The translations under genes were made by a program, and so were the position numbers. Shown piece after piece: positions 1 to 64,000 of a stretch of 64,000 nt of DNA. The notes under the pieces were generated by a model. The model saw only the letters and a list, made by a program, of their open reading frames with translations, made no database searches and had not been told where the DNA came from. Position 1 is the first letter of the stretch. Each line of letters starts with the position of its first letter. The stretch comes from an uncultured Arthrobacter sp. (lineage in GTDB: Bacteria; Actinomycetota; Actinomycetes; Actinomycetales; Micrococcaceae): contig NZ_CANLXP010000005.1 in assembly GCF_947495145.1 (NCBI RefSeq), positions 117,673-181,672 on the forward strand, read 5' to 3'.

Positions 1-1
1 C

Positions 2-520
2 ACAGCCACGGCCTTCTCGCTGATGGGCCTGCGCCAGCTCTACTTCCTCATCGACGGACTGCTCGACCGGCTCATCTACCTCTCCTACGGGCTGGCGGCG
101 ATCCTCGGCCTCATCGGCGTGAAGCTGATCCTGCACGCGCTGCATGAGAACAACGTTCCGTTCATCAACGACGGTCAGCCGGTACCCGTTGTCGAAATCT
201 CCACAGGGCTGTCGCTCAGCCTGATCGTCGGCGTGCTCATCGTCACGGTGCTGGCGTCCCTGCTCAGCCCCAAGGGCAAGGCAAAGAACCTCATCTCCGG
301 TGCACGACGCCACGCGATCTACTACCTGGACCTCAACTACGAGACGGACATCAACGAGCGTGAGCGCATCTTCGACAAGATGTGCGCCGAAGAAAACATG
401 CTCAAGAAGCAACCGGAGAAGTACAAGCGCTTCATCCGCAACGAGACCGAGTTCATGGCGCTCCTCAAGCGGGCGCACGAGGAACACGAGGCTGCGCTGG
501 ACCGGGAGCCGACGCGCTAA
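2..520 (+). CDS. TerC family integral membrane protein, 3' part only
   Basis: The reading frame is open to the left edge, so the gene begins outside the window; the ATG at 23 in the ORF track is internal. The visible part reads ..TATAFSLMGLRQLYFLIDGLLDRL, which is the conserved C-terminal half of TerC/Alx-type proteins, followed by two hydrophobic segments (YLSYGLAAILGLIGVKLIL and LSLIVGVLIVTVLASLL) and a charged cytosolic tail. Family members are membrane proteins linked to tellurite resistance, pH response or metal (Mn) efflux; which applies here cannot be told from the fragment. A strong hairpin follows the stop codon. Confidence 0.85.
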   Translation, partial: TATAFSLMGLRQLYFLIDGLLDRLIYLSYGLAAILGLIGVKLILHALHENNVPFINDGQPVPVVEISTGLSLSLIVGVLIVTVLASLLSPKGKAKNLISGARRHAIYYLDLNYETDINERERIFDKMCAEENMLKKQPEKYKRFIRNETEFMALLKRAHEEHEAALDREPTR

Positions 521-545
521 GCGCAGGTCCTGGAACTATCCAACA

Positions 546-594
546 CGACGACGGCGGGCGCTTCCCATCGCAGGGGAGGCGCCCGCCGTCGTCG
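546..594. terminator. Strong hairpin terminator between convergent genes
   Basis: A perfect 16-bp stem (cgacgacggcgggcgc at 546-561 with its complement at 579-594) encloses a 17-base loop and is followed on the plus strand by ttcgtt. It lies between the TerC stop and the 3' end of the minus-strand gene, so it can serve both. Confidence 0.8.
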
Positions 595-621
595 TTCGTT
601 GAAGTTGATACCTGTCGGTGA

Positions 622-870
622 TTATGCGGCCATGCTGGATTCGAAGGGAACCGTGCGAATCAACCAGATGGCGTACTCCTCGGCATGCAGAATGGCGCGG
701 CGGCCATCGGCGTCGTCGCGGATCCACACAACACCGATACCGGGTGCGGTGTCCTCGACGCGGCCGCGGTAATGGACCGCGTTGCGCAGATGGGCTTCCA
801 CTTCGTCCCCCCGGTTCAACGTGCCGAGGTCCCGAATGCGGATGATTTCAGTAGAGGTAAGCAGAGACAT
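622..870 (-). CDS. Small hypothetical protein, 82 aa
   Basis: I do not recognise this protein. It is soluble, without signal peptide or membrane segment, and rich in charged residues; the sequence NRGDEVEAHLRNAVHYRGRVED looks like a short beta-barrel fold but this is only an impression. The start is well supported: AAGGAG sits five bases before the ATG. It is convergent with TerC and divergent from the M20 amidohydrolase gene. No functional call is justified. Confidence 0.6.
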   Translation of the reverse strand: MSLLTSTEIIRIRDLGTLNRGDEVEAHLRNAVHYRGRVEDTAPGIGVVWIRDDADGRRAILHAEEYAIWLIRTVPFESSMAA

Positions 871-1048
871 TTCGGCTCCTTGCGAGAGTGGAACCGGCTT
901 TCCCGCCGGTAATTCAAGCTTCCCGCCGCAGTGTTGCCGCGCCGTTACGACGGCGTTATTTCGGCGGGTACAACGTGGTGCCTGTCAAGAGCGCCGCGAA
1001 TTATTACCTCGGGTTGCTTGAACTCGTCGCACCCGGGGATTGGTTGCT

Positions 1049-1054
1049 TAAGCT
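1049..1054 (+). promoter_or_regulatory. -10 hexamer of a leaderless promoter (M20 gene)
   Basis: TAAGCT ends six bases before the ATG at 1061, and no Shine-Dalgarno sequence is present. This spacing puts the transcription start at or next to the start codon. The same layout recurs at other genes of the window. Confidence 0.55.
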
Positions 1055-1060
1055 ACCAAG

Positions 1061-2380
1061 ATGACGGAACCGACTGCGCCGGACCCGGCCTACCTCAACG
1101 CCATCGCCGCCGAGACCCGGCTGCGAATGAAGACTGCCACTCCAGAAGAATCCCCGTACCGCGGAGCACCGCAGGAACTTGTCGACGCTGTGGGGCAACG
1201 CGCAAGCGCCCTGGAAGGGGACCTCGCCCACATCGTCCACACCCTGCATGCCAACCCCGAGACCGCCTATCAGGAGCACAACAGCGCCCGCGTCCTGGCG
1301 GACGTGCTCAAAAAGCACGGCATCGACGCAACTGTGGGCGTACATGGTGTCGACACGGCTATCCGCGCGGAGATCAGCGGAACTTCTCCCGGTCCAACCA
1401 TCGCCGTCCTGAGCGAATACGACGCGCTTCCGGGCATCGGCCACGCCTGCGGCCACAACGTCATCGCTGCAACGGGTGTGGGCGCGTTCCTCGCGCTGGC
1501 ATCGGTGCAGGACAGGCTTCCCGGCGAAGTGGTGTTCCTGGGAACTCCCGCCGAGGAAGGCCACTCGGGCAAGGAGGTCATGGCCCGGCACGGTGCGTTC
1601 GAGGGTGTGGACGCGGCAATCATGGTGCACCCCTATGGCTACGACCTCGCGGACCAGGCCTGGCTCGGGCGGCGTTTGCTCACCATTACCTTCACCGGCA
1701 TCGCCGCGCACGCCTCCGCCCAGCCTTTCATGGGACGCAACGCGCTCGACGCCGCCAGCCTCACCTATCAGGGCATCGGCCTCCTGCGACAGCAGCTTCC
1801 GCCGTCGGACCGGGTGCACACCAACATCGTTGAGGGCGGCCAGAGCCCCAACATCATCCCCAACCGCGCGGTGCTCAAGCTGTACGCGCGCTCACGGCTG
1901 CCGGAAACGCTCAAGGACCTGAGCGGGCGCCTCGACGACATTGCCCGTGGAGCGGCGCTGATGACCGGCACCACCGTCGCCCTGGAATGGGACGAGCACC
2001 CGCCGTCGCTGCCCATCCGGACCAACAAGGCGCTGACCGCGCGCTGGGTGAAGTCCCAGGAGGGGCGGGGACGCGCTCCGCTGCCCGCCGGCGTCGTCTC
2101 CGACACGCTGGCCGCCTCCACGGACTTCGGCAACGTGAGTTACCGGATCCCCGGAATCCACCCGCTGATCAGCATTGCTTCGGCCGACACCGCCCTGCAC
2201 ACGCGTGAGTTTGCTGCCGCAGCCAATACCGAAGCGGCGGAAAAAGGCGCGTACGACGGCGCAGCCGGCCTTGCGCTCACGGCTCTGGACTACCTCTGCG
2301 ACCCGGAGCTTCAGCGGGCGGTAACAGAAGAGTTCGCGGCCCAGGGTGGTCCGATCGACGTTCCTGCCTACTTCGACTGA
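1061..2380 (+). CDS. M20 family amidohydrolase (AbgB-like)
   Basis: A 439-aa zinc peptidase/amidohydrolase of the M20 family. Metal and catalytic motifs are visible: SEYDALPGIGHACGH (about 118-132), PAEEG (163-167), HASA (217-220) and NIIPN. The closest named function is the AbgB-type subunit that removes glutamate from p-aminobenzoyl-glutamate, supported by the AbgT-type transporter 45 bases downstream; N-acyl-amino-acid hydrolases of the same family remain possible. The protein has no signal peptide, so it would act in the cytosol on an imported substrate. The start lacks a ribosome site but has a leaderless -10 box. Only one M20 subunit is present, unlike the AbgA/AbgB pair of E. coli. Confidence 0.85.
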   Translation: MTEPTAPDPAYLNAIAAETRLRMKTATPEESPYRGAPQELVDAVGQRASALEGDLAHIVHTLHANPETAYQEHNSARVLADVLKKHGIDATVGVHGVDTAIRAEISGTSPGPTIAVLSEYDALPGIGHACGHNVIAATGVGAFLALASVQDRLPGEVVFLGTPAEEGHSGKEVMARHGAFEGVDAAIMVHPYGYDLADQAWLGRRLLTITFTGIAAHASAQPFMGRNALDAASLTYQGIGLLRQQLPPSDRVHTNIVEGGQSPNIIPNRAVLKLYARSRLPETLKDLSGRLDDIARGAALMTGTTVALEWDEHPPSLPIRTNKALTARWVKSQEGRGRAPLPAGVVSDTLAASTDFGNVSYRIPGIHPLISIASADTALHTREFAAAANTEAAEKGAYDGAAGLALTALDYLCDPELQRAVTEEFAAQGGPIDVPAYFD

Positions 2381-2425
2381 TCCTTCAGCTCTTTCCCACA
2401 ACTTTCCGGAACCCAAGGAGCACCC

Positions 2426-4036
2426 GTGTCAACAGCAACTGGCCTCTCCCGGCGCCGCCTCACCGACCGCTTCCTCAATGGCGTGGAACGCGTGGGCAAC
2501 AAGCTGCCCGAACCGTTCACGCTCTTCCTGATCCTCTTCGGAATCACCGCAGCGGTCTCTACCGCCATGGCGTGGGCGAACGTCACCGTACAGGTGCCCG
2601 GCAGCGCCGAGGTAACCCAGATCCGCGGCCTGTTCACCGCCGAAGGCCTCACTTGGCTGACCGAAAACCTGGGCCCCAACTACCTTGGCTTCCCGCCGCT
2701 GGTGACGGTGCTGCCGATCCTGCTCGCCGTCGGCGTGGCTGAGAAGTCGGGCCTGCTGGCCGCGATGATCCGCAGGGCCTTCGGGTCAGCACCGCGTTGG
2801 GCGCTGCCGTACGCCGTCGGCGTGGTGGGTGTGCTTGGCTCGATCATGTCCGACGCCGCCTTCGTGGTCATTCCACCGCTTGCCGCGCTGGTATTCAAAG
2901 CCGCGGGCCGACATCCGGTGGCGGGCCTGCTCGGCGGATTCGCCGCAGCCGGCGCCGGCTACTCAACCAATCTGCTGGTCACCAGCCTCGATGCCCTCTT
3001 TGCCGGCATTACGACGGCGGTCACCGCGACCCTGCCCAACCCCGGTTCACCGGTCACTCCGGTTTCGAACTACTTCTTCAACGTGGCATCCTCGCTGGTG
3101 CTCATGTTCATCGCCGGCTTCGTCATCGACAAAGTCCTTGAGCCACGGCTAAACCGTCAGGGCGTCCCCCGCGATGAGGTAGCCGACGACGACGCTGCCG
3201 TATCTGCCTCTGCGGGAACTTCTGCGTCTTCGGGTTCGCAGCCGGATCTGCGGGCCGAGCTCGATCCGAAGGAAACCAAAGCACTGCGCTGGGCGATGAT
3301 TGCCGGCGTCGCTCTCGCCGTCATCATCGCCGTTGCGGTGACCATTCCCGGGTCGCCCTGGCGCAACGAGGAGGGCGGCTACCTGCCGAGGTCACCGCTG
3401 CTCAGCTCCATTGTCTTCATTGTCTTCGCGATGTTCGTGGTGCCCGGCCTGGTGTACGGAAAAATCGTTGGAACCATCGCCTCCGGCAAGGACGTGCCGC
3501 GCGTCATGGGTCATGCAATCCGCGACATGGCGGGATTCCTCGTACTGGCGTTCATCCTCGGCCAGTTCATTGCGCTGTTCAACTGGTCCGGAATCGGTCA
3601 GTGGATCGCCGTTGCAGGAGCCACCGGCCTCGAGGCGATCGGCCTCACCGGCTATCCGGCGATCCTCGGTTTCATCGTGCTGGCGTCCCTGTTGAATCTC
3701 TTCATCATTTCCGGCTCCGCCATGTGGACGCTGATGGCCGCGGTTTTTGTACCCTTGTTTGTGCTGTTGGGATACGAGCCGGCCTTCATCCAGGGCGCCT
3801 TCCGCGTGGGCGACTCCGCCACGCAGGTCATCACCCCGCTCAACCCGTACATGATCGTGCTGCTGGCAATGCTGCGGAAGTACGAACCCGAAGCAGGCCT
3901 CGGGACGCTGATCGCCCGCATGCTGCCGTTCGTGATTCCGTTCTGGCTGGCCTGGGCATCGATTCTCAGCATCTTCTACTTCTTCGAGATTCCGATGGGA
4001 CCGGGCAACGGAATCTTCCTCCCGCCGGCTGAATAG
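2426..4036 (+). CDS. AbgT family transporter (p-aminobenzoyl-glutamate type)
   Basis: A 536-aa polytopic membrane protein of the AbgT family, with roughly a dozen hydrophobic segments and a polar, Ser/Asp-rich loop near residues 245-280. Family members import p-aminobenzoyl-glutamate or export sulfonamides, driven by the proton gradient. The start is GTG with AAGGAG five bases upstream. It follows the M20 amidohydrolase and precedes an ATP-grasp ligase, an arrangement that suggests uptake of an amide-linked amino-acid conjugate which the neighbour then hydrolyses. The substrate is not determined by the sequence. Confidence 0.88.
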   Translation: MSTATGLSRRRLTDRFLNGVERVGNKLPEPFTLFLILFGITAAVSTAMAWANVTVQVPGSAEVTQIRGLFTAEGLTWLTENLGPNYLGFPPLVTVLPILLAVGVAEKSGLLAAMIRRAFGSAPRWALPYAVGVVGVLGSIMSDAAFVVIPPLAALVFKAAGRHPVAGLLGGFAAAGAGYSTNLLVTSLDALFAGITTAVTATLPNPGSPVTPVSNYFFNVASSLVLMFIAGFVIDKVLEPRLNRQGVPRDEVADDDAAVSASAGTSASSGSQPDLRAELDPKETKALRWAMIAGVALAVIIAVAVTIPGSPWRNEEGGYLPRSPLLSSIVFIVFAMFVVPGLVYGKIVGTIASGKDVPRVMGHAIRDMAGFLVLAFILGQFIALFNWSGIGQWIAVAGATGLEAIGLTGYPAILGFIVLASLLNLFIISGSAMWTLMAAVFVPLFVLLGYEPAFIQGAFRVGDSATQVITPLNPYMIVLLAMLRKYEPEAGLGTLIARMLPFVIPFWLAWASILSIFYFFEIPMGPGNGIFLPPAE

Positions 4037-4073
4037 CTGGAATACGCGCTACCAACGAGAGGTTGCACCGGAT

Positions 4074-5060
4074 ATGACTACTTCGGACGCCGCAAAGATC
4101 TATGCCCTGCACGAGAACCCCGAGTGGTTTCCCCCGTTCGCCCGTGCTTTCGAGCAGGAGGGGCTCGAGTTTGAGGAGTGGCTGCTGACGGACGGTGTTC
4201 TGGACCTCGACTCAACACCTCCGGAAGGCATCTTCTGGTCCAGGATCAGCGCGTCTGCGCATACCCGGGACCATGGCCTCTCAAAGGACTATACCCGTGC
4301 CGTTCTGTCCTGGCTCGAGGCCCACGGCCGCCGGACCATCAACGGTCGGCGGATCCTCGAACTGGAGATGAGTAAGGTGGACCAGCTGACCGCGCTGAAG
4401 GCAGCCGGAATCGAAACACCGCGGACCGTCGCCGCCATTGGACGGGACCACATTCTGCAGGCGGCGAAGGACTTCCCGACCCCCTTCATCACCAAGCACA
4501 ACCAGGGCGGAAAAGGCCTCGGCGTGCGCAAGTTCGAGAGCCACGAGGAGTTGGCGGAATACGTGGCATCGGCTGAGTTCGAGGAGCCGCAGGACGGCAT
4601 CACCCTGATCCAGGAGTTCATCCAGGCAGCTGAGCCGATCATCACACGCGTGGAGATAGTGGGCGGCGAGTTCATTTATGCCATCCAGGCGGACACCGCG
4701 CGCGGTGGTTTCCAGCTCTGCCCGGCGGACGCCTGCGCCATCGACCCGACAACGGGCAAGCCGATCATGCCCCCGGGGGCCACGATCGAACCCGAGGAAA
4801 ACCAGCAGCTGTTCAGCCTGCGCCGCGACTTCGATCACCCGATCATCGAGAAGTACGTGGAGTTCGCACGCCGGAACAACATCGAGGTCTGCGGGATCGA
4901 GTTCATGGAGACTGCCGACGGGCGCGTGCTCACCTACGACGTGAACACCAACACCAACTACAACGCACTGGTTGAAGCCGAAGCACCACGCTCGGCACCC
5001 GGGGCGCTCGCGAAGTACCTGGCCGCGGTGGCAGCGGACCCGGCACCGTCGTTCGTGTAG
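4074..5060 (+). CDS. ATP-grasp ligase, RimK/alpha-L-glutamate ligase-like
   Basis: A 328-aa ATP-grasp protein. The nucleotide-binding loop ITKHNQGGKGLGVRKFE (about 142-158) and the C-terminal metal-binding stretch VLTYDVNTNTNYN are clear. RimK-like enzymes join an amino acid to a carboxylate with ATP hydrolysis. The gene starts 37 bases after the AbgT gene and is probably co-transcribed, which is unusual: a ligase beside a hydrolase and a transporter for amide conjugates. It might rebuild or remodel the imported molecule. The substrate is unknown. Its stop codon lies inside a 16-bp tandem duplication. Confidence 0.8.
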   Translation: MTTSDAAKIYALHENPEWFPPFARAFEQEGLEFEEWLLTDGVLDLDSTPPEGIFWSRISASAHTRDHGLSKDYTRAVLSWLEAHGRRTINGRRILELEMSKVDQLTALKAAGIETPRTVAAIGRDHILQAAKDFPTPFITKHNQGGKGLGVRKFESHEELAEYVASAEFEEPQDGITLIQEFIQAAEPIITRVEIVGGEFIYAIQADTARGGFQLCPADACAIDPTTGKPIMPPGATIEPEENQQLFSLRRDFDHPIIEKYVEFARRNNIEVCGIEFMETADGRVLTYDVNTNTNYNALVEAEAPRSAPGALAKYLAAVAADPAPSFV

Positions 5061-5082
5061 AAGTCAGTTCGTGTAGAAGTCA
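5051..5082. repeat. 16-bp perfect tandem duplication spanning a stop codon
   Basis: gttcgtgtagaagtca occurs twice back to back (5051-5066, 5067-5082). The first copy holds the TAG stop of the ATP-grasp gene; the second copy is non-coding. Confidence 0.9.
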
Positions 5083-5143
5083 TGCGCACCCAGCGGTAGC
5101 CTCGGAACTGCAAGCCCTACCCCCTAAGGACGGAGCAGAAGCC

Positions 5144-5563
5144 ATGCCGAAGCAAACGAAGTCAGGGAAGGTAAAGACCGACGAGTTGCCCAGCACGCTC
5201 CAGCGGTCCGACAAAAAAGCACAGGAAACCTACGCCAAGACGCTGGACTCTGCCGAGGAGCAGTACGGCGATGGTGAACGGGCGCATCGCACGGCGTACA
5301 GCGCGCTCAAACACACGCACGAGAAGGTGGGCGACCACTGGGAGCAGAAGGACTCCAAGGGGCCGTCCGATGAGCAGGCAAAGGGCGGACGGGGCACGTC
5401 AAAGGAAACAGCCGGTGGCGTCGACGCGAACGCCTCCAAGGAGCACCTCTACGACGTCGCCAAAAAGCTTGATATCCCCAAGCGCTCGTCCATGAACAAG
5501 GAAGAACTGGTGGACGCCATTCAGAAGGCGAACGACAGGGAAACCCGTAAGGCCCGGGACTGA
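5144..5563 (+). CDS. ChaB family protein with C-terminal Rho_N-like domain
   Basis: A 139-aa, highly charged soluble protein. Residues about 12-70 (ELPSTLQRSDKKAQETYAKT...) match the ChaB family, a small domain named from the cation-transport locus of E. coli but of unclear function. The last 40 residues (SKEHLYDVAKKLDIPKRSSM.. NKEELVDAIQKAN) look like the Rho N-terminal/SAP-like helix-turn fold that can bind nucleic acid. The linker is rich in Gly, Lys and Asp. A GGAG lies before the ATG. Its role may be nucleic-acid or stress related; this is inference. Confidence 0.8.
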   Translation: MPKQTKSGKVKTDELPSTLQRSDKKAQETYAKTLDSAEEQYGDGERAHRTAYSALKHTHEKVGDHWEQKDSKGPSDEQAKGGRGTSKETAGGVDANASKEHLYDVAKKLDIPKRSSMNKEELVDAIQKANDRETRKARD

Positions 5564-5599
5564 ACCTATTACGCAACACAAACATTTCGTAATGCCCTG

Positions 5600-5618
5600 A
5601 AGCATAGGCTACCCTTAC
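5600..5618 (+). promoter_or_regulatory. DtxR/IdeR-type iron box
   Basis: The stretch gcataggctacccttact resembles the actinobacterial iron box TTAGGTTAGGCTAACCTAA (core ATAGGCTA-CCCTTA). It lies 55 bases before a siderophore-binding lipoprotein gene. The flanking sequence taatgcc...gcataggcta is nearly repeated at 27821-27850. Confidence 0.7.
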
Positions 5619-5673
5619 TTTCGTATCCATCCAGACGGTCCGTTCAAGCCGTCACGAAAGTCAAGGAGCCCCC

Positions 5674-6732
5674 ATGGCCCCCACACGTGTTCGCGGTCTG
5701 ATTGCCGCAGCAGCGATTGCGGTATTGTCACTTTCCGCATGCTCCACCGGCCCGGCGGGCGGCGGTTCCGAAGCTGCGGGCGCCAATGAAGCAGGCTCCG
5801 CCGATGCCTTCCCTGTCACCATCGAGCACGCATTCGGCGAAACGGTCATCGAGGAGAAGCCGGAACGCGTCGCAACCGTTTCCTGGGTCAATGACGACAT
5901 CGCGTTGGCGCTTGGTGTGGTTCCGGTCGGTATGCCGGTGAACGAGTATGGCGGGAATGAGCAGGGCTCCGTGCCGTGGAAGGACGCCAAGCTGGAAGAA
6001 CTCGGCGCAGAGATCGGTACCGAGAACGCGCCGGTCCAGTATTCCGAGGCTGATGGGATTGCCTTCGACGAAATTGCTGCGACCAATCCGGACGTCATTC
6101 TGGCGGCATACTCCGGGCTCACTGAGGAGGATTACAACACCCTCAGCGAAATCGCCCCTGTGGTCGCCTACCCCGAGGTTGCCTATGGCACCGCTTGGCA
6201 GGAATCCACCACCATGATCGGTGAGGCGCTCGGTCTGGCCAATGAGGCCGAACAGCTTGTCACCGAAACCGAGGACATGATCGCGGAGGCTGTCGCCGAG
6301 TACCCCGCGATCGAGGGTAAAACCTTCATCTTCGGGAACCTCGAGCCGGCCAGCGCCGAGAGCGTGAACATCTACACGGCCAGCGACAACCGTCCCCGCT
6401 TCCTCACCCAGATCGGCATGGAAATGGCCGATGTAGTCGCCGAGAACGCTACCGGCGACGAGTTCTTCATCCCGTGGTCTGCAGAGCGTGCCGACGAGCT
6501 CGAGTCGGACATTTTCGTAACCTGGGTTCCCGATGACGCCACCAAGCAAGCCATCGCTGCTGATCCGCTGCTGAGCCAGATCCCCGCGGTGAAGTCCGGC
6601 GCACTCGTTGCCGACGCTGACAACACCCTGACCCTGTCCATCTCCGCGGCCAGCCCACTCTCCCTCATCTGGGCACTGGACAAGTGGCTGCCGATGATCA
6701 ACGAAGCAGCAGAGGCCGCCGAAGCAGCGTAA
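5674..6732 (+). CDS. Iron-siderophore ABC transporter substrate-binding lipoprotein
   Basis: A 352-aa FecB/FepB-type (TroA-fold) binding protein. It begins with a lipoprotein signal ending in LSAC, lipidated at Cys23, and continues with VTIEHAFGETVIEEKPERVATV, the usual first strand of siderophore-binding proteins. AAGGAG precedes the ATG. No permease or ATPase gene adjoins it, and a strong terminator follows, so it is a single-gene unit. Its iron-box promoter closely resembles that of the permease/ATPase operon at 27.9 kb, which lacks a binding protein; the two probably form one importer. Repression by iron through a DtxR/IdeR regulator is expected. Confidence 0.9.
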   Translation: MAPTRVRGLIAAAAIAVLSLSACSTGPAGGGSEAAGANEAGSADAFPVTIEHAFGETVIEEKPERVATVSWVNDDIALALGVVPVGMPVNEYGGNEQGSVPWKDAKLEELGAEIGTENAPVQYSEADGIAFDEIAATNPDVILAAYSGLTEEDYNTLSEIAPVVAYPEVAYGTAWQESTTMIGEALGLANEAEQLVTETEDMIAEAVAEYPAIEGKTFIFGNLEPASAESVNIYTASDNRPRFLTQIGMEMADVVAENATGDEFFIPWSAERADELESDIFVTWVPDDATKQAIAADPLLSQIPAVKSGALVADADNTLTLSISAASPLSLIWALDKWLPMINEAAEAAEAA

Positions 6733-6740
6733 CGTCCGGA

Positions 6741-6785
6741 CAGTGCATCAGGCGCCGTCGTTGCCTTTGGGCGCCTGATGCACTG
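6741..6785 (+). terminator. Hairpin terminator after binding-protein gene
   Basis: A perfect 16-bp stem, cagtgcatcaggcgcc (6741-6756) with its complement (6770-6785), follows the stop codon. No long T run follows, but the stem is strong. Confidence 0.75.
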
Positions 6786-6824
6786 GAATGGTGAGGGAAC
6801 CTGTCATCAAAGCGCGGAGGCATC

Positions 6825-7130
6825 ATGGATTCCCTGGAACTGGAAGATCTGCAGACAGCTACGGCATGGGATGCCAACGGAGAAAAACTGGGGAACGTCA
6901 CCCAGGTGCATCTCGATGGGCTCTCCCACAAGCCTGCCTGGGTCACTGTCGGTCTCGGACTGCTCAACACCAGGGAAAACTTCGTTCCCCTTGCCGGCTC
7001 ACGGTTGGACGGCGACAACCTGTATGTCGCGGTGTCCAAGGACAAGATCAAGGACGCACCGGATTTCACGGTGGAAGAAGGCCTCACCGCCGAGCAGGAA
7101 GCAACACTCCAGGACTACTACCGGGCCTGA
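6825..7130 (+). CDS. PRC-barrel domain protein, 101 aa
   Basis: A small protein whose residues 8-75 (TATAWDANGEKLGNVTQVHLD ... WVTVGLGLLNTRENFVPLAG) have the strand pattern and the xDxxGEKLG motif of PRC-barrel domains, found in photosynthetic reaction-centre H subunits, RimM and many stress-related actinobacterial proteins. The C-terminal part is short and acidic. It stands alone between two terminators. A GGAG precedes the ATG. The biological role is unknown; such genes are often linked to osmotic or oxidative stress in Arthrobacter relatives (inference). Confidence 0.8.
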   Translation: MDSLELEDLQTATAWDANGEKLGNVTQVHLDGLSHKPAWVTVGLGLLNTRENFVPLAGSRLDGDNLYVAVSKDKIKDAPDFTVEEGLTAEQEATLQDYYRA

Positions 7131-7152
7131 ATCGGGCCTGCGGCACAAAGCG

Positions 7153-7199
7153 CCACAACAAAGCGGCCGTCCCCCACGGGTTCGGCCGCTTTGTTGTGG
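7153..7199. terminator. Strong hairpin terminator, convergent genes
   Basis: A 17-bp perfect stem (ccacaacaaagcggccg at 7153-7169, complement at 7183-7199) lies between the PRC-barrel gene and the 3' end of the minus-strand DUF6480 gene. The stem contains A and T runs on opposite arms, so it can act in both directions. Confidence 0.85.
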
Positions 7200-7208
7200 A
7201 TATGGCGC

Positions 7209-7442
7209 CTAGCTGAACAGCCCGGCGATGTAGCCAACGAAGTACAGCAGCCCCAGAAGTACGAAGATGCCGATCAGTACCAGCCAGATCCGCGATGCTG
7301 CCTTGCCCGGTCCGCCCTCGTCGTGGCCCTGCGGACCGCCGGTGCTTGCCTCAGCTGGAGGCGTTTCACCCGGGGGTACCCCTCCGCCCGGCTCAAGGCC
7401 GGTGATCTTTTCCTTGTCCGGATCCGGATTCTGACTGCTCAT
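7209..7442 (-). CDS. DUF6480-like small membrane protein, 77 aa
   Basis: The protein has a Pro/Gly-rich N-terminal half ([22 protein letters not shown]) and one C-terminal membrane helix ([25 protein letters not shown]). This layout fits the actinobacterial DUF6480 family, of unknown function. Its ATG overlaps the stop of the upstream 87-aa gene by four bases (ATGA), so the two are translationally coupled. It ends right at a strong bidirectional terminator. Confidence 0.7.
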
Positions 7443-7702
7443 TCCTGCTCCTGCTCAGCCGGTCCCGGAGATTTCGATGCCTTCGGGGTCCACGACATGG
7501 TGATGTTGGTGCCCTCATCGGTTTCTGCGAGGTATAGGTGCAGATCTTCACCGTAGAGGTTCTCATCTTCGACGACGTCGCCTGCCTCATGCGCGAGCTC
7601 CACCAGGCGGCTGATCGCCATCGCCATGGCGCGGCCCCAGTCCTGCGGGTGCTTGCTGTCTGACTCTTCCGTTACCGAGAACTTCTTCTCTGCGATGCCC
7701 AT
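7439..7702 (-). CDS. Hypothetical protein, 87 aa
   Basis: I do not recognise this protein. It is acidic and soluble, with a likely helix-rich middle ([17 protein letters not shown]) and a strand-like segment ([18 protein letters not shown]). GAGGAG lies five bases before the ATG, which supports the start. It overlaps the DUF6480-like gene downstream by four bases, so the pair is one operon. The function is unknown. Confidence 0.65.
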
Positions 7703-7806
7703 GGCTACTCCTCACTGCGCTCACGCCGGTGCCCGGGCTCTGAACCCGGCGCGAACCATTGATAAGCAAGCTTTGTAGTGATGCTCGTCCCACATTAGCA
7801 GTCCGA

Positions 7807-9207
7807 CTACCAGGAGTCTGTCCCTGCCTCCTCGCCTTCAAGCCGGCGCATGGCCTTGCGTGCTGCCTGCCCGATGATCGCGCTGTACGTCGGGTACGCG
7901 AACTTCACCCGGGCCAGCGTGGCGACATCCGTGCCGGCCGCCATTGCGGAGGCAACCGCCTGGATCACCTCCACCGCGTTTTCCCCGACCGCATGCGCAC
8001 CGAGGATGAGTTCCCGGTGCCTGTCGGTGACCAGTTTGAGGAAGCCTTGCTCCCGGTCATCAATGATCGGACGCTCAACCGCGCCATAGGGAACGACGAC
8101 GACGGCACACTGGGCGTCGCGCTGGCGGGCCTGAGCCTCAGTGAGGCCCACTCCCGCGTAGTCCGGGTCGGTGAAGCCTCCCTCGGGAAGCAGATGGTGC
8201 GGCGTGGTGCGATGCGCGCCAAGGACCGCGTTTTCGGCAGCCGTCTCACCCTCGAAGACTGCTGCCTGGACCAGCATCGATGTCCCGTTCGCGTCGCCGG
8301 CAACAAAGATGTGCGGCACATTGGACCGGAGATAGTTGTCCACCGGGATTGCTCCCCGGGCAGCGGCGACGCCTGCAGCTTCCAGGCCGAGCCCGTCGAT
8401 ATTCGCCGGCCATCCGGCGGCCATGATCACGGCTCCAACCCGCGCCGACTGCGCGCCGTCGGTACCTTGCCAGCGGATTTCAAGGCCGCCGTCGTCGTGT
8501 TTATCTATGCCGTCAACACCGTGGATGCCCACAGCCACACGCACGCCGTGGGAACGGAAGCCGTCCGTCACGACGGCGGAAACGTCGTCGTCCTCGGTGG
8601 TGAGGATGCGCGGCGCGAGGTCCAGCAGGGTGACGCTGGAGCCGAGGGCATCGAAGATGGTGGCCAGCTGCGCGCCAGTGTGACCGCCGCCGATGATCGC
8701 GACTGAGCCCGGCAGCTCCGGGAGATCGAGTACCTCGGAGGGGAGCGCGGCATGCTCGGCGCCGGCGATCGGAAGCCGGCGTGCGCTTCCACCGACACAC
8801 AGAATGATCGACGCAGCCGTCACCACACGTCCGTCAATGGAAACCTCGTGCGGCCCGGTGAAGGACGCCTCACCTTCCAAGAGCGTGATGTCCAGCTGGC
8901 GCATGGCCTCGCCGTATCCTTTTGCCTCCAGTACGCGGTCGACCGTGGAGCGGACCCTGCGGACCAGTTGCGGCCAGTCCACGGCGGGCTCGTGGACCAC
9001 GATCCCGTAGTCGCGGGCGGTGCGCACCTCCCGGTACAGCCGGGCGGTTTTCGCCAGTACCCGTGTCGGCACGCAGCCGGAATTCACGCAGGTTCCGCCC
9101 AACCGTGCACGCTCGACGACGGCGGTGCGCGCCCCGAGTTCCGCTGCGCGTGTTGCTGCAGCCATGCCCGCCGGGCCGGCGCCGATCACCAGAACATCAA
9201 AATCCAT
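7807..9207 (-). CDS. FAD-dependent pyridine nucleotide-disulfide oxidoreductase
   Basis: A 466-aa class I disulfide oxidoreductase. It has an FAD-binding GAGPAG (9-14), the redox pair in GGTCVNSGCVP (Cys40, Cys45), a second Rossmann motif (IIGGGHTGAQLATIF), and a GDANG FAD motif. The usual C-terminal His-x4-Glu dyad of lipoamide dehydrogenases is not seen: the equivalent stretch reads FAYPTYSAIIGQ, closer to SthA-like or MerA-like proteins, and the MerA C-terminal Cys pair is also missing. I prefer the start MDFDVLVIG at 9207 because GGGAGG lies six bases upstream; the ORF-track start ten codons earlier has no such site. The electron acceptor is unknown. Confidence 0.85.
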   Translation of the reverse strand: MDFDVLVIGAGPAGMAAATRAAELGARTAVVERARLGGTCVNSGCVPTRVLAKTARLYREVRTARDYGIVVHEPAVDWPQLVRRVRSTVDRVLEAKGYGEAMRQLDITLLEGEASFTGPHEVSIDGRVVTAASIILCVGGSARRLPIAGAEHAALPSEVLDLPELPGSVAIIGGGHTGAQLATIFDALGSSVTLLDLAPRILTTEDDDVSAVVTDGFRSHGVRVAVGIHGVDGIDKHDDGGLEIRWQGTDGAQSARVGAVIMAAGWPANIDGLGLEAAGVAAARGAIPVDNYLRSNVPHIFVAGDANGTSMLVQAAVFEGETAAENAVLGAHRTTPHHLLPEGGFTDPDYAGVGLTEAQARQRDAQCAVVVVPYGAVERPIIDDREQGFLKLVTDRHRELILGAHAVGENAVEVIQAVASAMAAGTDVATLARVKFAYPTYSAIIGQAARKAMRRLEGEEAGTDSW

Positions 9208-9285
9208 TACTGCCTCCCTGGCTCCATCCTGCCCCATTGGGCCGACATTCCGTCAGGTTCATTGCCGTCCAGCAGAGGGCAGTGC

Positions 9286-10044
9286 TTAGGCGAAGTAGAC
9301 GCCGATTCGATTGCCGTCGATCTCCTCGATGCGGATGTCGATGTCATACACCTCGCGCAGCAGCGGCGTGTGCATCAGCTCTGCCGGCGTGCCCTGATGT
9401 ATCACGGCGCCGTCACGCATTGCGATGATTGCGTCCGAGTAGCAGGAGGCGAAGTTGATGTCGTGGATGACCAGCACCACGGTCTTGCCGAGGTCTTCGA
9501 CCGTGCGCCTGAGCATCCGCATCAGGTCCACCGCGTGCTTCATGTCGAGGTTGTTCAGTGGCTCGTCCAAGAAGATGTAGTCGGTGTCCTGAGCCAGCAC
9601 CATGGCAATGAACGCGCGCTGCCGCTGTCCACCGGAGAGCTCGTCGACAAACCGATCCGCCATCGAGCCCAGGTCGAGATAGTCCAGCGCACGCTCAATG
9701 TGGGCGCGGTCCGCGGTGGTGGGCCTGCCCTGGTTGTGCGGGAAACGCCCGAAACCCACCAGGTCGCGGACGGTGAGCCGGACGGTGAGCTGATTGTCCT
9801 GCCGCAGGATTGCCATCTTCCGCGCGAGGGTGTTGCTCGCCGTCGTACTGACGTCCATGCCTTCTATCACCACCGAACCGCTGTCCATCGGCAGCAGCCT
9901 GCTCATCATCGACAACAGCGTGGACTTGCCCGCGCCGTTGGGGCCGATGATCGAGGTGATGCCGCCCTGGCGGATGGCAGCGGTGACGGAGTCGACGACG
10001 GTCTCGGAGCCGTACGCCTTGGTTACGCCGGTCAGCTGGATCAC
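9286..10044 (-). CDS. Siderophore ABC transporter ATP-binding protein (YclP/CeuD-like)
   Basis: A 252-aa ABC ATPase with Walker A GPNGAGKST (34-42), signature DELSGGQRQR and Walker B IFLDEP. The ORF-track entry runs 200 codons further upstream, but that part is a shadow of the permease gene. The true start is GTG at 10044, which overlaps the permease stop (GTGA). It is the last gene of a four-gene importer (binding protein, two permeases, ATPase) of the YclNOPQ/CeuBCDE type that takes up catecholate siderophores such as petrobactin in known cases. It would energise transport at the inner face of the membrane. Confidence 0.9.
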   Translation of the reverse strand: MIQLTGVTKAYGSETVVDSVTAAIRQGGITSIIGPNGAGKSTLLSMMSRLLPMDSGSVVIEGMDVSTTASNTLARKMAILRQDNQLTVRLTVRDLVGFGRFPHNQGRPTTADRAHIERALDYLDLGSMADRFVDELSGGQRQRAFIAMVLAQDTDYIFLDEPLNNLDMKHAVDLMRMLRRTVEDLGKTVVLVIHDINFASCYSDAIIAMRDGAVIHQGTPAELMHTPLLREVYDIDIRIEEIDGNRIGVYFA

Positions 10045-11048
10045 TTGATCGAACCTTTCAGGAGCAGGGCGATGAAAACGATCCCGCCAACGAACTCGAT
10101 GACAATGCTGAGGGCCGTATCGAATCCGAAGACCCGCTCCAGGACAAGTTGGCCCCCGAGGAGCGCGATGGCGCCCAGCAGTACGGCGATCGGCAAGACA
10201 TAGGCGTGCCGGAACACTGCGGAAAGCTGGTACGCCATCGAGGCCACCAGTAGGCCGAAGAACGTGATCGGGCCAACCAGGGCGGTGGAGACAGCCACCA
10301 GGACCGAGCAGATAACCAATACCTGGGTGACTGTGCTCTTGTGGTTTATCCCCAGGCTGAGGGAGGTTTCGCGCCCGAGCGCAAGGACATCGAACTGGTT
10401 CCTGATCCGCCAGCCGGCGGCACTCGCGGCGAGAATAGCCACCGTTGAAATTCCGAGCAGCGAGGAGTCCACATTGTTGAAGCTCGCGAAGAACAGGTCC
10501 TGCAGCACCACGAACTCGCTCGGATCGATGAGCCTCTGCAGCAGCGAGGAGATTCCGCGGAACAACGTGCCGAAAATGATCCCGACCAGCAGGACCAGGT
10601 GCAGGGACTTCCCGCCGCCGATGAAGAGCCAGCGGTAGAGAACCCACGAGAAGCCCACCATCAGCGTTACTTCCATGAGGAACCGGGTCCCCGCGCCCAT
10701 GGTGAGCAGGGCCTGGGTGCCGATGGCGAACGCAAGGAACGTCTGGAGGAGGATGTAGAGCGCGTCGAATCCCATAATCGACGGCGTGAGGATCCGGTTT
10801 CCGGTGACCGTCTGGAACAGTACCGTGGAGATTCCGACGGCGTATGCCACCAGCAGCATCGACGCCACCTTGTTGGCGCGTAGCGGGAGCACGTACGCCA
10901 GATTTCCCGAGAGGCCGATGGTTAGAAAGGTGACGGTCAGCGCGGCCGTGAGGAGACTGAGTACCAGGATCCAGGTGCGGGGGCTGAGGCTCCCGGTCGG
11001 CCGCCGTCGTCGTACTGTCAGCGCAGGTGGGAGTGCGTCAGGCGACAC
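10041..11048 (-). CDS. Siderophore ABC transporter permease 2 (FecCD family)
   Basis: A 335-aa FecCD-family permease with about nine to ten membrane helices. Typical segments are seen: NRILTPSIMGFDALYILLQT near the N-terminal third and GPITFFGLLVASMAYQL near the C-terminal third. Its start overlaps the end of the first permease gene by eleven bases and its stop overlaps the ATPase start, so the operon is tightly coupled. The substrate-binding gene lies first in the operon. The type is that of CeuC/YclO. Confidence 0.9.
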   Translation of the reverse strand: MSPDALPPALTVRRRRPTGSLSPRTWILVLSLLTAALTVTFLTIGLSGNLAYVLPLRANKVASMLLVAYAVGISTVLFQTVTGNRILTPSIMGFDALYILLQTFLAFAIGTQALLTMGAGTRFLMEVTLMVGFSWVLYRWLFIGGGKSLHLVLLVGIIFGTLFRGISSLLQRLIDPSEFVVLQDLFFASFNNVDSSLLGISTVAILAASAAGWRIRNQFDVLALGRETSLSLGINHKSTVTQVLVICSVLVAVSTALVGPITFFGLLVASMAYQLSAVFRHAYVLPIAVLLGAIALLGGQLVLERVFGFDTALSIVIEFVGGIVFIALLLKGSIK

Positions 11049-12060
11049 GGCGGCGGCTCCTCAGCAGGAGATAGAGGAAGCCGGCGGCTCCGACAACGGA
11101 CAGGACGGTTCCAACCGGGATCTCATAGGGGAAGCGGATCAGGCGGCCAAGAATGTCGCACAGCAGCACCAGCCCCGCACCGAGCAGCGCAACCCAGGGA
11201 ACAGCCCGGCGTACGTTGTCCCCGATCAGGATCGAGACCAGGTTGGGCACCACGAGGCCGAGAAACGGTACTGCACCGACAGTCACCACGACGACGGCGC
11301 TGATCAGGGAGACGATGACAAGTCCCAGGCTCATCACCGCTCGGTAGTTCAGGCCGAGATTCGTCGTGAATTCGCTTCCCATCCCGGCCACGGTGAAGCG
11401 GTCGGCGGCGAAGTACCCGACGGCCGTGAGCGCACCGACCAGCCAGAGGAACTCGTACCGGCCAGCGATGACACCGGAAAAATCGCCCACCATCCAGCTG
11501 TTCAGGCTCTGCAGCAGGTCGAACCGGTAGGCGAAGAAGGTGGTCACTGCGCCGATGATCCCACCCAGCATGATTCCGACCAGCGGAACAATCAGCGTGT
11601 TGCGGAGGGGAACCCGCCGCAGCACCGCCAGGAAGAGTGCCGTGCCGGCGACGGCGAACAGGGCTGCCACGCCCATCTTGGCCAGCAGGGGAGCAGCCGG
11701 CACCAGCAGCGTGACCACGAGGATGCCGAGCATCGCCGACTCCACTGTTCCGACGGTGGAGGATTCGACGAATTTGTTGCGCGCCATGAGCTGCAGAATG
11801 AGCCCGGCGACGCCCACCGCCATACCTGTCAGGAGGATGGCCAGCGTCCGGGGAATGCGGCTGACGAGCATGATGCGCCCGGCCGTGCCGTCATCCGAAT
11901 CGGAGAACAACGCGGCCAGCGACACGTCGCTGACCCCGATGAACAGGCTGACAACAGAAAGCACGACGACGGCGACGGTCGCCAGTACAGCGGGGAACGC
12001 TGGGAACCGGCGGCGCGCCGTCGTCGTCCGGGCATCTGCCGGTGCTGTTGCTGTGATCAC
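11038..12060 (-). CDS. Siderophore ABC transporter permease 1 (FecCD family)
   Basis: A 340-aa FecCD-family permease. The motif SRIPRTLAILLTGMAVGVAGLILQ (residues about 50-75) is the family hallmark, and GAVPFLGLVVPNLVSIL marks the C-terminal region. It is separated from the upstream binding-protein gene by a 44-base gap that is almost filled by a perfect 11-bp hairpin (12073-12098), a common device to lower permease expression relative to the binding protein. It is of YclN/CeuB type. Confidence 0.9.
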   Translation of the reverse strand: MITATAPADARTTTARRRFPAFPAVLATVAVVVLSVVSLFIGVSDVSLAALFSDSDDGTAGRIMLVSRIPRTLAILLTGMAVGVAGLILQLMARNKFVESSTVGTVESAMLGILVVTLLVPAAPLLAKMGVAALFAVAGTALFLAVLRRVPLRNTLIVPLVGIMLGGIIGAVTTFFAYRFDLLQSLNSWMVGDFSGVIAGRYEFLWLVGALTAVGYFAADRFTVAGMGSEFTTNLGLNYRAVMSLGLVIVSLISAVVVVTVGAVPFLGLVVPNLVSILIGDNVRRAVPWVALLGAGLVLLCDILGRLIRFPYEIPVGTVLSVVGAAGFLYLLLRSRRRVA

Positions 12061-12072
12061 GGGATTCTCCGT

Positions 12073-12098
12073 GCCGGTCGCCTCGAGAGGCGACCGGC
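12073..12098 (-). other. Intercistronic hairpin between binding-protein and permease genes
   Basis: gccggtcgcct (12073-12083) pairs perfectly with aggcgaccggc (12088-12098) across a four-base loop. No T run follows, so it is more likely an RNA-stabilising or partly terminating element than a full terminator. Confidence 0.7.
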
Positions 12099-12104
12099 GA
12101 ATGG

Positions 12105-13055
12105 TCAGCTGGTCAGGGCGTCGTTGACGGAGCTGATCATGGCCTCGACGTTGGACAGGCCGTAGCCCACGAGGTACCAGCTCGCGGCGTCGAGGTACGC
12201 GATGTTGTCTTCGGAGGCAGCGTTGGTGCCGTTGACGAGCTCGTTATCCAGTACGGCTGAGGCGGCGTCTCCGGACTCGCCGATCGCCGAGTCGCGATCG
12301 ATCACGAACAGGTGGTCGGGATTGGTCTCTGCGATGAATTCGAAGGAAATGGACTGGCCGTGTGTTCCGTCCTCCGTCACTTCGGCGGCAGGTTCCACGC
12401 CGAGGACGTCGTGAATCAGGCCGAACCGGGAGCCGGCGCCGTAAGCAGTCAGCTCACCGCCGCTGGTCAGAACAATCAGGCCCGTTCCGGCATCGGCGGC
12501 GTTCGCCTGCGTGTCGGCAATGGTGGCGTCGATTGCCGTAAGACGCTCGGTTACGTCGTCTTCCTTCTCAAAGATCCGGCCCAGTGTGGTGCTGACTTCC
12601 TTGAAGCTCTCGATGGGTGCTGCCTGGTCAACGCTCAGGTCGATGGTGGGAGCAATCTCGCTGAGCTCGTCGTAGTAGTCGGCCGTGCGGCCGGAAATGA
12701 TGATCAGGTCGGGTGCGCCGGCGGCAATGGCCTCGAAATCGGGTTCCTTGACTGACCCGATCTTCGTGTAGTCGTCGGACTCGTAGGCGTCGAGGGCCTC
12801 AGGCAGGTTTCCCTGCGGCACGCCGGAGACGGCAACGCCGAGGTTATCCAGGGAGTCGAGTACCCCGAGATCGAAGGTGAAAACATTCTGCGGGTTGGCG
12901 GGGACGTCGGTGGTTCCCTGTGCGTGCTCCACGGGCAGGGTGGTCGCGGATCCTGCTTCCTCATTGCCGGCATCTGCGGTGCCGCCGCACGCCGTCAGGG
13001 TGAGGGCCGATGCCGACAATGCGGCGACCACGCTGATTCTTACGGAATTTTTCAC
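12105..13055 (-). CDS. Siderophore ABC transporter substrate-binding lipoprotein (YclQ/CeuE-like)
   Basis: A 316-aa binding protein with a lipoprotein signal ending LTAC and Cys23 as lipid anchor, followed by LPVEHAQGTTDVPANPQNVFTFDLGVLDSLDNLG, the typical start of the YclQ/FatB/CeuE group. I place the start at GTG 13055 because CTGGAG lies eight bases upstream and the signal peptide then has normal length; the ORF-track start adds twenty residues. It heads the operon 13055-9286. An iron box lies 64 bases upstream, so iron repression is expected. Confidence 0.9.
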   Translation of the reverse strand: MKNSVRISVVAALSASALTLTACGGTADAGNEEAGSATTLPVEHAQGTTDVPANPQNVFTFDLGVLDSLDNLGVAVSGVPQGNLPEALDAYESDDYTKIGSVKEPDFEAIAAGAPDLIIISGRTADYYDELSEIAPTIDLSVDQAAPIESFKEVSTTLGRIFEKEDDVTERLTAIDATIADTQANAADAGTGLIVLTSGGELTAYGAGSRFGLIHDVLGVEPAAEVTEDGTHGQSISFEFIAETNPDHLFVIDRDSAIGESGDAASAVLDNELVNGTNAASEDNIAYLDAASWYLVGYGLSNVEAMISSVNDALTS

Positions 13056-13118
13056 GTTCGAGACTCCAGGGTGAGAAGGAAGGAATGTCAGCAGCAGCTT
13101 CAGTCGCGCCACCATAAG

Positions 13119-13137
13119 TAAGGTATGGCTTACCTTA
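13119..13137 (-). promoter_or_regulatory. DtxR/IdeR-type iron box, near-perfect dyad
   Basis: TAAGGTATGGCTTACCTTA has perfect 7-bp inverted arms (TAAGGTA/TACCTTA) around tggct and matches the 19-bp actinobacterial iron-box pattern. It precedes the YclQ-like operon. Confidence 0.8.
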
Positions 13138-13199
13138 CGAGAGTTCCAATTACTCGAACGTGTTCTATCTCACGTTGATTTCGGCCTCGGTTGCGGGTA

Positions 13200-14513
13200 T
13201 CAGGTGGACGGGACGCCGGGAATCCGGTTCTCCCGGAAGGCGTCAACGAAGAGGGAGTGGTCATTTCGAACCGTGCGGGCGTAATCCAACGAAAACTCAA
13301 GGATGTCCTCGACGAACTCGTTCCGACGACCTTCGGTCACCTGCATGATGGCCCGCTCGGTCTGGAAGTTCACCAGGTCCTGGTCGCTGTCCTCATCTGA
13401 CGCGCAGTGCACCTTGGCGGTGGCTCGTCCGAGGTCCACGAGCACCGGCTCGATCTCGTCCGGCTCCGTGAGGTTGTCCCAGCGAAGATCCGCCTTATAG
13501 GGAGAGAGTTCATCCACCACGAACCCGACGCCGTCAACGGTTGTGTAGCCGAGGAAGGTGTCGGTGTGTACCTGGAGGGCGCGCTGGCTGATGACGGTAC
13601 GGTGCCCGTCATGCTCGAAGTACGAGCGAACTCGATCGTCCGTGACGATGCGGCTCGGTGCGGCGACGTTGCCCTGTTTCATTGAGATGATGATGTCGTT
13701 TTCCAGGGCTTCGTTGTAACCCTCAATGAGCACGTTGTAGGCGGGCAGCCCCGCGCTGCCGATGCCGAAGCCGGTGCTGCCGACGATGTCCTTCACGTTG
13801 TAAAAGATTTCGCGGGCCGAGCGCTTGTCTTCGGGGATGGTGCCGAGGTAGTCCTCGAATGCCTTCGCCACCATGGCGTACTCTGCGTCATCCAGCCGAC
13901 GCGTCTTGCTGTTGTCCTGGAAGTGGCGTTCGTGGTCCTCCACGAACGTCATCGCATCGAGCAGGTCGGTGCGCCGGGACGCGCGCGCTGCGAGCAGCAC
14001 AGCATGGATGGTTCCCGATGTGTTGCCGAGGTGGAGCGCGAAGTCATCCTGGCCGGCGTCGTCATAATGCTTTACGTGGTCCAGATACGCGGACAGGTAC
14101 GTGCGGGCCAGGGAGCGCACCGCTTCCTCGGGAAGCGCCTTCTGCCAGCACATCAGTGCCAGCGAGGTGGTGAACCGCCGCAGGTCCCAGGAGAAGTGCC
14201 CGAGGTAAGCCTCATCGAAGTCGTTGATGTCGAAGGTGAGCTGGCCCGTACTGCTCATATAGGTGCCGAAGTTCTCCGCGTGGAGGTCACCGTGGATCCA
14301 TACCCGGCTGGTGTTGTCATCCGCCCAGTTGTCGGTCATCTCCTTCATGTCTGCGTAGAAGAGGCAGGCGCTGCCGCGGTAGAACGCGAATGGATCGGCC
14401 GCCATCTTTCGGAACTTGGTCCGGAATCCGTGCGGATCCGCTTCCATGAGGGGCTTGAATGCCTCGACGAGGGTGTCGGCGATGAGCGACTCGCGGGCGT
14501 TGTTTTCAACCAT
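13200..14513 (-). CDS. DUF2252 family protein
   Basis: A 437-aa protein of the DUF2252 family, common in actinobacteria. Family motifs are seen: DPFAFYRGSACLFYADM, WIHGDLHAENFGTYMS and FDINDFDEAYLGHFSWDLRR. The HGDLHxxNFG and DxNDFDE stretches resemble the catalytic and metal loops of aminoglycoside-phosphotransferase-like kinases, so a small-molecule kinase activity is plausible but unproven. The gene is divergent from the CPBP-like gene. It lacks a ribosome site but has TAGACT six bases before the ATG, so it is probably leaderless. Confidence 0.85.
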   Translation of the reverse strand: MVENNARESLIADTLVEAFKPLMEADPHGFRTKFRKMAADPFAFYRGSACLFYADMKEMTDNWADDNTSRVWIHGDLHAENFGTYMSSTGQLTFDINDFDEAYLGHFSWDLRRFTTSLALMCWQKALPEEAVRSLARTYLSAYLDHVKHYDDAGQDDFALHLGNTSGTIHAVLLAARASRRTDLLDAMTFVEDHERHFQDNSKTRRLDDAEYAMVAKAFEDYLGTIPEDKRSAREIFYNVKDIVGSTGFGIGSAGLPAYNVLIEGYNEALENDIIISMKQGNVAAPSRIVTDDRVRSYFEHDGHRTVISQRALQVHTDTFLGYTTVDGVGFVVDELSPYKADLRWDNLTEPDEIEPVLVDLGRATAKVHCASDEDSDQDLVNFQTERAIMQVTEGRRNEFVEDILEFSLDYARTVRNDHSLFVDAFRENRIPGVPST

Positions 14514-14519
14514 TTCGCC

Positions 14520-14525
14520 AGTCTA
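14520..14525 (-). promoter_or_regulatory. -10 hexamer of a leaderless promoter (DUF2252)
   Basis: TAGACT on the minus strand is followed by six bases (GGCGAA) and then the ATG at 14513. There is no Shine-Dalgarno sequence. Confidence 0.55.
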
Positions 14526-14554
14526 GGGGTGTGCCCTGACAGTGGAGCAAGGCG

Positions 14555-14560
14555 TAAGCT
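14555..14560 (+). promoter_or_regulatory. -10 hexamer of a leaderless promoter (CPBP-like)
   Basis: TAAGCT is followed by CGAACC and the ATG at 14567. The identical hexamer and spacing occur before the M20 gene. Confidence 0.5.
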
Positions 14561-14566
14561 CGAACC

Positions 14567-15397
14567 ATGATCACCACGGCGAGCCTTGACGCGCGCCCCC
14601 GGGTACTTCCGGTCGTCGCCGCCGCGCTGGTGTCGGCGTCCGGTTTCCTCATCTTCGCGCTTGAGCAGAGGGTTCCCGGCTATCTGGTCCTTGCCGCGGC
14701 GCTGACAACCGCCTACTTCACCGGCAAAGCGCAGCATGGCAAGAGCCTTTTCCGGGATTTGCTGCTGCTGGCCATCGGCCTCGTCATCATCAGCGCCGTC
14801 CCCATCACTACCGACATCAGCTTCAGCCACATGACCATCATGGGCACGGCGATGATCCTGGCTGTAGCGGTGCCCTACCTGTTGTCCCGGTTCGTGTTCA
14901 AGGACCATGCGATCCGCTTCCCGGTCCTCACCGGCCAGAAATGGAACCGGACTGAGCGCTGGTACCTCCTGGCCGTCGTCGTCATCGGGTACCTGCTGCT
15001 GCCGGTGTACATGATTCCAACCGGTGTCTACGAGAACTGGCCCGCGGCCTCGGACGCGGGAACCATTGCGCGATTGTTCCTGGGCACCAACGTCCTGGGC
15101 ATCTGGGATGAGCTGTTCTTCATCTGCACCGCGTTCACCCTGCTGCGCCGCCACCTGCCCGACTGGCAGGCCAACCTCCTGCAGGCCGTGCTGTTCACGT
15201 CTTTCCTGTGGGAGTTGGGCTTCCACTCCTGGGGACCGTTCCTCATCTACCCCTTCGCGCTGATCCAGGCCTGGATCTTCTCGAAGACCAAGTCGCTGAG
15301 CTACATCGTGAGCGTGCACCTGTTGTTCGACTTCGTGCTCTTCCTGGTGCTGCTGCACGCCCACAACCGTGAGTGGTTCGCGATCTTCCTCTACTAG
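14567..15397 (+). CDS. CPBP-like intramembrane protease family protein
   Basis: A 276-aa protein with about eight membrane helices. The C-terminal half fits the CPBP (CAAX/Abi) family: WDELFFICTAF would be motif 1, LWELGFH motif 2 and HLLFD motif 3. The match is degenerate: motif 1 reads DE rather than EE and has no Arg four residues on, so catalytic activity is uncertain. Known members cleave prenylated proteins or act in bacteriocin immunity. It is divergent from DUF2252 and probably leaderless. A 10-bp tandem repeat follows its stop codon. Confidence 0.65.
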   Translation: MITTASLDARPRVLPVVAAALVSASGFLIFALEQRVPGYLVLAAALTTAYFTGKAQHGKSLFRDLLLLAIGLVIISAVPITTDISFSHMTIMGTAMILAVAVPYLLSRFVFKDHAIRFPVLTGQKWNRTERWYLLAVVVIGYLLLPVYMIPTGVYENWPAASDAGTIARLFLGTNVLGIWDELFFICTAFTLLRRHLPDWQANLLQAVLFTSFLWELGFHSWGPFLIYPFALIQAWIFSKTKSLSYIVSVHLLFDFVLFLVLLHAHNREWFAIFLY

Positions 15398-15400
15398 CCG

Positions 15401-15427
15401 TCACCAGTCCTCACCAGTCCTCACCAG
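15401..15427. repeat. 10-bp tandem repeat, 2.7 copies
   Basis: tcaccagtcc occurs at 15401-15410 and 15411-15420, followed by tcaccag at 15421-15427. It starts three bases after the CPBP-like stop codon. Confidence 0.9.
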
Positions 15428-15477
15428 GTGGAAGCGGAATTGGACTGACCCCCGGGGCCCTCTGAGACGGTAGGGGG

Positions 15478-16674
15478 ATGGATTTCCTTGAGGCGATTAC
15501 CCCGTTCCTGGCCGCTGCAGCAGCAGTGCTGGCCGCCGTCGTACTGGGGTGGGTCCTCCGCCGCCTGGCTGCCCGCGCACTGCGAAAAGTACCCCAGGTT
15601 CACGAGGTCACCCGGAAGGCACGCGGTCCGTTGCAGGCGGTACTCGCGGTCCTCGGCATACGCATAGCACTCGGTGCCACAGCTCGGGACGCTGCGTGGT
15701 TCCCGCCCGTTGATTATGTGCTGGTGCTGGCGCTCATTGTGTCCCTTGCCTGGCTGCTCGTGGCGGTGCTCTCCATTGTGGAAACGGTGGTGCTACGCCA
15801 CTACGAGAGTTCGAGCCGTGACAACCGTCGTGCCCGGCGGCTCAAGACGCAGATCATGCTGGCCCGGCGGGTTGCTGTTGCGGTAGTCATTACTCTCGCG
15901 CTGGCCAGCGTGCTGTTGACCATTGATGAAGTGCGCGCGCTCGGCGCAGGAATCCTGGCGTCCGCCGGCCTTATCTCCATCGTCGCCGGCCTCGCCGTCC
16001 AGAGCTCGTTAAGCAACGTCTTCGCCGGTGTGCAGCTTGCCTTCACCGACGCCATCCGGGTGGACGACGTGGTCCTCGTCGAAGGGGAAATGGGAACGAT
16101 CGAGGAGATCACCATGACCTACGTGGTAGTCCAGTCCTGGGATGAACGCCGCCTGATCCTTCCCTCCACCTACTTCACCTCCACCCCGTTTGAGAACTGG
16201 ACGCGCCGCCGTTCCGAGCTGCTTGGAACAGTTGAGCTGGACCTCGACTGGCGCGTGCCGATCGAGAGCATGCGCATTCGGCTGCGGGAGATCCTCGACG
16301 CTTCCGAGCTGTGGGACAGCCGCACCGGAACACTGCAGATCACCAAGGCGACCGACGGCATGGTGCGTGCGCGGATCCTGGTCAGCGCTGCAGACAGCGG
16401 AGCGCTGTGGGACCTGCAATGCCTGGTCCGCGAGCAGATGGTCGGGTTCATCCAGAGCCGGTTCCCCGAGGCACTGCCGCGCCAGCGCTGGGAGGCGGTG
16501 CCGCTGTCGTCGGCTGCGCCGGCCGTCATCCCTGCAGAGAACGACGACGCCGGCCACCAGCCGCGCGACGGGCGCCTTTTCACCGGCTCCCCGGAGGCGG
16601 AGCGGCGCGGTGCGGACTTCAGGGGACCCGGCGACGACGCGCTCAATGAGCGGGAGTCGCGCACCGTTTCGTAA
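15478..16674 (+). CDS. MscS-type mechanosensitive ion channel family protein
   Basis: A 398-aa membrane protein. The first half has about four helices; the pore-lining helix and first cytosolic strands are plain in AGLISIVAGLAVQSSLSNVFAGVQLAF followed by DAIRVDDVVLVEGEMGTIEEI (about 160-210), the MscS core. The C-terminal 55 residues are polar and probably disordered. The channel would release solutes under osmotic downshock. The helix-3 Gly/Ala pattern differs from E. coli MscS, as is usual in actinobacterial relatives. Start: ATG 15478, with a G-rich stretch (tagggggatg) just before. Confidence 0.9.
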   Translation: MDFLEAITPFLAAAAAVLAAVVLGWVLRRLAARALRKVPQVHEVTRKARGPLQAVLAVLGIRIALGATARDAAWFPPVDYVLVLALIVSLAWLLVAVLSIVETVVLRHYESSSRDNRRARRLKTQIMLARRVAVAVVITLALASVLLTIDEVRALGAGILASAGLISIVAGLAVQSSLSNVFAGVQLAFTDAIRVDDVVLVEGEMGTIEEITMTYVVVQSWDERRLILPSTYFTSTPFENWTRRRSELLGTVELDLDWRVPIESMRIRLREILDASELWDSRTGTLQITKATDGMVRARILVSAADSGALWDLQCLVREQMVGFIQSRFPEALPRQRWEAVPLSSAAPAVIPAENDDAGHQPRDGRLFTGSPEAERRGADFRGPGDDALNERESRTVS

Positions 16675-16730
16675 GGTAACCCGTGTGATGTGGGATACAT
16701 TTGCTTCTGGCAGCCTACGAGGGGAGGGTG

Positions 16731-17117
16731 ATGAACGCATCGGAGTCTGGCCGACGTTTTGTCCTTACCCGCGAGAACGGTTATGTCCGCGTGGAGTGGA
16801 ACGCAGCTGTCACGGTTCGCGAGCGGGACGCACTGGATCTGGTCCAGCGGCTCGATGAAGTGAACCCGGGCCGTTGCGATCCGATGCTTGTCATCCTAAA
16901 CGCGATGGTCTCGGTGGATGCCGCCGGGCAAACAGTCTTCGCGGACCGTTTGAATGTGGCCGCTCTTGCTCTGGTGGGACCGTCAGCTGTGGACCGGATG
17001 ATCGCGACCTTCTTCGACGGTGTTCACCGTCCGCGTTACCCCACGCGCCATTTCCGGCAGCCCGACGAGGCGCTTGACTGGCTGCTGACGCCGGGGCACG
17101 ACATACCTGAAACATAA
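16731..17117 (+). CDS. STAS/SpoIIAA-like (DUF7793-type) protein, first of a tandem pair
   Basis: A 128-aa soluble protein. The order of features (GYVRVEWNAAVTVRERDALDLVQRL, then LVILNAMVSVDAAGQTVFAD, then ALALVGPSAVDRMIATFFDG, then PTRHFRQPDEALDWLL) is that of small STAS/SEC14-like proteins common in Arthrobacter. The role is unknown; related folds act as anti-sigma antagonists or bind lipids. I choose ATG 16731, which has GGGGAGGG just upstream, over the ORF-track TTG at 16701. A paralogue follows after 19 bases. Confidence 0.7.
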   Translation: MNASESGRRFVLTRENGYVRVEWNAAVTVRERDALDLVQRLDEVNPGRCDPMLVILNAMVSVDAAGQTVFADRLNVAALALVGPSAVDRMIATFFDGVHRPRYPTRHFRQPDEALDWLLTPGHDIPET

Positions 17118-17136
17118 ACGCTGGGGGAAAAGAAGA

Positions 17137-17508
17137 ATGGCACCGACATCCGATGATCCGCGCTTCAAGCTGGTGGACGAAGGCGACTTCCTGCGACTGC
17201 GCTGGGAGCCCGGGATCGTCATGGAATTGAAGGACGTGCAGGCGAGCATTTCCGCCGTCGAGTCAGTATCGCCGTCGTGTAAACGGCCGCTGCTCGTGCA
17301 CATGGACCTCGTTGACGGAATCAGCGCGCCGGCCCGGGATGTCCTGCTGAAGGACACCTGCTCCAGCCGTACGGCGGTCCTCGGTAAGGATGAGGTTGCG
17401 CGGGTCATGACTGCTTTCAACTATCGTGCCGCAACGCCGAGTGAGTACTTCACTGATGAATGCCGGGCTATTGAATGGCTCACAGAGCTGGACGCTGACG
17501 CATCCTGA
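17137..17508 (+). CDS. STAS/SpoIIAA-like protein, second of a tandem pair
   Basis: A 123-aa paralogue of the preceding gene with the same architecture: DFLRLRWEPGIVMELKDVQASISAV, LLVHMDLVDGISAPARDVLL, SSRTAVLGKDEVARVMTAFN and YFTDECRAIEWLTEL. The pair probably arose by duplication and is co-transcribed. The sequence identity is low, so the two copies have diverged in function. It ends 17 bases before the convergent debranching-type gene. No phosphorylatable Ser typical of SpoIIAA could be fixed by eye. Confidence 0.65.
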   Translation: MAPTSDDPRFKLVDEGDFLRLRWEPGIVMELKDVQASISAVESVSPSCKRPLLVHMDLVDGISAPARDVLLKDTCSSRTAVLGKDEVARVMTAFNYRAATPSEYFTDECRAIEWLTELDADAS

Positions 17509-17524
17509 CCCGCTCGATGGTGCT

Positions 17525-19393
17525 TCAGAGCCCGCCGAGCGCCTGCGCGATCGGGATTGATGACGCCGCAGCCCACGCCTGCGGACGGCACGACGACGGG
17601 TAGGGAACCGGCGGCCACATCTCGCTCGCCGCATGTCCTGAGAACAGTTCGGGCAACCGCCAGTCAAACCCTTCGGCTGCGCGCAGCAGCCCGTCGGCAA
17701 GGATCGAGGCTTCCGTGATGAAGCCGTCCTTGAGCAGTCCGCTGATGATCATGCCGGTGTCATGGCTCCAGACCGACCCGGCATGGTAGCGAGTGGGCCA
17801 GAAACCGCCGTTGGTGGTGGATACCGTGCGGATTCCGTAGCCGGAGAACATGGTGGGACCCATCAGTCGTGCGGCAACAGCCCGGGCTTCCTCTTCATCG
17901 AGGATGCCGGTACCCAGCAAATGGCCCATGTTGCTGGTGACGCCGTCCACCGGCCGCTTGGACGAATCCAGTGCGATGGCGGGGTAGCGTCCCAACTCGT
18001 CGGTGCACCAGAAAGCAGTCCGGAAACGCTGCTGCAGATCTCCTGCGTACCGCCGCCATTCGTCGCCGCCCCGGCGCCCGAAAGCATCGAGCAGGGCTGC
18101 TCCTCCAACGGCTGCTTCATAGGCGTAACCCTGGACCTCGGCGAGCGCGATGGGCCCGTCAGCAAGCGAGCCGTCATGCCACCGGATGGAGTCTCCGGAG
18201 TCCTTCCAGCCCTGGTTGGCGAGTCCGTGGCCGCTTTCGTCCTTGTACTCAAGGAAACCGTCGCCGTCGGAATCACCGTGATCGCGCAGCCACACCAATG
18301 CTGCCTCCAGATGGTCCAGCAGCGCCTCCACCTGATCCTCGGGCAGCCCCGCCTGCCAGACGTCATGCAGCAGGCAGATCCACAGGGGAGTGGCGTCGAT
18401 GGTGCCGAAATAGACGGGCGGGAGTGACACTCCGGCGTCGCCCTCGGTGAAGGACAGGGTGCCGCGACGGACCTCGTGAAGGATCTTGCCTGGTTGCTCG
18501 GCGGTTTCGGGATCAGTGAAAGCGCCCTGCCGGGAGGCGAGTGCGCGAAGCGTGCTGCCGGCCAGCGAGGTCTCGATCGGCAGGAGCAGCCGTGCCGCAA
18601 TCAGGGAATCCCGCCCGAACATGGTGAAGAACCAGGGGGCGCCGGCAGCAAGGAACGTGTCCTCCGGCTGATTGGCGGCGGCCATGCGCAATCCGTTCAG
18701 GTCCGACACGGACCGCTCAAGCAGACGCTGCAGCGGCGCGCCCTCAACTTCCGGAACCGCGATACCGGGCCCCGACGGCGCCACCATAGGTGCGGCGGCA
18801 TCGGTAACGGCCAGCCGCCAGCCAAGCTCGACGACGCCGCCGGGCTCCACCTCAACCTCCCAGGTAAGGGTGATCCGGCCGCCGTCGTACTGGATGTGGG
18901 CGGCGGGCGCGTCCAGAAGGGCAGTGGTGTCCTGGTCGCGCCAGTTCCATTTGGGGCTGGTCACCGCGAGTTGAGTGGTAGCGGCTGCGCCGGATTTCAC
19001 CTGTTCCATCGGGGTATTGTCCGCATCAAGAACCAGCTGGACTTCCTGCCGGACGGTGAAACTGTAGGCGGACTCGAGGCGAAGATGCTCGGCGACGCCC
19101 TCGGAGTCGGCGGAGCGGGAACGCGTCAGGTACATCAACGGGTCCGCCACCTGCGACTCCACCCGGACGAAGTGCAGGTAATCGACCCGCTGCGCCGAAC
19201 GCACCTGTGTTGAGACCCAATCCGGCTCTGCTCCGTTGACTGTCAGTACCGCGGAGCGGACAACCCGGTCATCTCCGCAGTGGATCCCCTGCGCACCGGA
19301 GTCCCGGATCTGCCCGTGGGGGTCAGCCCATGCCTGGACGGGAGCGCTGAAGACGCCGGTGAGGTTGTGCAGGAAGGGCTGGAGGTACGCCAC
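17525..19393 (-). CDS. Glycogen debranching enzyme-type (amylo-alpha-1,6-glucosidase) protein
   Basis: A 622-aa two-domain protein. The N-terminal beta-rich domain (AYLQPFLHNLTGVFSAPVQAW) is the glycogen-debranching N-terminal domain; the C-terminal (alpha/alpha)6 barrel has FTMFGRDSLIAARLLLP and NQGWKDSGDSIRWHDG. It should act in the cytosol on alpha-glucan or oligosaccharide. I place the start at GTG 19393, with AAGGAG six bases upstream, instead of 19501; the upstream codons of the ORF track fall in the regulatory region. It is divergent from a LacI regulator and a sugar importer, so it probably processes the imported sugar. Confidence 0.88.
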   Translation of the reverse strand: MAYLQPFLHNLTGVFSAPVQAWADPHGQIRDSGAQGIHCGDDRVVRSAVLTVNGAEPDWVSTQVRSAQRVDYLHFVRVESQVADPLMYLTRSRSADSEGVAEHLRLESAYSFTVRQEVQLVLDADNTPMEQVKSGAAATTQLAVTSPKWNWRDQDTTALLDAPAAHIQYDGGRITLTWEVEVEPGGVVELGWRLAVTDAAAPMVAPSGPGIAVPEVEGAPLQRLLERSVSDLNGLRMAAANQPEDTFLAAGAPWFFTMFGRDSLIAARLLLPIETSLAGSTLRALASRQGAFTDPETAEQPGKILHEVRRGTLSFTEGDAGVSLPPVYFGTIDATPLWICLLHDVWQAGLPEDQVEALLDHLEAALVWLRDHGDSDGDGFLEYKDESGHGLANQGWKDSGDSIRWHDGSLADGPIALAEVQGYAYEAAVGGAALLDAFGRRGGDEWRRYAGDLQQRFRTAFWCTDELGRYPAIALDSSKRPVDGVTSNMGHLLGTGILDEEEARAVAARLMGPTMFSGYGIRTVSTTNGGFWPTRYHAGSVWSHDTGMIISGLLKDGFITEASILADGLLRAAEGFDWRLPELFSGHAASEMWPPVPYPSSCRPQAWAAASSIPIAQALGGL

Positions 19394-19424
19394 GGGGTTC
19401 TCCTTGCAGTCTGGTGAGACCGTT

Positions 19425-19453
19425 ATTAGATCGTTCAAATTATTCATTGACAA
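19425..19453 (-). promoter_or_regulatory. Promoter and operator half-site for the debranching-type gene
   Basis: On the minus strand TTGTCA (19453-19448) is followed by 17 bases and TCTAAT (19430-19425), or by TAATAA two bases further. The spacer holds TTTGAACGATC, which shares the TTTGAACG half of the operator on the other side. Confidence 0.55.
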
Positions 19454-19476
19454 CCCTATTTGAACGTTCATATTCT
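19447..19476 (+). promoter_or_regulatory. lacI promoter with TGAACGTTCA operator in its spacer
   Basis: TTGACA (19447-19452) and TATTCT (19471-19476) are 18 bases apart. The perfect palindrome TGAACGTTCA (19461-19470), with the central CG typical of LacI-family operators, fills the end of the spacer. Bound repressor would block RNA polymerase. Confidence 0.75.
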
Positions 19477-19516
19477 GTAAATATCCCGTCGTCGTGAGCA
19501 TCAGGAAAGGAACAGC

Positions 19517-20563
19517 ATGTCAAAGGCCACGCTGGTCAGCCTCGCTGAATCCCTCGGCGTCTCGCGGCAAACGATTTCCAACGTGATCAACGCGCCGCAC
19601 CGGGTGAAGCCCGAGACAAGGCTTCGCGTCCAGCATGCGATTGCAGAGAGCGGTTACCGGCCCAGCGCCGCAGCCCGGCAATTGCGCACACGGCGCTCCA
19701 TGAACCTGGGCATCCGCATGATGCCGGTGATCGACGGAATCAACGGATCAATCCTTGACCGGTTCCTGCACGCGCTCACCGAGGCCGCGCAGCAGGAGGG
19801 CTACCGGATCACACTGTTCTGCGCGGACTCGGATTCCGGCGAAATCCGCCAATACGAGGAGCTGCAGAAGGTTGCAGACCTCGACGGCTTTGTGCTTACG
19901 GGCACGCACTACGGCGATGAGCGCACTGCGTGGCTGCTGGAGCACGACGTGCCGTTCGCCGCCTTCGGTCGCCCGTGGAGCAGCATTGAGGATCCATTCA
20001 CCTCCAGTCACCCCTGGGTGGATGTCGACGGCGGCGCCGGAACCGAGCAAGCTACGCGCACCCTGATCGGGCAGGGGCATACCGCAGTCGGCTTCGTCGG
20101 CTGGCCCGCCGGGTCCGGTGCCGGCGATGACCGCCGCGCGGGCTGGTCCCGCGCCATGCACGCTGCCGGACTTCCCACTGACACCCTCGATATCCAGGCC
20201 GACGACGGCGTCCCCGCCGGGGCGCAAGGCGCCGAACGACTCGCATCCCGCGGGGCGACGGCGCTGGTGTGCGCGAGCGACTCCCTGGCACTCGGAGCCA
20301 CAGTGAAGCTGAGGCAGTTGCTTCCGGCGCAGTCCTCGCCCGCAGTAATCGGATTCGATGACACACCGGTGGCTGCCGCCGTCGGGCTCTCAAGCGTTTC
20401 CCAGCCCACTGAGGACGCAGCGCGGCACATCATTGCCGTCCTCGCCCACCAGTTGGCCGGGCGCAATTCCCCTGCGGGGGACGAAGCGCCGGCACCGGAG
20501 CGGCATCTCCTGCTGCCGCCGACCCTGATCCAGCGCACCCCGTACTCCTTCAGCAGCACCTGA
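19517..20563 (+). CDS. LacI family transcriptional regulator
   Basis: A 348-aa regulator. The N-terminal helix-turn-helix (LVSLAESLGVSRQTISNVINAPHRVKPETRLRV) with hinge helix AAARQLRTRRS is followed by a periplasmic-binding-protein-like sugar domain (GFVLTGTHYGDE, ALVCASDSLALGATVKLRQL, VIGFDDTPVAAAVGLSSV). AGGAAAGGAAC precedes the ATG. It heads an operon with a sugar ABC importer and lies divergent from a debranching-type enzyme; its likely operators are in the intergenic region. It probably represses both units until an oligosaccharide is present. Confidence 0.92.
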   Translation: MSKATLVSLAESLGVSRQTISNVINAPHRVKPETRLRVQHAIAESGYRPSAAARQLRTRRSMNLGIRMMPVIDGINGSILDRFLHALTEAAQQEGYRITLFCADSDSGEIRQYEELQKVADLDGFVLTGTHYGDERTAWLLEHDVPFAAFGRPWSSIEDPFTSSHPWVDVDGGAGTEQATRTLIGQGHTAVGFVGWPAGSGAGDDRRAGWSRAMHAAGLPTDTLDIQADDGVPAGAQGAERLASRGATALVCASDSLALGATVKLRQLLPAQSSPAVIGFDDTPVAAAVGLSSVSQPTEDAARHIIAVLAHQLAGRNSPAGDEAPAPERHLLLPPTLIQRTPYSFSST

Positions 20564-20606
20564 CCAACTCCCCACAAAGAAGAATCAACACAAGAGGAAT
20601 CAGACA

Positions 20607-21857
20607 ATGAAGACTGGAAATCCCAGACGGCGGCTGGCCGTCGCCATCACTGCAGCATCGATGCTCACCCTCACCGCCTGTGGAGGCTCGGGCTTCGACG
20701 AATCCGCCGAGGAAGGCGGCGGTCAGGCCGAAGCAACGGACGCGCCCGTCAGCGTCCTGATCGGTTCATCGGGTGATGCCGAGACCGAGGCCGTCACTGC
20801 GGCTGTCGACGCCTGGGCCAGCGAGTCCGGTGTGGAAGCCTCTGTCATCGCAGCGTCCGACCTCACGCAGCAGCTCAGCCAGGGCTTTGCGTCCGGTGAG
20901 CCGGCGGATGTCTTCTACCTGTCCACGGACGCGTTCGCCGGGTATGCCGCCAATGGCTCGCTCGAGCCCTACGGAGAGGACCTGGAGAACAAGGACGACT
21001 ACTACCCGGCCCTCCGTGAGGCCTTCACCTATGAGGACCAGCTCTACTGCGCACCCAAGGACTTCTCCACACTGGGCCTTGTGATCAACAGCGCCATGTG
21101 GGAGGAAGCCGGGCTCACGGAGGATGACATCCCGACCACCTGGGATGGACTGGCCACAGTGGCCGAACAGCTCACCACGGAGGAAACCGTCGGTCTGGGG
21201 TTCAGCCCCGAGTTCCAACGGCTCGGCGTCTTCACCGCACAGGCCGGAGGCGGCCTCGTCACCGACGGCGAAGCGACAGTTGCCAGCGAAGAGAACGTCG
21301 AGGCACTGAGCTACGCCAAGCAGATGATGACGGACGGCGTTGCCGCCTACTCCTCCGACCTCGGCGCGGGCTGGGGCGGCGAAGCGTTCGGCAAGGGCCT
21401 GGCCGCCATGGTGATCGAGGGTAACTGGATTGCCGGCGCCATGACCAATGACTTCCCCGACGTCGAATACCAGATCGCCGAGCTTCCGGAAGGCCCCGGC
21501 GGCAAGGGCACGCTTCAGTTCACCAACTGCTGGGGTATCGCCGCAGACAGCGACAACATCGAGGGCGCCAAGGCGCTGGTGGAGCACCTGACCACCCCGG
21601 AGAGTCAACTGGGCTTCGCGGAAGCATTCGGTGTCATGCCGTCGCTCCAGTCGGTGGCCGGTGACTGGGCCGAGCAGTACCCCGAACTGGCGCCGTTCAT
21701 CGCCGGCGGCGAATACGCGCAAAACCTGCCTGCGCAACAGGGCGCCGCCGACGTGCTGGCGGAACTGAACTCGCAGCTCGAGTCCCTCGAGTCTTCAGAG
21801 CCGCAGGCAATCCTTGAGTCGGTGCAGCCGCTCATGGAATCCGTAGTTACGCAGTAG
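20607..21857 (+). CDS. Sugar ABC transporter substrate-binding lipoprotein
   Basis: A 416-aa extracellular solute-binding protein (family 1, MalE-like). The signal ends LTAC, with Cys25 as lipid anchor. Typical stretches are VSVLIGSSGDAETEAVTAAVDAW, GEPADVFYLSTDAFAGYA, YCAPKDFSTLGLVINSAMW and GLAAMVIEGNWIAGAM. It follows LacI after 43 bases and precedes two permease genes. No ATPase gene is in the operon, so a shared MsmX/UgpC-type ATPase, such as the SugC-like one at 44.5 kb, may serve it. The sugar is probably a maltodextrin or similar alpha-glucoside, given the debranching-type neighbour. Confidence 0.9.
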   Translation: MKTGNPRRRLAVAITAASMLTLTACGGSGFDESAEEGGGQAEATDAPVSVLIGSSGDAETEAVTAAVDAWASESGVEASVIAASDLTQQLSQGFASGEPADVFYLSTDAFAGYAANGSLEPYGEDLENKDDYYPALREAFTYEDQLYCAPKDFSTLGLVINSAMWEEAGLTEDDIPTTWDGLATVAEQLTTEETVGLGFSPEFQRLGVFTAQAGGGLVTDGEATVASEENVEALSYAKQMMTDGVAAYSSDLGAGWGGEAFGKGLAAMVIEGNWIAGAMTNDFPDVEYQIAELPEGPGGKGTLQFTNCWGIAADSDNIEGAKALVEHLTTPESQLGFAEAFGVMPSLQSVAGDWAEQYPELAPFIAGGEYAQNLPAQQGAADVLAELNSQLESLESSEPQAILESVQPLMESVVTQ

Positions 21858-21871
21858 CGCCCTTCCAACCA

Positions 21872-21903
21872 CAGGCGGCGCCCCGGTGCAGGGGCGCCGC
21901 CTG
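21872..21903 (+). other. Intercistronic hairpin after binding-protein gene
   Basis: caggcggcgcccc (21872-21884) pairs perfectly with ggggcgccgcctg (21891-21903) over a six-base loop, without a T run. It would favour higher levels of binding-protein mRNA over permease mRNA. Confidence 0.75.
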
Positions 21904-21940
21904 CGGAACCTCCAGCGAACAGACCAGACAGAGGTGACCA

Positions 21941-23113
21941 GTGCCATCCACCCCAGCATCCGCTCAGCAAGCAGCCGGACCGGCCACCCGCAGCAAGAGG
22001 AGCATCCGCGGCAAGCAAGGGCTCGCCGGCTGGCTTTTCATCACGCCCATCATCCTGATTCTCGGGCTGTTCCTCGTGATCCCCGTACTTATGGCAGCCT
22101 GGGTCAGCGTCTCGGACTGGACCGGCCGGGGCAGTCCCTTCTCCGGGACAGTTGACTTCGTCGGCGCCGAAAACTACTCGGCCATCCTCGGCGGCGAGGG
22201 ACTGACAGGACGGGATTTCGGTACTTCCATTCGGAACAACCTGTACTACGTCCTCTTGGTTGTCCCGCTGCAGACCGCGCTCTCCCTCTTCCTCGCGGTC
22301 ATGGTGAACCGGCAGATCCTCCGGGGCAGGGGATTCTTCCGCACTGCTTTCTACTTCCCGTCAGTGACCAGCTCGGTGGCGATCACGGTGCTCTGGCTTT
22401 TTCTGTTCAGCGCAACGGGCGTGGTCAACAAGTTCCTGTCCTTTTTCGCGATCGAGGGGCCCAACTGGTTTCAGGATCCTCGCGGCGTCCTGCACATCCT
22501 GTTCGGACTCATCGGGATCGACCGCGCGCCGGCCGCCCTGCAGGACCCGGCGTTCCTGGGCATCAGTAGCTGGGAATGGCTGGCCGGGCCATCGGTCGCC
22601 ATGTCGGCCTTCGTTCTGATGGCGATCTTCACCACCTCGGGAACCTTCATGCTTCTCTTCATCGCGGCGCTGCAGAATATCAGCGGCGAGGTGCAGGAGG
22701 CCGCCATGATGGATGGCACCACCGGGTGGCAGCGCTTCTGGAGCGTCACCCTGCCGATGCTGAGGCCCACGCTCTTCACCGTGCTGACGCTGGGCCTCAT
22801 CGGCACCTGGCAGGTATTCGACCAGATTTACACGGGCACCCAGGGCGGGCCCGCCAAAACAACGCTGACTCCTGCCTACCTGTCCTTCAATTCCGCCTTC
22901 GTGGACCAGCAGTGGGGAGTCGGTGCCGCCATCGCCTTCGTGCTCTTCGCGATCATCGTTGTCCTCACCCTGCTTCAGCGCTGGGCACTGCAGGAACGCG
23001 ATGTTCCACGACGTCGACGCATGGTGCCCGCAGGAGTCAGCGCCGGATCCAGCGCGGCAGCTGCACCCGGCACAATCGCGCCCAACAACGAGAAGAGGCG
23101 GTCCAAACGATGA
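21941..23113 (+). CDS. Sugar ABC transporter permease (MalF type)
   Basis: A 390-aa permease with an N-terminal polar stretch, six to seven membrane helices, and the ATPase-contact loop EAAMMDGTTGWQRFWSVTLPMLRPTLF (about 250-276). The Ala/Pro/Lys-rich ends are probably disordered. The start is GTG. Its stop codon overlaps the start of the next permease gene (ATGA), so the two are translationally coupled and form the channel heterodimer. Confidence 0.9.
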   Translation: MPSTPASAQQAAGPATRSKRSIRGKQGLAGWLFITPIILILGLFLVIPVLMAAWVSVSDWTGRGSPFSGTVDFVGAENYSAILGGEGLTGRDFGTSIRNNLYYVLLVVPLQTALSLFLAVMVNRQILRGRGFFRTAFYFPSVTSSVAITVLWLFLFSATGVVNKFLSFFAIEGPNWFQDPRGVLHILFGLIGIDRAPAALQDPAFLGISSWEWLAGPSVAMSAFVLMAIFTTSGTFMLLFIAALQNISGEVQEAAMMDGTTGWQRFWSVTLPMLRPTLFTVLTLGLIGTWQVFDQIYTGTQGGPAKTTLTPAYLSFNSAFVDQQWGVGAAIAFVLFAIIVVLTLLQRWALQERDVPRRRRMVPAGVSAGSSAAAAPGTIAPNNEKRRSKR

Positions 23114-24003
23114 GCACCGCAACCGTGCCAGCCTCGGCATCGGCAAACCGCCGCCGTCCAGTTACACCTGCCCGCCGCAAGAAGATACGCGGGGCATGGA
23201 TCACTTATCTGATCCTGATCGCGCTGGCAATCGTCTATATTTTCCCTTTCCTGGTGCAGGTGGCCACGTCCTTCAAGACGGAGCCTGAAGCGGCGCAGAA
23301 CCCGCTGGGACTCGTTCCGCAGAATTGGTCAGTGGCGGCCTATGAGGGGCTCTTCGCGAATTCGGACTTCCCGCTGTGGGGAATGAACTCCTTCATCGTG
23401 ACCGTGTTCGTGACTCTCGGCAGGGTCTTCTTCAACTCGCTGGCCGGCTACGCGCTGGCCCGGATCCCGTTCCGGGGGCGCGGACTGGTGTTCGCACTGC
23501 TGGTCGCCGTGATGGCGGTGCCCGGTGTCGTCCTGCTTATCCCGAAGTTCCTTGTGATCAATCAGCTGGGCATTTACGACTCATATGCCGGCATGATTCT
23601 GCCGCTGCTGGCCGACGCAGCGGGCGTCTTCATCATGAAGAACTTCTTTGAGTCCATCCCGGCCAGTGTCGAGGAGCAGGCGCGGATTGACGGCGCCGGA
23701 ACCTTCCGGACCTTCTGGTCCGTGGTGCTGCCGATGGCGCGGCCGGCCGTCATGACGATTGTGATCCTGTCCTTCCAGGGATCCTGGAACGAGCTGAACC
23801 ACTTCATCATCTCAACTCAGGATCCTGCGCTGACCACCCTGACAAAGGGCGTTGCTCAGCTCGCCTCGGGCGCGCTGAGCCAGGGAACGCAATATCCGCT
23901 CAAGCTCGCAGCGGCAGCCCTCATGACCGTGCCGGTGGCGATAGTGTTCTTCATCTTCCAGAAGCGAATCATGAATGCTTCGGCCGGTGCGGTGAAGGAG
24001 TAA
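23110..24003 (+). CDS. Sugar ABC transporter permease (MalG type)
   Basis: A 297-aa permease with six membrane helices and the loop EEQARIDGAGTFRTFWSVVLPMARPA. The ORF track begins at 22576, but that upstream part is a shadow of the preceding permease; the real start is ATG 23110, which overlaps its stop. It pairs with the MalF-type protein. The next gene is convergent and ends 20 bases away, so the importer operon ends here without an ATPase gene. Confidence 0.9.
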   Translation: MSTATVPASASANRRRPVTPARRKKIRGAWITYLILIALAIVYIFPFLVQVATSFKTEPEAAQNPLGLVPQNWSVAAYEGLFANSDFPLWGMNSFIVTVFVTLGRVFFNSLAGYALARIPFRGRGLVFALLVAVMAVPGVVLLIPKFLVINQLGIYDSYAGMILPLLADAAGVFIMKNFFESIPASVEEQARIDGAGTFRTFWSVVLPMARPAVMTIVILSFQGSWNELNHFIISTQDPALTTLTKGVAQLASGALSQGTQYPLKLAAAALMTVPVAIVFFIFQKRIMNASAGAVKE

Positions 24004-24022
24004 TCGGCTGAAGAGCGAGTTC

Positions 24023-25058
24023 TCAGCGGCCGGGACGCAGGCTGGGGGAGCCGTGCACGCCCGCGCCGCCCGCCAGTCCGTCGATCACCTCACGCATCGC
24101 TGCAACCGAGGATCGTGTTGGCTCCCAGCCGAGCAGTGTGCGTGCGCGGTCAGTGTTCATGACTGGTGCCTGCGAAGCCATGTCGATCCAGCCGGGATCC
24201 GTCGCCTGGATGTGCAGCGCCCAGGAGGCGGCGACCGCTGCACGCAGCACGGGGACCGGCAGGTCGAAGACGCGCTTGGCGCCAAGCAGCCCGCCCAATA
24301 GGCGAGGTGTCAGAACTGGATTCGCAGCGATATTGAACGGTCCTGAGGCTCGCTGGTCGATAATCCGCCAGTATGCGTCCGCCATGTCAGCGGCGTGCAC
24401 CGCCTGAAACACGAGCTTCGAAGGGATCGGGAGGATGGGCAGGCTCAGCTTGTTGAGAATGGATTTCGGAATGAGCGGGCCGAGGAAGTAGCGCCCTATT
24501 TCCTCACCGGCGTCTGCCTGGAAAATGAGCCCTGGACGGACCCTGGCCACGGGGATTTCCGGGAAATCACGTTCGAAAGCATCCAGCAGGTCCTCCTGCT
24601 CGGCCTTGTGGCGGCTGTAGTGGGAAGTCGCAATTCCGCCGGTGGGCCAATCCTCGGTCACTACCTGATCCTTGCGTGCCGGGCTGTACGCCCCGACCGA
24701 GGACGCGCAAACAAAGTGCCGAACACCGGCGTCAGCGGCGGCGTGCAAAGCATTTTCCGTGCCTGTCACGTTGGTGCGGTGCATCGCCTCCTCATCGCGG
24801 TTGGGCTGAATGGCCCATGCAAGATGCACGACGGCGTCGGCCCCCTGCAGCGCGGAGGTGAGCTTTTCGCGGCCGGCATCAGTGCCGACGTCGGCGGTGT
24901 GCCACTCGACACCGTTGTAGGGCGGGTGGTCCTGGGACGGCTGCCGACGGGAAATGCCCACCAGTTCAATGGCAGGATTCTCCGTGCGGGCCTGCTGGAG
25001 CCGACGAAGGAGCGCCGTGCCCACGTTGCCGGTTGCTCCGATAACAGCGATGCGCATG
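24023..25058 (-). CDS. NAD-dependent epimerase/dehydratase family protein
   Basis: A 344-aa extended short-chain dehydrogenase. The N-terminal nucleotide motif is VIGATGNVGTALLRRL; further family signs are DAVVHLAWAIQPN, HFVCASSVGAYSPA and the catalytic YSRHKAEQE (Tyr-x3-Lys). I place the start at MRIAVIGATG (25058), with GAAGGG six bases upstream; the longer ORF-track form has an implausible 80-residue extension. A promoter candidate (TTGCAA, 16 bases, TAGTGT) lies upstream. The substrate is unknown; it might be a nucleotide sugar or a ketone. Confidence 0.85.
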
Positions 25059-25094
25059 TGGAACCCTTCGTATTGATGTGGCGGCCTGAAAACC

Positions 25095-25122
25095 ACACTA
25101 AACGGTCGTCTACTTATTGCAA
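25095..25122 (-). promoter_or_regulatory. Candidate promoter for the epimerase-family gene
   Basis: On the minus strand TTGCAA (25122-25117) and TAGTGT (25100-25095) are 16 bases apart, 37 bases before the chosen start. The sequence is AT-rich for this genome. Confidence 0.4.
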
Positions 25123-25179
25123 TAGTAAGCATCCTTATGGTTCGGTTGGGGGAGGCAATTCTGAACCGGAGGTAGAAAC

Positions 25180-26283
25180 GTGACCACAAAAGACCCCGCG
25201 AAGGCGGATTCGGCGGAGGAAGCCACTCAGGCCAAGGCAGCTTCGAGCCCGCACCCCGATGATTCCCGCAAGCCTGACGCTCCCACTGACATCGCAAAAC
25301 CTGCCTGGGGCTACGTTTTCAAACGGACCCTCAACGAGTTCGGCAAGGACCAGTGCACCGATCTCGCCGCAGCCCTGACCTATTACGCCGTGCTGGCGAT
25401 TTTCCCTGCGCTCCTGGCCCTCGTATCGGTTCTGGGATTCTTCGGACAGGCAGAGTCGACGACGGGCACCGTACTCAACATCCTGGGCAACGTTTCCTCA
25501 AGCGCTGAGACAACACTGGAACCGGTCATCACTCAGTTGGCGTCGTCCGAGACCGCGGGCCTGACCTTCGTCATCGGCCTTCTCGGTGCCCTGTGGTCCG
25601 CCTCGGGGTTCGTCAACGCATTCTCTCGCGCAATGAACCGGGTCTACGAAGTCGAGGAGGGGCGCTCGTTCTTCAAGCTGCGCCCGGTTATGCTGCTGAT
25701 CACCGTCGTCGTGCTGCTCCTGGTGGTCCTGATGGCGCTGCTGCTGATTCTCTCCGGGCCAGTGGCCGAAGCTATCGGTGGCGCAATCGGCCTCGGGTCA
25801 ACGGCCCTGACCATCTGGAACATTGCCAAGTGGCCGGTCATGGTGTTCTTCGCCGTGTTGATGATTGCAGTGCTGTACTACGGCACCCCTAACGTGCAGC
25901 AGCCCAAGTTCAAGTGGGTGAGCGTCGGATCGATCATCGCGCTCCTGGTTCTTGCCCTCACAACGCTGGCGTTCTCCTTCTACGTCTCCAACTTCGGCAG
26001 CTACCAGCAGACCTACGGCGCTATCGCCGGTGTCATCATCTTCCTGCTGTGGCTGTGGCTGGCGAATCTGTCGCTGCTGTTCGGTGCTGAGTTCGATGCC
26101 GAGCTGGAGCGAGGCCGCGAACTGCAGGCCGGAATCGAGGCAGAAGAGACAGTGCAGCTTCCGCCACGGGACACCAAGGCGGCGGACAAGAAACGGGACA
26201 AGCAGATTGGGCTCGTCGACAAGGGCCGCGAACTGCGTCGGAAATACGGCCGCGACCGTGACGCACGAGGAGGGAACAAGTGA
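25180..26283 (+). CDS. YihY/virulence factor BrkB family membrane protein
   Basis: A 367-aa protein with a polar N-terminal stretch of about 45 residues, five to six membrane helices and a charged C-terminal tail rich in Lys and Asp. The family motif DLAAALTYYAVLAIFPALLALVSVLGFF and the later GAIAGVIIFLLWLWLANLSLLFGAEFDAELE are clear. The function of the family is unsettled; it was once named RNase BN by error. The start is GTG with GGAGG seven bases upstream. Its stop codon overlaps the start of the Cys-rich gene downstream. Confidence 0.88.
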   Translation: MTTKDPAKADSAEEATQAKAASSPHPDDSRKPDAPTDIAKPAWGYVFKRTLNEFGKDQCTDLAAALTYYAVLAIFPALLALVSVLGFFGQAESTTGTVLNILGNVSSSAETTLEPVITQLASSETAGLTFVIGLLGALWSASGFVNAFSRAMNRVYEVEEGRSFFKLRPVMLLITVVVLLLVVLMALLLILSGPVAEAIGGAIGLGSTALTIWNIAKWPVMVFFAVLMIAVLYYGTPNVQQPKFKWVSVGSIIALLVLALTTLAFSFYVSNFGSYQQTYGAIAGVIIFLLWLWLANLSLLFGAEFDAELERGRELQAGIEAEETVQLPPRDTKAADKKRDKQIGLVDKGRELRRKYGRDRDARGGNK

Positions 26284-26711
26284 TGACGCACATCGCAGAC
26301 ATGATCATTGCCCACCCCCGGCCTTCCGGCCATGTTCAGGCCGGTGACCTGGCAGCCACCATCGAAGCGTGCCTGGACTGCGTGGCCTCCTGTGGAAGCT
26401 GTGCGGACGCCTGCCTCGGTGAGGAGGGCATCGAGGACCTTCGGCACTGCATCCGGACCGACCAGGACTGCGCGGACATCTGCCTTGCCACTGCCCGGAT
26501 GCTGCAGCGCCAGGGAGGGCATCATCCTGCCGTGTTGGTGCCGCTGCTTGAGGCATGCCTGCAGGCCTGCCGAAACTGTGCCGGAGAGTGTGAGCGCCAT
26601 GCCTCCATGCACGACCACTGCAGGATCTGCGCGGAGGCCTGCCGCCGCTGCGAAGCTTCCTGCTCCGCGCTGCTCGAAAGCCTGCGCAGCAGCGGTGCGG
26701 TGGACCGCTAG
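26280..26711 (+). CDS. Cys-rich four-helix bundle copper-binding protein (Csp-like)
   Basis: A 143-aa protein with 17 Cys residues, mostly in CxxC and CxxxC steps along predicted helices (CLDCVASCGSCADAC, CLQACRNCAGEC, CRICAEACRRC). This fits the copper storage protein (Csp3) and related four-helix bundles, in which Cys residues line the core and hold many Cu(I) ions. No signal peptide is seen, so it is cytosolic. GTG 26280 and ATG 26283 are both possible starts behind GGAGGG; both overlap the BrkB stop. Its stop codon is part of the -10 box of the next gene. Confidence 0.82.
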   Translation: MMTHIADMIIAHPRPSGHVQAGDLAATIEACLDCVASCGSCADACLGEEGIEDLRHCIRTDQDCADICLATARMLQRQGGHHPAVLVPLLEACLQACRNCAGECERHASMHDHCRICAEACRRCEASCSALLESLRSSGAVDR

Positions 26712-26714
26712 GGT
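26709..26714 (+). promoter_or_regulatory. -10 hexamer of a leaderless promoter (GST-like gene)
   Basis: TAGGGT, whose first three bases are the stop codon of the Cys-rich gene, is followed by GACACC and the ATG at 26721. No ribosome site is present. Confidence 0.5.
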
Positions 26715-26720
26715 GACACC

Positions 26721-27716
26721 ATGAGCGAATCCGAACACAGCACCAAGGGCGCGTACGTGGACTCCGGCAAGGAGTTCAAGCGCGACACCGCCTACATTGA
26801 AACGCGCATCACGCGCGACGGCGCCGACGGATTTCCGGTGGAGCCGGGGCGTTACCGGCTGATTGCGGCGCGGGCCTGCCCGTGGGCCAACCGGGCGATC
26901 ATCGTAAGAAGGCTGCTGGGGCTGGAGGAGGCTATCTCGCTCGGAACGCCGGGGCCCACGCATGACAAGCGGTCGTGGACCTTTGACCTGGATCCGGACG
27001 GCAAGGATCCGGTGCTCGGGATCGAGCGCCTGCAGGAGGCGTACTTCAAGCGGGATTCGGAGTACCCCCGCGGTATTACCGTTCCCGCGATCGTGGATGT
27101 GAACACCGGTGCGGTTGTCACCAACAATTTCCCGCAGATCACACTCGACTTCTCGTCGGAGTGGAAGCAGTACCACCGCGAGGGCGCTCCGGATCTTTAC
27201 CCGGAGGAGCTGCGGGAGGAGATCGATACGGTCAACAAGCGGGTCTTCACCGAGGTCAACAACGGCGTCTACCGCTGCGGCTTCGCCGGATCGCAGGAAG
27301 CGTACAACGACGCCTATGACCGTCTCTTCACAGCCCTGGACTGGCTGGAGGAACGGTTGACGAACCAGCGGTACCTCGTCGGCGATTCGATCACCGAAGC
27401 CGACGTTCGGCTCTTTACCACGCTGGCGCGTTTCGACCCGGTGTACCACGGTCACTTCAAGTGCAACCGGAACAAACTCACCGAGATGCCGGCGCTGTGG
27501 GGCTACGCACGGGATCTCTTCCAGACGCCGGGCTTCGGTGACACGATCGACTTCGATCAGATCAAGAAGCACTATTACATCGTTCATGAGGACATCAATC
27601 CCACGCAGATAGTGCCGAAGGGCCCGGCGCTGGAGAACTGGCACAGTGAACATCAGCGCGAACGGCTGGGCGGAAGCCCGTTTGGGCGCGGAACTGCGCC
27701 GACCGCCGCGCCCTGA
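26721..27716 (+). CDS. Glutathionyl-hydroquinone reductase-like GST family protein
   Basis: A 331-aa Xi-class GST/YqjG/ECM4-like protein. The catalytic motif ACPWANR (Cys53) and the C-terminal segment YNDAYDRLFTALDWLEERL... RYLVGDSITEADVRLFTTLARFD are diagnostic. In glutathione organisms such enzymes reduce glutathionyl-hydroquinones. Actinobacteria of this kind mostly use mycothiol, so a mycothiol-dependent role is likely (inference). It has its own leaderless promoter and is followed by an imperfect hairpin terminator. It neighbours a copper-binding protein, which hints at a shared thiol or stress theme but does not prove it. Confidence 0.88.
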   Translation: MSESEHSTKGAYVDSGKEFKRDTAYIETRITRDGADGFPVEPGRYRLIAARACPWANRAIIVRRLLGLEEAISLGTPGPTHDKRSWTFDLDPDGKDPVLGIERLQEAYFKRDSEYPRGITVPAIVDVNTGAVVTNNFPQITLDFSSEWKQYHREGAPDLYPEELREEIDTVNKRVFTEVNNGVYRCGFAGSQEAYNDAYDRLFTALDWLEERLTNQRYLVGDSITEADVRLFTTLARFDPVYHGHFKCNRNKLTEMPALWGYARDLFQTPGFGDTIDFDQIKKHYYIVHEDINPTQIVPKGPALENWHSEHQRERLGGSPFGRGTAPTAAP

Positions 27717-27717
27717 C

Positions 27718-27784
27718 GGGAACTTCTGTGCAGCTCCGGTAGGTCCGACGGCGTCGGGGTCGCCAGAGCTGCACAACAGTTCCC
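27718..27784 (+). terminator. Long imperfect hairpin after GST-like gene
   Basis: gggaactt-ctgtgcagctc (27718-27736) pairs with gagctgcacaacagttccc (27766-27784) with a small bulge. It starts two bases after the stop codon and separates the gene from the siderophore operon. Confidence 0.65.
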
Positions 27785-27831
27785 GGCTGCGTTCCGAAAT
27801 AGAGAACATAACCGTTTCCTAATGCCGCCGT

Positions 27832-27850
27832 GCATAGGCTAGCCTTACTT
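27832..27850 (+). promoter_or_regulatory. DtxR/IdeR-type iron box
   Basis: gcataggctagccttactt resembles the iron box and is almost the same as the box at 5602-5620 (gcataggctacccttactt, one mismatch). It lies about 50 bases before the first permease gene. Confidence 0.75.
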
Positions 27851-27897
27851 AAGTCCGTTCCGGTGACCGTCCGGCGAATTGGCTCAAGGAGGCATGC

Positions 27898-28950
27898 ATG
27901 GCACTCGACGCGCCTGCCTCGCCGCCTCTTTTTCGTACGCAGCGCGCACCGAAGGCGCATTCTGCACGGGGTTTAAAGCTGATTCTTGCAGTTTTCGTCC
28001 TCCTGGCCGCCGGCATCGCATCCCTGGCAATCGGCGCACGGCCGATCAGCGTCGATACCCTTGTGCAGGCGCTCACCGCGTTCGACCCAACCAACGGTGA
28101 CCATGCTGTCGTGCTGTCCCGCATCCCCCGGACCATCATCGGACTGCTCGCTGGTGCCGCCCTTGGACTGGCCGGAGCGGCCATGCAGGGTGTTGCCCGA
28201 AACCCGCTCGCCGACCCCGGCATCCTCGGCGTCAACTCGGGCGCAGCGCTCGCTGTAGTCATCGGAATCTTCGTTTTCGGTGTCACCACCTTCACCGGGT
28301 ATATCTGGTTCGCCTTCCTCGGTGCCGCGGCCGCCGCAGTGTTGGTGTACGCCGTCGCCAGCCTTGGCCGGGAGGGTGCCACTCCGGTGAAACTGGCGTT
28401 GGCCGGTGCTGCGCTCTCCGCTGGAATGGTTTCGCTGCTCAACGCGGTGCTGGTCTCCAGCCAGCAAACCTTCGACACTTTCAGGTTCTGGCAGGTCGGC
28501 TCAGTAGCCGGACGTGGCTGGGACGTGATCGTGCCGGTGCTGCCGTTCCTCACCTTCGGATTCATCCTGACGCTACTCACCGGCAAGGTACTCAACAGCC
28601 TGTCCCTCGGCGACGACCTTGCACGCGGCCTGGGCCAGAACGTCACCCTCGCCCGCGCCCTCACGGCGCTCGGCGTCGTCGTACTGTGTGGTGCTGCAAC
28701 GGCAGCCGCAGGCCCGATCGGCTTCATCGGCCTGGTGATCCCGCACGTGGTGCGGGCATTCACCGGCCCCGACTACCGGTGGATCCTGCCCTTCTCTATG
28801 GTTCTGGCGCCGGTCCTGCTGTTGGCAGCGGACATTCTTGGCCGCGTCATCCTCCCGCCGGGCGAGGTGCAGGTTGGTATCCTCACCGCGATCATCGGAG
28901 CTCCGGTGTTCATCTGGTTGGTGCGGCGCCGGAAGATGGCCGAGCTATGA
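27898..28950 (+). CDS. Siderophore ABC transporter permease (FecCD family, FepD-like)
   Basis: A 350-aa FecCD-family permease. The hallmark SRIPRTIIGLLAGAALGLAGAAMQGVARNPLADPGILGVNSGA (about 80-120) and the C-terminal GPIGFIGLVIPHVVR are clear. AGGAGG precedes the ATG. It opens an operon of two permeases, an ATPase and a siderophore-interacting reductase behind an iron box. No binding-protein gene is present; the lone lipoprotein at 5674-6732 is the best candidate partner. It overlaps the next gene by four bases. Confidence 0.92.
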   Translation: MALDAPASPPLFRTQRAPKAHSARGLKLILAVFVLLAAGIASLAIGARPISVDTLVQALTAFDPTNGDHAVVLSRIPRTIIGLLAGAALGLAGAAMQGVARNPLADPGILGVNSGAALAVVIGIFVFGVTTFTGYIWFAFLGAAAAAVLVYAVASLGREGATPVKLALAGAALSAGMVSLLNAVLVSSQQTFDTFRFWQVGSVAGRGWDVIVPVLPFLTFGFILTLLTGKVLNSLSLGDDLARGLGQNVTLARALTALGVVVLCGAATAAAGPIGFIGLVIPHVVRAFTGPDYRWILPFSMVLAPVLLLAADILGRVILPPGEVQVGILTAIIGAPVFIWLVRRRKMAEL

Positions 28951-30011
28951 CGCTTACGACCCGTCCCGCGCCCGCTGAGAATGCAGCTGATGAGGCTTTG
29001 GTGGTGCCAACGCGCCATCGTCTGCGCACGCAGCGGGCCGTGAAAATCGGCGCGCTGGTGTTCCTCGTATTCGCGCTCAGCGCGGTTACGCTCCTGCTCG
29101 GCCGCTACACCGTCACCATCCCTGACTTCTTCCGCATCGTCGCTGGCGCGGACATTCCGGGTGCCAGTTTCATCGTGATGGAGAACCGGATTCCGCGCGT
29201 CCTCATCGGAATGATGATCGGCGCAGCCTTCGGCGTTGCCGGCGCGGTGTTCCAGACGATGCTTCGGAACCCGCTCGCCAGTCCCGACATCATCGGCATC
29301 AGCTACGGCGCCAGCGCGTCGGCCGTGTTTGCAATCGCCTTCCTGGGCGCCTCCGGCCTGATGCTCTCCGGCTTCGCCATGGCCGGAGCCCTGGTGGTCG
29401 CCCTGGCCATTTACTTCACCTCCCGGCGCGGAGCGGTGGCAGGCTACCGACTGATCCTCGTCGGCATCGGGTTCTCCGCAGTCCTGCAGTCCGTGGTCAG
29501 CTTCCTTCTGACCCGAACGGACATCCGGGTCGCCTCCGATGCCCTCACCTGGCTGAACGGCTCGCTCAACTCGAGCAACTGGGACCGGGTGACCATACTG
29601 TTCGTCGCGCTGGTGCTACTGATGCCCGCCGTCGTCGTACTCTCACGCTCGTTGCGCGGGCTGGAACTGGGCGACGACGCCGCTGCCGGCCTGGGCGTGA
29701 ACGTGGAGCGGTCACGGCTGGCCCTCATCGTCACCGGAGTGCTCCTCGCGGCGGTGGCGACGGCGGCAGCAGGGCCGGTCGCCTTCATCGCTTTCCTCTC
29801 CGGACCGATCGCCCGGCGCTTCCTCGGCGGCTACCGCCCGTTGGTGACCGCGGCGCTGGTCGGAGCGGTCATCGTCCTGGCGGCTGACTTCCTGGGCGCC
29901 AATCTGATTCCAGGGGTTTCCCTGCCCGTGGGAGTGATTTCGGGTGTGCTTGGCGCCCCGTTCCTTCTCTGGCTTCTCGCCACATCCAACCGATCAGGCC
30001 AGGGAGGCTGA
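28947..30011 (+). CDS. Siderophore ABC transporter permease (FecCD family, FepG-like)
   Basis: A 354-aa FecCD-family permease with the motif NRIPRVLIGMMIGAAFGVAGAVFQTMLRNPLASPDIIGISYGA and the C-terminal GPVAFIAFLSGPIARRFLGG. The ORF track begins at 28686, which is a shadow; the real start is ATG 28947, overlapping the stop of the first permease (ATGA). It pairs with the FepD-like protein to form the channel. Confidence 0.92.
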   Translation: MTLTTRPAPAENAADEALVVPTRHRLRTQRAVKIGALVFLVFALSAVTLLLGRYTVTIPDFFRIVAGADIPGASFIVMENRIPRVLIGMMIGAAFGVAGAVFQTMLRNPLASPDIIGISYGASASAVFAIAFLGASGLMLSGFAMAGALVVALAIYFTSRRGAVAGYRLILVGIGFSAVLQSVVSFLLTRTDIRVASDALTWLNGSLNSSNWDRVTILFVALVLLMPAVVVLSRSLRGLELGDDAAAGLGVNVERSRLALIVTGVLLAAVATAAAGPVAFIAFLSGPIARRFLGGYRPLVTAALVGAVIVLAADFLGANLIPGVSLPVGVISGVLGAPFLLWLLATSNRSGQGG

Positions 30012-30012
30012 C

Positions 30013-30936
30013 ATGGCGTTGAACGCGCAAAACCTGACGCTCGCGTATGACAATCGCCGGGTGGTCGAAGACCTGACCGTCGAATTGCCGGCGGGCAAGG
30101 TCACCGTCATTGTCGGGGCGAACGCGTGCGGCAAGTCCACCCTGCTGCGAGGCCTGGCGCGGCTGCTCAAACCCGCGGCCGGAACGGTCCTGCTGGACGG
30201 CAAGGACATCCACTCGCTGTCCACCCGCTCGGTAGCCAAGACCCTCGGCCTGCTGCCGCAGACCCCGCTGGCCCCGGACGGCATTGCCGTGGTGGATCTA
30301 GTAGGCCGCGGCCGCTATCCCCACCAGGGCTGGTTCCGTCAGTGGAACGCCGACGACGACGCCGCGGTCGCCTCGGCGCTGCGCGTCACCGACACCCTGG
30401 AACTGGCTGACCGCAACGTCGATGAGCTTTCCGGCGGCCAGCGCCAGCGCGTCTGGATTGCCATGGCGTTGGCACAGCAGACCGACATCCTGTTGCTGGA
30501 TGAGCCAACCACCTTCCTCGACGTGGCGCACCAGGTGGAAGTCCTCGACCTCATCACGGATCTGAACCGCAGCGCCGGAACCACCGTGGCGATCGTGCTG
30601 CATGACCTGAACCTCGCGGCCCGTTACGCGGACCACCTCATCGCGATGAAGGGCGGCCGCATTGTCGCCGAGGGATCGCCGTCGGACGTGGTGACGGAGG
30701 CGACGGTGGCGGACGTGTTCGGGCTTGAATCGCGCGTCATCCCTGATCCGGTGTCCGGCACACCCATGGTGGTGCCGATGGGGCGCCATCACGCAGCGCC
30801 CAGGAACGCAGCCGACAGCGCGTCCGACGAGAACGCATCAGACGAAAACACAGAGACCAGCCCGGCGGGTACCCCGGGTTTTTTAGCGAACCCACAGGAC
30901 GGACTACCCGCTCTGGCAATGGAGGCAGCATCGTGA
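30013..30936 (+). CDS. Siderophore ABC transporter ATP-binding protein (FepC-like)
   Basis: A 307-aa ABC ATPase with Walker A GANACGKST (35-43), signature DELSGGQRQRVWIAMALAQ and Walker B LLLDEPT. The start is ATG 30013 with AGGGAGG five bases upstream. It has a long acidic, low-complexity C-terminal tail (SASDENASDENTETSP) of about 45 residues beyond the normal end. In this tail the DNA forms a GC hairpin followed by six T, like an intrinsic terminator. Its stop overlaps the start of the reductase gene (GTGA). Confidence 0.92.
   Translation: MALNAQNLTLAYDNRRVVEDLTVELPAGKVTVIVGANACGKSTLLRGLARLLKPAAGTVLLDGKDIHSLSTRSVAKTLGLLPQTPLAPDGIAVVDLVGRGRYPHQGWFRQWNADDDAAVASALRVTDTLELADRNVDELSGGQRQRVWIAMALAQQTDILLLDEPTTFLDVAHQVEVLDLITDLNRSAGTTVAIVLHDLNLAARYADHLIAMKGGRIVAEGSPSDVVTEATVADVFGLESRVIPDPVSGTPMVVPMGRHHAAPRNAADSASDENASDENTETSPAGTPGFLANPQDGLPALAMEAAS
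30861..30884 (+). terminator. Terminator-like hairpin inside the ATPase coding region
   Basis: cccgg (30861-30865) pairs with ccggg (30874-30878) and is directly followed by tttttt (30879-30884), within codons for the low-complexity tail. It may attenuate expression of the following gene. Confidence 0.5.
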
Positions 30937-32078
30937 CCGAAGTCAGTACTACCCGTCCAGCCCGCAGAAATGCGCAGTCTGCCTCTCGCGCCGACGCCGG
31001 CCAGGCTGCCGTTTCGGCGGTCCGTGCGTTCAACGTCGTGGTCAGCCGGGTGGAGCGGGTCAGCTCCAATTTCCGGCGCATCACGTTCGGCGGCGCATGC
31101 CTGACTGACTTCGGCGTGCAGGGTTCCACCCTGGACCTCCGAATCAAGGTGATGATCCCGCCGGCAGGAGGAGAGTGCGCCGATCTTGGAGCGCTAATGG
31201 ACGGCTCAGGCAGCGGCTGGTATCAGCAGTGGCTTTCCCTCGATGCTTCCGAGCGGGGGGACATGCGCACCTATACGGTCCGCGACTCGCGTTGCGACCA
31301 GCCGACTCCGGAGCTGGACGTCGACTTCGTGATGCACTTCGACTCAGACGGCAAGGGCGGCCCCGCCTCCCAGTGGGCTGCTTCGGCTGAGCCGGGCGAC
31401 CGGGTGTGGCTGATCGGGCCGAACATCCACGCAGCGACCTGTTCCACTGCCGGCGCGTACGGCGGCATCGAGTGGCGCCCGGGGCTTGCCCAGAACGTCC
31501 TGCTCGCCGGGGATGAGACTGCCGTTCCTGCCATCAGCGCCATCCTCGAGTCCCTCCCCGCGGACATCAGCGGACACGCGTTCCTTGAAGTGCCGGACGG
31601 TTCCGACTGCCAGGACATCCAGACCCGCTCCAACGTCGGCATCAGCTGGCTGGTGCGCGGCGGACGTCCGCACGGGGAACTGCTCGACGCCGCGGTCCGC
31701 CAGGCGGTCCGGGTTCCGGGCTGGGTCTCCCTCGCCGCACCGTTCCGCGTGAGCCTCGGCAGCGACACCCCCTCGGGACAGGCGCTCGCTGCCGCCGCTC
31801 GTGCCGGAGGTCCGGAACGCGCCGCCGGGCCCGAGCCGGAGGACATCGACATCGACAAGACCATTCTGTGGGAGACGCCGCAGCTGCTGGACGCCGCCGC
31901 CCTGGACGGCTCGCTGAACCCGGACAAACCCTCGGGCGCGCTGCCCTTCTACGCGTGGATTGCCGGTGAAGCGGCGGTGGTGCGCGGCCTGCGCCGTTAC
32001 CTGGTGCGCGACGTCGGGATTGACCGCAAGCAGGTCGCCTTCATGGGCTACTGGCGACAGGGCAAAGCCGAAGGCTGA
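30933..32078 (+). CDS. Siderophore-interacting protein (FAD-dependent ferric reductase)
   Basis: A 381-aa protein of the SIP/ViuB family. The FAD-binding motif appears in MRTYTVRDSR (about 111-120), the NAD(P)H-binding region in LLAGDETAVPAISAILESLP, and the C-terminal end in WIAGEAAVVRGLRRYLV and FMGYWRQG. Family members release iron from ferric siderophores in the cytosol by reduction. It has an insert of roughly 50 residues (GPEPEDIDIDKTILWETPQ) seen in actinobacterial SIPs. The start GTG overlaps the ATPase stop. The gene end has a 12-base duplication around the stop codon. Confidence 0.9.
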   Translation: MTEVSTTRPARRNAQSASRADAGQAAVSAVRAFNVVVSRVERVSSNFRRITFGGACLTDFGVQGSTLDLRIKVMIPPAGGECADLGALMDGSGSGWYQQWLSLDASERGDMRTYTVRDSRCDQPTPELDVDFVMHFDSDGKGGPASQWAASAEPGDRVWLIGPNIHAATCSTAGAYGGIEWRPGLAQNVLLAGDETAVPAISAILESLPADISGHAFLEVPDGSDCQDIQTRSNVGISWLVRGGRPHGELLDAAVRQAVRVPGWVSLAAPFRVSLGSDTPSGQALAAAARAGGPERAAGPEPEDIDIDKTILWETPQLLDAAALDGSLNPDKPSGALPFYAWIAGEAAVVRGLRRYLVRDVGIDRKQVAFMGYWRQGKAEG

Positions 32079-32091
32079 AACGAAGGCTGAA
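32069..32091. repeat. 11-bp direct repeat around a stop codon
   Basis: cgaaggctgaa occurs at 32069-32079 and 32081-32091. The first copy contains the TGA stop of the siderophore-interacting protein. Confidence 0.85.
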
Positions 32092-32097
32092 GGGCCA

Positions 32098-33108
32098 CTA
32101 CGGCGTCGGGTTGGTGAGGATCGCCGGGTCCTTCTTCCCATACGGCATGCGCAGCTTCAGGGAGTTCGGCTCCACCCGGAAGGCCATATGCGAGCCCTCG
32201 CCCAGCGCGTCGCCGTCCAGTTCGATCTCCAGCGGGGTGTCAGACTCCACCTCGGCGGTTTTGCACTGGTAATACTCCAGCGAGGGGTCCTTGCCCTTGC
32301 CGCGCGCAAGCAGCTTGCCGAACACCGCGAGCCACCCGAGCTTGCCGCTGGGGGCCACGGTCATGATGTCCAGTAGCCCGTCGTTGAGCTTTGCACCCGG
32401 GAAAATCTCAAGGCCGCCCATGATCTTGCCGCAGTTGCCGCCCATGACGCTGCGCAGGCGCCGGGTGACCCGCTTGCCGCCGTCAATGGAGATGTGGACC
32501 TTGGACGGCTTGCCGGGCAGGTTCCGGATGCCGGCGTCGACGTAGGCGAGCCAGCCCACCTTGTCCTTCAGATCATCGCGTGTATCCGCCATCACCGCGG
32601 CGTCGAAGCCAAGCCCGGCCATCACCAGGAAGACGTGCGCGTCCTGGGCCCGGTCCACGTTCACATGCACCACGTCGATCATGCGCTCAGTACCTCCGAG
32701 CGCAGCTTCGACGGCACCCCGGGGATCATCCACATCGATATCGAGGTTGCGGGCAAGCAGGTTTCCGGTGCCCAGCGGCAGCAGGCCGAGCGCCGTCGTC
32801 GTGCCGGCCAGTTCCTCCGCCACGCACCGAACGGTGCCGTCGCCGCCGGCCGCAATAACGACGTCGACTCCCGCCTCCAACGCTTCCCTCGCCTGGCCGT
32901 GCCCCGGGTCATCCGCAGTGGTCTCGAGAAAGAGGGGCTCCTGCCAGCCCTTCTCGAGGCTCAGCTCCGTGACGATTGCCCGAATGTCCTCGTCAGTCGG
33001 CTTGACCGGGTTGATGATCAGCGCTGCACGCCTGGTGCGCTCTTCCGACTGGCGTTCCGGTTCAAGCTCGGAGTGCTGTTCAGACTCGGTGTCCGGCAAG
33101 GAAGCCAT
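32098..33108 (-). CDS. Diacylglycerol kinase family lipid kinase (YegS/DgkB-like)
   Basis: A 336-aa lipid kinase. The nucleotide motif DVVIAAGGDGTVRCVAEEL and LLPLGTGNLLARNL are the DAGK catalytic signatures; the C-terminal part (GGLEIFPGAKLNDGLLDIMTV) is the second domain of YegS-type kinases. AGGAG lies seven bases before ATG 33108, so I use this start rather than 33225. The first 25 residues are charged and disordered. It would phosphorylate diacylglycerol or a related lipid at the membrane surface. It is convergent with the siderophore operon. Confidence 0.9.
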   Translation of the reverse strand: MASLPDTESEQHSELEPERQSEERTRRAALIINPVKPTDEDIRAIVTELSLEKGWQEPLFLETTADDPGHGQAREALEAGVDVVIAAGGDGTVRCVAEELAGTTTALGLLPLGTGNLLARNLDIDVDDPRGAVEAALGGTERMIDVVHVNVDRAQDAHVFLVMAGLGFDAAVMADTRDDLKDKVGWLAYVDAGIRNLPGKPSKVHISIDGGKRVTRRLRSVMGGNCGKIMGGLEIFPGAKLNDGLLDIMTVAPSGKLGWLAVFGKLLARGKGKDPSLEYYQCKTAEVESDTPLEIELDGDALGEGSHMAFRVEPNSLKLRMPYGKKDPAILTNPTP

Positions 33109-33218
33109 GCAAATTCTCCTGACGAGGGGGTTTGTAACCGAGCTTAGCGTCTGGCATCGCGGGGTGTGCCGGTGGTGCTGCGAGACTATGCTGAGTGGGC
33201 AAACCAGAAGGAGGAGCC

Positions 33219-33500
33219 ATGACACAGGATCAGTCCAGCGCGGGCGAGGCTAACGGGCAGCAGAGCGGCGCGCAGGAGGGCAACACCTCCGGCGGATCGC
33301 CGACTTTCCCCAATCCAGCCAGTGCCCGTCCCACCGGCAACACCACCGGGTTCAACGGCTCCTACGAGGAGACAGAGCACCACACCCAGCACGAGTATGA
33401 CGCTGAACACCAGCAGGACGAGTCGCGAAAAGCATCGGGCAGCGATGCCGCCAGCCCTTCAGGCGGTGCTGCAGGCATACATGCAGAGAAAGAGGACTAA
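33219..33500 (+). CDS. Small disordered hypothetical protein, 93 aa
   Basis: A Gln, Ser, Gly, Glu-rich protein with no hydrophobic segment, probably disordered throughout (GQQSGAQEGNTSGGSPTFPN, HHTQHEYDAEHQQDES). AAGGAGGAG precedes ATG 33219, which is preferred over the ORF-track start at 33195. It lies five bases before the GDSL hydrolase gene and is probably co-transcribed. I do not recognise a family. Confidence 0.6.
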   Translation: MTQDQSSAGEANGQQSGAQEGNTSGGSPTFPNPASARPTGNTTGFNGSYEETEHHTQHEYDAEHQQDESRKASGSDAASPSGGAAGIHAEKED

Positions 33501-33505
33501 CGGAA

Positions 33506-34315
33506 TTGGGTACAGAGTCTTCGGCCACAGCTTTTGCTCACCGTTATGTCGCCCTCGGCGATTCGTTCACCGAGGGTGTGGGGGATTGGGACCCGCGCAG
33601 TCCCAACGGCGTGCGCGGGTGGGCTGACCGCGTCGCGGAGCAGCTGGTCCTCGCTGATCCGTCCTGGGGCTACGCAAACTTGGCCATCCGCGGCCGGAAG
33701 ATGCGGCAGATCCTTTCCGAACAGGTGGACGCAGCTCTCGCACTGAAACCGACCCTCGTCACCATCTATGCCGGCGCCAACGACATCCTGCGCCCCTCCA
33801 TCGATCTCGACGCACTGCTGGCAGAATACGACGCCGGCATCGCCCGCCTGCGCGGCAGCGGCGCCGCGGTGGTGCTGTTCACCGGATTCGATTCGTCGAA
33901 GTCCGCCGTCTTCGGCAAGACCCGCGGGCGCACCGCGATCTATAACGAACTCGTCCGGGAAATCGCCGAGCGGCATGATGCCGAGGTGGCGGACTACTGG
34001 CGGATGAGGGAGTTCCAGAACTGGGGCTACTGGGATGTGGACCGAATGCACATGTCCGCTGCCGGCCACACGCTCATGGCGGCCCGGGTCCTGGAAGTTC
34101 TGAAGTCAGCCCACAGTATCGAGGTGCCCGAGCTTGAGGCCCGCCCGGCGGCCTCACGCCTCGCCCAACTCCGGCAGGATGCCCTCTGGGCACGCGACTA
34201 CCTTGGACCGTGGATGGGCAGGCGGCTGCGCGGACAATCCTCGGGGGACACGCTCACGCCGAAGTACCCCGAGCTGACTCATCCACTGTGGACACAGCAG
34301 AGTACCTCCCCATGA
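33506..34315 (+). CDS. SGNH/GDSL hydrolase family protein
   Basis: A 269-aa esterase-fold protein. Block I is YVALGDSFTEGVGD with catalytic Ser20; block III is YAGANDILRP; block V is DRMHMSAAGH, giving the Asp-x2-His pair. No signal peptide is visible, so it is cytosolic. The start is TTG 33506, directly after the preceding stop, with GAGG some bases before; another start is possible a few codons in. The natural ester substrate is unknown. Confidence 0.88.
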   Translation: MGTESSATAFAHRYVALGDSFTEGVGDWDPRSPNGVRGWADRVAEQLVLADPSWGYANLAIRGRKMRQILSEQVDAALALKPTLVTIYAGANDILRPSIDLDALLAEYDAGIARLRGSGAAVVLFTGFDSSKSAVFGKTRGRTAIYNELVREIAERHDAEVADYWRMREFQNWGYWDVDRMHMSAAGHTLMAARVLEVLKSAHSIEVPELEARPAASRLAQLRQDALWARDYLGPWMGRRLRGQSSGDTLTPKYPELTHPLWTQQSTSP

Positions 34316-34334
34316 CGGCGGCGCTTCTGAAAGA

Positions 34335-34841
34335 ATGGAACACATGACTGGGGTGCGTTGGTTGAATCCTGCGGAAAGACAAGCGTGGCTTGCCCTCTAC
34401 GGGGTGGCGACGCTGCTGCCGGGAACGCTCGACGCCGATCTCAACCGGCGTGCCCGGATCACCCTGTTCGACTATCACGTCCTCGCAATGCTCTCCGAGG
34501 CTGAAGATCACACACTGCCCATGAGTGAGCTGGCGGGCCGCTCCAACGCCTCGCTGTCCCGGCTGAGCCACGTGGTGACAAAGCTCGAGGCCCGCAGCTG
34601 GGTGCGGCGCAGCCAGAGCACCCGTGATCTCCGCGTCACCACTGCAACCATCACTGCAGACGGGCTCGCCAACCTGCAGGAGTTGGCGCTCGAGCACGTG
34701 GAGCACGTCCGGCGGCTGGTTTTCGACGGTCTCGATGCGCAGGATGTCGCCGATCTTGAGCGAGTGGGCAAGAAGATCCTTGCCCGGCTTGATGAGACAC
34801 ACTGGATCCTCAAACAGTCACAACCACTCGGATCGGCATGA
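34335..34841 (+). CDS. MarR family transcriptional regulator
   Basis: A 168-aa winged-helix regulator. The recognition region is MSELAGRSNASLSRLSHVVTKLEARSWVRRSQSTRDLRVTTATITADGLANL, typical of MarR. ATG 34335 or ATG 34344 may be the start; AAGAAT seven bases before 34344 would make the latter leaderless. Its stop overlaps the start of the GlgC-like gene (ATGA). This coupling suggests it controls its own operon, perhaps in answer to a metabolite, but no operator could be fixed by eye. Confidence 0.9.
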   Translation: MEHMTGVRWLNPAERQAWLALYGVATLLPGTLDADLNRRARITLFDYHVLAMLSEAEDHTLPMSELAGRSNASLSRLSHVVTKLEARSWVRRSQSTRDLRVTTATITADGLANLQELALEHVEHVRRLVFDGLDAQDVADLERVGKKILARLDETHWILKQSQPLGSA

Positions 34842-35977
34842 GCGAGCCGTCCGTTCTGGCAGTGATCCTGGCCGGCGGCACCGGCGGCCGGCTCGGCGCA
34901 CTGACGGACAGCAAGGCCAAACCCGTAGTCCCGGTGGGCGGAACGTATCGGCTCATCGATATCCCGCTCTCCAACCTGCACCACAGCCATATCTCGGATG
35001 TCTGGGTAGTTGAGCAGTACCAGCCAAAGTCCATCAACGATCACCTCGCCAACGGACGTCCCTGGGACCTGGACCGAACCAATGGGGGGCTTCGCGTCCT
35101 GCCGCCGTTCCAGGGCGACCACGGCGAGGGTTTCGCCGCGGGCAACGCGGACGGCCTGTACCGGCAGGCCGAATTCATCCGCGAGTTCGGCCCCGACCTG
35201 GTACTCGTACTCAGTGCCGACCATCTGTACCGGCTCGATTACCGCGACGTGATCAAGACCCACCAGGAGGCCGGCGCGGTGCTCACCATGGTGACTACCC
35301 GGTTCGACGGCGATGCCTCCCAGCACGGTGTTGTCGAGGTGGCGGACGGCCGGGTCACGGGGTTCGAGTACAAGCCCGAGAATCCCCGCACCGACGTGGT
35401 GGCGGCGGAAATCTTCCTCTACTCGGCAGACGTGCTGCTGGACACACTGGCTGAACTTCACGAGCGCGACGGCGAGCTCGAAGACTACGGAGACCAGCTC
35501 ATCCCGCACCTCGTGCAGCACCGCACCGTTGCTGAACACCGGCTCGAGTCCTACTGGCTGGACCTCGGTACACCGAAGAACTACCACCGCGCGCACATGG
35601 ACCTGCTCGAAGGGACCGGCCTGGCGTTCGACGATCCCGCGTGGCCGATACTGAGCGCCAGCCCGCGGCGGCTGCCCGCCTTCGTTGCAGACACCGCTCG
35701 GATCGGCTCAAGCCTCATTTCGCCGGGGGCGACCATCGCGGGATCTGTCACGTCCAGTGTGATCGGGCCGGACGCAGTAGTGGAGGAGGGTGCCGTCGTC
35801 GAACATTCAGTTGTGCTGAACCGCGCCCGCATCCCTGCCGGAGCGGCAGTGCGCTGGGCCATTTTGGACGCCGACGCCCAGCTGGCTCCCGATGCTGAGA
35901 TCGGGGAGCGCGGCGTCGTGACGGTCGTCGATGCCGATGGAAACGCCTCGCGTCCCGACGAGTCGGAAGGCGGCTGA
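34838..35977 (+). CDS. Glucose-1-phosphate adenylyltransferase-like nucleotidyltransferase
   Basis: A 379-aa GlgC-like protein. The N-terminal nucleotide loop reads ILAGGTGGRLGALTDSKAKPVVPVGGTYRLIDIPLSN, where true GlgC proteins mostly have GGRGSRL; LVLVLSADHLYRLDY and SYWLDLGTPKNYHRAH are further family signs, and the C-terminal part has hexapeptide (left-handed beta-helix) repeats (ISPGATIAGSVTSSVIGPDAVV). It would make ADP-glucose or another NDP-sugar. The loop change and shorter size suggest a paralogue of the main GlgC. It is coupled to a MarR regulator. Confidence 0.82.
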   Translation: MSEPSVLAVILAGGTGGRLGALTDSKAKPVVPVGGTYRLIDIPLSNLHHSHISDVWVVEQYQPKSINDHLANGRPWDLDRTNGGLRVLPPFQGDHGEGFAAGNADGLYRQAEFIREFGPDLVLVLSADHLYRLDYRDVIKTHQEAGAVLTMVTTRFDGDASQHGVVEVADGRVTGFEYKPENPRTDVVAAEIFLYSADVLLDTLAELHERDGELEDYGDQLIPHLVQHRTVAEHRLESYWLDLGTPKNYHRAHMDLLEGTGLAFDDPAWPILSASPRRLPAFVADTARIGSSLISPGATIAGSVTSSVIGPDAVVEEGAVVEHSVVLNRARIPAGAAVRWAILDADAQLAPDAEIGERGVVTVVDADGNASRPDESEGG

Positions 35978-35988
35978 GCCTCCTGCGA

Positions 35989-36018
35989 TTGGTCTTAAGG
36001 CGTGCTCCCTCCTAGAAT
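35989..36018 (+). promoter_or_regulatory. Promoter of the rpmB operon
   Basis: TTGGTC (35989-35994) and TAGAAT (36013-36018) are 18 bases apart. The start codon of rpmB is about 200 bases downstream, so the transcript has a long leader. Inside it aggggc (36094-36099) and gcccct (36154-36159) could close a large stem. Confidence 0.5.
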
Positions 36019-36223
36019 GGAAGGGCATCAGGTGGCGGAGCGTGCGCAATTGCTCCGGTTTGCGGGGTTATTCTCTCCCGTTGGCCGGTAGTTAGGGGCT
36101 CAGGTTGCGCAGAAATCGCGAACATCCGGCGGTCTTGACCGTCAAACGGTGACGCCCCTGAACGCATTCCATGGCAGGTAGAACACTTCTCTACTTGCTC
36201 TATTCAATCTTTGGAGGATCGTC

Positions 36224-36460
36224 ATGGCAGCTCACTGCCAAGTGACTGGGGCCGAGCCGGGCTTCGGGCACAGCATCTCGCACTCGCACCGGCGCACCAA
36301 GCGTAGGTTCGACCCGAATATTCAGAAGAAGCGGTATTGGGTTCCGTCCCTGCGCCGCAATGTGACGTTGCAGGTTTCGGCCCGCGGCATCAAGACCATC
36401 GACGTGCGTGGTATTGACGCCGTCGTCGCCCAGATCCAGGCGCGGGGAGTGAAGCTCTAA
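36224..36460 (+). CDS. rpmB: 50S ribosomal protein L28
   Basis: A 78-aa protein. [35 protein letters not shown] is plainly L28. It has only one Cys in the N-terminal part, so it is the form without a CxxC zinc ribbon. TTTGGAGG precedes the ATG. It is first in the rpmB-rpmG-rpsN operon; such zinc-free sets are under Zur control in several actinobacteria, but I see no Zur-type box here. Confidence 0.95.
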
Positions 36461-36627
36461 TGGCAAAGGACAAAGACGTACGTCCGATCATCAAGCTGAA
36501 GTCCACGGCCGGCACCGGGTACACCTACGTGACCCGCAAGAACCGCCGTAATGACCCGGACCGCATGGTTCTGATGAAGTATGACCCCAAGATCCGCAAG
36601 CACGTCGAATTCCGAGAGGAGCGCTAA
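36460..36627 (+). CDS. rpmG: 50S ribosomal protein L33
   Basis: A 55-aa protein missing from the ORF track because of its size: [20 protein letters not shown]... [20 protein letters not shown]... It has no Cys, so it is the zinc-independent form. Its ATG overlaps the L28 stop codon (TAATG), and rpsN follows after four bases. It is a component of the large subunit near the E site. Confidence 0.95.
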
Positions 36628-36631
36628 ACAC

Positions 36632-36937
36632 ATGGCTAAGAAGTCAAAGATTGCTCGCAACGAGCAGCGCAAGGTCATTGTTGAGCGCTACGCGGCCAAG
36701 CGCCTCGAGCTCAAGAAGACGCTTGTTGACGAGAACGCAACGGACGAGGCTCGCGAGGCTGCACGCCTCGGCCTGCAGAAGCTGCCCCGCAACGCGTCGC
36801 CGGTTCGCCTGCGCAATCGCGACCAGATTGACGGGCGCCCCCGCGGCACCCTCCAGAAGTTCGGCATCTCGCGTGTCCGCTTCCGCGATATGGCGCACCG
36901 CGGCGAGCTGCCCGGCGTAACCAAGTCCAGCTGGTAG
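36632..36937 (+). CDS. rpsN: 30S ribosomal protein S14 (long, zinc-free form)
   Basis: A 101-aa S14 of the long type: [27 protein letters not shown] at the N-terminus and [41 protein letters not shown] at the C-terminus. It lacks the CxxC pairs of the short zinc form. The start is ATG 36632 with GAGAGGAG upstream, rather than the ORF-track start at 36581. A strong terminator follows. Confidence 0.95.
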
Positions 36938-36969
36938 TTCCAACGGGCATCACCGCTCGATGAACTGCC

Positions 36970-37005
36970 GATCAGGGCGGCGACCAGATGGTCGCCGCCC
37001 TGATC
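36970..37005 (+). terminator. Terminator of the rpmB-rpmG-rpsN operon
   Basis: gatcagggcggcgac (36970-36984) pairs perfectly with gtcgccgccctgatc (36991-37005) over a six-base loop, followed by gcttt. Confidence 0.88.
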
Positions 37006-37192
37006 GCTTTAAGGGCACCTGCGGGTCTTCAGGAGGTCTCGAGACGGAAAATAGGTTCGAATTGCGCCAAATACCGGGTAGAAATGCCTGAATCTGCGGG
37101 ACTTTGCGATTGAAGCTGGTAGGTTTTCCTCCAGAAGCTTCGCCAGAACGGTGAGGTTCTGAAAAATCCGCACAAGTCCAGGAGGACATACA

Positions 37193-37483
37193 TTGGCTAA
37201 GAAAGAGACCAAGAACCGCAGCGAACTGGTGGCCGAGGTAGCAGCGAAGGCTGACACCAGCCAGACTGCCGTGAACAGCGTGCTGGATGCCCTGTTCGAC
37301 GTTCTCGCTTCCTCCGCCAAGAACGACGTCAAGGTCACCATTCCGGGCTGGCTGGCAGTCGAGCGCACCGAGCGTGCAGCACGCACCGGCCGCAACCCCC
37401 AGACCGGCGAGACCATCGAGATTGCAGCAGGCAGCAGCGTCAAGCTGACCGCCGGTTCCAAGCTCAAGGCTGCCGTCAAGTAA
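37193..37483 (+). CDS. hup: HU family DNA-binding protein
   Basis: A 96-aa HU protein: KNRSELVAEVAAKADTSQTAVNSVLDALFDVL, then the arm region VERTERAARTGRNPQTGETIEI, then SVKLTAGSKLKAAVK. The long Lys/Ala tail of mycobacterial HU (HupB) is absent, so it is the short form. The start is TTG 37193, with a perfect AGGAGG seven bases upstream; no ATG fits. It compacts and bends DNA. It stands alone between two terminators, which is common for hup. Confidence 0.94.
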   Translation: MAKKETKNRSELVAEVAAKADTSQTAVNSVLDALFDVLASSAKNDVKVTIPGWLAVERTERAARTGRNPQTGETIEIAAGSSVKLTAGSKLKAAVK

Positions 37484-37494
37484 GTCAGCTGATC

Positions 37495-37527
37495 CGAGGG
37501 CTGCCACCACCTGGGTGGCAGCCCTCG
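37495..37527 (+). terminator. hup terminator
   Basis: cgagggctgccacc (37495-37508) pairs perfectly with ggtggcagccctcg (37514-37527), followed by tttcgttt. Confidence 0.9.
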
Positions 37528-37608
37528 TTTCGTTTAAGCGGATGATCCGCCGTGCATCAGACCACGATAGTTTGGCCGTTGTTCTACTGCGGGTAGACAA
37601 TGGAAGGC

Positions 37609-39756
37609 GTGGCCACAACAACGAACCAGTCGAAGCGCGGCAATGCCGGCGCCGCCGGCGAGAGCGGGGTCAGGCCGGCCTGGCTGATCGTCGCCGGCGC
37701 CGCCGTTCTTGTTGCGGTGGTGCTTGCTCTCGCGTTCTCCGGAGCAGCGGCGCCACGGCAGCTCAGCGACCCGGGCGTCCTCACCCGATGGGGCCTGCCC
37801 ATATCGAAGGCCGTACACAATATTGCTGTTGCCGCGGTCATCGGCTCACTGGTCTTCGCGGCAGTAATCCTGCCCCGAAACGTCCGCTCACGAAGCGGAT
37901 CCAACCGCTCAGGCAGCGCTGATGCTGCGGCGGAGACGGGCGAAACGCCTGCCTTCGCCAAGGCAATGGCCCTCGCATCCTGGGCGGCAGTTGCCTGGAC
38001 CCTTTCCGCTCTCGCTGTCCTGGTGCTGACCTACTCGGATGCCGCCGGTTTGCCGCTGAGCTCAGATCCCGTTTACACCCAGGGCCTGGCTTCCTATCTG
38101 ACTGACTTCGACACAGGCCGGGCCTGGCTCTCCACCACGATGATCGCCGCCGTCGTTGCAACCATGACGTTCGGCGTACGCTCCAGCCTCTGGCTGGCCC
38201 TCACACTGCTGCTGGCTCTCGGCGGTCTGGTGCCGATGGCGCTGATCGGGCATTCCGCCGGCGGTGATGATCACTATGCCGCCATCAACTCCATCGCGCT
38301 CCACCTCGTGGGCGTCTGCCTCTGGGTGGGTGGAATCATTGTCCTGGCCGTCATCGGCGGCAAGCTCGGGACGCAGACGACGGCAGTGCTGAAGCGGTTC
38401 TCAGCGCTTGCCGGTTTCGCGTTCGCTCTGGTCTTCCTCTCAGGCATCATCAACGCGAGCCTGCGCATCGGCAGCCTTGCCCAGCTCGGCTCCGAATGGG
38501 GACTGCTGGTGACCTTCAAGGCCATCGCCACGATCCTCCTTGGCGGAATCGGGCTCATGCACCGGCAGTGGATCATTCCGCGGCTGGACACCAACCTGTC
38601 GGCACGGCGCGTGCTCTGGCAGCTCATCGCCGTCGAGCTGGCTATCATGGCAGCAGTGTCCGGCGTTGCGGTAGCGCTCGCGCGAACAGCGCCGCCGGGC
38701 TCCGAGCAGCTGCAGCCGGACGCCACCCCGGCTCGCATCCTCACCGGCTATGAACTGCCGCCGGAGCCGACGCCGATGCGCTGGCTTACCGAGTGGCGCC
38801 CCGACTGGCTCTGGATCGCTTTCGCGATCACAGTGGCTGCCGCCTACGTCCTGGGCATGCTGAAGCTGCGCCGTCGCGGTGATTCGTGGCCGGTGCTGCG
38901 CCTCGTCTCCTGGTTTGTCGGACTGATCGCCCTGACGTACTTCACGTCCGGAGCACCCGCCGTCTACGGCATGGTGCTTTTCAGCGCACACATGGTCGAT
39001 CACATGGCGCTGACCATGGTGGTGCCGCTGTTCCTTGTCATCGGCGCGCCCGTCACACTCGCGCTGAAGGCGCTCACCCCGCGCACTGACGGCAGCCGTG
39101 GTATCCGGGAGTGGATCCTCGTGATCGTCCACTCGAAGTTCTCCGCGCTGGTCACCCATCCTCTGTTTGCGGCTGCAAACTTCGCCGGATCCATCGTGAT
39201 CTTCTACTACTCGCCGCTGTTCGGCTTTGCGCTGCGCGAGCATGTGGGACATGAGCTCATGAACCTGCACTTCCTGCTCACCGGGTACATCTTTGTGCTG
39301 ACCATGATCGGAACCGACCCCATCCCTCGCCGTGCACCGTTCCCGCTGCGGCTGCTGCTCCTCTTCGCCACCATGGCCTTCCACGCGTTCTTCGGCGTCG
39401 CGCTGACGGGAGGCACCTCACTGCTGCAGGCATCCTGGTTCGGGAATATGGGCCGGGACTGGGGGCCTTCCGCTCTGGAGGACCAGCAGATCGGCGGTGC
39501 GGTGACCTGGGGAATCGGTGAAATACCGACGCTCCTGCTGGCGATCGGCGTAGCCGTGATGTGGTCCCGCAGCGACGCAAAGGAATCGCGCCGCAAGGAC
39601 CGGGCGGCTGACCGGAATAACGATGCCGAGCTCTCGGCTTATAACAACATGTTCGCCTCGCTGGCGGAACGGAACAGCACCCGGCCTTCCACGCGGCGCT
39701 CGTCCCACGACGCCCCGGCAGGACAGCGCCCAACCCCACCAGGAGATTCTGAATGA
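37609..39756 (+). CDS. CopD - CtaG (cytochrome c oxidase assembly) fusion membrane protein
   Basis: A protein of about 715 residues with some 14-16 membrane helices. The first half (ISKAVHNIAVAAVIGSLVFAAVILPRN ... HLVGVCLWVGGIIVLAVIGGKL) is a CopD-type copper resistance domain; the second half (GMVLFSAHMVDHMALTMVVPLFLVIGAPVTLALKA ... MNLHFLLTGYIFVLTMIGTDP) is a caa3-type CtaG domain. Both concern copper movement across the membrane, the second for oxidase assembly. ATG 37600 is the ORF-track start, but TTGGCC-16-TAGACA would start transcription near 37606, so GTG 37609 is preferred. The stop overlaps the next gene (ATGA). Confidence 0.85.
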   Translation: MATTTNQSKRGNAGAAGESGVRPAWLIVAGAAVLVAVVLALAFSGAAAPRQLSDPGVLTRWGLPISKAVHNIAVAAVIGSLVFAAVILPRNVRSRSGSNRSGSADAAAETGETPAFAKAMALASWAAVAWTLSALAVLVLTYSDAAGLPLSSDPVYTQGLASYLTDFDTGRAWLSTTMIAAVVATMTFGVRSSLWLALTLLLALGGLVPMALIGHSAGGDDHYAAINSIALHLVGVCLWVGGIIVLAVIGGKLGTQTTAVLKRFSALAGFAFALVFLSGIINASLRIGSLAQLGSEWGLLVTFKAIATILLGGIGLMHRQWIIPRLDTNLSARRVLWQLIAVELAIMAAVSGVAVALARTAPPGSEQLQPDATPARILTGYELPPEPTPMRWLTEWRPDWLWIAFAITVAAAYVLGMLKLRRRGDSWPVLRLVSWFVGLIALTYFTSGAPAVYGMVLFSAHMVDHMALTMVVPLFLVIGAPVTLALKALTPRTDGSRGIREWILVIVHSKFSALVTHPLFAAANFAGSIVIFYYSPLFGFALREHVGHELMNLHFLLTGYIFVLTMIGTDPIPRRAPFPLRLLLLFATMAFHAFFGVALTGGTSLLQASWFGNMGRDWGPSALEDQQIGGAVTWGIGEIPTLLLAIGVAVMWSRSDAKESRRKDRAADRNNDAELSAYNNMFASLAERNSTRPSTRRSSHDAPAGQRPTPPGDSE

Positions 39757-41762
39757 CCGAAACCTCCCTCCGCGTCGGCTACCGCGTCCGTGCGTCAGAA
39801 CTCGTCGGACGGAACTGGCTCAACACCGGCGGCAGGCAGCTGACGCTCAAGGATCTGCGCGGGAAGATCGTCCTGCTCGACTTCTGGACCTTCTGCTGCA
39901 TCAACTGCCTCCATGTTCTTGACGAGCTTCGCCCGCTTGAGGCGAAGTACTCCGACGTCTTCGTTACGGTGGGCGTCCATTCGCCCAAGTTCGAGCATGA
40001 GGCTGATCCGGTTGCTCTTGCAGCAGCAGTGGAGCGGTACGAGATTCATCACCCGGTGCTGGATGACCCGGAGCTGGACACCTGGCAGGCATACACTGCC
40101 CGGGCATGGCCCACGCTGGTGGTCGTTGACCCCGAGGGCTACATCGTGGCGCACCTCTCCGGCGAGGGTCACGCGGCCGGGCTCGAGTCGCTGGTCGAGG
40201 AACTGGTGGCCGAGCACGAGGCAAAGGGCACGCTGCACCGCGGAGACGGACCGTATGTGCCCGCCGAGCCCACCGCGGGCAACCTCCGCTTCCCGGGTAA
40301 GGTGCTCGCGCTGCCCGCAACCAATACATTCCTTGTGGGCGACAGCGGCCACCACCGCCTGGTGGAGCTGGAGGCGGACCTCGAGACGGTGCGGCGCACC
40401 ATCGGCTCCGGCACCCGCGGCTTCGCCGACGGCGGCCGGGACGAGGCTCAGTTCAATGAGCCGCAGGGACTCACGCTGCTTCCGGCGCCGATTGCGCGGC
40501 AGGTGGGGTACGACGTCGTCGTTGCCGATACGGTCAATCACCGCTTGCGGGGGGTGGCGCTGGAGACCGGTGCGGTGAGCACCATTGCAGGAAACGGGGT
40601 TCAGCGACTGCTCGATGCGGGCAACCAGGTGAAGGCCCGTCCGGTGGAGCTGCAGGAGGTCTCGCATGACCTCGGCGGCGATGCCGGAGATATCCCCGAG
40701 GATGCTGCGCCGCGGCTGGAAGACACGTTCCTCGGCACCGACGCCCTGAACGTCTCCCTCTCGTCCCCCTGGGACGTCATCTGGTCCACCACGCTGGAGC
40801 GGGTGGTCATCGCCATGGCGGGAACCCATCAGATCTTCGCCTTTGACCCGCTCACCGGTGCGGTGGACATCCTGGCCGGCACGGGGCTTGAGGGCCTGCT
40901 GGACGGTGATTCGAGCGCAGCCTGGTTTGCCCAGTCCTCGGGACTGGCCGAGGACGCGCACGGCAACATCTGGGTGGCTGATTCCGAGACCTCGGCCCTG
41001 CGCGTGCTGAGCTTCCTCACAGTCAACGGCAGGAGCCGCACGCAGGTCCAGTCGGCTATCGGCACCGGATTGTTCGACTTCGGGTTCCGGGACGGCGAGG
41101 CAGACCAGGCACGGCTGCAGCACCCGCTGGGAGTCACGGCGTTGCCCGACGGCTCGATCGCCATTGCGGACACCTACAACGGCGCGGTGCGACGGTATGA
41201 CCCGGCCACACGGAAAGTATCAACTCTGATGCGAGGGCTCGCAGAGCCCTCCGACGTACTCGTCGACCAGGCGCCGGTGGAGTCGGGCGGCGAACCACTG
41301 CTGATCGTGGTCGAGGCGAACAAGCACCAGCTCGTGCGGCTACCGATTCCCAAGGAGGCGCTGGCAGTCGATGAGGGCGCCTCGCAGACGCAGCGGCCCA
41401 AGACGGCCGTAGCCGCGGGGGAGTTCTCCGTGACGGTAAGGTTCAGCGCGCCGAAAGGCCAGAAGCTTGACGACCGGTGGGGCGATCCTACGCAGCTCAA
41501 GATTTCGTCGTCGCCGGAGTCGCTCCTGGTGTCCGGCGGCGGCACCGGAGTCGGCCTGGAGCGCCAGCTGGTGCTGTCCGACGAGGTGTCCGAGGGCGTC
41601 GTTCACATCACCGCCCGCGCTGCGGCCTGCGACGGTGAGCCGGGCGGAGAGATACCCGACCACGCCGCATGCCACCTGTACCAGCAGGATTGGGGTATTC
41701 CGGTGACTCTCGATGCGAATGGCGAAACCGAACTGACGCTGGACCTGCGCGGGCTCGACTAG
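39753..41762 (+). CDS. NHL-repeat thioredoxin-fold protein
   Basis: A 669-aa protein with an N-terminal thioredoxin/TlpA domain (residues about 1-160) whose active site is FWTFCCINCLH, giving Cys49-Ile-Asn-Cys52, then an NHL beta-propeller (RFPGKVLALPATNTFLVGDSGHHRLV, GLAEDAHGNIWVADSETSALRVL, LPDGSIAIADTYNGAVRRYD) and a C-terminal beta domain. The animal homologue is NHLRC2. No signal peptide is seen. It is translationally coupled to the CopD-CtaG gene, so a role in copper handling or oxidase maturation is possible. Its stop codon and that of the convergent gene share CTAG. Confidence 0.9.
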   Translation: MTETSLRVGYRVRASELVGRNWLNTGGRQLTLKDLRGKIVLLDFWTFCCINCLHVLDELRPLEAKYSDVFVTVGVHSPKFEHEADPVALAAAVERYEIHHPVLDDPELDTWQAYTARAWPTLVVVDPEGYIVAHLSGEGHAAGLESLVEELVAEHEAKGTLHRGDGPYVPAEPTAGNLRFPGKVLALPATNTFLVGDSGHHRLVELEADLETVRRTIGSGTRGFADGGRDEAQFNEPQGLTLLPAPIARQVGYDVVVADTVNHRLRGVALETGAVSTIAGNGVQRLLDAGNQVKARPVELQEVSHDLGGDAGDIPEDAAPRLEDTFLGTDALNVSLSSPWDVIWSTTLERVVIAMAGTHQIFAFDPLTGAVDILAGTGLEGLLDGDSSAAWFAQSSGLAEDAHGNIWVADSETSALRVLSFLTVNGRSRTQVQSAIGTGLFDFGFRDGEADQARLQHPLGVTALPDGSIAIADTYNGAVRRYDPATRKVSTLMRGLAEPSDVLVDQAPVESGGEPLLIVVEANKHQLVRLPIPKEALAVDEGASQTQRPKTAVAAGEFSVTVRFSAPKGQKLDDRWGDPTQLKISSSPESLLVSGGGTGVGLERQLVLSDEVSEGVVHITARAAACDGEPGGEIPDHAACHLYQQDWGIPVTLDANGETELTLDLRGLD

Positions 41763-42742
41763 TACTCCACCACGGGAGTTACGGTGATGCCCTCGTCGGT
41801 GACAGCCAGGCGGGCCGTGAAGCCGAACTCCTGGGAAACGCTGACGGGCTCGATAATGCCGGTGAACAGGTCCTGCAGGCTGGTTTCCAGCAGAACTGTG
41901 CCGGTGAGGGGCGAAATGACCCAGTCCCCGTTGAACGGTTCGATCCGTACTTCCGGGTACTCCGTGATGGACCAGGCGATGGGCCCGGCTACCCGGTTCT
42001 CGGTTTCAAAGCCGAACGGACAGTTGGCAGGCTGGAACACCGTCTGCTCGGCGCAGGAGTCAAGAAACGTCCTCAACTGTGCGGTCACGCCTTCAGCCAG
42101 CGCAGGGGTCGCGGCGGTGGCAAGGTTTATGCGGGTTGGGCCCTGCTGGCGGTCCGTCACGGCAACGGTCTGTGCGGGCGCAGCAAAGTACTCGCTTGTG
42201 TAGTGCGACTCCACCTCGGCTGGGTAGAAGACCGCAAACTGGTTGCGCCCTTCAGGCATCACCACGCGCGTGCCGTTGAGCGTGGCCTCGTTCTGGTTGA
42301 TTACGGAGACTTCCAGCGTCGGCAGGTTTGAGGGCACAAACTCCCACCGGTTGAAGAAGAGCCAGTCCGTGCCGGTCTTTTCCAACATGAAGGCCGTGGT
42401 GTGCTCGGCATCGTTGATTGTGTAGCTCACGTCCACCGTCACCCGGTTCTCGCCGGACGGCTGCGGCGACCCCACTTCGACGTTCTCCACACCCTCCGTT
42501 GCCCGCTGCAGGGCCGGGCCGTCGAGGAGCGCGGCATTTGCATCCGGGACTGTGGCGTTGAGCAGCCCCAGCGCCCTTTCTCCCTCACCCTGACGAAGCG
42601 CTTCCAGGTAGCTTTCCACCTGCTGGTGCGGGCCGAAGACGTGCGTGTTGACCAGGGTCACGGTTGCGATCGCCGCCACGATAGCGAGCATGAGGCCGAG
42701 CAGCCAGGCGGCCAGGACTCGGATCAGGCGGGACGAATGCAC
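41759..42742 (-). CDS. Membrane-anchored hypothetical protein, 327 aa
   Basis: I do not recognise this protein. One N-terminal membrane helix (VLAAWLLGLMLAIVAAIATVTLV, about 9-31) is followed by an external domain rich in beta strands, beginning with VESYLEALRQGEGERALGLLNA, a pattern like that of small NTF2-like or lumazine-binding domains in anchored actinobacterial proteins. Two Cys residues (CAEQTVFQPANC) could form a disulfide. The start is GTG with TAACGT six bases upstream, while AAGAGG could be a ribosome site. It follows HerA on the same strand and overlaps the NHL gene by four bases at the 3' end. Confidence 0.6.
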   Translation of the reverse strand: MHSSRLIRVLAAWLLGLMLAIVAAIATVTLVNTHVFGPHQQVESYLEALRQGEGERALGLLNATVPDANAALLDGPALQRATEGVENVEVGSPQPSGENRVTVDVSYTINDAEHTTAFMLEKTGTDWLFFNRWEFVPSNLPTLEVSVINQNEATLNGTRVVMPEGRNQFAVFYPAEVESHYTSEYFAAPAQTVAVTDRQQGPTRINLATAATPALAEGVTAQLRTFLDSCAEQTVFQPANCPFGFETENRVAGPIAWSITEYPEVRIEPFNGDWVISPLTGTVLLETSLQDLFTGIIEPVSVSQEFGFTARLAVTDEGITVTPVVEY

Positions 42743-42748
42743 CCTCTT

Positions 42749-42754
42749 ACGTTA
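42749..42754 (-). promoter_or_regulatory. Possible leaderless -10 hexamer (anchored hypothetical protein)
   Basis: TAACGT on the minus strand is followed by AAGAGG and the GTG at 42742. AAGAGG could also be a close ribosome site, so the call is weak. Confidence 0.35.
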
Positions 42755-42773
42755 CCCAATGGCGGTGCCACAC

Positions 42774-44486
42774 CTACCAACGACGACGGCGGCGCCTCCG
42801 CTGGGTTGCGAAAAGACCGCGCACCAGTTCGACTCCGATGGTGCCGGCGGTCTTGAGGGCGAAGTCCATCATTTCGTTTTTCTCCTGCCTCTGGCTCCCG
42901 GAACGTGGGGCTGGCGGAGGGCTCCAGTCGCCGTCCGGAGTCTGTTGATTCGGGCGAATGGTCGGCGGACGGCTGCTGGGCTTGCCGAGGATGTCCTCCT
43001 CGATGCGGCGAGCCTCCGCATCGATCTCGGCTTGCGAGGGGAGGCGACCGGCAGGTTGGCCGCGGGTCTGTGGCGTCGTCGTCGGCGGCTCCTGCCGGGC
43101 AGGTGTCTCCGCCGGAGCCGCTTCGGATGCGGAAAGCTTCTCGAAGGCGGAGTGGCTGTCGATGGGTGTGCCGTAGTCGGCGAGGAGCGGCGAGTTCCTC
43201 ACGATCTCCTCTACCGTGCCTGCCGGCGACGGCCCCATCGTGGACTGCGGCGAGAACATCCTGGTCCAGGCCACCGGGGTGGGGACGCCGTTCTCATTCA
43301 TGACGGTGACCACGGCCTCGCCGATGCTGGCGGACGTGAGCACCTCTTCGAGGTCATAGGGGCTGATGGGGAAGGTGGAAACCGTGGATTCGAGGGCCTT
43401 GGCATCGTCGGGAGTAAAGGCACGCAGCGCATGCTGCACACGGTTGGCGAGCTGTCCCAGGACCTCGGACGGGACGTCGCGCGGCGTCTGGGTTACGAAG
43501 AAGACGCCTACGCCTTTGGAGCGGATCAGCCGAACCGTGGTTTGGATTGATTGCAGGAAGGCCTTGGACGCACCGTTGAAGAGCAGGTGGGCCTCATCGA
43601 GGAAGAAGACCAGCTTTGGCCTGTCGGTGTCTCCTACCTCGGGGAGGTCCGCGAAGAGATCTGCCACCAGCCACATGAGGAAAGTGGAGAAGAGCTGCGG
43701 TTTTTGCTGAAGGGTGGGCAATTCCAGACAGCTGATGATGCCTCGTCCAGCGGCATCGGCGCGCAGGAAGTCGTCGGTGTCGAACTCCGGCTCGCCGAAG
43801 AACCGGTCCATCCCCTGGGCTTCGAGGGTGATGAGCTCGCGCAGGATGACGCCCGCGGTTGCCTTGGAGAGCCCGCCGAGTTGCTCCAGGGCGTCCTTCC
43901 CCTCATTCGAGATGAGGAAGGAGATGACCGCGCGGAGGTCAGCGAGATTGAACAGTTCCAGGTTTGCCTTGTCGGCGTAATGGAATACAAGTTGCAGACT
44001 GGATTCCTGCGTTTCGTTCAGGTCCAGCACACGCGCGAGCAGCAGTGGCCCGAAATCTGAGATCGTGGCCCGGATGGGCACACCCACACCATCTCCGCCG
44101 AGGGAGAAGTACTCGACCGGGAAGCTCGCGGCAGTCCAGGCCTGGCCGACGGACCGGGTGCGTCGCAGGAGCTTGTCGGTGCCCGCGCCCGGCGATGACA
44201 AGCCGGTGAGGTCTCCCTTGATGTCAGCGAGGAAGACCGGAACACCGTTCGCGCTCAGTTGTTCGGCCATGACCTGCAGGGTGATGGTCTTTCCGGTTCC
44301 GGTAGCGCCGGACACGAGGCCATGACGGTTCATCATGGCCAGCGGCAGGCGCACAACCGCGTCCGGGTGCACTGTGTTGTCCACAATGGCTGCGCCCAGC
44401 TGGATGGCTGGCTCGTCGAAAGTGTATCCGGCAGCGATCTGCTTAAGGTGCTCTTCCGGTGTGTGCTTTGTGTCTTTGCTCGCCAT
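42774..44486 (-). CDS. HerA-like helicase/ATPase (DUF853, YjgR type)
   Basis: A 570-aa ATPase. Walker A is SGATGTGKT (59-67), Walker B is KLVFFLDEAHLLF, and RLIRSKGVGVFFVTQTPRDVPSEVLGQLANRVQHALRAFTP is the arginine-finger region; this matches the DUF853/YjgR group of HerA-FtsK ATPases. The last 130 residues are Pro/Ser-rich, with a short Arg-rich end (FATQRRRRRRRRW). The function is unknown; relatives pump DNA or RNA. TACGCT lies seven bases before the ATG, so it is probably leaderless. It lies 27 bases after the SugC-like gene. Confidence 0.9.
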   Translation of the reverse strand: MASKDTKHTPEEHLKQIAAGYTFDEPAIQLGAAIVDNTVHPDAVVRLPLAMMNRHGLVSGATGTGKTITLQVMAEQLSANGVPVFLADIKGDLTGLSSPGAGTDKLLRRTRSVGQAWTAASFPVEYFSLGGDGVGVPIRATISDFGPLLLARVLDLNETQESSLQLVFHYADKANLELFNLADLRAVISFLISNEGKDALEQLGGLSKATAGVILRELITLEAQGMDRFFGEPEFDTDDFLRADAAGRGIISCLELPTLQQKPQLFSTFLMWLVADLFADLPEVGDTDRPKLVFFLDEAHLLFNGASKAFLQSIQTTVRLIRSKGVGVFFVTQTPRDVPSEVLGQLANRVQHALRAFTPDDAKALESTVSTFPISPYDLEEVLTSASIGEAVVTVMNENGVPTPVAWTRMFSPQSTMGPSPAGTVEEIVRNSPLLADYGTPIDSHSAFEKLSASEAAPAETPARQEPPTTTPQTRGQPAGRLPSQAEIDAEARRIEEDILGKPSSRPPTIRPNQQTPDGDWSPPPAPRSGSQRQEKNEMMDFALKTAGTIGVELVRGLFATQRRRRRRRW

Positions 44487-44493
44487 GGACCTC

Positions 44494-44499
44494 AGCGTA
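44494..44499 (-). promoter_or_regulatory. -10 hexamer of a leaderless promoter (HerA-like)
   Basis: TACGCT on the minus strand is followed by GAGGTCC and the ATG at 44486. GAGG within this spacer could act as a weak ribosome site, so both modes are possible. Confidence 0.4.
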
Positions 44500-44513
44500 C
44501 AACCCGCTCCGTA

Positions 44514-45839
44514 TCAACCGGCGACGGCGTGGCTCCCACCGCTAGTGCCGGTACCGTCCCCGTTGTCGCTGCTGCCGCTATTCCTATCCATGGCGCGGTC
44601 GGATTCGCGTGCGCTCGCCAGTTCCTCGGCCCGTTCCTCGTTGGCTTCGGCGGTCAGCGCGGCGCCGGCATCGGCATCGCGGGTCAGGTTTTCGCCGGTC
44701 TCAGCGTCGAACAGGTGTAGTTTGCGGGTGTCCAGCCAGATCTCGGACTCACGGCCGCCGCGGATACGGCTTGCAGCGTCAAGCGTCACCACAACCTGCG
44801 GCCGCAGTTCATCGGCATCCATATCCCGTGCGAGGTTGTTCAGAAGCTCCCGAACCTCGGGGGAGGGGTCGAAGTTGATGTAGCCGTACTGTTCATTACC
44901 GAGCCACTCGGTGTGCGTGAGCGTTGCGTTGAACGTCGAACCGTGCGGCTTCTTCGCTTCATCGACGAGCTTGGCGTCTTCGAAGAACTCCGGACGCACG
45001 CCCACGAGGACCACCTTGCGGCCTTCCGCCTTCGCCGCCCGATCCGCAGGAATGTCCAGTGCACCGAGCGCGGTCTGGAGCTTGCCGTTCTCGATGGTGG
45101 CGGGAAGGAAGTTCATTGAAGGGGAACCGATAAAGCCGGCGACGAACAGGTTGACCGGCTGTTCGTAAAGTTCCCGCGGCGAAGCGATCTGCTGCAGTTC
45201 GCCCTTCTTCAGGACGGCTACCCGGTCGCCGAGGGTCATGGCTTCGGTCTGGTCATGGGTGACGTAGACCGATGTTGTCCCCAACCGCCGCTGCATCTGC
45301 GAAATCTCCGACCGCATCTGCCCGCGAAGCTTGGCATCAAGGTTGGACAGCGGCTCGTCAAAGAGGAAGGCATCCGCTTGCCGCACGATCGCCCGGCCCA
45401 TCGCAACGCGCTGACGCTGGCCACCTGAGAGGTTTGCCGGCTTTCGCTGCAGATGATCGGTCAGTTCCAGCGTGGCGGCCGCACCGGTGACCAGGCGTTC
45501 CACCTCTTCCTCGCTGTGCTTGCCCTTTGCGAGACGGAGAGGGAACGCGATGTTCTCATACACCGTCAGGTGTGGATAGAGCGCGTAGTTCTGGAACACC
45601 ATGGCAAGGTTCCGGTCACGGGGCGCCTTCGAATTGACCCGCTCGTCGTTGATGTAGAGATCACCCGAGGTGATGTCCTCGAGGCCCACAATCATGCGCA
45701 GCAGGGTTGATTTGCCGCAGCCCGAAGGGCCAACGAGGATGATGAACTCGCCGTCCTCGATATCAATACTGATGTCATTGACGGCCGGGAACCCGTCCCC
45801 ATACTTTTTGACGAGGTTCTTCAGCGTTATAGAAGCCAT
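44514..45839 (-). CDS. sugC: ABC transporter ATP-binding protein, SugC/UgpC/MsmX type
   Basis: A 441-aa sugar-importer ATPase. Walker A is GPSGCGKST (37-45), the signature is ANLSGGQRQRVAMGRAIVR and Walker B is FLFDEPLSNLDAKLR; the C-terminal half carries OB-fold (TOBE) regulatory domains. A polar tail of about 60 residues (AALTAEANEERAEELASARES) is unusual. The gene is last in a lpqY-sugA-sugB-sugC-like operon. It may also energise the LacI-linked importer, which has no ATPase gene. Confidence 0.9.
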   Translation of the reverse strand: MASITLKNLVKKYGDGFPAVNDISIDIEDGEFIILVGPSGCGKSTLLRMIVGLEDITSGDLYINDERVNSKAPRDRNLAMVFQNYALYPHLTVYENIAFPLRLAKGKHSEEEVERLVTGAAATLELTDHLQRKPANLSGGQRQRVAMGRAIVRQADAFLFDEPLSNLDAKLRGQMRSEISQMQRRLGTTSVYVTHDQTEAMTLGDRVAVLKKGELQQIASPRELYEQPVNLFVAGFIGSPSMNFLPATIENGKLQTALGALDIPADRAAKAEGRKVVLVGVRPEFFEDAKLVDEAKKPHGSTFNATLTHTEWLGNEQYGYINFDPSPEVRELLNNLARDMDADELRPQVVVTLDAASRIRGGRESEIWLDTRKLHLFDAETGENLTRDADAGAALTAEANEERAEELASARESDRAMDRNSGSSDNGDGTGTSGGSHAVAG

Positions 45840-45883
45840 GTTCTGGTTCCTCTTCTTTCAGTTGCTCAAGATTTGTTTGGTAC

Positions 45884-46729
45884 TCAACCCTTGACTGCGC
45901 CCTGGGTCAGGCCTGAGACGATCTGCCGCTGGAACAGCAGCACCAGCAGCACAACCGGAATGGTCACAATGATTGCCGCCGCTGAGATTGCGCCGGTGGG
46001 GGATTCGAACTGCGAGGCCCCGGTGAAGAACGCAAGCGCGGCGGGCACTGGACGGGCCGCCTCCGTCGACGTCAGCGATATGCCGTACACGAAGTCGTTC
46101 CATGCAATGAAGAAGGCGATGATCGCCGTCGTGAACACCCCGGGTGCGGCGAGCGGAACAATGGCTTTGCGGAACGCCTGCCAGGTTGTGGCGCCGTCCA
46201 CCTGTGCCGCCTGCTCCAGTTCCCACGGGATCTGACGGAAAAAGGCTGCCAGCGTCCAGATCGAGATGGGAAGGGTGAGCGACAGGTAGGGGATGATCAG
46301 GCCGAGCCAGGTGTCATACAGTCCGATGGTCCGCCAGAGATTGAACAGCGGCGTCACGATCGAGATAACCGGAAAGATCGACACGGCCAGCGCCGTCGTC
46401 AGAATAATCTTCTTGCCGGGGAAGTCCAGCCGCGCGATCGCGTAGGCACACAGGGTGGCCAATACAACGGCGATGAACGTCGCAATGAGCGAGATCCCGA
46501 TTGAGTTCCAGAGTGCCGAGAGGAACAGCCCCTGCGCGTCGCCCACCAGGATCTGTTCGTAGTTGTCGAGAGTGGCCAAACCGGGCGAAGGGAGGAAGCT
46601 GCCGTTGGTCAGGTCTCCGGGCGCCTTGAACGAGGTGGCGAGGATGGAAGCGACGGGGAACAGCGCGTAGACGAGAACAAGGATGGAGATGATCGTCCAG
46701 ACGATCTTGTCGCGGCCAGTCGATTTCAT
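45884..46729 (-). CDS. sugB: Trehalose importer-type permease SugB
   Basis: A 281-aa MalG-type permease with six membrane helices and the ATPase-contact loop EQAAQVDGATTWQAFRKAIVPLAAPGVF. It overlaps the upstream SugA gene by four bases. The identity as SugB rests on the gene order and on the LpqY-like binding protein, not on its own sequence alone. Confidence 0.85.
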   Translation of the reverse strand: MKSTGRDKIVWTIISILVLVYALFPVASILATSFKAPGDLTNGSFLPSPGLATLDNYEQILVGDAQGLFLSALWNSIGISLIATFIAVVLATLCAYAIARLDFPGKKIILTTALAVSIFPVISIVTPLFNLWRTIGLYDTWLGLIIPYLSLTLPISIWTLAAFFRQIPWELEQAAQVDGATTWQAFRKAIVPLAAPGVFTTAIIAFFIAWNDFVYGISLTSTEAARPVPAALAFFTGASQFESPTGAISAAAIIVTIPVVLLVLLFQRQIVSGLTQGAVKG

Positions 46730-47688
46730 CGCTTTCCTCCTGTGTTTCCGGCGAGGTCAACCTTGAACACCTTGATCGCTATGAAGCTGATCAACAGGAC
46801 ACAGGCGAAGAGGAGAACCGAAACCGCTGAACCGAGGCCGATCTCCAGTCGGGTGATGGACGTTCGATAGGCCAACAGCGAAAGCACCTCGGTACCGTAT
46901 TGGCCGTTGGTCATAATGAACACGTTGTCGAATATTCGGAAGGCGTCCAGTGCTCGGAACAGGACCGCAACCATGATCGCCGCCTTCATATTGGGAATGA
47001 TGACCTTGCGCATCTGCTCCCACCAGGTGGCGCCGTCGACCTTGGCGGCCTCCGTCAGCTCATCAGGAACCTGCGCCAACCCGGCCAGCAGGAGCAGCGA
47101 GATGAACGGCGTGGTCTTCCAGATCTCCGAGGCCATGATCACCGGGAGCGCAGTACTCGCCTGGGCAAACCAGTTGAGGTCCTGATCGATGCCCGGCACC
47201 CAGTCGAACCAGCTGTTGACGTAACCGGAGCTGATATCGAAGGCGTAGAACCAGGCGTACGCGGAGACTACGGTGATAATGCCGTAGGGCACCAGGATGG
47301 CTGTGCGAAGCCAGCCGCGCACCGCCTTCAGCGCGCGGTGCATGACCAGCGCCAGGGCGAAACCGAGCACCAGCTCGACGGCGACAGTCACCACCGTGAT
47401 CAGCGCGGTCACCGCCAGGTCCCGCCACCAGACCGGGTCCGAAAGGATTGTCACGTAGTTCTGAAGGAAGATGAACTCGCGCTCGTCCGGGGCCGTCAGC
47501 CGGAACGCATACAGCGAGTCGAAGAACGCCTGGATGATCGGGTAGAGGGTCACGGCCAGCATAATGATGAACGCCGGTCCCGCCAGCAGCCATCCCAGGC
47601 GCCGCTCAGCTTTTGCCCTGTCGCTGTAATCGTCGGTACGGCCATTCTTCTTCATGGCCTGCGGGTTCTTGGTGATCGCGCTGGTCAC
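46726..47688 (-). CDS. sugA: Trehalose importer-type permease SugA
   Basis: A 320-aa MalF-type permease with the loop EAAKVDGATWWEQMRKVIIPNMKAAIM and about six membrane helices; PAFIIMLAVTLYPIIQAFFDSLYAF is the first. It overlaps both neighbours by four bases, so binding protein, SugA and SugB are translationally coupled. Confidence 0.85.
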   Translation of the reverse strand: MTSAITKNPQAMKKNGRTDDYSDRAKAERRLGWLLAGPAFIIMLAVTLYPIIQAFFDSLYAFRLTAPDEREFIFLQNYVTILSDPVWWRDLAVTALITVVTVAVELVLGFALALVMHRALKAVRGWLRTAILVPYGIITVVSAYAWFYAFDISSGYVNSWFDWVPGIDQDLNWFAQASTALPVIMASEIWKTTPFISLLLLAGLAQVPDELTEAAKVDGATWWEQMRKVIIPNMKAAIMVAVLFRALDAFRIFDNVFIMTNGQYGTEVLSLLAYRTSITRLEIGLGSAVSVLLFACVLLISFIAIKVFKVDLAGNTGGKR

Positions 47689-49010
47689 AACAGTCGCTCC
47701 CCTCTCAGCACGGCGGTGATGAACTCCGCCGATTGCTCCGGCGTGGTTTCCGGCTCCACCTCATCCGGCGGGGTCCAGGTCTGCTGCAGGCCGCTTGAAA
47801 TCTCGTTATAGAACGGGCTTTGCGGGCGGGGCGCTGCAATCTCCAGTGATTCGCGGATGGTGTCGGCCATCGGGAACTGCTCTTCGATGCGGGGATCCTC
47901 ATACGCTTCCGAGTTCGACGGCGGATTGCCGTTGGTCAGGAAGTACTCGGTCTGGTTTTCCGGCTGAACAATGCATTCGATCGCCTGGTATGCAAGCTCC
48001 GGATTGTCGCTGCTCGCTCCCACGCCGAGGTTGATTCCACCGAGCGGAGGGGCTGTTTCCTCATTGTCGAAGACCCGCGGATACAGCGCCCAGCCGATGT
48101 CGTCGAGCACCGCCTGATCCACTGATCCTCCCTCGACGGCGCCCTGTGTCGCCGGCCAGACGAAGGGGTAATTCACCATGAAAGAGCCGGACTCACCCTG
48201 GAACAGGGTCAGTGAGGTGTTCTCAGTGGAGGTCGCCAGCCCGGGCCCGCCCAGGCCCTGGTCGCCGATGGTTCCGATGATGCGTGCAGCCTCACGTCCG
48301 GCGTCGCTCACCAGGCCGAGCTCGATCTCATCCGCGGAGGCCTCCGGACTTTCCAGGATGGTGCCTCCCGCCGATTCGATCAGGGAGTTGATCCATACCG
48401 TCATCGATTCGGCCTGCGAACCCTGGACACCCAGCTCCACGTCCTGGGCAGCTGCCACTTCGATCAGCTGATCCCACGTGACCGGCTGTGACATATCGAG
48501 CCCGGCCTCCTCGGCTACTGACTCGCGGTACCAGAGAATCTGCGTGTTGGCCCAGAACGGGACAGTGACCAACTCTTCCTCGTAAGTTGCGCCCTGAAGT
48601 GCGCCTTCGAGGGTGTTCTCGGTGGTGCTCTGGGCTACGTCGTCGGGAACCGGTGCGAGGAAGGTGGCCAGCTCCGGGACGAAGGGGGGATCGATGCTCA
48701 TGATGTCCAGCGAATCGTCATTCGCCGCCAATCGCCGTGCCAGCTGCTCACGCTGAGCCGCAGCATCGTTGGGAAGCAACGAGGTTTCAATCCGGTATTC
48801 CCCGCCTGCCTCCTCGGTGCAGCGCTGCGCAATGTCTGCCTGTCCGCCGGCGTCGGGGTTGATGTACCAGGTGAGGGTGGGAACACCGGAATCCGCTGGT
48901 CCGCATCCGCTGAGGAGGAGCGAGACAAGCCCGAGAGAGCTGGCCACTACGGCGCCGGGACGCCTCCGAATCCGCTTTTTCTGCTGATCGATCCTGCGAT
49001 TTCCCGGCAT
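47685..49010 (-). CDS. lpqY: LpqY-like trehalose-binding lipoprotein
   Basis: A 441-aa binding protein. The signal ends LLLSGC, with Cys36 as lipid anchor. Matches to M. tuberculosis LpqY can be recalled in several places: IAQRC, QLARRLAANDDSLDIM, NTQILWYR, NYPFVWPAT, GGINLGVG and FPMADTIRESLE. I use ATG 49010, with GAGG five bases before, rather than 49103. In mycobacteria LpqY-SugABC recycles trehalose released from the cell envelope; here trehalose or a similar disaccharide is likely. It heads the four-gene operon. Confidence 0.85.
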   Translation of the reverse strand: MPGNRRIDQQKKRIRRRPGAVVASSLGLVSLLLSGCGPADSGVPTLTWYINPDAGGQADIAQRCTEEAGGEYRIETSLLPNDAAAQREQLARRLAANDDSLDIMSIDPPFVPELATFLAPVPDDVAQSTTENTLEGALQGATYEEELVTVPFWANTQILWYRESVAEEAGLDMSQPVTWDQLIEVAAAQDVELGVQGSQAESMTVWINSLIESAGGTILESPEASADEIELGLVSDAGREAARIIGTIGDQGLGGPGLATSTENTSLTLFQGESGSFMVNYPFVWPATQGAVEGGSVDQAVLDDIGWALYPRVFDNEETAPPLGGINLGVGASSDNPELAYQAIECIVQPENQTEYFLTNGNPPSNSEAYEDPRIEEQFPMADTIRESLEIAAPRPQSPFYNEISSGLQQTWTPPDEVEPETTPEQSAEFITAVLRGERLL

Positions 49011-49170
49011 ACGTACCTCGCCTCCACCTCGAGTATGGTCTGCTCCCGGGCCGCTGAACTGGTGCGAGTCAACGGATAGGAAGCAGCCTTGCCTTTCTGA
49101 CACTAAGCCCTGCGCGGCAAATCCGCTAGGACGCTATGCCAAGCCGTTATCAGGGAAGTGAAAACAGCAG

Positions 49171-49195
49171 CGGCCCCGCAGAATCTGCGGAGCCA
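49171..49195 (-). terminator. Candidate panD terminator
   Basis: On the minus strand GGCTCCGCAGATTCTGCGGGGCC forms a stem (CCGCAG/CTGCGG core) with TGTTTTC some bases later. It lies about 30 bases after the panD stop. The 49011-49223 gap otherwise holds no feature that I can support. Confidence 0.5.
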
Positions 49196-49223
49196 CCAGG
49201 AGGTTTGGAGTGTACCTGCCAGA

Positions 49224-49652
49224 CTAGAGCAGTGCCGCGTTGTTCAGCGCAAACGGGGGACGCTGCAGGCCCTCGGTCAGGCCCTCGGCGGGATCATTGC
49301 CGAGTTCGATGATCTGATTCGCGGCGTTGACGTGGACGATGGTGGGCACGTAGGAGTGCGCCTTTTCCGTGGTCATGGCCGCGTATGTGATGAGGATGAC
49401 CGTGTCACCCTGATGCACAAGATGCGCTGCGGGCCCGTTGATGCCAAGCACGCCGGAACCACGCTCGCCTGCGATGGTGTAGGTTTCCAGGCGCGCACCG
49501 TTGGTGACGTCCACGATGGAGACCATCTCGCCTGGCAGGATGTCTGCGGCTTCCAGCAGGTCCAGGTCAACAGTCACTGAGCCCACGTAGTGAAGGTCCG
49601 CGTGGGTCACCGTTGCGCGGTGGATCTTGGACTTGAACATTGTGCGATTCAT
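49224..49652 (-). CDS. panD: Aspartate 1-decarboxylase
   Basis: A 142-aa pyruvoyl enzyme. [36 protein letters not shown] holds the self-cleavage site Gly24-Ser25; [37 protein letters not shown] is the conserved core. It makes beta-alanine for pantothenate and coenzyme A. The start is ATG 49652; the ORF-track extension to 49754 overlaps the LysR gene end and is not needed. TAGACT lies seven bases upstream, so it is probably leaderless. No other pantothenate gene adjoins it. Confidence 0.95.
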
Positions 49653-49659
49653 CGCGTCA

Positions 49660-49665
49660 AGTCTA
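49660..49665 (-). promoter_or_regulatory. -10 hexamer of a leaderless promoter (panD)
   Basis: TAGACT on the minus strand is followed by TGACGCG and the ATG at 49652, with no ribosome site. Confidence 0.55.
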
Positions 49666-49725
49666 CGCTGGCCCCCGCCCGCCTGCCATGTGGGGTTGCC
49701 CACGCCGTGAGGCGACCGGTGTGCC

Positions 49726-50604
49726 TCAAGAGTCCGTCGACTTCCGCAGCGCACGGCCGAGGATCGCGGTGCTGAGCGTTTCGACGAGTTCCTGGTTTGC
49801 CAGCGGGTTGCTCAACAGCGTGAAGTCAACGTCCCCCAACGGCGGCAGGTCAAACCGGTTGGTCACCTGCACCAGGTCGTCCGGGATCAGGGACTGGGGG
49901 AAGACGGCAAGGCCGATGCCGGCACGAGCGGCCGCCAGTACGCCATTGATCTCCCGGGTATTGCACGTGATCCGCCACGTCCTGCCGGCTTTTTCAAGTG
50001 CCTCGATCGCCATCTGCCGGCTGAGGCTGGGCGCCTGGTAGGCGATCAGCGGGACGGGTGCGCCGTCGTCGAGCGTGGTCTTGCTGTGGCCGGCCCACAC
50101 CAGCCGGTCACGCTGCACCAGCGTGCCCTCTCCGGTTCCGGCCATGTACTTGATGAGGATCAGATCCAGTTGGCCGGCGCGCAGGCGGCGCAGCAGCGGT
50201 GGGCTCTGAGACACCGTCAGCTCAAGATTGATCTGCGGGTAGAGCTGCCGGAAGTGTCGGAGGATGCGGGGCAGCTGCGTAATGGCGAGGTCATCGGCAA
50301 CGCCGAACCGCAACCGTCCACGCATGGCCGAGCCGGAGAAATAGGCGAGCGCCTGCTCCTGGGCCGCGAGGATCGTGCGGGCGAATCCAGCCATCGCGTC
50401 ACCGTTGTCGGTGAGCCGGACCTCCCGCGTATCGCGGGCAATGAGCATCCTGCCCGCAGCCTTTTCCAGTTTCCGGACATGCTGGCTGACGGTTGGCTGG
50501 CTCAATCCCAGCCGGGCGGCGGCGCCGGTGAAACTACGCGTTTCAGCGACCGCGAGGAAGGACTTCAGTTGAAGGGAGTCATACACGGCGAGCCTTTCTG
50601 GCAC
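49726..50604 (-). CDS. LysR family transcriptional regulator
   Basis: A 292-aa LysR regulator. The helix-turn-helix is [45 protein letters not shown], followed by an effector domain beginning [26 protein letters not shown] 50604 and GTG 50586 are both possible starts; the second has AAAGG seven bases before. It is divergent from an MFS gene, a frequent regulator-target layout. The intergenic region 50605-50752 is AT-rich and holds ATTACGTTACTCAAT (50632-50646), an ATT-N9-AAT pattern that could be a LysR site. Confidence 0.92.
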
Positions 50605-50752
50605 TCATCCTGATGAGTCGCGACGTGAGTTATTACGTTACTCAATAGTACTTATAAGGTTGATCACCGTTCCTAATGCACCCGATGCTGGCTAGCGTGG
50701 AAAAGGTCCTCAACCGCGTCGATTCGTACCCGCACTCACCAGGAAAGTTCCC

Positions 50753-52105
50753 TTGGCACCCCCACCGCCCTCCGCACCGGCCGGAGATCCCACACTCACC
50801 GCACCGATTCCTGTCCTCACCGCCCGTCCCGCCTGGCGCGACACGTTCATCTCCCTTCGCATCCCAAACTTTCGACTGTTTGCGATCTCCCACCTGATCG
50901 CCGTCGTCGCTGTCTGGATGCAGCGCATCGCCCAGGACTGGATGGTCCTGCAGCTGTCAGGATCAGTTGCAGCGGTCGGTGTGACTGTCGCGCTGCAGTT
51001 TGCGCCCATGCTCATTCTTGGGCCCTTGGGAGGAGTGGTGGCCGACCGCTATTCGAAGCGCACGCTCCTCATCATTTCGCAGAGCGTCGCCGCGCTTATG
51101 GCTGCAACCATGGCTATACTCGCGCTCTCCGGACTGATTCAGGTGTGGCACGTCTACCTCATCGCCTTTGTGCTGGGCCTGGTCACGGTGGTGGACGCGC
51201 CCGCGCGGCAGGTCTTCGTGAACGACCTCGTGGGGCCCACCTACCTGCGTAACGCCATCAGCCTCAATTCGTCGATTTTCCAGCTCGGCGCCATGGTGGG
51301 CCCTGCGGTCAGCGGTTTGCTGATTGTCGCCGTCGGAGGCGGGTGGGCCTTTGCGATCAATGCGATTGCGTGCGGCTACACCGTGCTCACGCTGTGCCGC
51401 CTGCGTACGGACCAGCTCAACGCAACGGCGCCGGCACCACGCACCAAGGGGCAGCTTCGCGCCGGCGCACGCTACCTCCTCAACAAGCCGGCAATCTTCT
51501 GGGCCACCGTCTCCGCTGCCTTCGTGGCCGTCTTCGCCCTGAGCACGCCGGTGCTTCTGGCAGCATTCGCGGACAGTGTCTTCGAATCGGGTGCAGGCGG
51601 CTACGGCCTGCTCAACACTGCGCTCGCAACCGGCTCATTGGTCGGCGCCCTCGCATCCACCCGCCGCACCAAGCTGCGGCTGCGCGGGGTGCTCGGAGGC
51701 ATGAGCGCCTTCGGTGGATTCATGGTGCTTGCCGCATATGTGCCCAGTCAGTTGGTGTTCACCGTGCTGATGTTCTTCGCGGGCATTGGGTGTCTCTGGT
51801 TCGTCACCGGAGCCAACCAGCTGGTCCAGACCTCAACGAACCTGGCGATCCGCGGACGCGTGATGAGCCTGTACATGATGGTGCTCATCGGCGGTCAGGC
51901 ACTCGGCGGTCCCATGGTCGGGTGGCTCGCCGAAAACATCGGTGCGCAGCCCACCATGGTGATTGCCGGAGGGGTTCCGGTTCTGGCAGCCGGAGGAATC
52001 GCCGTCGTGCTTGCCCGCCGCGGCCAGCTGACTCTCCGCTTCCGCTGGACACCTGCACCCGATGAACGACGCCGGTTGGTCGCCATAGTGCCGAAGGTTT
52101 CATAG
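50753..52105 (+). CDS. MFS transporter
   Basis: A 450-aa major facilitator protein with about 12 membrane helices. The loop LGPLGGVVADRYSKRTLLI (about 85-104) is the typical MFS 2-3 motif, and it looks like the EntS/DHA3 type of drug or siderophore exporter. The start is TTG 50753 with AGGAAAG five bases upstream. It is divergent from a LysR regulator that probably controls it. The substrate is unknown. Confidence 0.9.
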   Translation: MAPPPPSAPAGDPTLTAPIPVLTARPAWRDTFISLRIPNFRLFAISHLIAVVAVWMQRIAQDWMVLQLSGSVAAVGVTVALQFAPMLILGPLGGVVADRYSKRTLLIISQSVAALMAATMAILALSGLIQVWHVYLIAFVLGLVTVVDAPARQVFVNDLVGPTYLRNAISLNSSIFQLGAMVGPAVSGLLIVAVGGGWAFAINAIACGYTVLTLCRLRTDQLNATAPAPRTKGQLRAGARYLLNKPAIFWATVSAAFVAVFALSTPVLLAAFADSVFESGAGGYGLLNTALATGSLVGALASTRRTKLRLRGVLGGMSAFGGFMVLAAYVPSQLVFTVLMFFAGIGCLWFVTGANQLVQTSTNLAIRGRVMSLYMMVLIGGQALGGPMVGWLAENIGAQPTMVIAGGVPVLAAGGIAVVLARRGQLTLRFRWTPAPDERRRLVAIVPKVS

Positions 52106-52158
52106 CGGGACGGGTTGCTGCTTCCGCAAGGAGAGCTCAGCTGTGAATAGAAGCAGTA

Positions 52159-52164
52159 GATAAT
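52159..52164 (+). promoter_or_regulatory. -10 hexamer of a leaderless promoter (ynfA)
   Basis: GATAAT is followed by GGGACC and the ATG at 52171. No ribosome site is present. Confidence 0.5.
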
Positions 52165-52170
52165 GGGACC

Positions 52171-52509
52171 ATGAATGTAATTCTCGTCATTGTCCTCTTC
52201 GCAGTCGCAGCAGTGGCCGAAATCGGCGGCGCTTGGCTCGTCTGGCAGAGCATGCGGGAAGGCCAGCCGTGGTGGTGGGCAGGGTTGGGTGTCATGGCAC
52301 TCGGAGCCTACGGATTTGTGGCGACGCTGCAGCCGGACGCTCACTTCGGCCGGATCTTGGCGGCGTACGGGGGCGTCTTCGTTGTGGGGTCGCTGCTCTG
52401 GGGAATGGCTCTCGACGGTTTCCGCCCCGACCGCTGGGATCTGATCGGGAGCGCCGCCTGCCTGGTTGGCGTTGCCGTGATCATGTTCGGGCCGCGCTCT
52501 GCGAGCTGA
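52171..52509 (+). CDS. ynfA: YnfA family (UPF0060) small membrane protein
   Basis: A 112-aa protein with four membrane helices. [66 protein letters not shown] is close to the YnfA consensus. The family resembles small multidrug-resistance transporters, but its substrate is unsettled. The length fits the family. It is probably leaderless. Confidence 0.92.
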
Positions 52510-52534
52510 ACGGGTTTGCTCTGCGCAACAGGTG

Positions 52535-52608
52535 TGGAGCGGGCGACGGGAATCGAACCCGCGTATCGAGCTTGGGAAGCTAGCGCTCTACCATTGAGCT
52601 ACGCCCGC
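52535..52608 (-). tRNA. tRNA-Gly (anticodon CCC), CCA encoded
   Basis: The minus strand folds as a 71-base tRNA plus encoded CCA: acceptor GCGGGCG/CGCCCGC, D arm GCTC-AATGGTA-GAGC, anticodon loop TTCCCAA (CCC), T arm GCGGG-TTCGATT-CCCGT and discriminator T. The anticodon stem CTAGC/GCTCG has a U-C mismatch at 28-42. It reads GGG codons. Confidence 0.93.
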
Positions 52609-52712
52609 ATGCGGTCGAAACCGCTTCATAAACACTACAACATACGCGGGGTGCGCCGGTGACACTTCCCGGCCAGCGACCCCGGTGGCGTGAACCTCAG
52701 TGAGGGCCCTCT

Positions 52713-53006
52713 TCAAGAGCCCTCTTCGGGTTTATCCTCGCGCTGGCCGGTTGAAGCGTTCTTGACCCGTTCCACCAACTCCTTCCAGGGGCCCTGGACC
52801 GCGCTTTCGGCGACCGTCACCTCGCGGTAGCCAACGGCGATGTGATAGACGTAGCGGTCGCGTTGCGTTTCCTCGGAGCCGCCGGGATCCGCCTGATCGA
52901 GAAGCGGCAGCCAGCGTTCCTCCGCCTCGGTGGAGCTCACGTCCACACTCCAGGTACGGGTCAACCCAGCGAACCCCCCGGAGCGCGACACCTCAATGCG
53001 CGTCAC
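52713..53006 (-). CDS. Emfourin-like protealysin inhibitor
   Basis: A 97-aa protein: MTRIEVSRSGGFAGLTRTWSVDV ... DRYVYHIAVGYREVTVAESAVQGPWKELVERV. The RSGGFAG start and the strand pattern fit emfourin, the inhibitor encoded next to protealysin-like M4 peptidases. It overlaps the peptidase gene by four bases (ATGA), so enzyme and inhibitor are made together. It would bind the active site in the cytosol and protect the cell. The last 15 residues are polar. Confidence 0.85.
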   Translation of the reverse strand: MTRIEVSRSGGFAGLTRTWSVDVSSTEAEERWLPLLDQADPGGSEETQRDRYVYHIAVGYREVTVAESAVQGPWKELVERVKNASTGQREDKPEEGS

Positions 53007-54067
53007 AGCACGCCCACCTCCCGCCAGGCGTAGCCGACCGACTCTGCCTCCGGGGATCCTGCCCCGAACCGCGCCTCCGCGGCATCGACGGTCACTGAAG
53101 CGAACAACGCGAAGTCGCAGTCGACGGGGACGCGGCCGCCGGTGGCGGCGTCATACCAGATCTGGCCAGCGCGCTCCCAGGCGTTCCCGCCGAGCCGCAT
53201 GGCGGCAATGTAGAAGGCGTGATTCGGGATGCCGGAGTTGATGTGTACGCCGCCGTTGTCCGAGGTCGTGTCGACGTAATCCGCCATAGTGGCGGGCTGT
53301 GGATCCTTGCCGAGGACGTCGTCGTCGTACGCGGTTCCGGGAGCCTTCAGCGAACGCAGCGCGCGCCCCTCCACCTGCTCGGTGAAGAGGCCTTCGCCTA
53401 CCAGCCAACTGGCGGCGTCCGCCGACTGGCCGCGCTCGCGCTGCTCAACCAGTACACCGAATACATCCGAGAGCGATTCATTGAGCGCGCCCGACTGGCC
53501 CTGATACCGCAGGTTTGAGGAGTACTGGGTGAAGCCATGCGCAAGCTCGTGGCCGATCACCGCGAGGGACGCCGTGAAGCGCCCGAAGATTTCCCCGTCA
53601 CCGTCACCGAACACCATCCGGGAACCGTCCCAGAACGCATTGTCATACTCCCGGCCATAGTGAACCGTAGCGTTCAGCGGCAGGCCGGCATTGTCAATCG
53701 ATGACCTGCCGTACACCTCCTGGAAGAGCTCATAAGTTGCTCCGAGGCCCGCATACGCTTCATCCACCGCCACATCGCCAGTAGGCGGGTCACCCTCACG
53801 GCGGACCGGCTCTCCCGGCAGGGACTCGCTGCCGCCGGCGTCGGAAATGGTTCGGCGCAGCGCCAGCACGACGGCGGTTCCGGCCCCGCGCGACGGATCC
53901 CGGGGAGCGTCGGCGCGTGCGCTGTGGATCGGCTCCAGCTGCACAAGCGCACGCTGTGCCGCAGCGGCGGCATGCTGGTGTTCCGGAGCCTGGAGACTGG
54001 CCAGCCTGGCCAGGAGATAGGGCGGAACAATACTGCAACGAATATGGGCGGATGTGGGTGCGGTCAT
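53003..54067 (-). CDS. M4 family metallopeptidase, protealysin type
   Basis: A 354-aa thermolysin-family peptidase. The zinc motif is VIGHELAHGFTQYSS (HELAH 173-177), the third ligand is in GALNESLSDVFG (196-201), and a catalytic His region follows near HINSGIPNHAFYIAA. The short propeptide holds IVPPYLLARLA, the protealysin PPSL-like segment, and no signal peptide is seen, so it may be cytosolic or exported by an unknown route. GAGGAGG precedes the ATG. It is coupled to an emfourin-like inhibitor. Confidence 0.92.
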   Translation of the reverse strand: MTAPTSAHIRCSIVPPYLLARLASLQAPEHQHAAAAAQRALVQLEPIHSARADAPRDPSRGAGTAVVLALRRTISDAGGSESLPGEPVRREGDPPTGDVAVDEAYAGLGATYELFQEVYGRSSIDNAGLPLNATVHYGREYDNAFWDGSRMVFGDGDGEIFGRFTASLAVIGHELAHGFTQYSSNLRYQGQSGALNESLSDVFGVLVEQRERGQSADAASWLVGEGLFTEQVEGRALRSLKAPGTAYDDDVLGKDPQPATMADYVDTTSDNGGVHINSGIPNHAFYIAAMRLGGNAWERAGQIWYDAATGGRVPVDCDFALFASVTVDAAEARFGAGSPEAESVGYAWREVGVL

Positions 54068-54131
54068 GCGGCCTCCTCGGGTTCCTCCAACCTAGCGGCC
54101 GCCCCTGACAGTCTTCAATGGTTCGAAGAAC

Positions 54132-54137
54132 TACGCT
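54132..54137 (+). promoter_or_regulatory. -10 hexamer of a leaderless promoter (kynA)
   Basis: TACGCT is followed by GAGTCA and the ATG at 54144, with no ribosome site. Confidence 0.5.
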
Positions 54138-54143
54138 GAGTCA

Positions 54144-54998
54144 ATGAGCGTGGAGCGGAACACCCGGAACCTTGAAGCAGGCATCGAGAAGGACTTCTCG
54201 GGGAAGATGAGCTACGGGTCCTACCTCGCGCTGGATGCAATTCTGTCCGCACAGCACCCGGTGAGCAGGCCCGAACACCATGACGAGATGCTGTTCATCA
54301 TCCAGCACCAGACTTCCGAGCTCTGGCTGAAGCTTGTCCTGCACGAGCTGAGTTCGGTACGCAAGCACCTGCGGGCCGACGATCTCCGGGCGGCCATGAA
54401 GGGCATAGCCCGGATCAAGCACATCCAGCGTTCGCTGACCGAACAGTGGTCGGTTCTGGCGACGCTCACGCCGTCGGAGTATGCGGAGTTCCGCGGGGCC
54501 CTTCAGGCGGCCAGCGGCTTCCAGTCCTACCAGTACCGCGCCGTCGAATTCCTGTTGGGCAACAAGAACGCGGGCATGCTGCAGGTTTTCGAGAGTGACG
54601 AGCAGGCCTTCGAGCTCCTGTCCAGGTTGCTGCAGGAAACCAGCATCTACGACGAATTCATCGCCTACCTCTCGCGGCGCGGCTACGGCATTCCGGCGGA
54701 ACTGCTTGAGCGGGACGTCACACGCGCCCACGAGTTCAGCCCCGGACTGGTCCAGGTCTACAAGGAGGTGTACGAGGATGCGGCCGGGCACTGGGATGTC
54801 TATGAAGCGTGTGAAGAGCTCGTGGACCTGGAGGACAATTTCCAGCTGTGGCGGTTTCGGCACCTGAAGACCGTGGGACGGACCATCGGCCACAAGACCG
54901 GAACCGGAGGGTCGAGCGGCGTCGGGTTCCTGCAGAAGGCACTTGAGCTGACGTTCTTTCCCGAGCTTTTCGCAGTGAGGACCGAGATCGGGCGCTGA
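54144..54998 (+). CDS. kynA: Tryptophan 2,3-dioxygenase
   Basis: A 284-aa heme enzyme that opens the indole ring of tryptophan to N-formylkynurenine. MSYGSYLALDAILSAQHPVSRPEHHDEMLFIIQHQTSELWLKLVLHEL is the conserved N-terminal region with substrate-binding His; SGFQSYQYRAVEFLLGNKN and GTGGSSGVGFLQKAL are further marks. No kynureninase or formamidase gene lies in the window, so the rest of the pathway must be elsewhere. It is probably leaderless, divergent from the M4 peptidase. Confidence 0.94.
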   Translation: MSVERNTRNLEAGIEKDFSGKMSYGSYLALDAILSAQHPVSRPEHHDEMLFIIQHQTSELWLKLVLHELSSVRKHLRADDLRAAMKGIARIKHIQRSLTEQWSVLATLTPSEYAEFRGALQAASGFQSYQYRAVEFLLGNKNAGMLQVFESDEQAFELLSRLLQETSIYDEFIAYLSRRGYGIPAELLERDVTRAHEFSPGLVQVYKEVYEDAAGHWDVYEACEELVDLEDNFQLWRFRHLKTVGRTIGHKTGTGGSSGVGFLQKALELTFFPELFAVRTEIGR

Positions 54999-55030
54999 CG
55001 CCCGATGAATTGGGTATCAACTCTGTACGG

Positions 55031-55036
55031 TATTTT
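55031..55036 (+). promoter_or_regulatory. -10 hexamer of a leaderless promoter (dcd)
   Basis: TATTTT is followed by TAGACG and the GTG at 55043. There is no ribosome site. Confidence 0.55.
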
Positions 55037-55042
55037 TAGACG

Positions 55043-55639
55043 GTGCTGATCTCAGACCGCGACATCCGAACCGAAATTGCCGCCGAGCGCATTCTCCTCG
55101 ACCCCTATGATCCCGCGATGGTCCAGCCATCGAGCGTGGACGTGCGCATCGACCGGTTCTTCCGGCTCTTCGACAACCACAAGTACGCGCACATCGACCC
55201 GGCCGAGAACCAGCCGGACCTCACGCGGCTGGTGGAGGTGGCCCCGGACGAGCCGTTCATCCTGCACCCGGGGGAGTTCGTCCTCGGCTCCACGTACGAA
55301 ATGGTCACACTTCCGGACGACATTGCCGCACGCCTGGAGGGTAAGTCCTCGCTGGGACGTCTGGGCCTCCTCACCCACTCGACGGCGGGCTTCATTGATC
55401 CCGGCTTCTCCGGCCACGTCACGCTCGAGCTCTCCAATATGGCAACGTTGCCGATCAAGCTCTGGCCCGGCTCCAAGATCGGCCAGCTCTGCTTCTTCAA
55501 GCTCACCTCGCCTGCGGAGCATTCGTATGGTTCCGGCCAGTACGGGAACCGCTATCAGGGTCAGCGGGGCCCGACGGCGTCGCGAAGCCACCTGAACTTC
55601 CACCGCACCGAAATCGTCGAGGGCTCACCCTCCCGCTGA
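55043..55639 (+). CDS. dcd: dCTP deaminase
   Basis: A 198-aa protein of the dUTPase fold. [26 protein letters not shown] and [36 protein letters not shown] hold the nucleotide-binding and catalytic residues, and [18 protein letters not shown] is the C-terminal lid. The first stretch with HIDP resembles the mycobacterial bifunctional enzyme that deaminates dCTP and then hydrolyses dUTP. It supplies dUMP for thymidylate synthesis. The start is GTG, probably leaderless. Confidence 0.95.
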
Positions 55640-55689
55640 GCCGGCCAGCTCCGTGGGCGTTCAGAGGTCAGCGGAAGAGTTGGCCGGAG

Positions 55690-57039
55690 TTAAGGAGCGG
55701 GTACGACGGCGCGGCTCACCTTCGCGGGCGGCTTCACCGGAAGCAGCACCAGCAGGCCGGCCAGCAGCACCACGAGTATCCCGATAATGCCGAACCGCTG
55801 TTCTCCGAACACGCCGATGAAAAGCGAGAACAGCGCCGGAGCGAGGAAGCTGACAGCCCGGCCGGTCGTCGCGTAGAGCCCGAACATTTCACCCTCCTCG
55901 CCCTGCGGTGAGAGACGTGCCAGATACGCCCGCGAGGATGCCTGCGCCGGACCCACGAACAGGGTCAGCAGGAGCCCGAAAATCCAGAACGTTGTGTCGC
56001 CGCTCCAGCTCAAGCCGAAGATCCGCTGATCTGCCGCGCCAAGCACCATGACAGCGGTGCCGGCCACCAGCAGGCCGATCAGCGACACGATGATGACAAG
56101 CTTCGGCCCAACCCGGTCATCAAAATAGCCGCCGATCACGGCGCCGATCGCAGCGATGACGTTGCCCACGATGGCGAACAGGATCACCTCGCTGAGTTCG
56201 AAGCCGAAGGTCCCCGCCGCGATAATCCCGCCGAAGGTGAACACTGCCGCCAATCCGTCGCGGAAGATGGCGCTCGCAAGCAGGAAGAAAATGGTGTGGG
56301 GGCTGGTCCGGTAGATGGCCTTGATACGACGGAAGAGCAAGCCGTAGGACGCGAGGAAGCTCAGGCGGTCGGCATTGCGTTGCGGTGGTACCTCGGGCAC
56401 CGCGAACATCACCGGGAGTGCGAATGCCAGGAACCAGAGCGCGGAGAAGACGGCAACCAGCCGGATGTTCAAGGCGCCCTCAGTGTTTGATCCGAACCAG
56501 TCGAAGATAGGCTGCACAAAGGCGATCAGGACGATCACGAGGGCCACAATGCCACCCACGTAGCCCATGGCCCACCCGAATCCGCTGACGCGGCCAACGC
56601 TGGCCGGGGTCGAGATCTGCGCGAGCATCGCGTTGTAGTTCACGCCGGCAAACTCGAAGAAGATGTTCGCCGCAGCTATGAGCGCAACCCCGAGAATCAG
56701 CAGTTCCGGACGTGGGAACACGAAGAAGCACAGAGCAGTCAGGACGGCTACAGCGAGACTGTTCACCCCCAGCCAGAGCTTCCGGCGTCCGCCGACGTCC
56801 GAGCGCTGACCCGTTACCGGCGCAAGGAGCGCGATAAGGAGGCCGGCAACAGCCAGGCCCCAACCAAGCACCTCGGATGCATAAGTTTCTCCGCCGAACG
56901 CATCGGAGGTCAGGTAGACCGTGAACACGAACGTGGTCATGACGGCGTTGAAGGCGGCGGACCCCCAGTCCCATGACGCCCACGCGAGTACGGGTTTCGA
57001 AAGGAGGCGTCCGGGAGGCTGGGGGTAATCCGTGCTCAT
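55690..57039 (-). CDS. MFS transporter, UMF1/Atg22-like
   Basis: A 449-aa protein with about 12 membrane helices. VLAWASWDWGSAAFNAVMTTFVFTVYLTSDAF at the N-terminus and GPAQASSRAYLARLSPQGEEGEMFGLYATTGRAVSFLAPALF near the C-terminal third are hallmarks of the UMF1 (Atg22-related) MFS group. I place the start at ATG 57039 because TAGCAT lies seven bases upstream and would begin transcription at about that point, which excludes the longer ORF-track form. The substrate is unknown. Confidence 0.9.
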   Translation of the reverse strand: MSTDYPQPPGRLLSKPVLAWASWDWGSAAFNAVMTTFVFTVYLTSDAFGGETYASEVLGWGLAVAGLLIALLAPVTGQRSDVGGRRKLWLGVNSLAVAVLTALCFFVFPRPELLILGVALIAAANIFFEFAGVNYNAMLAQISTPASVGRVSGFGWAMGYVGGIVALVIVLIAFVQPIFDWFGSNTEGALNIRLVAVFSALWFLAFALPVMFAVPEVPPQRNADRLSFLASYGLLFRRIKAIYRTSPHTIFFLLASAIFRDGLAAVFTFGGIIAAGTFGFELSEVILFAIVGNVIAAIGAVIGGYFDDRVGPKLVIIVSLIGLLVAGTAVMVLGAADQRIFGLSWSGDTTFWIFGLLLTLFVGPAQASSRAYLARLSPQGEEGEMFGLYATTGRAVSFLAPALFSLFIGVFGEQRFGIIGILVVLLAGLLVLLPVKPPAKVSRAVVPAP

Positions 57040-57046
57040 AGGCTGC

Positions 57047-57052
57047 ATGCTA
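57047..57052 (-). promoter_or_regulatory. -10 hexamer of a leaderless promoter (UMF1-like MFS)
   Basis: TAGCAT on the minus strand is followed by GCAGCCT and the ATG at 57039. Confidence 0.45.
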
Positions 57053-57154
57053 TCCGGTGCGGGGGTACAACTGGTTCCGGGTCTCAACTTATTCCCCGAA
57101 CCGCTGTCTTGTGCGCTGGGCGGAACCGGGCGAAGGGTCAGTGTATGCCACGGG

Positions 57155-57160
57155 TAGAAT
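57155..57160 (+). promoter_or_regulatory. -10 hexamer of the mrp operon promoter
   Basis: TAGAAT lies 59 bases before mrpA and exactly six bases before the ATG of a seven-codon reading frame (57167-57187). Confidence 0.5.
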
Positions 57161-57166
57161 GGACTT

Positions 57167-57187
57167 ATGCCCTTGACCGTCAGCTGA
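57167..57187 (+). other. Possible leaderless micro-ORF upstream of mrpA
   Basis: ATGCCCTTGACCGTCAGCTGA would encode MPLTVS. It has the same -10 to start-codon spacing as the leaderless genes of the window and ends 31 bases before the mrpA start. A direct repeat gaccgtc flanks its stop codon. Translation is not proven. Confidence 0.3.
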
Positions 57188-57218
57188 CCGTCTCAATCCG
57201 AGAGATCAGGAGATCATC

Positions 57219-60212
57219 GTGCTAATTGTGCTCATCGCCCTCTTCGCGGTGGCCGCAATAGCGCCCCTGATCTTCCGCCTGATGGGCCGCTCGGCCTTCT
57301 ATCTCCTCGCAGCAGTGCCCGGCGCAGGCTTTGTCTGGCTCCTGGCAACGTTCGGCAACTACGTCGACACTGACCAGGCGGGCGCCATCGGTCAGCCCAA
57401 TGCGCCGCCGTCCATCCTTGTTCCCTGGATCCCGCAGCTGCAGCTGGAACTGGCGTTCCGCATGGACGCGCTGTCCGCCGTACTCAGCATCCTGGTTCTC
57501 GGGGTCGGCTCGCTGGTGCTCTTTTACTGCGCCCGCTACTTTAAGCAGGACGACGCCGACATCGGCCCCTTCGGCGCCCAGCTGCTTGCGTTCGCCGGCG
57601 CCATGTTCGGTCTCGTGATCGCCGATGACCTCATCCTCCTGTTCATCTTCTGGGAACTGACCACGGTTCTGTCCTACCTGCTGATCGGCTACTCCCGTCA
57701 CCGGCTGTCCGCCAGGCGAGCAGCACTGCAGGCACTGATCGTGACCACGCTCGGCGGTCTCGCCATGCTGGTGGGCCTGATCATTCTCGGCCAGTCAGCC
57801 GACACCTACCGCCTGTCGGACATCCTCGCGCGTGCGGATTCGCTGACCGGCCCGGCCATCGAGACCGCCATCGTCCTGATTCTGGTCGGCGCCCTTTCCA
57901 AGTCGGCGCTCGTGCCGTTCCACTTCTGGCTGCCCAGCGCCATGGCTGCCCCGACACCGGTCAGCGCCTACCTGCACGCCGCCGCCATGGTTAAAGCGGG
58001 CATCTACCTCATCGCCCGGTTCGCACCGGCGTTTTCCGAGAGCCTGCTGTGGCCCCCGATGGTTCTCGGCCTGGGGCTTGTGACGATGATCTTCGGCGGC
58101 TGGCGGGCCCTGCGCCAGCATGACCTCAAGCTGCTTCTTGCTTACGGCACCGTCAGCCAGCTCGGATTCCTGACCATCGTTGTGGGGCTGGGCGGACAGG
58201 ACGCAGCTCTTGCCGGGCTGGGTCTCCTGCTCGCGCATGGATTCTTCAAGGCGACGCTGTTTTTGGTGGTCGGCATCATCGATCACCAGTCGGGCACCCG
58301 CGATATCCGCAAGCTGTGCGGCATCGGGCGTTCCGCGCCCGTGCTCGCCACCGTTGCCGTCATCGCAGCTGGGTCAATGGCAGGCATCCCTCCCCTCCTG
58401 GGATTCGTTGCGAAGGAATCCGTTTTCGTGGCGTTCATCAACCATGCCGAGGAAAGTGCGTTCGGTGTAGTGGTCCTCGTCGGGATTGTCCTGGGTTCGA
58501 TGCTGACTTTCGCGTACAGCGCACGCTTCGTCTGGGGCGGTTTCGCCCGCAAGTCTTCAACACCCACCCCGTTCAAACGGGTTGAGCCGTCGTTCCTGTT
58601 CGCTCCGGCGCTGCTCGCCGTTGCGTCAGTCGTTTTCGGTCTGTTCCCTGCTCCGCTGGATGCGGCAATCCAGCCATACGTAAGTATCTTCCCAGCCGGG
58701 GAAGAGACCCCGCACTTGCTGCTGTGGCACGGAATCACGCCGGCGCTGTTCCTTTCCGTCCTGTCCATCGCGGGCGGCCTGGCGCTGTTCCTCCTGCGGG
58801 AACGCTTCGAACAGCTGCAAACCCGGATCGCTCCGAACATCGACGCCGAGCAGAATTACAAGATGGTCATCGGTGTGCTCGATGACGTGGCAGTCTGGCT
58901 CACTGGCCGCACCCAGCGCGGTTCGCTGTCCTTCTACCTGTTCGTGATCCTGACGATGGCAATCATCACGCCTCTGACAGCATTGATCCTCTTCGACGCT
59001 CCCGTGCCGCAGGACTGGTATGTGGCGGATTCTCCCGCCCAGCTGATTACCGGCGTCGTCATCATTCTCGCTGCCATTTCAGCGCTGCGCGCCACCAAGA
59101 GGTTTATGGCCGTGATCATGGTGGGCGTGACCGGTTACGGGATCGCGCTGATCTTCGCACTGCAGGGTGCACCTGACCTGGCGCTGACCCAGCTGTTGGT
59201 GGAAACGATCGTGCTGGTCGCCTTCGTGCTTGCTCTGCGGTCCCTGCCTGCACGCCTCTGGCAGCGGGCCCCCGGCCACAAGTACCGTGCGCTCCGCGCG
59301 GTATTGGGCATCTCCTTTGGGGCCGTGATGGTTGCGATTGCCATGTCCGCGATGGCCTCCCGCGTCGCGGAACCCATCTCGCTGAGCTTCCCGTCACTGG
59401 CTTACGACGACGGCGGCGGCGCCAACATCGTCAACGTGACCCTGGTGGATATCAGGGCCTGGGACACTTTTGGTGAGATCAGCGTTCTCGCGATTGCAGC
59501 TACCGGTGTCGCGAGCCTCATCTTCATTCGTGGCCGGGGTGACGGGCGGGTGCGCGCAGACGGGGTCAAGAGCGGCACCGTCGGCAGGAACCAGGAACCG
59601 ATCGATGCCTACGGCCGCGAGGCCGCTGCCCTGGAGCTTGCCAAAAAATTCTCGAGCTCCGTCAATGACGCGTGGCTGGTGGCAGGACGAACCCTGGCAC
59701 CGGAACGCCGCTCGATTATTTTCGAGGTCATCACCCGACTGATGTTCCACTCGGTCATTGTCTTCTCGATCTACCTTTTGCTCGCCGGGCATAACCTGCC
59801 GGGCGGCGGGTTTGCCGGCGGTCTCATGGCGGGGCTCGCGCTGACCATTCGCTACCTGGCGGGCGGCCGGTTCGAACTCGCTGAGGCCACCCCCATCAGC
59901 GCGGGGCTGCTTCTCGGCGGTGGGTTGGCAACGGCGGCGCTTACCGCGATTGTTCCGGTGTTCCTCGGCGGCGAGGTGTTCCAGAGCGCGATCATCGAAA
60001 CTACCTGGCCCGTATTCGGGGACATCAAGTTCGTCACCTCAACGATCTTCGACATCGGGGTCTACATGGTTGTAGTGGGCCTGGTACTGGACGTGCTGCG
60101 CAGTCTCGGTTCGGAGATCGATGAACGCAGCGAGGGCGCAAGCGCCACCATTGACGCCGGTCCGCCGGAGCCGGAGAAAGACCGGGATCAGGAAGAGGAG
60201 GTTGCCCAGTGA
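57219..60212 (+). CDS. mrpA: Na+/H+ antiporter subunit A (MrpA with fused MrpB domain)
   Basis: A 997-aa protein with more than twenty membrane helices. The N-terminal two thirds are the NuoL-like channel (LFIFWELTTVLSYLLIGYSRHRLSARRAALQALIVTTLGG; HFWLPSAMAAPTPVSAYLHAAAMVKAGIYLIARF). The C-terminal third holds the MbhE-like and MrpB domains (HSVIVFSIYLLLAGHNLPGGGFAGGLMAGLALTIRYLAGG). The size and fusion explain why no separate mrpB is present. The start is GTG with AGGAG six bases upstream. With C-G it exports sodium in exchange for protons and aids pH and salt tolerance. It overlaps mrpC. Confidence 0.95.
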   Translation: MLIVLIALFAVAAIAPLIFRLMGRSAFYLLAAVPGAGFVWLLATFGNYVDTDQAGAIGQPNAPPSILVPWIPQLQLELAFRMDALSAVLSILVLGVGSLVLFYCARYFKQDDADIGPFGAQLLAFAGAMFGLVIADDLILLFIFWELTTVLSYLLIGYSRHRLSARRAALQALIVTTLGGLAMLVGLIILGQSADTYRLSDILARADSLTGPAIETAIVLILVGALSKSALVPFHFWLPSAMAAPTPVSAYLHAAAMVKAGIYLIARFAPAFSESLLWPPMVLGLGLVTMIFGGWRALRQHDLKLLLAYGTVSQLGFLTIVVGLGGQDAALAGLGLLLAHGFFKATLFLVVGIIDHQSGTRDIRKLCGIGRSAPVLATVAVIAAGSMAGIPPLLGFVAKESVFVAFINHAEESAFGVVVLVGIVLGSMLTFAYSARFVWGGFARKSSTPTPFKRVEPSFLFAPALLAVASVVFGLFPAPLDAAIQPYVSIFPAGEETPHLLLWHGITPALFLSVLSIAGGLALFLLRERFEQLQTRIAPNIDAEQNYKMVIGVLDDVAVWLTGRTQRGSLSFYLFVILTMAIITPLTALILFDAPVPQDWYVADSPAQLITGVVIILAAISALRATKRFMAVIMVGVTGYGIALIFALQGAPDLALTQLLVETIVLVAFVLALRSLPARLWQRAPGHKYRALRAVLGISFGAVMVAIAMSAMASRVAEPISLSFPSLAYDDGGGANIVNVTLVDIRAWDTFGEISVLAIAATGVASLIFIRGRGDGRVRADGVKSGTVGRNQEPIDAYGREAAALELAKKFSSSVNDAWLVAGRTLAPERRSIIFEVITRLMFHSVIVFSIYLLLAGHNLPGGGFAGGLMAGLALTIRYLAGGRFELAEATPISAGLLLGGGLATAALTAIVPVFLGGEVFQSAIIETTWPVFGDIKFVTSTIFDIGVYMVVVGLVLDVLRSLGSEIDERSEGASATIDAGPPEPEKDRDQEEEVAQ

Positions 60213-60706
60213 GCGTCAACATCACGCTGCTTGTCATCATGGGTGCGCTCTTCGCTGCCGGCATCTACCTGCTGCTCGAACGCAGTTTGACGCGCGTTCT
60301 GCTGGGCCTGATTCTCCTCACCAATGGTGCAAACATGCTCCTGCTTGCCGGCGGCGGAGGAGCAGGCAGGGCTCCGCTGTACGCAGCAGACATTCCGGCT
60401 GAGGAATACAGTGATCCGCTGCCGCAGGCATTGATCCTCACCTCCATCGTCATATCCTTCGCCGTCACGGCCTTCATGCTCGGCATCATCTACCGCTCGT
60501 GGGTCCTCGGGCGCCAGGACGAAGTGCAGGACGACATCGAAGACCGGCGGGTGGCATCCCAGAGCAGTTTCGACGCCGAGGACGACGCCGAGGTGCCCCT
60601 GGAGACAACCGAATTCACGCCGGTCGAGGAAGCCGAAGAAGCACCGGGCGCCCAGCGGACAATCACCGGGACGAAGACCAGCAAGCCACCGACGGAGGAT
60701 CGATGA
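60209..60706 (+). CDS. mrpC: Na+/H+ antiporter subunit C
   Basis: A 165-aa NuoK-like protein with three membrane helices (ITLLVIMGALFAAGIYLLLERSLTRVLLGLILLTNGANMLLLAGG; DPLPQALILTSIVISFAVTAFMLGIIYRSW). An acidic polar tail of about 55 residues extends it beyond the usual 110-115. The start GTG overlaps the mrpA stop (GTGA) and its stop overlaps mrpD. Confidence 0.95.
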   Translation: MSVNITLLVIMGALFAAGIYLLLERSLTRVLLGLILLTNGANMLLLAGGGGAGRAPLYAADIPAEEYSDPLPQALILTSIVISFAVTAFMLGIIYRSWVLGRQDEVQDDIEDRRVASQSSFDAEDDAEVPLETTEFTPVEEAEEAPGAQRTITGTKTSKPPTEDR

Positions 60707-62331
60707 ACATAGCGAACCTCGCTCCGCTTGCGGTTGTATTGCCATTCCTTGGCGCGGCCCTCGCGTTCCTGCTGATCCGGCACTCCCGGTCGCAGCGGGC
60801 AGTCAGCATCACCACGCTGTCAGTGACACTGTTGATCGAGATATTCCTTCTCATCGATACCAGTGGCAAGGGCACAACCGCCGTCTTCATCGGCAACTGG
60901 GCGGCACCGTTTGGCATCACCATGGTGGTGGATCAGTTCTCCGCCCTGATGCTCGTTGTGTCCTCTGCCGTGAGCCTTGCGGTCCTGGTTTACGCCACGG
61001 GCCAGGGAATGACCGACGGTGATGAAGACGGACCCATCTCGATCTTCCATCCCACGTATCTCATCCTGGTGGCTGGAGTTTCCAACGCGTTCCTCGCCGG
61101 CGACCTGTTCAATCTGTACGTGGGATTCGAAATCCTGCTCACGGCGAGTTACGTGCTCATGACCCTGGGCGGCACCACGCCGAGGATTCGCGCAGGGGTG
61201 ACTTACGTCGTCGTCAGTGTGGTTTCATCGATGCTGTTCCTCATCAGCATCGGCATGATCTATGCGGCCACGGGCACCATCAATATGGCGGACCTGGCGC
61301 TCAAGCTCGCGGACATCGACCATGCAACGCAGATGATCCTGCACCTGATGCTCCTGGTCGCGTTCGGCATTAAAGCCGCCATCTTCCCGTTGTCCTTCTG
61401 GCTGCCTGACTCCTACCCGACCGCTCCCGCGCCGGTGACCGCGGTGTTCGCAGGCCTGCTGACCAAGGTCGGCGTGTACGCGATGGTCCGAACCGAAACC
61501 CTCCTGTTTCCCGGGGACCGCATCAATACGCTGCTCATGGTCGTGGCAATGCTCACCATGATCGTGGGAATCCTCGGTGCGCTGGCGCAGTCGGACATCA
61601 AACGTATGCTCTCGTTCACCTTGGTCAGCCACATCGGCTATATGGTTTTCGGGCTTGCGGTGTCCACCGTGATCGGACTGGGTGCAGCGGTGTACTACGT
61701 AGCGCACCACATCATCGTGCAGACCAGCCTGTTCCTCGTGACCGGACTGATCGAACGACGCGGCGGAACGGCCAACATGGACCGGTTGGGCGGCCTTGCG
61801 AAGATTTCCCCCTTCCTGGCGCTGCTGTTCTTCGTCCCCGGCATGAACCTGGCCGGCATCCCGCCGTTCTCGGGCTTCCTTGGCAAGCTGGGATTGTTGC
61901 AGGCGGGTGTGGAGTTGGGCACGCCCCTGGCCTACGTGCTGGTGGGGGCAGGCGTGCTGACGAGCCTGCTCACACTGCTGGTGATTGCACGGGTGTGGAA
62001 CCGTGCCTTCTGGCGCCGGCCTGAGGACGCTACGCACCCCGACCCCATCCTCATGGCGACTTCGGACGACGGCTCTGCAGTCAGGAACTCCCGCAGGGTT
62101 TCCAAGCACGCAACGGGAAAGTTTGCCGGGAGGAACCCCGTGGACCTGCTGCCACGCACCATGGTCGGAGCTACAGCCGGCCTGGTTGCACTGGGCATCA
62201 GCCTGACCGTGCTCGGCGGGCCGCTCTTCGCGCTGAGCGATCAGGCAGCGCAGCAGATGCTTGAGCGGACGCCCTACATAGACGCCGTCCTCGGCGAAGG
62301 CGCAACCGAGGCGGCAGGAGCAACACCATGA
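60703..62331 (+). CDS. mrpD: Na+/H+ antiporter subunit D
   Basis: A 542-aa NuoN/NuoM-like antiporter subunit with about 14 membrane helices. NLYVGFEILLTASYVLMTLGG, FGIKAAIFPLSFWLPDSYPTAPAPVTAVFAGLLTKVGVYAMVR and QSDIKRMLSFTLVSHIGYMVFG hold the conserved Glu and Lys of the proton path. The real start is ATG 60703, overlapping the mrpC stop; the ORF-track extension to 60499 is a shadow of mrpC. A polar insert (about 440-475) lies before the last helices. Confidence 0.95.
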   Translation: MNIANLAPLAVVLPFLGAALAFLLIRHSRSQRAVSITTLSVTLLIEIFLLIDTSGKGTTAVFIGNWAAPFGITMVVDQFSALMLVVSSAVSLAVLVYATGQGMTDGDEDGPISIFHPTYLILVAGVSNAFLAGDLFNLYVGFEILLTASYVLMTLGGTTPRIRAGVTYVVVSVVSSMLFLISIGMIYAATGTINMADLALKLADIDHATQMILHLMLLVAFGIKAAIFPLSFWLPDSYPTAPAPVTAVFAGLLTKVGVYAMVRTETLLFPGDRINTLLMVVAMLTMIVGILGALAQSDIKRMLSFTLVSHIGYMVFGLAVSTVIGLGAAVYYVAHHIIVQTSLFLVTGLIERRGGTANMDRLGGLAKISPFLALLFFVPGMNLAGIPPFSGFLGKLGLLQAGVELGTPLAYVLVGAGVLTSLLTLLVIARVWNRAFWRRPEDATHPDPILMATSDDGSAVRNSRRVSKHATGKFAGRNPVDLLPRTMVGATAGLVALGISLTVLGGPLFALSDQAAQQMLERTPYIDAVLGEGATEAAGATP

Positions 62332-62900
62332 TGACGAGACAACGGATTCCGCTCCGGGTCGAACTGCCCCTGCTCATCTGGTTGGTTCTCGTGTGGGGTG
62401 CGCTCTGGCAGGATTTCAGCCTGGGCAACCTCGTGTTCGGCGCGATCATCGCATTCACGGTCGCCAACCTGCTGTACCTTCCGCCGGTCGAACTCAGTGG
62501 CCGGTTCAACGTCTTCTACGCTGTGGGATTCGCGGGCCGGTTCCTGTATCAACTGGTGCTCGCCAGCGCCCAGGTGTTCTGGCTGGCACTCACCCGCGGG
62601 CCCAAACTCGAGAACGCCGTGGTGGGGGTACGCCTACGTAGCCCGTCCGACCTCCTGGTGACCGCCACCGGGCATATCCTGTCGCTGATTCCGGGATCGC
62701 TCGTGGTGGAGGTGGATCGCTCGACGTCCACCTTGTACCTGCACTGCCTGAACGTCTCCACCAGCGATGACGCCGAGAAAGTCCGGCAGAATGCCCTGCG
62801 TACAGAGGAGTGGTTGATCCGCGTCATGGGAAACCGCGAAGACCTCGCCCGGCTGCACCCTGACGCCCCGCATCACAGCGACGGAAGGAAGCATCCGTGA
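62328..62900 (+). CDS. mrpE: Na+/H+ antiporter subunit E
   Basis: A 190-aa protein with two to three N-terminal membrane helices and a cytosolic domain (LLVTATGHILSLIPGSLVVEVDRSTSTLYLHCLNV), typical of MrpE. The ATG overlaps the mrpD stop and its own stop overlaps mrpF, so translation is coupled. Confidence 0.93.
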   Translation: MMTRQRIPLRVELPLLIWLVLVWGALWQDFSLGNLVFGAIIAFTVANLLYLPPVELSGRFNVFYAVGFAGRFLYQLVLASAQVFWLALTRGPKLENAVVGVRLRSPSDLLVTATGHILSLIPGSLVVEVDRSTSTLYLHCLNVSTSDDAEKVRQNALRTEEWLIRVMGNREDLARLHPDAPHHSDGRKHP

Positions 62901-63154
62901 CTGTTGTTCTCGGCATCATTGCCGTTATCCTCGGGATTTCCGCGCTCTGCGCTGTGTACCGGGTGGCGCGCGGGCCCTCAATTCTGGACCGTGTGCTGGC
63001 CGTGGATGTGCTGCTGGCGATTGTGGGTGGAGCGCTTGCTGCCGACATGGTATTCAACGGGCACACCAACAACCTCGTCATCCTGGTGGCGACTTCAATC
63101 GTCGGATTCATCGCGTCGGTAACCGTCGCCCGATTCGTCACGGAAAAGAAGTGA
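62897..63154 (+). CDS. mrpF: Na+/H+ antiporter subunit F
   Basis: An 85-aa protein with three membrane helices; CAVYRVARGPSILDRVLAVDVLLAIVGGALAADM is the MrpF signature. The start is GTG 62897, overlapping mrpE. The size fits the family. Confidence 0.93.
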   Translation: MTVVLGIIAVILGISALCAVYRVARGPSILDRVLAVDVLLAIVGGALAADMVFNGHTNNLVILVATSIVGFIASVTVARFVTEKK

Positions 63155-63158
63155 ACCG

Positions 63159-63545
63159 ATGATGGACGCTGCTCTGGATGTTTTGACCATGGTCCTGCTG
63201 CTCGGCGGGGCACTGATGTCGCTGGCTGCCGCCGTCGGACTTTTGCGGTTTCCTGACCTGCTGAGCCGCATGCATGCTGCAACCAAGCCGCAGGTTCTCG
63301 GCCTGCTGCTGTTCCTGATGGCCATTGCGGTGGAGCAGCGCTCGTGGGCGATTGTGCCCGTGCTGATCATCTGCTGGATCTTCCAGCTGCTTACCGCGCC
63401 GGTGTCCGCACACATGGTGGGGCGCGCGGGCTACCGCACCAAGCACCTGCGCAAGGACCTGCTCAGCATGGATGACCTTGACGATGTTGTGCAACACGCG
63501 GCCACCCGGCGCCGTGAGGCCGGGGACCGCGCGTCCAGCGACTGA
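63159..63545 (+). CDS. mrpG: Na+/H+ antiporter subunit G
   Basis: A 128-aa protein with three membrane helices; LLLGGALMSLAAAVGLLRFPDLLSRMHAATKPQVLGLLLFLMAIAV is the MrpG signature. ATG 63159 or 63162 is the start, a few bases after the mrpF stop. The operon ends here; instead of a terminator a block of degenerate repeats follows. Confidence 0.93.
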   Translation: MMDAALDVLTMVLLLGGALMSLAAAVGLLRFPDLLSRMHAATKPQVLGLLLFLMAIAVEQRSWAIVPVLIICWIFQLLTAPVSAHMVGRAGYRTKHLRKDLLSMDDLDDVVQHAATRRREAGDRASSD

Positions 63546-63546
63546 G

Positions 63547-63681
63547 CCTCGCTAGTGATCGACGGCTGCCGCGGCGCCTCGCTAGTAGTCAACGGCTGCC
63601 GCGCCTAGTTTCAACGGCTGCTGCGGCTAGCTAGTAATCGACGGCTGCTGCGGCTCCTAGCTAGTAATCAGGCTGCCGCGG
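63547..63681. repeat. Degenerate tandem repeat, about five units of 23-30 bp
   Basis: Units start at 63547, 63577, 63604, 63627 and 63654 and share the pattern cctcgctagtaatc-gacggctgccgcgg. The first two have a 30-bp period; the third is shortened. The tetramer CTAG appears in nearly every unit, doubled as CTAGCTAG in two. The block begins two bases after the mrpG stop codon and runs almost to the HNH gene end. Confidence 0.85.
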
Positions 63682-63727
63682 TGGCGCCGTTGATCAGGGT
63701 GACAGCCGTTGGCCACGGTGCTGGTGG

Positions 63728-64000
63728 TTAGGGTGGTGCGGTGTGGTTGCCGGCACGGGTGAGTTGTTGGTGTATGGCTTCTTCGACGTGCCAGTAGCGG
63801 TTGCGTTTGGGTGTTTGGTTTGGGTCGAGGTATTTGGGTGGTTTGAACCAGGGGATGCCGTGGATTGATTCGACGGACCAGTTCCCTTGGTGGATGAGGT
63901 GGTGGTGCCGGGAGCAGAGCAGCACGCCGTGGTGGATGTTGGTGGTTCCGCCTGCCGCCCAGGGAATGATGTGGTGGGCTTCGCACCAGGTGGCGGGCAT
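63728..64000 (-). CDS. DUF222/HNH endonuclease family protein, 3' part only
   Basis: The frame is open at the right edge, so only the C-terminal 90 residues are seen. WCEAHHIIPWAAGGTTNIHHGVLLCSRHHHLIHQGNW is the HNH nuclease motif of the DUF222 (13E12-repeat-like) proteins, which occur in many copies in actinobacterial genomes. The ORF-track Met at 64000 is internal. The function of the family is unknown. The stop is followed by the degenerate tandem repeat block. Confidence 0.9.
   Translation of the reverse strand: MPATWCEAHHIIPWAAGGTTNIHHGVLLCSRHHHLIHQGNWSVESIHGIPWFKPPKYLDPNQTPKRNRYWHVEEAIHQQLTRAGNHTAPP

Follow-up and report, generated by a model that had tools for sequence, protein, structure and literature searches.

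Overlapping genes in Arthrobacter encode a protealysin-like metallopeptidase and an emfourin-type inhibitor

The window, by which we mean the whole 64,000-nucleotide stretch analysed from an uncultured Arthrobacter sp. (contig NZ_CANLXP010000005.1, positions 117,673 to 181,672), encodes a protealysin-like M4 metallopeptidase followed by an emfourin-type inhibitor (Table 1). We propose that the two genes form a translationally coupled module in which a cytosolic protealysin-type zymogen is kept together with its antidote and would become active upon lysis or damage, a reading to which we assign a probability of roughly 0.7. The pair is of a known kind: emfourin was first known from Serratia, where S. 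proteamaculans carries the operon pln-m4in, and RefSeq already applies the label 'protealysin inhibitor emfourin' to such genes, on plasmids of several phyla. The protease likewise belongs, as an unremarkable member, to a known family, and offers one structural idea that can be tested. What may be new here is a family-wide cysteine just before the Pro-Pro (PP) motif of the propeptide.

Table 1 Features of the protease–inhibitor locus and related phage genes
Feature	Position	Strand	Details and basis
Protealysin-like M4 metallopeptidase precursor	53003..54067	-	354 aa, ATG start; ORF, Pfam, phmmer
HELAH zinc-binding motif, residues 173-177	53537..53551	-	Sequence, alignment
Glu197 in GALNES, expected third zinc ligand	53477..53479	-	Invariant column
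His275 in VHINSGIPN, expected catalytic histidine	53243..53245	-	Invariant column
Propeptide motif C11-S12-I13-V14-P15-P16-Y17-L18-L19	54011..54037	-	Sequence, alignment
Cys11, P2 of protealysin first autoprocessing site	54035..54037	-	Register from PMC6778150
AGGAGG Shine-Dalgarno of protease, four bases 5' of start	54072..54077	-	Read from sequence
Emfourin-type inhibitor	52713..53006	-	97 aa, GTG start; Pfam PF20242
GTGA four-base overlap, protease stop / inhibitor start	53003..53006	-	Sequence, coding strand
GGAGG within protease gene, likely inhibitor Shine-Dalgarno	53017..53021	-	Read from sequence
tRNA-Gly(CCC), conserved downstream neighbour in Arthrobacter	52535..52608	-	Synteny comparison
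Phage M4 proteases	L123:3525-4424, L124:3483-4379, L125:3498-4397; viral loci L206-L245

Pfam identifies the M4 C-terminal domain (E = 2.7e-53) and the M4 catalytic domain (E = 9.1e-28) in the window protease, and the HExxH motif, distal glutamate and catalytic histidine of the catalytic domain are all present. In phmmer searches, the protealysin precursor 2vqx was the top solved match (E = 7.1e-112, the next M4 enzyme reaching E = 5e-50). This alignment starts at residue 12, thereby covering the propeptide along with the catalytic domain. An AlphaFold model built from 62 window and locus sequences had a mean pLDDT of 91, and Foldseek with this model again ranked 2vqx first, over 344 columns with a TM score of 0.95 (target length). 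In place of the long FTP/PepSY propeptide, the enzyme carries a short one with a PP(L) motif, whose residues P15, P16 and L19 are invariant in the protease alignment. The Pfam protealysin-propeptide model PF16485 did not match the window protease, indicating that its propeptide is far diverged. The M4 domains and the propeptide-spanning match to 2vqx uphold the initial annotation of a protealysin-like peptidase with a PP-type propeptide.

The same annotation held that the enzyme lacks a signal peptide. No more than eight codons separate the ATG from the preceding in-frame stop, and a search for a hydrophobic segment at the N terminus found none, with no 12-residue window exceeding 1.3 on the Kyte-Doolittle scale. 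Sec export via a hidden signal peptide is thus excluded. Many M4 enzymes are secreted, and we therefore weighed whether this is a usual secreted neutral protease whose start was misannotated; given this refutation of Sec export, and a short propeptide that resembles that of protealysin, we lend this possibility virtually no credence. As far as the sequence can tell, the protease would be expected to accumulate inside the cell.

The inhibitor matches the Pfam Emfourin family PF20242 (E = 6.5e-12; 46.1 bits against a cut-off of 27), and its structure model reached a pLDDT of 85. Comparison with the PDB by phmmer, by profile search and by fold search with the model returned no emfourin. A similarity to Fis1 in the phmmer search (E = 0.028 and worse) was discarded as a chance match. 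The overlap of four bases claimed in the initial annotation is exact to the base, and Arthrobacter homologues keep an overlap of four or one bases. Together with the overlapping start and stop codons, the GGAGG inside the protease gene suggests translational coupling. No promoter or terminator was recognised at the locus.

The proposed working of the pair draws on Serratia. There, protealysin builds up in an inactive precursor form, with maturation following lysis (PMC6778150, PMC11172720). Its first cut falls just N-terminal to the PP motif, between Ser and Val of Ser-Val-Ile-Pro-Pro (PMC6778150). Serratia emfourin binds the active-site region of protealysin and inhibits it 1:1 (PMC9505478, citing earlier work). 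Deletion of the inhibitor gene lowers FtsZ, reduces culturable counts by 20–30% and brings forward the drop in optical density (PMC9505478). By analogy, the window protease would be blocked by its propeptide, inhibited 1:1 by its partner, activated at lysis and toxic without the inhibitor. The short propeptide would position its PP motif at the primed subsites, and emfourin made from the overlapping gene would bind any active protease, which would keep the enzyme silent in the living cell. This double lock of propeptide and emfourin, modelled on Serratia, may be supplemented by Cys11 as a metal-binding latch, an element proposed here only. Separation, processing or dilution of precursor and inhibitor would then yield active protease, most plausibly at lysis or severe damage. 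The release by lysis suggested in the initial annotation is supported by analogy with Serratia protealysin. For actinobacterial protease–emfourin pairs, the open literature searched yielded no measurements of activity or inhibition. Emfourin comes up there in just two papers, in keeping with the earlier description of the pair as little studied in Gram-positive bacteria, although it is abundant in actinobacteria.

We compared the first 100 homologous loci, which come from Arthrobacter, Streptomyces, Microbacteriaceae, Nakamurella and other groups and include a few cases of the same contig under two collections. Emfourin lies directly 3' of the protease on the same strand in 99 of them; in the sole exception (L059), the contig ends 46 bases past the protease. 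Chance pairing is thereby excluded. Across 39 Arthrobacter genomes, 34 carry both genes and five carry neither, and a random coincidence of the five absences in both genes has a probability of about 2 in a million, before any correction for kinship. These counts add to the evidence for joint retention or loss of protease and inhibitor.

The linkage is strong but not absolute. A survey at class level (297 genomes) gathered proteases by single-sequence search and counted emfourins with a custom profile, A2, because a genome search with PF20242 missed the emfourin gene of the window itself. An emfourin was found within 2.5 kb of 79 of the 106 protealysin-like matches; at the threshold used, the other 27 had none within that distance. 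Weak, divergent emfourins turn up beside a few of these 27; most of the 27, largely from family code f98, have none that is recognisable, and the inhibitor is thus not universal. Protealysin-like genes in f98 and a few other families (L174-L198) carry the conserved cysteine and mostly have no detectable emfourin. One order-level relative fuses protease and emfourin in a single reading frame (L121:268-1764) through a low-complexity linker rich in Ser, Thr, Gly and Ala, with both Pfam domains passing the cut-off. At another locus (L117), about 1.2 kb with another gene, probably for a membrane protein, separates the two.

Emfourin-like genes also occur away from any adjoining protease in three Arthrobacter genomes (L138:2129-2386, G010:C1:2959566-2959817 and G337:C9:750826-751077). 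The first scores under the Pfam cut-off and, from reading the sequence, lies near pyridoxamine-oxidase-like and GAF/ANTAR-like genes. These stand-alone genes could be orphan immunity genes or could have another target. Broken protease genes in G010, G013 and G017 were considered as natural knock-outs and set aside; the G010 and G017 stretches contain runs of N, and G017 has frameshifts as well.

In about 28 distinct Arthrobacter loci, the gene order is fixed as dcd-tdo, protease-emfourin and tRNA-Gly(CCC). The dcd-tdo flank comprises dCTP deaminase and tryptophan 2,3-dioxygenase, the dioxygenase being undetected at one locus. Against six relatives, dN/dS is 0.07–0.13 for the protease and 0.09–0.20 for the inhibitor, compared with 0.01–0.06 for the deaminase and 0.03–0.11 for the dioxygenase. 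Both protease and inhibitor are under purifying selection; the inhibitor drifts fastest, and nothing points to an arms race. Searches against the PADLOC defence models gave no match for either protein. Core synteny, purifying selection and the lack of a PADLOC match together disfavour a mobile defence device. The role in defence raised in the initial annotation finds no backing in this fixed core position, in the joint presence and absence of the two genes, or in selection that is purifying rather than diversifying. In Arthrobacter, a common soil actinobacterium, the protealysin–emfourin module is instead documented as a stable core locus, serving a core function that is inherited vertically.

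Related M4 genes are also carried by the Streptomyces phages Kela, Quantum and Frankenweenie and by about 30 viral contigs, some of them duplicates of one another. Most viral copies start with C(T/S)FIPPH(M/I) or similar and retain HExxH. No recognisable emfourin lies near the viral M4 genes; in some of these loci the contig ends a short way beyond the protease, where an inhibitor could have escaped notice. This pattern is consistent with emfourin shielding cells from an enzyme that they themselves store, and raises the question of whether host emfourin blunts the phage protease. In phage Quantum, gene 10 (L124:4376-4663, 95 aa) overlaps the protease by four bases and has no family match; HMM and Pfam searches ruled it out as an emfourin, and it is possibly an unrelated partner. 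On one viral contig (L214:3967-6078), a protealysin-like gene with the motif Cys-Cys-Phe-Val-Pro-Pro is followed not by an emfourin but by a gene for a patatin-like phospholipase, which again overlaps it by four bases.

These phage genes bear on the idea of an anti-phage or abortive-infection device, in which infection would destroy emfourin and free the protease. The toxin-antidote logic suits such a device, and the phage copies indicate that the family does meet phages. Yet what the phages carry is the protease and not an anti-inhibitor, and the locus shows core synteny rather than a defence island, with no PADLOC match. We consider this function very improbable.

The other function to be weighed has the protease reach competitors through lysis, vesicles or a secretion device while emfourin protects kin. 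For Serratia, such a toxin–immunity role was put forward in 2022, with FtsZ and RecA as cleaved proteins (PMC9505478). The protease–antidote layout is typical of these systems, and the extra emfourin copies lying away from the protease in some Arthrobacter are placed as orphan immunity genes would be. Against it, a search of this genome for a contractile baseplate gene (Baseplate_J) found none, and its one clear WXG100 protein is unlinked to the locus. The locus is moreover core and syntenic, and its purifying selection bears no mark of an arms race. The interbacterial action suggested in the initial annotation thus has a published precedent in Serratia but no support in this genome, and we judge it unlikely here.

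From 183 protealysin-like sequences we derived a non-redundant set of 104 at 80% identity, and 81 of these 104 have a cysteine three to five residues before PP (59 at −4, 21 at −3 and one at −5). In 47 of these 81 proteases, no further cysteine follows it. Cysteine content elsewhere averages 0.14%, and the next most cysteine-rich column reaches 13%. The residue is seen in Actinomycetota, Pseudomonadota, Cyanobacteriota, Bacteroidota and phages, its carriers including Pseudomonas, Caballeronia, Mesorhizobium, Rhizobium, Nostoc and Hymenobacter. It is absent from Serratia protealysin, from a Klebsiella homologue and from many Microbacteriaceae; His, Arg, Thr or Ser often replaces it. Alignment to protealysin puts the first autoprocessing site between Ser12 and Ile13 of the window protease, and the cysteine mostly occupies P1 or P2 of this known site.

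In the precursor structure 2vqx, the PP is reported to sit at the primed subsites. With cleavage one or two residues after the cysteine, its thiol would be expected near the zinc in the precursor, which makes a cysteine switch plausible. The cysteine would then ligate the catalytic zinc, its oxidation or another thiol modification would trigger autoprocessing, and emfourin would serve only as a back-up. Several observations speak for this: the cysteine recurs in several phyla, at −3 or −4 in 80 cases; it coincides with or adjoins P1/P2 of the established autoprocessing site (PMC6778150); and lineages without a recognisable emfourin retain it. Others speak against it, as Serratia protealysin and many Microbacteriaceae do without the residue, the tree forces at least seven changes at the site, and in Serratia the segment upstream of the autoprocessing site is removed inside the cell. 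On balance, we regard the switch as possible but doubtful.

With the same reserve, we tentatively extend it to the family. Most protealysin-like proteases might be cysteine-switch zymogens, in which the cysteine at −3 or −4 caps the zinc until oxidation or metal stress opens the precursor; emfourin would add a further lock, retained in bacteria that keep the enzyme in store and absent from the phages that carry it. A zinc latch formed by the cysteine would, if real, provide the protealysin family with a redox trigger and would explain how a non-exported intracellular protease is held and released. No mention of this cysteine was found in the open literature searched. That the prototype protealysin lacks it would explain why it went unremarked.

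Among known systems, the M4 'metalloproteases' of phages Kela, Quantum and Frankenweenie resemble the window protease in being short, in their CTFIPPHM or CSFIPPHM N terminus and in their HELGH or HEFGH motif, but have no recognisable emfourin adjoining. Thermolysin and the bacillolysins share the M4 catalytic fold with its zinc and catalytic motifs; unlike the window protease, with its short propeptide and no signal peptide, they are Sec-exported and have propeptides of about 200 residues. The cysteine switch of matrix metalloproteases offers a likeness in working principle only, a conserved propeptide cysteine that in the window protease would be expected beside the catalytic zinc; those enzymes belong to another clan and have another propeptide fold. 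The pln-m4in operon of S. proteamaculans is closest. It differs in that protealysin has Arg at P2 where the window protease has Cys11, and the window propeptide falls outside PF16485; the window host is an actinobacterium without an outer membrane, and the neighbouring genes are different. In both, however, an M4 enzyme with a short propeptide and no signal peptide is followed by emfourin in one operon, and the window protease matches 2vqx over its full length, in sequence and in fold.
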